25,806 nt of DNA from a virus, in the IMG/VR virus record IMGVR_UViG_3300008218_000043, positions 1 through 25,806 of that record. One strand, written 5' to 3'. The position numbers and the translations under genes are program-made. Position 1 is the first letter of the stretch. The number at the start of each line of letters is the position of its first letter. Below, piece by piece: positions 1 through 25,806 of the stretch. The notes beneath the pieces are model-generated. The model was not told the origin of the DNA, ran no database searches, and saw only the letters and a list, made by a program, of their open reading frames with translations.

Positions 1-1
1 A

Positions 2-859
2 AACCCATACATTATTGCTAGATGGGGCAAGGCCGCTGAAGAGGTGTATGGAAGAGGTCCAGCAATGGAGGTTCTTCCGTCAATACGAGTAGTCAACGCG
101 ATGGCGAGGACAATCCTAGAGGCAGCAGAGTTGTCCGTACGACCACCCATTGTTGTTACGGCTGGAACCATGGAGGGTCCAATCAGAACGGCTCCCGGCT
201 CAATTATGTATGTCAGGCAAGGCACTAGGGATGTTCCACAGCCATTCAACAGTGGTGCTAGACCAGATATAGGCGAACAAATGATGGAGAGAGAAGAGGA
301 CAAGATTCAAAAGGCGTTTTTTGCAGACAGGTTGAGTTTGCCCCAGAACGACCGGATGACCGCAACGGAAATTATTGAACGTAGACAACAGGGTCTATTG
401 ATTATTTCTCCAATACTCTCCCGTCTGTATGCAGAATGGTTAAATCCAGTCATCCAACGCACGTTTAAGTGGATGTTGAGCAGGCAGATGCTATTTGACC
501 TACCAGACGCTCTGTCTGGGGTTCAGTTGAAAATTAACTATATTAGCCCTCTGGCTGTAAGTCGTCGTGCCAGCGTCTCTCAGGCGTTCCTAACGGCAAT
601 GAGCGCGGCACAGACATTGGTGCAAGTAGACCCAACCGTTATGCAAAATCTGGATGTTGACGGTATATTCAGGTCACTCATGATTAACAACAATGTAGAC
701 CCATCATTCTTGCGTACCAAGACACAGGTTGATGAGCTGAGGCAACAACAACAGGAACAAGAGGAACAGGCAATTCAACTATCACAAATACAGGCAGCAG
801 CATCTGCAGCGAGTGATGGGGCTTCGGCGGCACGCGAACTCGGTTTGGTTGGTCAATAA
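2..859 (+). CDS. Portal (head-tail connector) protein, C-terminal part
   Basis: The frame is open from base 2, so the gene begins before the window; the first ATG inside is at 44, but coding sequence precedes it. The protein resembles the C-terminal third of T7 gp8-type head-to-tail connector proteins: a stretch ending in NPVIQRTFKWM, then a helical region with INYISPLAVSRRASVSQAF, and a glutamine/alanine-rich tail (QQQQEQEEQAIQ) typical of these portals. In that family a dodecamer forms the DNA entry and exit channel at one capsid vertex and binds the tail-tube adaptor. It opens a plus-strand run of small genes. A palindromic motif begins one base after the stop codon. Family assignment is from sequence pattern only; the part with the clip and stem cannot be seen. 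Confidence 0.75.
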   Translation, partial: NPYIIARWGKAAEEVYGRGPAMEVLPSIRVVNAMARTILEAAELSVRPPIVVTAGTMEGPIRTAPGSIMYVRQGTRDVPQPFNSGARPDIGEQMMEREEDKIQKAFFADRLSLPQNDRMTATEIIERRQQGLLIISPILSRLYAEWLNPVIQRTFKWMLSRQMLFDLPDALSGVQLKINYISPLAVSRRASVSQAFLTAMSAAQTLVQVDPTVMQNLDVDGIFRSLMINNNVDPSFLRTKTQVDELRQQQQEQEEQAIQLSQIQAAASAASDGASAARELGLVGQ

Positions 860-874
860 TTACCAGATGGTAAA
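860..874 (+). repeat. TTACCAGATGGTAAA palindromic motif, copy 1
   Basis: Inverted repeat with arms TTACCA and TGGTAA around GA. The identical 15 bases recur at 12935-12949 and 17312-17326, always in the same orientation and always outside genes. This copy starts just after the portal stop and ends about 22 bases before the next start codon. It may be an operator or phage promoter element; no T-tract follows, so it is not an obvious terminator. Confidence 0.7.
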
Positions 875-896
875 AATTTCATAAGGAAATACTAAC

Positions 897-1193
897 ATGG
901 CAAAGAAAAACGATGGTCAGGGACAGGTTAGAAAAAGGGGAGACTATGTATCTGTCTTTTCTTCGGATGTTGGAAATCGCGTTATAGCAGACCTTATGAC
1001 CACATTTCATTGGGGCAGAAGTAGCCACTCGCCCGGCGACCCCTACGAAACCGCGTTTAGAGAGGGCGAACGCCATGTAATATTGCATATTCTAAATTCA
1101 ATCGGTAAAAGGGGCGACATAGAGTGGATTAACGATAGACTAGACAGTGGCACAATCGAATACAGTCCAGTACAGGAGTTCACACATGTCTGA
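897..1193 (+). CDS. Bbp19-like small phage protein
   Basis: A 98-residue protein with start ATG preceded by AAGGA nine bases upstream. The middle (VISDLM-like helix followed by a GDPYETAFREGERHVILHIL segment) matches the general pattern of Bbp19-like proteins, a short phage family of unknown function usually found just after the portal gene in podoviruses. It lies 37 bases after the portal and overlaps the next start codon by eight bases, so it is translated in the same late-gene run. No catalytic motif or membrane segment is visible. The family call rests on position plus the Y-x-x-A-F-x-E-G-x-R pattern and is moderate. Confidence 0.6.
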   Translation: MAKKNDGQGQVRKRGDYVSVFSSDVGNRVIADLMTTFHWGRSSHSPGDPYETAFREGERHVILHILNSIGKRGDIEWINDRLDSGTIEYSPVQEFTHV

Positions 1194-1380
1194 TGAGAAT
1201 GGCTGGGATGTAAATAAGAATCTGATTCGTTATCAACTAAAGCACATGAACAAGTCTTTGGAGCAGATAAACAAGAGACTTGCTAAAATCGAGAACAAAA
1301 TATGGATACTACAAATAAAGGCGGCAGGAATTGGCGGGTTTGTGGCTCTTGTAACCTCATACATAATGGGCAAGTCATGA
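1186..1380 (+). CDS. Small coiled-coil plus membrane protein, holin/XhlA-like candidate
   Basis: A 64-residue protein. The ATG at 1186 is chosen over an upstream in-frame ATG (1147) because AGGAG sits five bases before it. Residues about 10-42 are charged and heptad-like (NKSLEQINKRLAKIENKIW). Residues about 43-60 form one hydrophobic segment (AAGIGGFVALVTSYIMG) followed by a short GKS tail. Helix-then-membrane-anchor is the layout of XhlA-type haemolysin/holin accessory proteins. The gene sits in a run of three consecutive small membrane proteins, so a lysis or membrane role is reasonable but inferred. Confidence 0.6.
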   Translation: MSDENGWDVNKNLIRYQLKHMNKSLEQINKRLAKIENKIWILQIKAAGIGGFVALVTSYIMGKS

Positions 1381-1901
1381 TGTTGTTTTGGCACAGATAT
1401 AGAGTTGTTACAGGAGCAGGGATAATGCTGTTCTGTCTTTCTGGATGCTCTTTCCTACAACCAATATTTGCACCAAAGCCGACCGCTAATCAAGCATTGG
1501 ACATTGTGTCTACTGCCGTTAATACTACAAACCTATGGTGGCCGATTGCATTTGCTGGGTTCCTTGCCCTTCTAGCAGGCATAGTAAATCTTGTATTCCT
1601 ACGAGGAAGTGCAAAACTGCTTGTTATTGGCATCCTATTGGCGATGACTCCTCCAATAGTTGACAGGATTGCAACAGAACTCGCACCATGGATTTCGATA
1701 CTTGTCGGACTCGCTGGGCTGGCTCTACTCGGCATTGTTTTCGGTCGCTGGTTTGGTAGGAAAGATATTATGAAGCGTGTAGACGCGAGGGAGAAGTTTA
1801 TTCGAGGCGCAAAGAAGGTCAATTTAGATAATTTAGAAGTAGCAGACGTTCTCAAACACGTAGGGGACGCAGATTTTAACCCTGAATATAAGGTGAAATA
1901 A
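1377..1901 (+). CDS. Putative lipoprotein with several membrane segments
   Basis: The ATG at 1377 overlaps the previous stop (ATGA). The 174-residue product begins with a basic n-region, a hydrophobic core and LSGC (Cys24), a good lipobox for signal peptidase II. After it come three further hydrophobic stretches (about 50-75, 80-100 and 106-130), then a charged C-terminal domain (GRKDIMKRVDAREKF...) presumably in the cytoplasm. It is too long and too membrane-rich for a typical Rz1 outer spanin. It could be a membrane component of the lysis cassette with its neighbours, but no family was recognised. Confidence 0.65.
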   Translation: MMLFWHRYRVVTGAGIMLFCLSGCSFLQPIFAPKPTANQALDIVSTAVNTTNLWWPIAFAGFLALLAGIVNLVFLRGSAKLLVIGILLAMTPPIVDRIATELAPWISILVGLAGLALLGIVFGRWFGRKDIMKRVDAREKFIRGAKKVNLDNLEVADVLKHVGDADFNPEYKVK

Positions 1902-1903
1902 TT

Positions 1904-2026
1904 ATGTTATTAGCAGATGCGTTAGGAAACATCTTTTTTGGTAGCACCCTCGTGGGTGGAGTAGGCTGGTTTATGATTGTAGGACACGTAATGAACTGGT
2001 GGACATTGCCAAAAAAGAAAAAATAA
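1904..2026 (+). CDS. 40-residue single-membrane-segment protein
   Basis: Starts three bases after the previous stop and ends exactly where the next gene begins. The product MLLADALGNIFFGSTLVGGV... has one glycine-rich hydrophobic segment (about residues 9-29), two tryptophans and a lysine tail (PKKKK), a layout consistent with a small inner-membrane peptide. AGGTGAAATAATT precedes the ATG, giving a weak ribosome site. Tight packing on both sides is the main evidence that it is a real gene. It may belong to the lysis group; function unknown. Confidence 0.55.
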   Translation: MLLADALGNIFFGSTLVGGVGWFMIVGHVMNWWTLPKKKK

Positions 2027-2902
2027 GTGGTCTCTAAAATAAACTGGACAGTTACCCAGCAGGCGAGAAATGTTCACACTGTACGCATGAAAACCACGGG
2101 CGTTAAGTGGGAACAGTGGTTTTTGCTGTCGTCGGATAGGCACCATGACAATGCGCACACAGATCAGGAACTAGAACTAAAACACCTTGACGAGGCAAAG
2201 AAGCGTGGCGCAGGGATTATAGACATCGGTGATATGCACTGTGCCATGCAGGGGAAATGGGACAAGAGGTCAAGCCTTGATGCTTGTCGTCCCGAACAAC
2301 AAGAGGGCATGTATCTTGATTCGCTAGTTAACTGTGCCTCAGAGTTTTACGCACCCTATGCCGAAAACTTTGTTGTAATCGGCAAGGGTAATCACGAGAC
2401 CTCTATTGAAAAGAGACATGAGACAGATTTGTGTGAGCGAACGTGCGAGCGAATTTCGACCATAACAAAAACAAAGGTTTTTTCTGGCGGATATGGGGGA
2501 TGGGTACGGTTCGTAGTGCGTTGCCAAGGGTCTAAGAGACAATGCAACCTGAAGTATTTTCATGGGTCTGGTGGTGGTGGACCAGTGACGCGCGGCGTTA
2601 TTCAGACAAACAGGATGGCGGTTATATACCCACAGGCGAATATCATTGCGAGTGGTCATACGCACGATCATTGGATTTTAGAAATTGCAAGAGAGAAGTT
2701 GTTTCAAAGTGGTCGTGTTGGCATGGATTCTGTTACACATGTACGTTGTGGAACATATAAGGACGAATATGTGGATGGGTTTGACGGTTGGCACGTTGAG
2801 AGGGGCGGACCACCGAAGGGTCTGGGTGCAGCGTGGCTCAAGTTTTTTGTAAAGAACTCCACAGACAACGAAATTGGTTGGGAAATAGTTAGAGCAAAAT
2901 AG
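2027..2902 (+). CDS. Calcineurin-like metallophosphoesterase
   Basis: A 291-residue protein with metallophosphoesterase motifs in order: SDRHHDN (36-42, usually DxH), DIGDMH (66-71, the GD block), GKGNHE (119-124, the GNHE block), an HGS motif at 179-181 and GHTHDHW (210-216). These residues bind two metal ions in the family. The substrate cannot be told from sequence. The start is a GTG directly after the preceding TAA; an ATG at 2087 is possible but would drop a conserved-looking N-terminal strand. The first motif reads SDRHH rather than SDxH, a variant seen in some phage members. It is the last gene of the plus-strand run and is followed by two hairpin terminators. Confidence 0.8.
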   Translation: MVSKINWTVTQQARNVHTVRMKTTGVKWEQWFLLSSDRHHDNAHTDQELELKHLDEAKKRGAGIIDIGDMHCAMQGKWDKRSSLDACRPEQQEGMYLDSLVNCASEFYAPYAENFVVIGKGNHETSIEKRHETDLCERTCERISTITKTKVFSGGYGGWVRFVVRCQGSKRQCNLKYFHGSGGGGPVTRGVIQTNRMAVIYPQANIIASGHTHDHWILEIAREKLFQSGRVGMDSVTHVRCGTYKDEYVDGFDGWHVERGGPPKGLGAAWLKFFVKNSTDNEIGWEIVRAK

Positions 2903-2949
2903 TTTGTTCGTTTTGTGTTTTGGTTATATGGGGCTGTATGATAAAGGTC

Positions 2950-2976
2950 AACCCTTTGGTCAGGGTTTCCTTTTTT
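2950..2976 (+). terminator. Rho-independent terminator 1
   Basis: Stem AACCCT (2950-2955) and AGGGTT (2962-2967) with a six-base loop, followed by TCC and six T (2971-2976). It lies 47 bases after the phosphoesterase stop and ends the plus-strand run. Confidence 0.75.
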
Positions 2977-2977
2977 G

Positions 2978-3011
2978 CCCCGCGTCAGTCTTGTATTGGC
3001 GCGGGGTTTTT
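2978..3011 (+). terminator. Rho-independent terminator 2
   Basis: A perfect seven-base stem CCCCGCG (2978-2984) and CGCGGGG (3000-3006), with a 15-base loop and TTTTT (3007-3011). It directly follows terminator 1, so plus-strand transcription is stopped twice before the convergent minus-strand block that ends at 3016. Confidence 0.85.
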
Positions 3012-3015
3012 AATA

Positions 3016-3198
3016 TTATGGCTTAGAATCCTCAGAATAATCGTCACTTACTGGGTAATGGTCTTCTACGGCTGGCAGTTTGGCACCAACTTTTGTGTTT
3101 GTTCCCTTGATTTTACACTTGTGACATATCTCTGTCTTATCCCGCGTGTCTCTGCCACACCCAACACATATCCTAATTTGGTTCATTGTATTGCTCAT
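3016..3198 (-). CDS. Small zinc-ribbon protein
   Basis: A 60-residue protein with two CxxC knuckles (CVGC at 11-14 and CHKC at 25-28), the spacing of a zinc ribbon. An acidic, serine-rich tail follows. The start overlaps the end of the upstream gene by 26 bases; a second Met at residue five is an alternative start. It is the last gene of the leftward block. Such small phage zinc ribbons often bind nucleic acid or a host protein, but nothing here shows which. Confidence 0.6.
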   Translation of the reverse strand: MSNTMNQIRICVGCGRDTRDKTEICHKCKIKGTNTKVGAKLPAVEDHYPVSDDYSEDSKP

Positions 3199-3613
3199 CC
3201 GTTTTCTCGTAAATCACGGTGTCGTTCTCGTAGTTCTCTGGTTTTGATGATATAGGCTTCCCAACAATGTCCGATTTCATTTTCTCTGCCGGTGTCATCG
3301 CTTCCAGTTGCCTTTCTTGACCGGCATCTTCTAGTACGGACTGTAGTTCTGGATGAGCAAGCAACAGCGCAGCCAAGCGTGTTCTGACCTCACTTGGGCT
3401 ACGTTGCTCTTGTTGCTCTACTATGATTTCTTGAGTTGGCTTGCCTAGGGTTCGGTCTAACAACTCTTTCGCTGCCGATATAGAGCCGCTTCTGGCACTG
3501 TTTATCAACATAATTACAACCATCTGCATGTCCTCAGGACTTACAGCCTCCATTAAGGTCTGTTGTAGCCACTTGCGTTGCTGTTGTACGGTTACTCGCC
3601 TAGCCAAATTCAC
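3173..3613 (-). CDS. Possible small terminase-like DNA-packaging protein
   Basis: A 146-residue protein starting with GTG, with GAGGAAGC just upstream; the GTGA overlaps the scaffold stop. It begins with a basic Q/R-rich helix, followed by a segment (NSARSGSISAAKELLDRTLGKPTQ) close to a pattern seen in small terminase and DUF5681-like phage proteins, where a region of the form 'G..AAAK.LLDR.LGKPTQ' follows a DNA-binding domain. A clear HTH is not obvious, and the C-terminus is acidic. The next upstream gene is a scaffold-like protein, so a role in capsid assembly or packaging fits. The alternative is an unrelated adaptor protein; the call is tentative. Confidence 0.4.
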   Translation of the reverse strand: MNLARRVTVQQQRKWLQQTLMEAVSPEDMQMVVIMLINSARSGSISAAKELLDRTLGKPTQEIIVEQQEQRSPSEVRTRLAALLLAHPELQSVLEDAGQERQLEAMTPAEKMKSDIVGKPISSKPENYENDTVIYEKTDEQYNEPN

Positions 3614-4422
3614 GCTTCCTCTGCTGGGTACGCAGACGCAAACAGTTTTTGCATATCTGCAACTGCCTCTTTATGACCTACATGGTCACGTTCTTGATAC
3701 GCCTTCATGAAATTCGGATCTTGTTTTTTCTGTGCGATTTCTTGTTTCGCTTCTGATGGGGACATCAGGAATCCCTGTCGCCCGCCACCGCCAACGATCT
3801 CATCGTTTGCAATAGCCTTACCCACGTTAGCAAACGCCTTGATGATTGCTGGCTCATTGCCTAATCCTGTGGAGTTGAGGAGTTCAACGAGTTCGTCGCC
3901 ACCAAATTGCTTGAGTGCCGTAGTTGCCATCTCCATCTTCTGGTCGTATGACCTGCCAAACTCTTTTCGCATTGCTGCAGTGGCTTTCTCAAGACCCGCT
4001 TCTTGGTTTTGCACGGACTCAGCTACAAAATTGTCGGATTGTTGAGCTTGCCATCTAACGAGTGCTGCTGCCTGTTGTTTGTTTAAGCCTATGCGGTGCG
4101 CCTCGTCAAAGAATCCACTTAGCATATCTTTGTCAAGTTCTACATCTGGCATGTTTTCTGTAGGTGCCTCGTATCCATCGGGTTGTTCTGGTCTGCCAAG
4201 TTTGTTGAAGAAATCACTGCGCTCTTCGTCGGTCGCGTCTTTTGGTGGCAGAACGATTTTATCTGCACCGACCATTTTTTGTGCAGATATGTGTGATTTT
4301 GCCATTCCCTCAAAGTTCTTAAAGTCTTTCAATGATGGGTTGTTGCGGAGTTCTTCGGGCAATTCTTGCATGAGTTCTGTAAACGCCTCTGATGTTTCCT
4401 GATTGTTGTTTTCTTCAGACAT
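3610..4422 (-). CDS. Putative capsid scaffolding protein
   Basis: A 270-residue, acidic, helix-rich protein with AAGGA seven bases before its ATG. The N-terminal part contains SLKDFKNFEGMAKSHISAQ and GADKIVLPPKDATDEE, then LGRPEQPDGYEAP. This ordered pattern is common in phage scaffold or capsid-assembly proteins encoded next to portal and capsid genes. A long helical middle (about 95-200) and a basic C-terminal helix ending AYPAEEA follow; scaffold proteins generally bind coat protein through a charged C-terminal helix. It is placed on the minus strand at the end of the replication block, 13 kb from the capsid gene on the plus strand, which is unusual. It overlaps the RusA gene end by eight bases. 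Confidence 0.68.
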   Translation of the reverse strand: MSEENNNQETSEAFTELMQELPEELRNNPSLKDFKNFEGMAKSHISAQKMVGADKIVLPPKDATDEERSDFFNKLGRPEQPDGYEAPTENMPDVELDKDMLSGFFDEAHRIGLNKQQAAALVRWQAQQSDNFVAESVQNQEAGLEKATAAMRKEFGRSYDQKMEMATTALKQFGGDELVELLNSTGLGNEPAIIKAFANVGKAIANDEIVGGGGRQGFLMSPSEAKQEIAQKKQDPNFMKAYQERDHVGHKEAVADMQKLFASAYPAEEA

Positions 4423-4819
4423 CTTTTGTTCCTTGTGTATCTATTTCAATTATAGCCCGATGAACGCCATCGGGCGATTTTTCTTGTTTTACTCGTAGTT
4501 CAATATCTTCTGGTGTATCGTCTGGAATTATACCCAGACCACTCTTTTGTCTGCCTTTTGGTTTTTTTAGGCAATCTATAAGGGGCTTTACTGAACCTAC
4601 AAGGTTGTCTGGGTCAAACGCACGACCCCGTTTTCCCCACTGTCTCGTAATTGTAACAACTGATTTACCCTTGAATGTAGGTATTGGCTGTTCTGCGGCA
4701 CATTCTACTGCGGTAAATAGTTCTTCTTGTCGTTTTTTGCGTACAGCCCAGTGTTGCCTCATCGTTATGTTAAGAGATTCGAACTGGTATTCGAGTACGA
4801 TTGTGTATGAAGTAGTCAT
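4415..4819 (-). CDS. rusA: RusA-family Holliday junction resolvase
   Basis: A 134-residue protein, close to the usual RusA length of about 120. Conserved acidic residues are seen in FDPDNLVGSVKPLID (Asp69, Asp71 and Asp82) and IIPDDTPEDI (Asp100, Asp101). In RusA these bind the metal ions that cut four-way junctions symmetrically. The start ATG overlaps the stop of a 36-residue methyltransferase remnant (ATGA). A resolvase fits with the annealing protein, nuclease and helicase of the same block: it would clear recombination intermediates or branched DNA before packaging. The family call is strong; activity is not demonstrated. Confidence 0.85.
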   Translation of the reverse strand: MTTSYTIVLEYQFESLNITMRQHWAVRKKRQEELFTAVECAAEQPIPTFKGKSVVTITRQWGKRGRAFDPDNLVGSVKPLIDCLKKPKGRQKSGLGIIPDDTPEDIELRVKQEKSPDGVHRAIIEIDTQGTKDV

Positions 4820-4926
4820 AATTCGCCTAACCTGTCCATAAGTATAACGAAAGCCCTAGCAGCAGTTGCAGGGACAACTCCGTTTCCAAGGGCGCGCAGT
4901 GAATCGATACGTTGATTACGCACCAT
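4816..4926 (-). pseudogene. Duplicated C-terminal fragment of a C5 cytosine methyltransferase
   Basis: A 36-codon open frame, starting MVRNQRIDSLRALGNG and ending MDRLGEL, that is nearly all contained in a 100-bp copy of the 3' end of the degenerate methyltransferase gene at 5455-5778. The RIDSLRALGNGVVPATAA segment matches the last conserved motif of C5 cytosine methyltransferases (RxxxLGNxV). There is no room for a catalytic domain. It lies between the XF1762-like gene and rusA and overlaps both neighbours. It is most likely a duplication scar rather than a working protein, although it could be translated and may help couple rusA translation. Confidence 0.7.
4826..4925 (-). repeat. 100-bp direct repeat, copy A
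   Basis: Identical to 5471-5570 except one base (A at 4858, T at 5503). Start-to-start distance is 645 bp. The repeat encodes the methyltransferase C-terminal motif on the minus strand and brackets the XF1762-like gene. A weaker match extends roughly 18 bases beyond the high-numbered edge. Confidence 0.95.
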
Positions 4927-5458
4927 GTCCTCCATCGTCTCCAAACAACTGGAAACTTTCTTCTTTATACAGTCTTTTGTGTGTAGGTATTTCCTGTAAA
5001 TCAGGTTTACTGCTCAATTCACAGAACCATCTGACTTTCAAATCGTTCTTGCAATCTACATTGCGCCCCTTTCTACTATCCCACCCAGTTCCATCAGTAT
5101 TTATGTTCTGCCATTTCCAGCCCACCGCTTTCAGACTTGACCCAGACTCCCTCTGCAATGTTGTAGTTTGGACAAGGCTATATCCCATACATCTGGCAGA
5201 CTTTGCAATCGCTCCCAACAAAATACTGCACGCATTCTTAGTACCGTCTGTTGCCACTCTCGTTATTTCCAAAATGAACTTTTGGTCCGAGAGTCGCGCA
5301 ATAGGACGACCCGCTATCGCTGCCCCTAATAATTTACCCGTCTCATCAATAACCCCTAAAGAAAAACGATGACCTACCGCCGGTTTATGGTGTCGATGGA
5401 ATCGTTGAACTATAGCATTTGCCTCTTTTAGGTCTAGCGGAATTATTCGCAAACTCAC
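4916..5458 (-). CDS. XF1762-like, GNAT-type protein
   Basis: A 180-residue protein starting with GTG, with AGGAGG six bases upstream. The N-terminal pattern (LRIIPLDLKEANAIVQRFHRHH and KPAVGHRFSLGV) is characteristic of the XF1762 family, phage and bacterial proteins of unknown role with a GNAT-like fold. Next come GAAIAGRPIARL and a conserved ARCMGYSLVQTTT stretch followed by GWKW. The usual family appears to end near KVRWF (about residue 146). The last 35 residues look added, and their DNA shows traces of the methyltransferase sequence (QLFG and HGA* matching QLMG and WCV in another frame). The gene lies exactly between the two copies of a 100-bp repeat, suggesting insertion. Confidence 0.75.
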   Translation of the reverse strand: MSLRIIPLDLKEANAIVQRFHRHHKPAVGHRFSLGVIDETGKLLGAAIAGRPIARLSDQKFILEITRVATDGTKNACSILLGAIAKSARCMGYSLVQTTTLQRESGSSLKAVGWKWQNINTDGTGWDSRKGRNVDCKNDLKVRWFCELSSKPDLQEIPTHKRLYKEESFQLFGDDGGHGA

Positions 5459-5778
5459 AGTGTACCTCCTCCTAACCTGTCCATAAGTATAACGAAAGCC
5501 CTTGCAGCAGTTGCAGGGACAACTCCGTTTCCAAGGGCGCGCAGTGAATCGATACGTTGATTACGCACCAGTTCGCCATCGGCAATCCCATGAGCTGAGC
5601 CACCCATAGCGGTGATAACTTCCTCACTTCCGATTGTTCTTGGGTATTCCCAGTAGTGTTGATCTTCTTCTGGTCTGCTTGGCAAAACGCTTCTAAGTCC
5701 AAGGTCGATGCCTCCGTATCCGGCACATAGTGAGAGGTGAGTAATTGTTTGGGTAGTATCCACATTATTGTCCTCCAA
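5455..5778 (-). pseudogene. Degenerate C5 cytosine DNA methyltransferase
   Basis: The frame from 5778 keeps motif I (LSLCAGYGGIDLGL, the AdoMet-binding FxGxGG-type loop) and the final motif (RIDSLRALGNG), but at 107 residues it is a third of a normal enzyme. The catalytic Pro-Cys loop, the ENV motif, the QRR motif and the target domain are absent. In the neighbouring frame (5472-5765) the stretch KLSPLWVAQLMGLP is a typical C-terminal methyltransferase sequence, so the gene has a large internal deletion plus frameshifts. It still has ATG and stop codons tightly overlapping its neighbours, so a short protein may be made, but it should not methylate DNA. Confidence 0.75.
5471..5570 (-). repeat. 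100-bp direct repeat, copy B
   Basis: The partner of 4826-4925, with 99 of 100 bases identical. It forms the 3' end of the degenerate cytosine methyltransferase; the bases just after it supply the AGGAGG ribosome site of the XF1762-like gene. Confidence 0.95.
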
Positions 5779-5995
5779 CGATTTCGGACAGTGTATCTAT
5801 CGTCTTGATGTCATGCCACGGGTGAATCGCAAGGAAACTATCACCACCATCTTCGACAATCTTGACAACGATGTGACTGTCGCAGATATGAATTAGCGTA
5901 GCATCGCCAAGGTGGTAGTAGGACTCCAGTTCTTCATCGCTTGTGAATACACGAACTTGCTTGCCGAGCATTGGATGTTTTGTTTTCTTTGTCAC
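5765..5995 (-). CDS. Small acidic protein, unknown function
   Basis: A 76-residue product starting with GTG; AAAGGAG lies six bases before it. The protein begins with a basic TKKTKHP segment, then alternates short predicted strands (LIHICDSHIVVKIV, FLAIHPWHDI), suggesting a small beta-rich domain. No family was recognised. Its end overlaps the methyltransferase remnant by 14 bases, and its start lies 15 bases after the DNA methyltransferase gene. Confidence 0.6.
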   Translation of the reverse strand: MTKKTKHPMLGKQVRVFTSDEELESYYHLGDATLIHICDSHIVVKIVEDGGDSFLAIHPWHDIKTIDTLSEIVGGQ

Positions 5996-6010
5996 TGGTT
6001 CTCCTTTGCG

Positions 6011-7147
6011 TCACACGGTAAACAAACTTTGATTATCTTCTATACGCTTCTCTGCAAGTTTAGCATATTCAGGATTCAATTCAATCCCGATGCCGTTCCT
6101 TCCGTGTTTCAGTCCAACAGTAAGCGTTGTTCCCGAACCAAGGAACGGGTCAAGTACAGTACAAGGAATGATATCAGCACCACAAGAGCAACTAGGACTC
6201 CATCCTACAGTCTTTGTGGTTGTAACATGCCTCTCTGTGTCTCTGTTTCCAACAACCTCGCTAGGCAATCCCTCAACCTTAGATGTCAAATTGGGGCGAG
6301 TTGGTTTTCTTTCGCTCTCAACATCTCTCGCCCAAGGTGAACCGCATATTTGACAACAACCTTTTTCTGAAGTACCTGCAAGAACACATGGTTCAATTAG
6401 GTCTGGTGGGAATGTTGCGAAATGTGCGCCCCTGAAGGGTTTTGGGCATACGCTCCAAACAGAGCGTTTGTTCCTTTTTTCTGGTGTTACATAGTTTTTG
6501 TGTGGTCTTGTAACCAATCCTTGTTTTACATATTCATCGGCTTTATTGCCTTTTTTATGAACATGAATACTGCCTTCTGTCTTACTATCTTCTTTTATCG
6601 CTTCATTATCAAAATAATACTTCTTGGATTTACTCAATAGGAAAATATATTCATGTGCTTTGGTACATCTATCGGTTACTGATTCGGGCATCGGGTTTGG
6701 CTTGTGCCAGATGATGTCTTGTCTGAGATACCAACCATCGGCTTGCAATGCGAACGCCACGCGCCAAGGGATTCCAACCAAGTCTTTTTGTTTAAGGTTT
6801 TTTGGTTTCGCTTTTGGTGGTATTTTGGTTGCTTCTCGGCTGGGTCTGTTTTTGTTGAACTCTGGGTTGCCTTGCGTCTTTGTGCCACCGCTACTTCCTC
6901 CCGCATAAGAATCGCCGAGGTTCAGCCAAAGCGTTCCATCGTCACGCAAAACCCTACGGACTTCCCTGAACACTTGAACCATGTTCTCGACATACGCATC
7001 TGGCGTTTCTTCAAGACCGAGTTGGTCATCTTCGCCGTAATCACGCAAGCCCCAATATGGCGGGGAAGTAACGCAACAATGGACACTGCCAGATGGTAGT
7101 TCTTTAAGTTTGTCTATGCAATTTCCTACGATGATTTTCGGTTTCAT
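6011..7147 (-). CDS. Beta-class DNA methyltransferase (N4-cytosine or N6-adenine)
   Basis: A 378-residue enzyme. The catalytic motif IV is TSPPYW (27-32), near the N-terminus, and the AdoMet-binding motif I is DPFLGSGT (333-340), near the C-terminus followed by GIGIELNPEY. Catalytic motif before binding motif defines the beta class; S-P-P-Y is typical of N4-cytosine and also some N6-adenine enzymes. The region between holds the target domain and cysteine pairs (CCQIC and CSCG) that could bind zinc. All key residues are present, unlike the neighbouring cytosine methyltransferase remnant. AGAGGA lies seven bases before the ATG. It presumably protects phage DNA from restriction or marks it; the recognition site is unknown. 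Confidence 0.88.
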   Translation of the reverse strand: MKPKIIVGNCIDKLKELPSGSVHCCVTSPPYWGLRDYGEDDQLGLEETPDAYVENMVQVFREVRRVLRDDGTLWLNLGDSYAGGSSGGTKTQGNPEFNKNRPSREATKIPPKAKPKNLKQKDLVGIPWRVAFALQADGWYLRQDIIWHKPNPMPESVTDRCTKAHEYIFLLSKSKKYYFDNEAIKEDSKTEGSIHVHKKGNKADEYVKQGLVTRPHKNYVTPEKRNKRSVWSVCPKPFRGAHFATFPPDLIEPCVLAGTSEKGCCQICGSPWARDVESERKPTRPNLTSKVEGLPSEVVGNRDTERHVTTTKTVGWSPSCSCGADIIPCTVLDPFLGSGTTLTVGLKHGRNGIGIELNPEYAKLAEKRIEDNQSLFTV

Positions 7148-7387
7148 TCATTTTTCCTCTTGCACACATAGCAACTGGTCTACGTTTTCTATCCATTCCA
7201 ACGCAGCTCTGAGGACTTTGAAATCCTCTCTGTCGTAGCCGGGGATGTAGGTAACTATTGCATCTCTCATGACATCGATCTCATCAATCAGGTACTCTGG
7301 CATCGCTACCAGTATGTACACCTCGTCCCCATGCTTCTTCAGATACTCGCTTTGAGGCAGTATAAACCTTTTCTTTTCCTTCGCCAT
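7148..7387 (-). CDS. Small hypothetical protein overlapping the primase gene
   Basis: A 79-residue, charged protein beginning MAKEKKRFILPQSEYLKKHG and ending LLCVQEEK; no family was recognised. Its stop codon lies directly before the methyltransferase start and contributes to that gene's ribosome site. It overlaps the 3' end of the primase gene by 104 bases, a long overlap. A shorter version beginning at the Met at 7303 (MPEYLIDEIDV) would reduce the overlap to 20 bases. Neither start has a strong ribosome site, so the exact start is uncertain. Confidence 0.5.
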   Translation of the reverse strand: MAKEKKRFILPQSEYLKKHGDEVYILVAMPEYLIDEIDVMRDAIVTYIPGYDREDFKVLRAALEWIENVDQLLCVQEEK

Positions 7388-8147
7388 GTAGCCAATCTCG
7401 CATATCCTTGTATTTGTCTGGTGGTAACATCATTGTAGCACCCAAAACATGTAAATTAAGATATTGGACTAGGGATTCTGCTCCTCTTCGCCCAACACCG
7501 TCTCTGTCTGCACAGACTATTACTTCGTTGTTCTCCAGCAGTTCCTTCAATAGTCTGTCGCCGCTGTTGCAAGATGGTCTGCCAACAGCATTTAGACCGC
7601 ACGTTAGCATGGCAGCCGTGTCGGACTCGCCTTCACATACATAGACAACGCCCTCGCTTGGCAGATTGTTTGGAATAAAAAGCCCATTTTTGCTTCCTTT
7701 TATTGCAAACTTTTTACCTGTTTGTGGTCGAATCCTTATGCCGATTAGTCGGCCTCCGGTTCGCATCATTGGTAATATCCAAGATTGATTCTTGTCGAAC
7801 CACCCTACATTGAGGAGGTTAAGTGCTTCCGTGCTAACACCTAGCATCCCTGCCAACTCCTCAATGCGGGTAGGCTCACATTCTCGTATCCATTGTCTAG
7901 CCCTTATTGCCAATACCTCGTTGTGTTCTGGCAGGGGCTTGGCTCTCGCTGGTACATATACTTCCCTAGCCCACTCCTTAGTGATCTTAAATATATGTAG
8001 ATACCCAGAACCCTCAATGTTTCGAACAGACCCCTGCTCAATTCTTGGGCAGATTGCAGCAGACCTATCATGTGCTATTAGACACCAGTCGGGCTTTTTG
8101 CAGACAGGGCAGGGCGAGAGTCGGGTTACACGTTTCCATTGGCTCAT
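7284..8147 (-). CDS. DNA primase, zinc finger plus TOPRIM
   Basis: A 287-residue protein. A zinc-binding N-terminus has Cys13, Cys16, Cys22 and Cys33 (PCPVCKKPDWC), and a linker follows to about residue 160. A TOPRIM domain then carries the invariant Glu in CEGESD (172-176) and the DxD pair in ADRDGVG (Asp214, Asp216). In this family it lays RNA primers for lagging-strand synthesis. It lacks the C-terminal helicase domain of T7 gp4; the separate SF2 helicase gene upstream may act with it, though it is not a replicative DnaB-type helicase. Its ATG overlaps the previous stop as TAATG. Confidence 0.82.
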   Translation of the reverse strand: MSQWKRVTRLSPCPVCKKPDWCLIAHDRSAAICPRIEQGSVRNIEGSGYLHIFKITKEWAREVYVPARAKPLPEHNEVLAIRARQWIRECEPTRIEELAGMLGVSTEALNLLNVGWFDKNQSWILPMMRTGGRLIGIRIRPQTGKKFAIKGSKNGLFIPNNLPSEGVVYVCEGESDTAAMLTCGLNAVGRPSCNSGDRLLKELLENNEVIVCADRDGVGRRGAESLVQYLNLHVLGATMMLPPDKYKDMRDWLHGEGKEKVYTASKRVSEEAWGRGVHTGSDARVPD

Positions 8148-8419
8148 TAAAAAATGTCCGAATTTCCGGTCATGTCTTTTGGTATGTTCCTTGGCACTGT
8201 TTCTGGTTCTGGGCTTGTATGATTTTTCACAACTTCAACCGCAACAGCCCCTCCATCCCTCAAGCCTCTTATATATGCCTTTCGGTATTCTTCGCCGCCT
8301 ATGTGCTGTTCAATACAATCAATCATTCCCCTAAAATGATTCCTGTACCAAGTTTCTGAATAGTCTCCACCGTTCAGCTTGACCTTCATAGCAGTCAAGA
8401 ACTTTTTATCATAATTCAT
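8147..8419 (-). CDS. Small protein, unknown function
   Basis: The start is placed at the ATG at 8419 because AAAGGA lies seven bases before it; the longer frame to 8500 lies within the preceding gene and has no ribosome site. The 90-residue product contains a hydrophilic helical core (MIDCIEQHIGGEEYRKAYIRGLRDGGAVAVEVV) and a proline-rich tail. No family was recognised. It overlaps both neighbouring genes by a few bases. Confidence 0.55.
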   Translation of the reverse strand: MNYDKKFLTAMKVKLNGGDYSETWYRNHFRGMIDCIEQHIGGEEYRKAYIRGLRDGGAVAVEVVKNHTSPEPETVPRNIPKDMTGNSDIF

Positions 8420-8600
8420 GTGTTTTTCCTTTGGTAGTTGAGGCTTTTCTTTTTGGCATAACGTGCATATATGATTCGAACACCTTTGTTCCGGTTCCAT
8501 CGTTTTTACATAGTACGTGCAACTTGTCTGATGTGATTGTGCATCCGCCGTCTAGGCTGTTGCCACATATCGGGCATTGTTTTTTAATTGTTTTCTTCAA
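8409..8600 (-). CDS. Small zinc-finger protein, TTG start
   Basis: A 63-residue product with TTG start: GGAGG lies six bases upstream and the gene overlaps the previous stop. A CPICG motif at residues 9-12 and further cysteines at about 20 and 31 suggest one zinc-binding site (CPICGNSLDGGC). The remainder is basic (PKRKASTTKGK). The function is unknown. The start choice is decided by the ribosome site, since no ATG in this frame would give the cysteine pair. Confidence 0.55.
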   Translation of the reverse strand: MKKTIKKQCPICGNSLDGGCTITSDKLHVLCKNDGTGTKVFESYMHVMPKRKASTTKGKTHEL

Positions 8601-9066
8601 TGATTGCCTCCATTTCGTCAGCCATATTACGTATTATCGTGTTTATGTCCTCAAGTTTACCGCGGGCATATTTGCGGTACACTTCAGAATCCACCTCGCA
8701 CTCAAATTTCTCTAGCATTAAATAGGATAAATATATTGCCCTTCTTTCGCACGGGTCGCGTCTCGTCAGTAGATCCGTCCCATAATATTTATCTATAAGA
8801 CCTGTTGTTTTTTCTATTCCGTCGCTCATAATCTTATGCAAGCCGCTACAAAGCACGGTTAATAAAAACAACTGTTGATTTTTATTCAATTCTATAGACT
8901 TGTCATATAAGTCTGAATCCATTATGTGTTCCAGCAGGTGTGTCATCGTGTCAGAAACCACGCTGTCTGTTTTTTCAGACTCTTCTGCATCTTTGATGGT
9001 GGCTATCCCAACAACAATGTTTGGTATTAGCATGGACGCGTGCGCTTTGTCAAGTTTGAGTTTCAT
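8584..9066 (-). CDS. Hypothetical helical protein
   Basis: The start at 9066 (MKLKLDKAHASMLIPN) follows AAGGA by nine bases; the longer open frame to 9132 has no ribosome site. The 160-residue protein is predicted largely helical, with a central hydrophobic stretch (NQQLFLLTVLCSGLHKIMSDG) and a long acidic C-terminal helix (NTIIRNMADEMEAIIEENN). No family was recognised. It overlaps its neighbours at both ends and lies between two small zinc-binding proteins. Confidence 0.55.
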   Translation of the reverse strand: MKLKLDKAHASMLIPNIVVGIATIKDAEESEKTDSVVSDTMTHLLEHIMDSDLYDKSIELNKNQQLFLLTVLCSGLHKIMSDGIEKTTGLIDKYYGTDLLTRRDPCERRAIYLSYLMLEKFECEVDSEVYRKYARGKLEDINTIIRNMADEMEAIIEENN

Positions 9067-9196
9067 TTGTATCGTCCTTTCCTTGTTCGTTCTGGTGCTG
9101 TTCGTAACAATCTTCACACCAAGCAAAATCATCTTCTATTATCAATCCGGTTTTTATATCGTACATCTCAGCACAACAGTCACATAATCTGTGCAT
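9050..9196 (-). CDS. 48-residue zinc-knuckle protein
   Basis: Two ATG codons follow each other; the second (9196) is preferred because AAGGAGG ends five bases before it, against two for the first (9199). The product has CDCC (5-8) and CEDC (27-30), a four-cysteine pair of knuckles that could hold one zinc, then an acidic tail. Function unknown. Confidence 0.55.
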   Translation of the reverse strand: MHRLCDCCAEMYDIKTGLIIEDDFAWCEDCYEQHQNEQGKDDTNETQT

Positions 9197-9206
9197 CATA
9201 TCCTCC

Positions 9207-9551
9207 TTAAAACGGGGTTTTGGGTACGGTTTCTTTTGTTGATGGAGAGGTCGTAAGTTCTGTCCATTCCTTAATGCGAAGCGAATTGTTCCGGTATGTC
9301 TTTCCCTCCTGATTGGTCCACTCGCGCCCAACCATTCCAACCTGAAATACCAGAACGTCTAATATGTTTACGTCGGCTTCAAATTTTGCTGCAAGTTCAC
9401 CCCACACCTCCAATTCCAGTGGTGTCGACTCATCGTCGGGCTTGATGAGTACAGAGAGTTTTTTTACTTCTGTGCCATCTCTTCCCGTGAATGAATCACT
9501 AACAATATCGATACATTTTCCTACAATAAATCCAATTCCTGATTTCATCAT
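9207..9551 (-). CDS. OB-fold, single-strand-binding-like protein
   Basis: A 114-residue protein. Its order of strands, with FIVGKCIDIVSDSFTGRDG, KKLSVLIKPD, LELEVWGELAAKF, VLVFQVGMVGREW and a final SLRIKEW, resembles the DUF3127-type OB fold, a group of small predicted single-stranded DNA-binding proteins. AAGGAG lies eight bases upstream, and the ATGA overlaps the helicase stop. Its location next to the helicase and primase suggests that it coats single-stranded DNA during replication or recombination. The fold call is by pattern; DNA binding is inferred. Confidence 0.5.
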   Translation of the reverse strand: MMKSGIGFIVGKCIDIVSDSFTGRDGTEVKKLSVLIKPDDESTPLELEVWGELAAKFEADVNILDVLVFQVGMVGREWTNQEGKTYRNNSLRIKEWTELTTSPSTKETVPKTPF

Positions 9552-11245
9552 AATAAGGTCTCCTTAATTTTAACCTTTTTCCAATTATTCTTGGCGAGAC
9601 GACCAATAATGCCACTAGCCCTATCTTTTGTCATGCCATCCGTGTCATATTTATATCTCTTTAGCAACCGTAATTGTTTAGGTGTTGCTAATCCCTTGTT
9701 TTTTCTTTCCATCATCGTAGCGAATACTTTTCGCTGTTCCTTAACGGTCATTGTGCTGGTATCTATGTCTGCTTCTTGCAAGAACAGCAGTTGTTTTGGT
9801 GTAAGTGGGCTTACCCGCCACTCAGAGTCGTCTAGCACAGGTGCTATATCAAGGACATCAAACGGATCAAGGGGTTTTTTACGGTATGATGCCTTGGCTT
9901 TGATTTTCTTTCGTTCATTGATTTGCTTTTCTCGTTCAAGCCGTGCTTGTACAATGGCCTCTGCCCTCATAAGAAGCTCTAGTGTATCAACGGGTGTTCC
10001 CTGTTTTCGAGCAAGCCTATTTGCTTCTTGAACAACAAGAGTATCCATGTTACCACCCAAAACATCCGCAGCACTGACCAGTTTGTGCTGACCACTGTTG
10101 CCAACAAAGTCAAGCACGAGGCAATCGTGTTTCAACGAATCGTGTATCGACTGTAATCTCTGTTCTGCGTGGTTGAGTCCATCAACAATGTTTGGTAGAG
10201 GTCTTGTGCCGCGACCTATCATTTGTGCGTAAAGCGCACGACTCATGGTCGGTCTTGCGATTGCCACACATCCAATGTCGGGGATGTCAAATCCCTCGGT
10301 AGCAACACCAACATTGCACAGGTATTGTATGTTTCCGGCACGATAATTGTCTAATAGTTGCTTTCGTTCGTGCTTGGGCGTTTTTCCTGTAACGAGTGCT
10401 GCGGACCCAAGCATGTTTGCATTAAGAATATCTGTCAAGCCCTGCGCGTGTTCGATTGACGCACAAAACACAAGTGTCTTTCGGCTTCCTACCTCGCTCT
10501 TTAGTGCCTCAGAAACACCGTACATTGCCTTATCCCTTCTCATTGCGTGATCTAGTTGACCTTGATTAAAGTCGCCCGCAAGTTTATCGACGCGAGAGAG
10601 GTTTATTTCGTCCATGTAAATACGCTGAATCATAATTGGCACAAGCCATCCGTCTTTAACACCGTCTTGTATGTCATACCTATATGCACAGGTGTCGTAG
10701 ATTTGACCCAACGCCGCCTCATCACCACGGTCGGGCGTTGCGGTCATTCCAAGATGTTTTAGATCTTGGTTATTTGTAAAGTGGTTGGCTATCTTCACCC
10801 AAGTGGCTGCAACAGCATGGTGAGCCTCATCAGTGACAAGCATATTAAAATAGTTCGCGTCGAATCGGTGGAGTCTTGGAACGCCGTTTCGCTTGGCGTT
10901 CAATGTTTGGACAGAACCGACCACACAGCCCTGATTGTATCCGAGCGTGGACCGCGCGGTTCGGTCTGCCATCTCTATCTGCGGGATTACTCCGGTCAAT
11001 TCAGCAATAGCGTGTTCGGCCTGTTCTATGAGTTCCCCACGGTGAGCAACCCACATGAACCGCCCGCCTCTCCTGCGTGCAATTTCTACTGCGGTGAACG
11101 TCTTGCCAAGCCCGGTTGCCATAATCATAATACAGTTCTGGTAATCCTTGAAAGAATCCTCGACGCACTGTATGGCTTCTTCTTGGTACGGTCGCAGTTG
11201 CTTGCCCGACCTTGTTCTCGTATTAAACATATCTTCTTGCGTCAC
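9548..11245 (-). CDS. SF2 DEAH-box helicase
   Basis: A 565-residue protein with superfamily 2 motifs: LRPYQEEAI (17-25), Walker A ATGLGKT (43-49), DEAH (139-142), TAT (168-170) and motif VI QMIGRGTR (341-348). The second RecA-like domain contains VATEGFDIPDI. The order matches RadD/UvsW-like DNA translocases found in phages, which remodel branched DNA, rather than replicative helicases. The C-terminal 150 residues include a basic stretch (KIKAKASYRKK) and two 'TPKQL.LL' repeats of unknown function. The start is GTG, overlapping the previous stop as GTGA; no strong ribosome site was seen. Confidence 0.85.
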   Translation of the reverse strand: MTQEDMFNTRTRSGKQLRPYQEEAIQCVEDSFKDYQNCIMIMATGLGKTFTAVEIARRRGGRFMWVAHRGELIEQAEHAIAELTGVIPQIEMADRTARSTLGYNQGCVVGSVQTLNAKRNGVPRLHRFDANYFNMLVTDEAHHAVAATWVKIANHFTNNQDLKHLGMTATPDRGDEAALGQIYDTCAYRYDIQDGVKDGWLVPIMIQRIYMDEINLSRVDKLAGDFNQGQLDHAMRRDKAMYGVSEALKSEVGSRKTLVFCASIEHAQGLTDILNANMLGSAALVTGKTPKHERKQLLDNYRAGNIQYLCNVGVATEGFDIPDIGCVAIARPTMSRALYAQMIGRGTRPLPNIVDGLNHAEQRLQSIHDSLKHDCLVLDFVGNSGQHKLVSAADVLGGNMDTLVVQEANRLARKQGTPVDTLELLMRAEAIVQARLEREKQINERKKIKAKASYRKKPLDPFDVLDIAPVLDDSEWRVSPLTPKQLLFLQEADIDTSTMTVKEQRKVFATMMERKNKGLATPKQLRLLKRYKYDTDGMTKDRASGIIGRLAKNNWKKVKIKETLL

Positions 11246-11547
11246 GGCAGACCCACCACGTCGTCACAATCGATTTCCCCAAAGTGTGCTTCGAAAAAAT
11301 CCCTGTCAGTGGATGTGAACGTGACCTTGTTTTCTAAACACACTTCCATTTCAACGCTATCTAGTGTAACTTCTTGTTCGCCTTGAACCGCATCTTCCAT
11401 GCGACCACCCATGTTATGTGCGTACCATGTTTCAACGGTGGCTATTACGTCGGCTTCAATAGAACAATCCAATGTGACCCCACCAATAACTATGTTTGTA
11501 GAAACGCTTTTGCTAAATTTCACTTTTTCAGATATATCAGCACTCAT
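11242..11547 (-). CDS. Hypothetical acidic protein
   Basis: A 101-residue product with AAGGAG seven bases before the ATG and a GTGA overlap with the helicase start. It appears beta-rich (VTLDCSIEADVIATVETWYA) and acidic at its C-terminus (EAHFGEIDCDDVVG). No family was recognised; the gene order suggests co-translation with the helicase. Confidence 0.55.
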   Translation of the reverse strand: MSADISEKVKFSKSVSTNIVIGGVTLDCSIEADVIATVETWYAHNMGGRMEDAVQGEQEVTLDSVEMEVCLENKVTFTSTDRDFFEAHFGEIDCDDVVGLP

Positions 11548-11848
11548 TACACAACTCCTTTTTTGCTAGTTTTAGGGCATCGGCAACAGCCTTCCTTATG
11601 TCGGAGCAAGTCCAACAACTCCTCCAAGACTCTGTTATACACGTTGTTCTAAGGCATGAGACTGATCTGTTCTCGAAATTCGCCTCGCCCAAACTACTGG
11701 TTAGTAGTATCATTTGAAGGCTTGCGTCAAGTGCATGATGCGCTGAATTATACAGGGTGAATTCCTCTGCGCACCGACCCATATCTCTTTGCGTTTCGAC
11801 AATTTGTATAGCACGTTCCGTTACACGCTCTCTATTCTGTTGTTTCAT
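11537..11848 (-). CDS. Hypothetical cysteine-containing helical protein
   Basis: A 103-residue product; AAGGA lies seven bases before the ATG. It starts with a charged helix (NRERVTERAIQIVETQRDMG), has a central cysteine cluster (CLRTTC, CWTC) and ends in a basic helix with Cys-Asn-Glu-Cys. The cysteines could bind a metal, but the spacing does not match a family I know. It overlaps the next gene by 11 bases. Confidence 0.5.
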   Translation of the reverse strand: MKQQNRERVTERAIQIVETQRDMGRCAEEFTLYNSAHHALDASLQMILLTSSLGEANFENRSVSCLRTTCITESWRSCWTCSDIRKAVADALKLAKKELCNEC

Positions 11849-11889
11849 TGGTCATTCCTTTTTTGTTATCTGGTTACGTTTGCTTCATT

Positions 11890-12666
11890 TTAGTCTTTCG
11901 TCTCAAAGTTGTCAATATCTTTATACGTTTTCTTTCTTTTTAACGCTCCTGCTCGAGATTCTGGTAGCCAGCCCCTCGATTTGCAGGTTTCACAGTTCGC
12001 AACGATACCACCAGCACAATCGGGGCAGGGCGAGTGTGGTTTTGCGAACCGGATTAGTATGCTCAAATCCTTTAGACGTGCTTCTATGGTGTCCATGTGA
12101 CCCTTGAGCCAGCATCCCTGTTGGTGTAGGGCAAGTTTTCTTGAGACTTCTTTCATATCGAGAATTAGGTTTTGTGCCATCTCCCACAGATCTGATAACC
12201 CCTCCGCTTCCCACGGTTGCTCGTCGGATTGCAGTTCTGGTCTTGCAGATATTTGGGATGGTTGCCTTGCAGCTTCTCTGATAAGGGGTGCGGATAGCGG
12301 AATTTTGCGGATTCTTGCCAATTCCACCGCGCGGTCCACTATTGTTTGTTGTTCGGTGTACGGAACATTTACAAGCACCCTTGCTTGAGCCTCATTCTGT
12401 ATTCCCGCCACACGCGTTGCAACTTCACTACCCTGGATAAGCCTTGTGACGTGAGCGGGCGACAACGCCCATCTGCGGTCCACATAGTCCTTGAAACTAT
12501 CATACTTTCCTTGCCACAGCTTTTCGTCTCGTATAGTCTGTAAAGCAGCCCCGACTTCAATAAATCTTTTCAATCCTTCATTGACAATCTTCTCACACCT
12601 TCGGAGTTTCCGTACCTGAGCCTCGTCAAGAACGGAATAGTTCACAGTCGTCATATTGTTAGTCAT
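11890..12666 (-). CDS. Predicted DNA-binding protein with zinc-finger C-terminus
   Basis: A 258-residue protein; AAGGAG lies seven bases before the ATG. The N-terminal third (GLKRFIEVGAALQTIRDEKLW, then FKDYVDRRWALSPAHVTRLI) follows a pattern seen in phage and plasmid DNA-binding proteins where a short helix pair precedes an HTH-like 'S..HV.RLI' helix. The middle is helical. Near the C-terminus, CPDC and CETC at about 214-228 form a zinc ribbon, followed by a basic GALKRKK tail. It is the first gene after the structured 0.6-kb gap and two palindromes, so it may be a regulator, but this is inferred. Confidence 0.55.
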   Translation of the reverse strand: MTNNMTTVNYSVLDEAQVRKLRRCEKIVNEGLKRFIEVGAALQTIRDEKLWQGKYDSFKDYVDRRWALSPAHVTRLIQGSEVATRVAGIQNEAQARVLVNVPYTEQQTIVDRAVELARIRKIPLSAPLIREAARQPSQISARPELQSDEQPWEAEGLSDLWEMAQNLILDMKEVSRKLALHQQGCWLKGHMDTIEARLKDLSILIRFAKPHSPCPDCAGGIVANCETCKSRGWLPESRAGALKRKKTYKDIDNFETKD

Positions 12667-12688
12667 TTAATCATCTCCTTGCGTTGTC

Positions 12689-12711
12689 TAATTGAGAATC
12701 AGTCTCAATTA
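12689..12711. promoter_or_regulatory. Palindromic operator candidate, copy 1
   Basis: TAATTGAGA and TCTCAATTA with a five-base ATCAG centre, nine-base arms. It lies 23 bases upstream of the start at 12666. The core TGAGAATCAGTCTCA is one base away from a TGAGAATCATTCTCA Fur-type box, but it could equally be a phage repressor site. Confidence 0.55.
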
Positions 12712-12768
12712 CAGAATTAGTCTTGTCATCACAGTTCAGCCAAGATGCACCGACCCCTAAGAAACTAG

Positions 12769-12788
12769 TTGAGAATCAGTCTCAATTA
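12769..12788. promoter_or_regulatory. Palindromic operator candidate, copy 2
   Basis: Repeats TTGAGAATCAGTCTCAATTA exactly as in copy 1, with six-base perfect arms. The centres of the two copies are 77 bases apart, a spacing that would allow two bound dimers to interact by DNA looping. Confidence 0.55.
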
Positions 12789-12933
12789 GAGGCCAGATGG
12801 GTTTGTCATACACAGACGAGCCATCAACACCGCCTTGTCGCTTCTGTATGGGAGTCCAAGGTTCCACCTTCCCAGCCAAGCCCCGCTTGGGCAGTGCGTG
12901 TCACCAACCCAAGCCAAGTTTACCCACGCGATT

Positions 12934-12949
12934 TTTACCAGATGGTAAA
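12934..12949 (+). repeat. TTTACCAGATGGTAAA palindromic motif, copy 2
   Basis: Seven-base arms around GA; with copy 3 it shares a longer block (ATTTTTACCAGATGGTAAAG). It lies in the middle of the structured gap and is not followed by a T-tract. Confidence 0.75.
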
Positions 12950-13034
12950 GATTTTGCGGTTACGCTTATTCTGAGCGTCTTGGCACTCGCTCGCCCTATG
13001 AGATTTGACTAGTGCATCTCGTAGCGAACGGTTA

Positions 13035-13100
13035 CGACCTGAAAGAACCCAAGGTCGCTAAGGGTACCCACTTGCCCGCAGGCAGATGAACCGGTGGGTG
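13035..13100 (+). other. Nested hairpins with alternative pairings
   Basis: CGACCT (13035-13040) pairs with AGGTCG (13052-13057). ACCCAC (13066-13071) pairs with GTGGGT (13094-13099) around an inner TGCC-CGCA-GGCA hairpin (13073-13084). Competing pairings are possible on both strands, as in an attenuator or switch. No ligand or family was recognised. Confidence 0.4.
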
Positions 13101-13164
13101 CGGCTCGATTGAGTTGTAAAATCCACCCAAAGGCTTTCACCCATGGGCAGAAGAGAGAGAAGTT

Positions 13165-13199
13165 AAAACGATACCCCGACCGTAAAGACCGAGGTATCG
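13165..13199 (-). terminator. Possible terminator for the ERF segment
   Basis: CGATACC (13169-13175) pairs with GGTATCG (13193-13199); read on the minus strand it is followed by TTTT. It lies about 95 bases beyond the ERF stop codon, so it could end or attenuate that transcript before the DNA-binding gene. The T-tract is short. Confidence 0.45.
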
Positions 13200-13212
13200 C
13201 ACAATAAAGGAG

Positions 13213-13275
13213 TTCTGACCCCAAGCAATGAGTAAACTTCCCCGTAAATGGTGATACGGGAACTAAGGGGTCTGA
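13213..13275. other. Long two-level hairpin
   Basis: TTCTGACCCC (13213-13222) and GGGGTCTGAA (13266-13275) form a ten-base stem with one mismatch, enclosing TTCCCCGTA and TACGGGAA (13238-13262), which form a second stem with one bulge. It lies 18 bases past the ERF stop. The outer stem is near-symmetric, so it can form on either strand. Confidence 0.5.
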
Positions 13276-13292
13276 ACAAGTATGGTTGCAAA

Positions 13293-14042
13293 TTACCCAT
13301 TATCGCTCAATATGGTAGCAGGTTCTATAGCTTCGTCGATGTATCCGGAAACAATATCAGCAATTTCTTTGAATTGCTTTGAAGTAGCCGATCCGTCTAC
13401 CGGCAAATCGTTTTTCTTGAGCAAGATAATACAAGCCTCGGCTGTATCAGATTCGGCAATATCTCGGTTTATCCATTGCCCAACATTTGCCATGAAGGTT
13501 TGCTTGTTGCTCTTGCCAGAACCCTTTGGTTTTGGTGTGGTCCTTGTACCAGAATGCGCTATTGTGTCTGGTCTTTGGTCAACTTCCTCGTCACAGCGAG
13601 GTATGAGGAGCAAATCTCTCAGGAAGTATGCGAGGCAGGTGGTCAACGAGGCATTTAGAGCCTTGTCACTCATCCCACCCTTTACACATATGGGATATTC
13701 TGTTGGGCATTCAACCCAGCTTTGTCCGCAATACACCACGTACACAACTATCATCTTTTGACCATAGTTCGCGGTCAACACGTCGCCCTTTGTTACTTCT
13801 GTGTCTATGTGCGTTAGAATTTCACAAGATTTTCGAAAAACAACAATGTTATTCTCATGTAGTGCCGCCCTTGCAGACAAATACATAGATTCTGCTGTGG
13901 CGTACTTGTATTGGTACCCCTGTGTATCCTTTTCCACCTTTTCCACCATTATCTGTGCTTTAAGTAGCGCAGGCATAATTCCTGCCCACCCCAGATTGTC
14001 GGTTTTTGTGGTGGCTACCTTACTGTTTTTTGTTGTGGTCAT
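13293..14042 (-). CDS. erf: ERF-family single-strand annealing protein
   Basis: A 249-residue protein with AAGGA seven bases before the ATG. KDTQGYQYKYATAESM (about 38-53), followed by SARAALHENNIVVF, and later GMSDKALNASLTTCLAYFLRDLLLIP, correspond to the core of ERF proteins, which bind single-stranded DNA as rings and anneal complementary strands for recombination and genome circularisation or repair. The linker after about residue 165 is polar (TRTTPKPKGSGKSNKQ), and the C-terminal part is a separate helical domain. Adjacent PD-(D/E)XK nuclease and RusA genes complete the recombination set. Strong family call. Confidence 0.8.
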   Translation of the reverse strand: MTTTKNSKVATTKTDNLGWAGIMPALLKAQIMVEKVEKDTQGYQYKYATAESMYLSARAALHENNIVVFRKSCEILTHIDTEVTKGDVLTANYGQKMIVVYVVYCGQSWVECPTEYPICVKGGMSDKALNASLTTCLAYFLRDLLLIPRCDEEVDQRPDTIAHSGTRTTPKPKGSGKSNKQTFMANVGQWINRDIAESDTAEACIILLKKNDLPVDGSATSKQFKEIADIVSGYIDEAIEPATILSDNG

Positions 14043-14045
14043 ATC

Positions 14046-14132
14046 TTATTCCTTTTTGTTGTCTGGGAGGATTTCTCCTCGGTCTACACAACCCACAAGG
14101 GCTGCGAATAGTGCCTTAAAAAATCGTTTCAT
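14046..14132 (-). CDS. 28-residue lipobox-like peptide
   Basis: Starts with ATG overlapping the nuclease stop (ATGA) and is preceded by AAAGGAG with a seven-base gap; it ends three bases before the ERF start. The product MKRFFKALFAALVGCVDRGE... has a basic n-region, a short hydrophobic run and LVGC (Cys15), like a lipoprotein signal. The mature peptide would be only 14 residues. The ribosome site and tight packing argue that it is real; the function is unknown. Confidence 0.5.
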   Translation of the reverse strand: MKRFFKALFAALVGCVDRGEILPDNKKE

Positions 14133-15070
14133 ACTGAATCTCCTTTAGTTGTTACACCATGATACTCACTTGTCGTAGCCATGTCAAATCGCGGACACCA
14201 CGGCTCGCATTCACAATGGCTACATCCCTGCGGGATATATGGTGCTGTTCCGTTGATTATCATATCGGCTCGAACCAGTGCTGCATCTTTAATGTTGCCC
14301 AGTTGCTTGGGGTGAAAATTTGGTGTACGGATTACCCTGCACACAGGTCTATCGTCACCCTTCTTGTACTGAATCGCCCTTCCACTATCATCTTGTCCCA
14401 TTGTAGCCCTTGCGTATGGCTTTAGTGAGGGGAGGTCAACCCACGACACCAACGGAACCTTCGAACCGTCGGGAAGGCTATACCATCCATCGCCTGAGCA
14501 ATCCCACCCGCTCGCTCGCTCGTTGGTCTTGAGTTGAAATAGCCCACCATCGATCAAGGCTCCCCAGTAGCACGCGAGTTGCAGGTTCCTGCTCAGGTCA
14601 GATATAGCAAGTGCGTCCTTCCTCCACTTCCAGTCCCAACAGATTGCTCGCTCGTTTTCATCAATGTACAGCACATCAACATGGCTTGACAAATGAACAT
14701 CGTCGCGCAATTCCCAGTACACAGGAACTTCAGTGCCAAGTAGAGTCCATTTGCTCGTTAATGGGAGTATCCTTCTCCTGTAGCTTTCGAGCATTGTCAC
14801 AATTTCGCTCGCCATGCTCCCTATATTTCGCTCGACCGCATCGCTCGCCTCTCTTCCCTCGCTCGCAAGCATATCTACAGTGCTAGCCAGTGCGTGCTGG
14901 ACTAGATCGCTCGTTAATTCGCTCGTATCCTTGTGCAGATTTTCGAGGGCTGTGTGAGCCGCAAGACCTCGAACCAGCGCAGTACCAGCCACACCATCAA
15001 AAGCACCCCGCCGACGCAACACGGCGCGGGCGGGGCAAGGGTCAAAATCGCTCGTATGTAGTTCAAACAT
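14129..15070 (-). CDS. Cas4/RecB-like PD-(D/E)XK nuclease with Fe-S cysteines
   Basis: A 313-residue protein. An early Cys12 (DPCPARAV) and a C-terminal group Cys283, Cys286, Cys288 and Cys292 (CSHCECEPWC) resemble the iron-sulfur 'staple' of Cas4/AddB nucleases. GTALVRGLAAHTALE (29-43) supplies the GxxxH motif, VDVLYID gives the catalytic Asp132 and CWDWKW gives Asp146 and Lys148. Such enzymes resect DNA ends and feed single strands to an annealing protein such as the ERF encoded next. The gene is strikingly rich in GCTCG words on the plus strand (13 between about 14509 and 15057), used in more than one reading frame. Confidence 0.75.
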   Translation of the reverse strand: MFELHTSDFDPCPARAVLRRRGAFDGVAGTALVRGLAAHTALENLHKDTSELTSDLVQHALASTVDMLASEGREASDAVERNIGSMASEIVTMLESYRRRILPLTSKWTLLGTEVPVYWELRDDVHLSSHVDVLYIDENERAICWDWKWRKDALAISDLSRNLQLACYWGALIDGGLFQLKTNERASGWDCSGDGWYSLPDGSKVPLVSWVDLPSLKPYARATMGQDDSGRAIQYKKGDDRPVCRVIRTPNFHPKQLGNIKDAALVRADMIINGTAPYIPQGCSHCECEPWCPRFDMATTSEYHGVTTKGDSV

Positions 15071-15179
15071 TAGCAGAATCCTCTAATATCTTCTCTGCCT
15101 GCCATGCCTCTATACGTCCAGTGTTGAAGTGGACTAACACCCATACTTTGTTTTGGTTGTAATTGACTGTATCGGTCAT
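15063..15179 (-). CDS. 38-residue small protein
   Basis: GGAGG lies seven bases before the ATG, and both ends overlap neighbours (ATGA at the start, eight bases with the nuclease at the end). The product MTDTVNYNQNKVWVLVHFNT... reads like a small beta-rich domain followed by a helix (EAWQAEKILEDSAN). No family was recognised; evidence is the ribosome site and packing. Confidence 0.5.
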   Translation of the reverse strand: MTDTVNYNQNKVWVLVHFNTGRIEAWQAEKILEDSANV

Positions 15180-15502
15180 TGTTGATCCTCCTCTGGTTCA
15201 TACGCTGAATAAAATGCTATACGATGTAGTACGCTATCTTCAGATAGCATGACTATCTTAGGGAACATCCCGTCATCGTCCATTGCTTGCCCTAGACCGA
15301 TGGTATCCACTGTGTAGATATTATCTTCCATATTCTCGATAATATGGTCAGCTATCATGTACTTATGGGTTACATGGGCTAGCCACCCCAATTCGCCATC
15401 GGTAAGTTGATACCGTTCGCCATCCTCTAGTTGATAATGGTAATTCTCATACTCGCCATCTTGGGATTGTAGGGATTCTGTTGTATGTACTTGACTAATC
15501 AT
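15176..15502 (-). CDS. Acidic hypothetical protein
   Basis: A 108-residue, acidic protein with a tyrosine-rich N-terminal half (YENYHYQLEDGERYQL) and a FYSAYEPEEDQQ tail. The ATG overlaps the previous stop (ATGA); the ribosome site (AAGAAACGTAAGAA) is poor, so translation may depend on coupling. No family was recognised. Confidence 0.5.
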   Translation of the reverse strand: MISQVHTTESLQSQDGEYENYHYQLEDGERYQLTDGELGWLAHVTHKYMIADHIIENMEDNIYTVDTIGLGQAMDDDGMFPKIVMLSEDSVLHRIAFYSAYEPEEDQQ

Positions 15503-15717
15503 TTCTTACGTTTCTTGAAGAAGGTACCCTTTCGGATACTCTCCTTTCGACTAAGGGACTTCATTTCTTCTGCAGTCAAGTCAAGTCCCAAGAAATGACT
15601 TTCCTGCTTTTTCATCAACTCCCAAACCTCTTTACTAGATAGTTCGGGATACTTAGCGACATACATACGCAACATAGCCTGTATATTATGCTTAGCTATC
15701 TGAGGGGTGTATTCCAT
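15499..15717 (-). CDS. Small basic protein
   Basis: The ATG at 15717 is preferred over 15744 and 15741 because AAGGAGG lies three to four bases before it and no site precedes the longer version. The 72-residue product has a helical N-terminus, LSSKEVWELMKKQESHFLGLDL and a very basic tail (FFKKRKK), which suggests nucleic-acid contact. No family was recognised. Confidence 0.5.
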   Translation of the reverse strand: MEYTPQIAKHNIQAMLRMYVAKYPELSSKEVWELMKKQESHFLGLDLTAEEMKSLSRKESIRKGTFFKKRKK

Positions 15718-15752
15718 CGTCCTCCTTACTTGGGGTTTCATCAATGAGATGG

Positions 15753-15775
15753 CTAATTAGTGACTACTGACTACT
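15753..15775. repeat. 23-base repeat, copy 1
   Basis: CTAATTAGTGACTACTGACT plus ACT matches 16113-16135 with one mismatch. It covers the 3' end of the gene 15757-16086, giving the C-terminus VVSSH and its TAA stop. Confidence 0.75.
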
Positions 15776-16086
15776 CGACCGCGAATAAACAGGTATACCC
15801 AATAGATATAAAAGGGTATAAGAATATATTGTGTACCTATGGTGATACCGACTACATATTGTCGTAGTGCAGGATCAAACATAGCCCCCAAAAAATCTGA
15901 AATTGTATTAGCGTTACCACCACCAAGAATAGCCCCAAGAATAAGGCACGCTTTTGGACTAGCCGACCCACGAATTGAACGTGCTATCCACCTCTCTAGG
16001 CAAGTCAATCCAAACACTACCCCTACGACTACGAAACCATTATCCCACAGTCCAAAAATCTGACCAGAAGTAATATCATCAAACAT
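15757..16086 (-). CDS. Membrane protein with about three membrane segments
   Basis: The start at 16086 is chosen over 16095 because the same AAGG-ATGCAAACA-ATG arrangement precedes two other genes here, and the later ATG has proper spacing. The 109-residue product has hydrophobic segments at about 15-33 (GFVVVGVVFGLTCLERW), 45-60 and 78-100 (ITIGTQYILIPFYIYWVYLFI), and ends VVSSH. It has the size of a small holin or other phage inner-membrane protein but sits in the early-looking block; no family was recognised. Confidence 0.55.
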   Translation of the reverse strand: MFDDITSGQIFGLWDNGFVVVGVVFGLTCLERWIARSIRGSASPKACLILGAILGGGNANTISDFLGAMFDPALRQYVVGITIGTQYILIPFYIYWVYLFIRGRVVSSH

Positions 16087-16112
16087 TGTTTGCATCCTTT
16101 TGCTGTTGCTGA

Positions 16113-16135
16113 CTAATTAATGACTACTGACTACT
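16113..16135. repeat. 23-base repeat, copy 2
   Basis: The same sequence as 15753-15775 with one mismatch, located at the 3' end of the next gene (16117-16332), which therefore also ends VVSSH. Confidence 0.75.
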
Positions 16136-16332
16136 GTTATGACTGAATAAGGTCGCATACGCTCGGCATTATGTCCTACTGCTCTGACTACTGCACTGGT
16201 ATAGGATTGACGAGAATCAACCCAATCACCACAGAATCGAATAACGAATTGAGGTTTTGCCGATGGGTGGCCAGTGTATTCTTTGTTGATTGTGTAGCGA
16301 TGGTCGCGTTCTATTGGGTATTGTGTTTTCAT
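16117..16332 (-). CDS. Small hypothetical protein
   Basis: The ATG at 16332 is preceded by AAGGATGCAACA; the longer frame to 16389 has no ribosome site. The 71-residue product (MKTQYPIERDHRYTINKEY...) contains RFCGDWVDSRQSYTSAVVRA and ends VVSSH, as does its neighbour. No family was recognised. Confidence 0.5.
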   Translation of the reverse strand: MKTQYPIERDHRYTINKEYTGHPSAKPQFVIRFCGDWVDSRQSYTSAVVRAVGHNAERMRPYSVITVVSSH

Positions 16333-16378
16333 TGTTGCATCCTTATATTGCTGGTTATTGTGTAAAACTTGAAACAGT

Positions 16379-16419
16379 AAAACGACCACGCTACCCGCTA
16401 AGGTAGGCGGTCATGTGGT
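16379..16419 (-). terminator. Possible terminator after the first leftward gene
   Basis: ACCAC (16385-16389) pairs with GTGGT (16415-16419), enclosing CGCTACC and GGTAGGCG with one bulge. On the minus strand it is followed by CGTTTTACTG. It begins four bases past the stop of the gene 16423-16752. The U-run is only four bases, so it may act as an attenuator. Confidence 0.45.
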
Positions 16420-16422
16420 GGA

Positions 16423-16752
16423 TTATTGAACGGTACTAAAAACATCCTCTAAGGTAATATCCTGTACTACTTGCTCCCCAACAATATACACATACATATT
16501 GACTATCTTTTCGGGATCGCTAAAATCGGTATTCACTTCACCGAAATTGTCTTGCTCATATTCTCTGACAATCTCGATGACATCGAACACCTTATCGGAT
16601 AGCCACTCCTTAGCCCGATGCGTACCGATGATGTATTTCTCCTCATTGAATGCGATATGGTGTAAATCCTCTTTGTGTTCTTCTGCCCATTCTTGACCAT
16701 TCTCAAGTAGTAACTCTTTGTAATGTTCTGCTATTTCTGGATATTTGTACAT
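16423..16752 (-). CDS. Acidic hypothetical protein, first gene of the leftward block
   Basis: A 109-residue, acidic protein beginning MYKYPEIAEHYKELLLENGQ; an AAGAATGCAACA site precedes the ATG. It contains NEEKYIIGTHRAKEWLSDKVF and an acidic C-terminal half (SDPEKIVNMYVYIVGEQVV). It is the first gene after the predicted leftward promoter, a position often used for early host-takeover or anti-defence proteins; its strong acidity is compatible with a DNA-mimic type protein, but that is speculation. No family was recognised. Confidence 0.5.
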   Translation of the reverse strand: MYKYPEIAEHYKELLLENGQEWAEEHKEDLHHIAFNEEKYIIGTHRAKEWLSDKVFDVIEIVREYEQDNFGEVNTDFSDPEKIVNMYVYIVGEQVVQDITLEDVFSTVQ

Positions 16753-16799
16753 TGTTGCATTCTTATATTGTTGCCAAATACCATCATTTGACTAGAGGT

Positions 16800-16828
16800 A
16801 TTATCGTCCAAAGTTACCATAATGACAA
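16800..16828 (-). promoter_or_regulatory. Leftward sigma-70-type promoter
   Basis: On the minus strand, TTGTCA (16823-16828) and GATAAT (16800-16805) are each one base from consensus and are separated by exactly 17 bases. The gene at 16752 starts about 48 bases beyond. GTTACCAT lies in the spacer and GGTAA just upstream, forming a TTACC-N12-GGTAA inverted repeat (16814-16835) that spans the -35 box. Confidence 0.7.
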
Positions 16829-16939
16829 CAGGTAAAGTACTAAAATAGCAAATTTTTTTATACCCTAACAGTACCCTAACATCGGCAGCCATAAATGGTT
16901 ACGTGTCCATCCATGATCAGCAGTAGAACGTAGGACCAC

Positions 16940-17055
16940 CTCGAAGAGACAGGACAGCAACAAGAACGAAGGACCAGCGGCATTCACTCGCGGTTCGACA
17001 CTCATGAAGCAGCAGTACGGTAACTCGAAGAGAAAGGACAGCAACAGGCACGAAG
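16940..17055. repeat. Two 32-base direct repeats
   Basis: CTCGAAGAGACAGGACAGCA (16940 on) through 16971 matches 17024-17055 with three mismatches; copies are 84 bases apart start to start. Purpose unknown: protein-binding iterons or a duplication scar are both possible. Confidence 0.65.
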
Positions 17056-17221
17056 TATCAACAAGATATATCTCCATATGGGTAATGTTCACCCTTGCTA
17101 GGAATCTCCCTTATCGGTGTTTATAGTGGGGTACACCCCCCCCAAGTGCTACGCTCGAATCGCACAATATCACCTCCACATTTTCCAGCCCCATTTCACT
17201 CGTTACCATTATGACACTACC

Positions 17222-17245
17222 AGTTACCATTTTCATTTGGTAACT
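17222..17245. promoter_or_regulatory. AGTTACCA/TGGTAACT inverted repeat
   Basis: Perfect eight-base arms (17222-17229 and 17238-17245) around an eight-base centre. A further half-site, GTTACCATTATGACA (17202-17216), lies nearby and repeats 16813-16827 with one mismatch. Likely protein-binding sites related to the one overlapping the leftward promoter. Confidence 0.55.
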
Positions 17246-17310
17246 CGGTTCTTCTTCGTTTTGTTATTCGAAGTGTTTGTTACTATGGTGTATTGTTACT
17301 TGAGCATATT

Positions 17311-17326
17311 TTTACCAGATGGTAAA
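17311..17326 (+). repeat. TTTACCAGATGGTAAA palindromic motif, copy 3
   Basis: Identical to copy 2 and 240 bases ahead of the capsid start. An AT-rich stretch (AAAAAATGTTAAAATAGGG) follows within 12 bases and could include a weak promoter. Confidence 0.75.
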
Positions 17327-17425
17327 GATTGCCAGAAAAAATGTTAAAATAGGGATAATTTCTTGCAATAGTGTGTTGTATTTGTGTATTGTATTATTAG
17401 TTAGACAACGGCTGTTTTTAAGTCG

Positions 17426-17476
17426 CCTGATTTGATACTGGTAATCCAGTCGCCTAAGCGGGCGTAATGAGTCAGG
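17426..17476 (+). other. Three-way-junction RNA structure in the capsid leader
   Basis: Outer stem CCTGA (17426-17430) and TCAGG (17472-17476). Arm 1 is ACTGG-TAAT-CCAGT (17437-17450), followed without a gap by arm 2, CGCC-TAAGCG-GGCG (17451-17464). It lies about 90 bases before the capsid start, and a small GGAA/TTCC hairpin follows (17476-17502). It may stabilise the capsid mRNA or regulate its translation. Confidence 0.45.
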
Positions 17477-17565
17477 GAATGTCCGGATTTGGGTAGCGTT
17501 CCTGTATTTTGACTAGGACCATGTTGGTTCTGGTCTTATTGTGTTTTTATATACAGGAGACTATT

Positions 17566-18429
17566 ATGTCCTCACAAATTACTACAGCAGAAGTTGAGCA
17601 ATATCAATCAAATGTATTGGATATCGTTCAACAGCGTGGCAGTCGTTTACGTGGTGCAGTTATGGTTGACAGCGATGTGAACGGTAAACGCAAGTTTACA
17701 GATCAGGTCGGAACAACCGAAGCCATTAAGCGTACTAGCCGTCACGGTGATTCACCATTGGTGAACACACCACACCTCCGCAGAGCATTGACCCTCGTAG
17801 ACTACGAATGGGGCGATTTGATTGACGATGCGGACAAGATTCGACTATTGATTGACCCAGAAAGCGCGTATGCACGAAATGCTGCATGGGCAATGGGTCG
17901 TGCAATGGACGACGAAATTATCTCAGCAGCCCTTGGAACAGCATATACGGGCGTTGATGGTACAACACCCGTTGCGTTGCCGGCGGGTCAAAAGGTCGCA
18001 GCAAACAGCGCGGGTCTAACGATTGCAAAATTGCGTAGCACCAAGGAACTGATGGATGAAAGTGAAGTTTCAGAAGATGAAGAAAAGTTCATCGCGTGCA
18101 GCGCGAAGCAGATTACTGATTTGCTAGAATCGACCGAAGTGACTTCAAGCGATTTTAACAGTGTTAAAGCGTTGGTACAGGGCGAAGTTGATACCTTTAT
18201 GGGTTTCAAATTCATCCGTTCAGAGCGATTAAACACTGATGGAAACGGTGATCGTCAATGTATTGCATGGGCTAAATCAGGGCTGGAGTTGGGTGTTGGC
18301 GCAGACGTGGTAACAGAAATTGCCCCACGTCCCGACAAATCCTTCTCAATGTATGTGTATCTTTCAATGGCTGTTGGTGCTACACGTCTCGAAGAAGAAA
18401 AAATCGTCGAGATTGCAGCAGTAGAATAA
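17566..18429 (+). CDS. Major capsid protein
   Basis: A 287-residue protein; AGGAG lies six bases before the ATG at 17566, so the longer frame from 17509 is not used. The opening (QYQSNVLDIVQQRGSRLRG and DVNGKRKFTDQVG) and the block PLVNTPHLRRALTLVDYEWGDLID, with AMGRAMDDEII later, fit the phage capsid family often called Phage_capsid_2, which has the HK97 fold. Length is within the usual 280-350. It would form the icosahedral shell, guided by a scaffold (here encoded at 3610-4422 on the other strand). First gene of the rightward structural run. Confidence 0.82.
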   Translation: MSSQITTAEVEQYQSNVLDIVQQRGSRLRGAVMVDSDVNGKRKFTDQVGTTEAIKRTSRHGDSPLVNTPHLRRALTLVDYEWGDLIDDADKIRLLIDPESAYARNAAWAMGRAMDDEIISAALGTAYTGVDGTTPVALPAGQKVAANSAGLTIAKLRSTKELMDESEVSEDEEKFIACSAKQITDLLESTEVTSSDFNSVKALVQGEVDTFMGFKFIRSERLNTDGNGDRQCIAWAKSGLELGVGADVVTEIAPRPDKSFSMYVYLSMAVGATRLEEEKIVEIAAVE

Positions 18430-18435
18430 ATGACA

Positions 18436-18483
18436 TGGGGTTAATCACTTGAACCAGAAGCAACACGTCATCACCTGACCCCA
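18436..18483 (+). other. Stem after the capsid gene
   Basis: TGGGGT (18436-18441) can pair with ACCCCA (18478-18483) across a 36-base loop. No T-tract follows, so it is more likely an mRNA-stability or attenuator element between capsid and decoration genes than a full terminator. Confidence 0.35.
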
Positions 18484-18517
18484 CGATGGCGGCTTCGGCT
18501 TCTTAAGGAGACTAGAA

Positions 18518-19012
18518 ATGGCTACAACCAAATCTAATCTAATTACAAACTCGGATGCAGTACCCTCTGTATTCAACGATGTTGGTCTTTTGGGCGGTCG
18601 CGTCCGAATTGCCATGGACAACTTTGAGGTGGCATCAGCAGACTGGGATTCAGACGGTGATATTATCCGGATGTGCCGCTTGCCAGTCAATGCACGCATT
18701 TTAAGCATCAAACTGTGGTCTGATGACCAAGGCGGAACAGGTACCCTAGACTGTGGTATCTACCCAACCGATTCAGATACAGCGAAGGATGACAATTTCT
18801 ACGCAGAAAATTATGATTCTTCAGGACAAGCCACAGACGGTGCTGAACTTCGTTTTCAAGCAGCAGATGTCGATACACTGGGCGACAAACTTTGGGAAAA
18901 TGCTGGTGATACCAGCAATCCGGGCGGTAGTTACGACATTTGTTTAACTGCCGAAGCTGGATTCTCGGGCGCGTTTACCTGTGCATTCCAAGTCACTTAC
19001 ACTATTGACTAA
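18518..19012 (+). CDS. Probable head decoration/structural protein
   Basis: A 164-residue protein; AAGGAG lies seven bases before the ATG. It is beta-rich and acidic; the segment DSDGDIIRMCRLPVNARILSIKLWSDD and the later GDKLWENAGDTSNPGGSYDICLT are typical of proteins encoded directly after the coat gene in many podoviruses, which are seen as capsid-associated proteins. It has no membrane segment or catalytic motif. Role as a capsid decoration is inferred from position and pattern. Confidence 0.6.
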   Translation: MATTKSNLITNSDAVPSVFNDVGLLGGRVRIAMDNFEVASADWDSDGDIIRMCRLPVNARILSIKLWSDDQGGTGTLDCGIYPTDSDTAKDDNFYAENYDSSGQATDGAELRFQAADVDTLGDKLWENAGDTSNPGGSYDICLTAEAGFSGAFTCAFQVTYTID

Positions 19013-19026
19013 ACACTTTCTGTAAG

Positions 19027-19077
19027 GTGGGATTGGGGGGGCAGGGAGTTTCATTCGCCCTCCCCCCCGCTACCCAC
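19027..19077 (+). other. Very strong hairpin ahead of the tail-tube A gene
   Basis: Seven G (19035-19041) pair with seven C (19062-19068); AGGG (19043-19046) pairs with CCCT (19058-19061), with a bulged C. GTGGG and CCCAC near both edges extend the stem. It lies just 15 bases past the decoration stop. No T-tract follows, so it may slow RNA decay or limit read-through of the abundant capsid message. Confidence 0.6.
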
Positions 19078-19089
19078 AAAGGACAATTT

Positions 19090-19740
19090 ATGACCGCATC
19101 AGCCACAACAGAAATAGATTTGGCAAATATGGCTTTAACGATGTTAGGGCAACAGCCAATCAACGACCTTACCGATAACAACAACCGTGCCAATCTAATG
19201 AATACCCGTCTCGCCGATGTGCGAGATTCTGTTTTAAGGGCGCATAACTGGAACAGTGCAATAAAACGCGCCGCCCTAGCAACACTTTCTGATACTCCAA
19301 CATGGGGGTTTGATAACGCGTTTGCCCTGCCATCAGACTTTGTGAGGCTCGCCGGTCTTGAGGACGAATTAACAAAATACAGGATTGAAGCCGGTAATTC
19401 GGGCGGCGCAAATACCCTGCTCCTGCTTTCAGATGCAACCACCGTAAATATCTTGTATGTGTATCAAATAACCGATGTAAGCAAGATGGACCATTCTTTG
19501 AAACAGGCGATTGCGACAAGGCTTGCATCCGAACTCGCCCTTGCTATAACGGGTGATCCTGCAAAAGAAAATTTCTTAATGCAGAAGTATGAATTGTTGC
19601 TAGGAAAGGCGCAGTTTGAAGATTCGCAGGGACATCATTCACTCGAACATATACATGCAGGCGAGTGGCTTGGTGAAAGACGGGGTAGTGGTGTGTATAG
19701 AGACTTCCCGAAACTTGATTCAAGCGGCGATCCTGTTTAA
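19090..19740 (+). CDS. Tail tubular protein A (T7 gp11-like adaptor)
   Basis: A 216-residue protein. The ATG at 19090 follows AAAGGA by six bases and is preferred to the longer frame from 19027, which lies in the hairpin. TEIDLANMALTMLGQQPI, RDSVLRAHNWNSAIKRA and ALPSDFVRL are the usual ordered pattern of gp11-type adaptors, which bind the portal and begin the tail tube. It ends GDPV with the stop overlapping the next ATG (TAATG), as in related phages. Strong call. Confidence 0.85.
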   Translation: MTASATTEIDLANMALTMLGQQPINDLTDNNNRANLMNTRLADVRDSVLRAHNWNSAIKRAALATLSDTPTWGFDNAFALPSDFVRLAGLEDELTKYRIEAGNSGGANTLLLLSDATTVNILYVYQITDVSKMDHSLKQAIATRLASELALAITGDPAKENFLMQKYELLLGKAQFEDSQGHHSLEHIHAGEWLGERRGSGVYRDFPKLDSSGDPV

Positions 19741-22181
19741 TGACCAAAATAGACCAAATCCAAACAAACTTTACTGCCGGTGAACTATCGCCGAGGCTAT
19801 ATGGGCGGGTGGATATTGGCAAGTATTACAATGGTGTAAGCAAATTGCAAAACTTCCTTATTCAGACTCAGGGCGGCATTGAACGAAGAACAGGAACAAA
19901 ATTTATTGAGTTTATACACGAACCCGATGACGGGGTCGTTACCACAGCGTTACCACGGCTCGTTGAGTTTCAATACAACGTTGAACAGAGTTATGTTCTT
20001 GAATTTGGTGTAGAGAATTCCGATACTACTGTGGATAGTGGATATATTCGTTTTTATAGACTGGATGCAAATGGCAATCCGGGAATACTCCTGCAGACAG
20101 GCAGTACTTTTCCGACAATTTTACAGAGTCTTGATTTTACGGCAGGCGAATTACCAAATTTGAAGTTTACACAAAGTGCCGATGTCCTTTTTGTGTTTAA
20201 TAAGAACAAGCCGATTAAGACACTGAGCAGAACACTTCCGGACGATGGTGATGCGGCATCTTGGGTGTGGGGCGAACATGAAACAGAAGATGGTCCATAC
20301 TTAGACGAGAACGTTACGGATACAACAATAACTCCGAGTGCTATTTCAGGAGACACCGTGGAGTTAGTGGCATCTGACGACACGGTGTTTTCGGCTACTG
20401 ACGTGGGCAGACACATTAGGCTTGGAGACCCTGGTACTGGCTGGAAGTTCCTTGAATTCGCTCCGGGTTCTATTGCTGCTAACCCAGATACTCCAGCCGT
20501 AATAACTGTCGATGGACTAGATTTGTACGATTTTGTGGCTGGCGCGGATGGCAATACGACCGATACTGGTGTAAAAGTAGAGTTCTTTTCCATTACAAGG
20601 GGAGCGGTTGAACTTAACGATACAGTTCATACCGCGAAAAACTTTGTCGTAAGCGGTTCAAATACCAAGTTTGATTTGCACTTTCCTACTACAGGAGCAG
20701 TTGAGCCTTTGGAAAATTTGGCTGCAGGTGTCCATGATGATGGTGATGGGGAGGTTCGCATTGAGCCAAAGACATGGTCTGGATGGGGAATCATTAACAG
20801 CGTTGATGTAGACGACAACAAGGTTACAATAGACTTAAAATCAGATTTCACATCCATATTGCCCACAAAGAATTGGAGGCTAGGTGCTTGGTCCGAAGCT
20901 ACGGGCTACCCACAGAGCGGAACATTTTATCAGGGCAGGTTTTGGGCTGCTAAAACAGAAACCCAGCCACAAACATTGTGGAGTAGCGAAAGTAACACAA
21001 ATACCCTATACAGCCCATCTACAATAGAAGATTCTATTGTGCTTGATTCGTCTGCGATAACTGTAACCCTTGCATCTAGGCAAGTGAATGCGATTACAAG
21101 CATTGTTGGGGATTCGTCCGGACTTCTCATCTTAACCGAAAACGCAGAGTGGATTGGTCGCGCACCGAACAACAAGCCAATTACACCATCAGATTTAAGT
21201 TTTCAGGCACAGAGCCACTATGGAACCCTCGATAATATAAATCCAATTTCTATAGGAACAAGGTATTTGATGTTCCAGAAAGAGGGTTCTGTACTACGTG
21301 AATATGTATTTGATTTAGCGCAAGACAGATTTGTTGCAAACGACATCTCTATACTTTCAGAACACATGACACAAGTGGGTGCCAAAGACATGACCCTTCA
21401 GCAAGGCAGGGCTGGTCGCGTATGGGTTGTCCTTGATGACGGAAACCTGATTTCTCTCATATATGAACGAGAACAAGATATTGTTGGGTGGGAACAGCAC
21501 ACTCTGGGTCAATCGAGTGGCGTAGACCCCACGGTGCTACAAGTAGCAAGAACTACACGAAAGGATACAGATAATATCTGGTTCCTTGTAAAACGCAATC
21601 TGGACGGAACAGATCAATACACAGTCGAAGCACTCTCTAACGAGTTCACGGCAGCAACCGCACAGTCGGACGCATATTATTTAGATTGTGGAATATCAGA
21701 TTCGGAGACCGTTGCTGCGGATACGTGGACAGGACTGTTACACCTAAAAGGCGAGTCTGTTTACGCACTAGCGGATTCCGTGTTTTACGGTCCGTTTACC
21801 GTAGATGCAACAGGAAGCATCACGTTGCCAGTAGATGCAAACAAGGTTTCAATAGGGCTTCTTTATGAATCTTCGTTTGAAACGATGCCCCTTGTGAGTC
21901 AGCAGAACATAAATCAAACAGCACACAAGATTAAGCGGGTGGTTAGGGTAATTATTAACACGCTACGTTCGTTGGGTGGAAGTTTTGGAACCGTAGACAA
22001 GGTGTATCCGATAGAATATCCCGCAGCACTTCAATCACCGCCAGAACTAAACACCCTACCAATAGTGTTTTTAACACCCGACAACTCTGATATATTGGGA
22101 ATATCGAGGTATGAACAGAGCGACGCACATCCATCAACCATACTCTCAGTAACACAGGAGGTTGAAATTGGACAATTTTAA
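19740..22181 (+). CDS. Tail tubular protein B (T7 gp12-like nozzle)
   Basis: An 813-residue protein with N-terminal KIDQIQTNFTAGELSPRLYGRVD and KLQNFLIQTQGGIERRTGTKF, the hallmark opening of gp12-type tail-tube proteins. Large beta-rich repeats follow, with PKTWSGWGIINSV, SSESNTNTLYSP and VVRVIINT near the C-terminus. In this family a hexamer forms the tail nozzle beneath gp11 and carries fibre contacts. It is close to the T7 gp12 length (794). Codon use and neighbours agree with a conserved virion protein. Confidence 0.85.
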   Translation: MTKIDQIQTNFTAGELSPRLYGRVDIGKYYNGVSKLQNFLIQTQGGIERRTGTKFIEFIHEPDDGVVTTALPRLVEFQYNVEQSYVLEFGVENSDTTVDSGYIRFYRLDANGNPGILLQTGSTFPTILQSLDFTAGELPNLKFTQSADVLFVFNKNKPIKTLSRTLPDDGDAASWVWGEHETEDGPYLDENVTDTTITPSAISGDTVELVASDDTVFSATDVGRHIRLGDPGTGWKFLEFAPGSIAANPDTPAVITVDGLDLYDFVAGADGNTTDTGVKVEFFSITRGAVELNDTVHTAKNFVVSGSNTKFDLHFPTTGAVEPLENLAAGVHDDGDGEVRIEPKTWSGWGIINSVDVDDNKVTIDLKSDFTSILPTKNWRLGAWSEATGYPQSGTFYQGRFWAAKTETQPQTLWSSESNTNTLYSPSTIEDSIVLDSSAITVTLASRQVNAITSIVGDSSGLLILTENAEWIGRAPNNKPITPSDLSFQAQSHYGTLDNINPISIGTRYLMFQKEGSVLREYVFDLAQDRFVANDISILSEHMTQVGAKDMTLQQGRAGRVWVVLDDGNLISLIYEREQDIVGWEQHTLGQSSGVDPTVLQVARTTRKDTDNIWFLVKRNLDGTDQYTVEALSNEFTAATAQSDAYYLDCGISDSETVAADTWTGLLHLKGESVYALADSVFYGPFTVDATGSITLPVDANKVSIGLLYESSFETMPLVSQQNINQTAHKIKRVVRVIINTLRSLGGSFGTVDKVYPIEYPAALQSPPELNTLPIVFLTPDNSDILGISRYEQSDAHPSTILSVTQEVEIGQF

Positions 22182-22614
22182 GGTACACGTATTCAAGCAA
22201 TCTCACATGGACGGCTTTGAACCACAGTCTTGGCAAGAAAAAGAATATGAAAGGTTCAAAAGCGATGGTGCTGCCCTTGCGGGTTATGTAGAGGGCAACA
22301 ATACTGCATTGACAATTATGATGAATAATAGGGTGATGTGTTTTTGTGGAGCGTTGTCGTTGTATGATTGTGGCTGTAACGTGTGGCTCATGTTTAGCAA
22401 GGATAAATCCATAAATAATATCCGCTCAACAACAAAAATAATGAGGTACCTTTTCTCATACCTACAAAACATAGGGTATCTATGGACACAGACACTCATT
22501 AGAACAGATTATGATAAGGGGCATCGGTGGGCTAAATTACTCGGCTTTGAAGATACAGGCGAACCAGAAACACACCTTGATGACGTGTATACGTATTGGA
22601 AGAAGGTGTTTTAA
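22168..22614 (+). CDS. GNAT-like/T7 gp13-position protein
   Basis: A 148-residue protein. The TTG at 22168 is selected because AGGAG ends seven bases upstream; the TTG at 22162 is only one base away. The order DGAALAGYVEGNNTALTIM, CFCGALSLYDCGCNVWLMF, and YDKGHRWAKLLGFEDTGE resembles the DUF2833/GNAT-like proteins found at the T7 gp13 position, whose role is in virion assembly or unknown. It overlaps the tail tube B gene by 14 bases. Confidence 0.6.
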   Translation: MDNFKVHVFKQSHMDGFEPQSWQEKEYERFKSDGAALAGYVEGNNTALTIMMNNRVMCFCGALSLYDCGCNVWLMFSKDKSINNIRSTTKIMRYLFSYLQNIGYLWTQTLIRTDYDKGHRWAKLLGFEDTGEPETHLDDVYTYWKKVF

Positions 22615-23099
22615 TGGGTGGCATAATAAGTGCATTCGGAGCATTAGAGGCGGGCAGGCAACAGCAGGCAATATATAACGAACAGGCTAGGCAGGGACGT
22701 GTTTCTGCACAACTAGAAAGAGATATTGCGGCTAGAAACGCGGCAACGATTGAGGAGCAGCGCAAACAGGCTGTCAAGACAACGGAAAGAGAGAATATAC
22801 GACATCTTGGGTCTGCCGAGGCAATGATTGGTGTAACGGGCGCACAATCAACAGGTTCACTTATTGATGTTCTCTCAGATTTAACGCTACAAGCGTCTCT
22901 AAGAGAGAAAAAGGTTGATGTTGCGGGAAGGACACGTATACAGGACGTGTTATTTGCAGGAGAAATCAACGCATTTAATTTGATAAACAGGGCGAACCTA
23001 TCTGTTGCTAGGGGAAGAGCGGCAAGGAGTCAGGCACAATTCCAAGCACTTGCATCGTTCGCGGGTGAATTTACAGGAGACGGGATCTTTGCCGACTGA
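22614..23099 (+). CDS. Internal virion (core) protein, T7 gp14-like
   Basis: A 161-residue protein whose ATG overlaps the previous TAA. It is a Q/A/R-rich helix with a glycine-rich N-terminus (GGIISAFGALEAGRQQQA), then VTGAQSTGSLIDVLSDLTLQA, a pattern common to small internal core proteins of T7-like phages. These are ejected with the DNA and form part of the periplasm-spanning channel. Its position directly before a very large virion protein supports this. Moderately confident. Confidence 0.6.
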   Translation: MGGIISAFGALEAGRQQQAIYNEQARQGRVSAQLERDIAARNAATIEEQRKQAVKTTERENIRHLGSAEAMIGVTGAQSTGSLIDVLSDLTLQASLREKKVDVAGRTRIQDVLFAGEINAFNLINRANLSVARGRAARSQAQFQALASFAGEFTGDGIFAD

Positions 23100-23111
23100 T
23101 GATGATTAACC

Positions 23112-25806
23112 ATGGCTAAAATACCAACATTCACAGAAAATGTAGACGCGCAGTTTGGCGGAGGGCTGTTGCCGCAGGGCGCGTTGCAGGTACAGCCGGG
23201 CGGAGAAACTTCGGGCTTCGGTGAAGGGCTTATGGCTCTTGGGCTTCTTGTTCAAAAGGCGCGGACCGCAAAAATCGATAAAAAGATACTAGATAAACGC
23301 GCCGAGGCAAAGGCGTGGATGAACGAGACTGAACTTACGGCAAACAAAAATAACGATGGAACATCGCTAGAAAAGTTTGAGGAAGCACTTGTTGGGTTTA
23401 GAGGGACATATCTTGACGATTTGTCGGGTAGAGCCGAAGTCGACGCAAGGAGAACAATAGATACGCTTGCAAGTACCATGCGAGTAACACTGGGCATTAA
23501 AGATGCGAAAGCGTCCGCCACCGCTTACAAAGCATCACTAAAAACAGAGGAAGAAAGAATAACCGCAGATTTCTCGACCATTATCGCCGCCTCTATATCT
23601 GAGACAGAGTTACAGAACGTCTCAGAACGGCTTGATAATGAACTTGCCGATCTTGAGAAGGCGTATGCGGCGGGCGCGGGCGAAAATAATGGTTCTTATA
23701 TCAATATGGATGCGGCGATGTCTGCGTATCGCGTTTCCGCAAACCGAATACTTACTACTTATGCAAAACAAATGAATGCACAGTCTACACCAGCGTCCCT
23801 TGGCATTGTTGAAGATATGTTGAACGATAAAGAGAAGTTGGGGCTGCTTGGTGCATCAATACCGAATATAGTCAAAGAGTTAAGGAGTGCTAGGGTTAAT
23901 CTGTCGAGTGAATCTATTGGTCTACTGGGACTACAAAAGCAGGCGATTGTAACTGCGGGCAAGGCGGCTACAACCCTAGACGAGTTGGTTGAACTGTCAA
24001 TGGGAATTGGTAATTTTCGTGATGATTTTACTGTAGATGATCAACAGGGTTCCCAGCAAGAACTGGTCAATAATTATGTAAGAACAAACATAGAGGGCAT
24101 ATTAAAAGACCCCAGCATAATTAGAAAAATCGAGGCGGAACCGGTTTTCTTTGGAACTGGAATTGATATTAAATCATCTGTTAATTCTGCCCTAGTAGAT
24201 AGAAATAAAACACTTAAGTCACACAAGGATCGATTATCCGATGGTTTGCTAAGCGCGCAGGGCAAATCAGTTTCTGTTTCTGACATGATGATGCTAACCG
24301 TACTGTCCCTAGACTTCAAAGAGACCACGCTAGAGGGTGATGCCCTTTCAACACAGACTACTAACGAGGTGTATATTGATGTCTTGAAGCCATCGGTTGA
24401 CGCACGTATGAAAAATCCAACAGAACCAAATAACCGCGACTTCCTAAAAAACGTTCTAATCGCCTTTCCTAACCTTAACGGCACTGGCTTTTATGAAGAA
24501 ATAGAAGCCAAACTAAAAGAGTCAGAAAATGATCATGATTTAGGACAAGCGCACTACGAAGACCAAATGAATGCGCTTAGAAAACTTATAGCCAACAATG
24601 GTGACGCAGAGCCACTCAACCCAGAATTACACTCAAACACAAACAAGCAACTGAATTCTGCTGTTGACAAGGATCCGGTCGGCTCTCTAATCACTGGTAT
24701 TGAAATTGCAAAACAGCCAAGCGGGTTTATTCCCGACGTTGTTAGTAATGAGTTAAATTTCAGACTAAACCAAAACGATTTCCGTGGCTTAAATGGCATT
24801 CTACAGGATATTGCAGACGGGAACAAACAGAACGCTTGGCAGGCGGGCGGAATGGGCAAGCGGGTGTTTGCGAATACAGACATGGGCAGAATAGCGTCAC
24901 TGTTTTTGAATTCTAGTGATGATGTTAACAAGGCGACAATCCTGTTCTTTGACGAAAACGAACAGGCGTTCGAGGTGTATAAGACGAACTATGACGAAGT
25001 TGCGGGCGTATTAACATCCACGTTACCACAAACGGCAAGCGGCCAACTGACCGATTCTGCTGAACAAATAAGACTCCTGCTAGCGGGCGTGCTGACAGAT
25101 AATCCGACCAATCAGCCATTGCACCACGACATTGCAGCCGCGCACGCTCCGCAGTTGTCTCTTTTTCTTACAATGGAAATGACGGAGCAGAACGTGTCAA
25201 ATCTCAATGAAGAAAACTTGTTGCCAATATACGCTGAGGCAATAAAAAACTATGGAACGTTTTTAGATAATACGCACTTTAGAATTCCGAAGGTTGGACT
25301 TGTTCCGCACACCGCCGTAAATCTTCTGCAAGAGCATCAGTTCAATGGACTAGTTGCTGATGCGGATAAAGTAAGGATAGAAATGCGGGATGCACGAACA
25401 CACGTTGAGGCGGCACAATCCGGAATGGCTTTTGGCACGATGCCCATACGAAATGTTCCTGTTGAAGTGCCTGACGGGGTAGTGGCAAAAACTATTGCGG
25501 ATGTAGAAGCTCTGATGTCGGGTGTTTCCGTACGAACATACAGGGCATTCGTGGTAGATGCGTCGCAGTTTGAGGGCGAGGGTGAACAACTTGCGTTTCC
25601 TCTTGTTGACGATATAACGGGTAGGGCTACCGGATACGTGGTGTTCGGATTCAATGAGGATGGAGACCCGTTTCCAATACGAAGTTTGGGCGTAACAATT
25701 CCGGGGCTAGTATCATCAGCATCACAGCCACTTGTTCCAAATATCGTAAAAGGTCAACTGCCATTGCAAGTTCCCGAATTTGGCACTAAAGAAGATTTAA
25801 TACCGG
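23112..25806 (+). CDS. Large internal virion protein, N-terminal part
   Basis: The ATG at 23112 (MAKIPTFTENVDAQFGGGLL...) opens a frame that stays open for 898 codons to the end of the window, so the gene is incomplete. The translation is rich in helix-forming alanine, lysine and glutamate, as in T7 gp15/gp16-like proteins, with no lysozyme motif in the part seen. No strong ribosome site precedes it, so coupling to the preceding gene is likely. It is expected to be ejected into the host at infection. The full length and any enzymatic domain lie outside the window. Confidence 0.6.
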   Translation, partial: MAKIPTFTENVDAQFGGGLLPQGALQVQPGGETSGFGEGLMALGLLVQKARTAKIDKKILDKRAEAKAWMNETELTANKNNDGTSLEKFEEALVGFRGTYLDDLSGRAEVDARRTIDTLASTMRVTLGIKDAKASATAYKASLKTEEERITADFSTIIAASISETELQNVSERLDNELADLEKAYAAGAGENNGSYINMDAAMSAYRVSANRILTTYAKQMNAQSTPASLGIVEDMLNDKEKLGLLGASIPNIVKELRSARVNLSSESIGLLGLQKQAIVTAGKAATTLDELVELSMGIGNFRDDFTVDDQQGSQQELVNNYVRTNIEGILKDPSIIRKIEAEPVFFGTGIDIKSSVNSALVDRNKTLKSHKDRLSDGLLSAQGKSVSVSDMMMLTVLSLDFKETTLEGDALSTQTTNEVYIDVLKPSVDARMKNPTEPNNRDFLKNVLIAFPNLNGTGFYEEIEAKLKESENDHDLGQAHYEDQMNALRKLIANNGDAEPLNPELHSNTNKQLNSAVDKDPVGSLITGIEIAKQPSGFIPDVVSNELNFRLNQNDFRGLNGILQDIADGNKQNAWQAGGMGKRVFANTDMGRIASLFLNSSDDVNKATILFFDENEQAFEVYKTNYDEVAGVLTSTLPQTASGQLTDSAEQIRLLLAGVLTDNPTNQPLHHDIAAAHAPQLSLFLTMEMTEQNVSNLNEENLLPIYAEAIKNYGTFLDNTHFRIPKVGLVPHTAVNLLQEHQFNGLVADADKVRIEMRDARTHVEAAQSGMAFGTMPIRNVPVEVPDGVVAKTIADVEALMSGVSVRTYRAFVVDASQFEGEGEQLAFPLVDDITGRATGYVVFGFNEDGDPFPIRSLGVTIPGLVSSASQPLVPNIVKGQLPLQVPEFGTKEDLIP

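Follow-up and report, generated by a model that had tools for sequence, protein, structure and literature searches.

A stable hairpin without a T tract between the capsid and tail genes of a virus record, and its counterparts in related phages

The window analyzed here (all 25,806 nucleotides of IMG/VR virus record IMGVR_UViG_3300008218_000043, a marine phage) carries, in the short gap between its capsid genes and its tail genes, a very stable hairpin on the plus strand, and in most of the relatives examined the same slot is conserved with changed sequence. With a probability of roughly 0.57, this hairpin is in our view the local form of a conserved element that marks the capsid/tail boundary on the late mRNA. 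Its position, structure, conservation with compensating changes and orientation on the mRNA strand, together with T-tailed counterparts in some relatives, can be read from the sequences; judging from these, the hairpin probably steps expression down between the capsid and the tail genes. The kind of element is already known. What is new is a position like that of the Tphi terminator of phage T7 without the T tract that defines a terminator.

A phage particle contains hundreds of capsid and decoration subunits as opposed to about a dozen tail-tube A subunits. Control of the capsid:tail ratio in phages of ocean bacteria that use the host RNA polymerase is not described in the literature searched. 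The boundary hairpin is simple and open to testing, the phage family includes cultured members, and its one fixed slot offers a natural series from T-tailed to T-less hairpins.

The hairpin and its genes in the window

The features referred to below are as follows.

17566..18429, plus strand: gene of the major capsid protein, which opens the late cluster of the window (phrog_3437 major head protein, 2.2e-88)
18518..19012, plus strand: decoration/cement-like capsid protein gene (phrog_486 virion structural protein, 6.3e-5; predicted model with pLDDT 70.3)
19027..19077, plus strand: hairpin with a 5-pair outer stem, 7 G:C pairs, a bulged C, 4 pairs and an 11-nt loop; T tract absent
19035..19041, plus strand: G7 arm of the hairpin, from the sequence
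19062..19068, plus strand: C7 arm of the hairpin, from the sequence
19078..19083, plus strand: AAAGGA, a Shine-Dalgarno-like site of tail-tube A; directly abuts the hairpin foot and is partly paired in the predicted ensemble
19090..19740, plus strand: tail-tube A gene (phrog_394 tail protein, 6.9e-44, match from residue 6 of this reading)
19740..22181, plus strand: tail-tube B gene (phrog_376 tail protein, 5.3e-147)
2943..3012, plus strand: tandem pair of terminator-like hairpins with T tails (T6 and T5), past the last plus-strand gene of the late cluster, from sequence and folds

The 5' side of the hairpin reads GTGGG (19027-19031), att, GGGGGGG (19035-19041), c and AGGG (19043-19046), followed by the 11-nt loop, and the 3' side reads CCCT (19058-19061), CCCCCCC (19062-19068), gcta and CCCAC (19073-19077), for a total of 16 Watson-Crick pairs, or 19 pairs in the RNAfold model. 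A sequence-only reading of this DNA had placed the hairpin at exactly these coordinates and described it as free of a T tract, which agrees with our finding of zero T in the 8 nt 3' of the stem on the plus strand (AAAGGACA). The eleven pairs that it counted are the 7 + 4 inner ones, and the 5-pair outer stem, which lies inside its own coordinates, was left out. When read on the minus strand, the hairpin is likewise not followed by a T tract (CTTACAGAAA). Of the two parts of a bacterial intrinsic terminator, the site has the G+C-rich hairpin and lacks the T-rich tail.

At -31.8 kcal/mol, the hairpin is the top single hairpin of the 25.8-kb window, the runner-up on the plus strand being at -25.7; on the minus strand the same site gives -31.0 kcal/mol and the next site -25.8. 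Its description as far stronger than any other hairpin therefore holds for single hairpins, but the margin is narrower when 60-nt windows are folded (-33.2 versus -30.2 and -28.2). Shuffling its own 77 nt gives a z-score of -2.76 (1 of 200 shuffles as low), a modest value because the G and C runs themselves favor pairing. Two other metagenome contigs, represented by four loci, are in agreement with the window across 105 nt including the hairpin, which rules out a sequencing slip in the G7 and C7 runs. One of these two contigs has C changed to T at 19075, where G-U pairing is possible and the predicted outer stem shifts. A search of the window with the covariance models of Rfam 15 gave 0 matches at the gathering score, and a tRNA search found none.

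The gap between the decoration stop and tail-tube A is 77 nt long, and a longer frame of tail-tube A with a GTG start at 19027 begins within the hairpin. The tail-tube A stop codon ends on the base where the ATG of tail-tube B begins. The sequence-only reading had taken the gene at 18518..19012 for a decoration gene, a premise for which there is modest support. Its profile match is weak (6.3e-5) and the model of its product (pLDDT 70.3, 16 alignment rows) finds as its best PDB matches the capsid entries 7eel_H (phage Pam1) and 8h89_J (phage GP4), with the cement protein 7dou_4 of KHP40 at rank 20 and, for the most part, jelly-roll shells of unrelated viruses among the remaining matches. We consider with moderate confidence that the predicted product fits a shell protein. 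The placement of the hairpin, with the capsid-decoration pair ending before it and tail-tube A starting shortly after it, was borne out.

A portal-family match (phrog_332) lies at 44-859, at the very start of the window; from this match and the gene layout, the late cluster probably ends around 2902, facing genes of the minus strand. The tandem T-tailed hairpins at 2943-3012 sit between this end and the facing genes. The record is probably incomplete, since it has 25.8 kb compared with 32-41 kb for 15 related records.

The capsid/tail slot in related phages

Related loci were gathered with the decoration, tail-tube A and capsid proteins, a tail-tube A alignment and named phage records, two of these searches contributing the best 80 of a larger number of matches. 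They gave 185 sequences (the window, L001, plus 184 loci), which partly overlap at this stage (the same contig may appear twice); 169 had a tail-tube A match and 100 nt upstream of it, and an 80% likeness filter left 75 loci, many of them related to one another and not independent. In these 75 loci, the 100 nt upstream of tail-tube A had a median fold z-score of -3.13, with 51 below -2, 42 below -3 and 33 failing to reach the latter value; in 31 of them, none of 200 shuffles was as low. The controls gave z < -3 in 8 of 61 loci upstream of the capsid gene (median -1.22) and in 1 of 43 upstream of the decoration gene (median -0.85). The eight capsid-upstream loci may represent a second, weaker hairpin slot. 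In the window itself, a hairpin with a T-rich tail lies at 17511-17535, just upstream of the capsid start. The site before tail-tube A was the strongest 50-nt plus-strand window of the locus in 40 of 75 cases and among the top three in 54.

In 67 of the 75 loci, a single hairpin reaching -14 kcal/mol or lower was found before tail-tube A, its foot at a median of 15 nt from the tail-tube A start. Some of these picks are doubtful because the picker of the best hairpin at times took a larger or coding-region structure (e.g., L105, L113, L035, L172, L101, L112, L114, and L127), so that the stem lengths and T counts of the 67 are approximate: a run of at least four T after the last G:C pair in 10, at most two T in 39, and core stems of at most 10 pairs in 34. 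The visible T5 of Bordetella phage BPP-1 was scored as T-poor in this count. In 60 of 67 hairpins, G outnumbers C in the 5' arm. C-TNCG-G loops occur in 9 of the 75 upstream stretches versus 0 of the 75 reverse complements; UNCG loops are known to stabilize RNA. Close to the window, L005 (decoration protein 70% identical to that of the window) has the hairpin GTGATTGTGGGGGTGGGC-TTCG-GCTCATCCCCCATGATTAC, and L007 (68%) keeps that shape around a TACG loop. In L034 (48%) and L016 (40%), which are more distant, the hairpins have different outer stems.

Covariation was assessed in two gap-free groups, A5 and A4, both outside the window's own clade. In A5 (8 sequences), 94.2% of cells are paired, 14 cells changed on both sides, and the covariation score is 0.390 versus 0.162 in shuffles, reached by 0 of 500. 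Two of the five measures did not exceed the shuffles in A5, namely the pairs changed on both sides (5, matched by 75 of 500) and the pair types (10, matched by 152 of 500). In A4 (5 distinct sequences), 96.9% of cells are paired, both sides have changed in 5 pairs (matched by 2 of 500 shuffles), and the score of 0.469 versus 0.238 was reached by 0 of 500 shuffles.

Among the named genomes, a hairpin between the capsid gene or genes and tail-tube A was found in 16 of 19: ten pelagiphages, Vibrio phages 1.182, 1.254, and CKB-S2, Alteromonas phage ZP6, Yersinia phage YeP5 (in which gene roles were assigned from the capsid match and gene order), and Bordetella phage BPP-1. Escherichia coli phage vB_EcoM_APEC and the spring phage MW202898 have no hairpin in the capsid/tail slot, and in MW202742, the third genome outside the 16, the slot is not clear. 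At least five T follow the stem in 7 of the 16 (HTVC010P, HTVC034P, Vibrio phages 1.182, 1.254, and CKB-S2, YeP5, and BPP-1, the last with its hairpin before bbp14), the runs being T5-T8 where that of the window is missing; ZP6 has four T, and the other 8 have at most three. BPP-1 has another hairpin, which is T-less, after bbp17, presumably its capsid gene.

In all ten pelagiphages, the hairpin directly follows the decoration gene or, in three of them (HTVC024P, HTVC100P, and Greip, where a decoration gene is not annotated), the capsid gene. Nine have a small ORF of 201-225 nt between the hairpin and tail-tube A (Baldr has none), so that their hairpin lies beside the capsid genes, about 200 nt from tail-tube A. 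The annotated small ORF of HTVC010P starts within the hairpin. In five pelagiphage loci (L094, L098, L099, L103, and L104; L093 by likeness), the ATG of the small ORF comes about 3-5 bases past the hairpin, too close for a ribosome site to fit in between, as though the transcript had been cut or had begun at this point.

Possible modes of action

If the window hairpin is such a boundary element, transcription would run from the capsid gene through the decoration gene into the tail genes, and the hairpin would mark the end of a capsid-decoration segment giving more product than the tail segment. That T-tailed and T-less hairpins occupy one fixed slot suggests one shared job, namely more capsid-decoration than tail product. 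The sequence-only reading had already proposed that the hairpin could set an expression ratio; the presence of a hairpin in this slot across much of the family, and of a T-tailed terminator there in T7 and some relatives, speaks for this idea. Judging from protein roles, the window hairpin would separate the high-output from the low-output genes of the operon.

The closest precedent by position is Tphi. In T7 (capsid gene end at 24162, Tphi at 24210, and gene 11 start at 24228), a stable hairpin likewise lies in a short gap (65 nt in T7 and 77 nt in the window) before the ribosome site of tail-tube A. According to one account, genes 11 and 12 of T7 are expressed only via readthrough of Tphi (PMC5592923). 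Tphi differs from the window hairpin in having six T after the stem, and the window has a decoration gene between the capsid gene and the hairpin, unlike the gene 10/gene 11 arrangement of T7. Moreover, T7 has its own RNA polymerase, whereas none was found in the window record or the 15 related records: a search with PF00940 (T7-type RNA polymerase) gave no match in these 16 family records, which include fragments and the probably incomplete window record. The same search finds T7's own polymerase at 9.9e-110, and the control genomes in the 16-record run gave no match.

A second precedent, this time without T, is the puf operon of Rhodobacter, whose intercistronic hairpin was reportedly the subject of a deletion study in 1987. 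As in the window, a stable T-less hairpin is located there in the gap between two genes of one cluster. The protein ratio of this operon is set by segmental mRNA stability, as stated in the accessible part of PMC8625941, with further background in that of PMC6238624. The puf genes and their hosts are unrelated to those of the window. By analogy with puf, we tentatively suggest that the hairpins of the window and other T-less members may work chiefly by blocking 3'-to-5' exonucleases and so protecting the capsid mRNA, and not as intrinsic terminators. In E. coli, Rho-made 3' ends are typically processed by 3'-to-5' exonucleases (PMC7815308, accessible part), and after such trimming the capsid mRNA could be left with a T-less hairpin as its mature 3' end. 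For the T-free hairpin of the window we favor this route, ranking it above termination or pausing without T, and the latter above damping of tail-tube A.

Termination or pausing would mean that the host RNA polymerase stops at the hairpin in part of its passages and otherwise reads into the tail genes, as at Tphi. T7 does have a T-tailed hairpin in the slot, as do Vibrio phages 1.182, 1.254, and CKB-S2, YeP5, BPP-1, HTVC010P, and HTVC034P, and in relatives with such T runs termination may be the main role. For the window we consider it unlikely, in view of the T-free 8 nt after the stem, of the T runs that the window's own hairpins past the late cluster do carry, and of the only 10 of 67 hairpins with a run of at least four T; an intrinsic terminator in the window was rejected on the absent T tract and the T-tailed hairpins at 2943-3012. 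It is rather doubtful that the hairpin is primarily a translational element, with the stem lowering initiation at the tail-tube A Shine-Dalgarno site and tail-tube B following by coupling through the stop-start overlap. Such a role is compatible with the stem ending directly before AAAGGA, which is partly paired in the prediction, and also with the median of 15 nt between stem and tail-tube A start; of the 57 loci (out of 75) that have a Shine-Dalgarno-like site, 34 give it an unpaired probability below 0.5, a count taken without shuffled control. The nine pelagiphages in which about 200 nt separate tail-tube A from a hairpin kept beside the capsid genes argue against it. In the window, the mean unpaired probability of the site is 0.71 or 0.54, depending on the stretch folded. 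The best predicted fold in L002, L007, L014, and L034 pairs the site with a segment 5' of the stem, and a pyrimidine-rich segment that can pair in this manner lies 5' of the hairpin in these four loci and in the window (19013-19090).

RNA processing, which the sequence-only reading had also named, was considered here as a site at which RNase III would part capsid from tail mRNA. With its 16-19 pairs, the window stem is long enough to invite this explanation, and RNase sites are present between other late genes in T7 (PMC5592923). As a family-wide rule it is not supported, given the core stems of at most 10 pairs in about half of the strong hairpins, and we regard it as improbable. Least probable by far is that the hairpin arose by chance or works at the DNA level (a cruciform or protein site) with no RNA function: the G and C runs alone give much of the window's stability, but the conservation, covariation, and strand bias across relatives and the agreement of metagenome contigs at the hairpin argue against it, and a DNA element in particular is disfavored by the strand-specific loops and arms.

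Among the published phages, Pelagibacter phage Skadi-3 resembles the window in having a T-less hairpin directly after a decoration-like gene. For Skadi-1, a viral RNA polymerase and an identifiable terminator were both reported absent, and the accessible main text does not contain the word "hairpin" (PMC10504331); programs that find T-tailed terminators would miss T-less hairpins. The element was unreported among the matches listed in a search on terminators and hairpins of pelagiphages and phage capsid genes, most subscription papers being outside its scope, and transcript data were not found in the literature searched on this phage group. The word "terminator" is absent from the accessible part of a transcriptome paper on HTVC019P- and HTVC023P-type pelagiphages (PMC12753301), and the accessible parts of PMC10319736 and PMC9004378 have no bearing on the capsid/tail hairpin site.

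A constant loop in one group of relatives, and other observations

In one group of relatives, the loop is TTGAAT or TTGATT on varying stems; the loop of the window hairpin does not have this motif. TTGA(A/T)(A/T)T occurs in 16 of the 75 upstream stretches versus 3 for its reverse complement. Hairpins of at least 9 pairs with such a loop, counted in 1.18 Mb of partly overlapping and unfiltered sequence, number 29 at the site, 6 elsewhere on the plus strand (one of them the Baldr site re-read from its whole-genome locus), and 13 on the minus strand. A protein-blind pattern of one TTGAWT hairpin, a single type derived from members at the capsid/tail site and different from that of the window, was found in 72 contigs of a viral collection and 1 of a genome collection. 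Each of the 73 hairpins has a decoration stop no more than 80 nt upstream (records being oriented by the hairpin), and 71 are 19-24 nt before tail-tube A; in the remaining 2, a tail-tube A match is absent and the record ends within about 60 nt of the hairpin. These 73 records are not independent events because many are close relatives. The genome-collection contig, L192 (NHDJ01000148.1), is titled as a Verrucomicrobia MAG and carries the capsid, decoration, hairpin, and tail-tube A of the phage family; it is probably a phage contig binned with the MAG, and a host origin of the TTGAWT hairpin was rejected on the phage genes of this sole contig.

A protein of the phage or the host may recognize the loop, as its constancy on freely changing stems suggests, and such a protein would protect the capsid mRNA or halt the polymerase at the hairpin. 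That a widespread, phage-specific class of T-less hairpins sets the capsid:tail ratio post-transcriptionally with a specific reader is nevertheless a speculative view to which we give little weight.

Other features of the window concern the region upstream of the capsid gene, where two copies of a 32-nt direct repeat, ctcgaagagamaggacagcaacargmacgaag (16940-16971 and 17024-17055), are intergenic, as are a C8 run at 17136 and TTACCATWATGACA, which occurs both at 16814 and at 17203. These elements are possibly control sites of two divergent clusters. On the minus strand, the window encodes a Mom-like DNA modification protein (4916-5458; phrog_1384, 4.4e-28) and a DNA methyltransferase (6011-7147; phrog_67, 3.8e-78).
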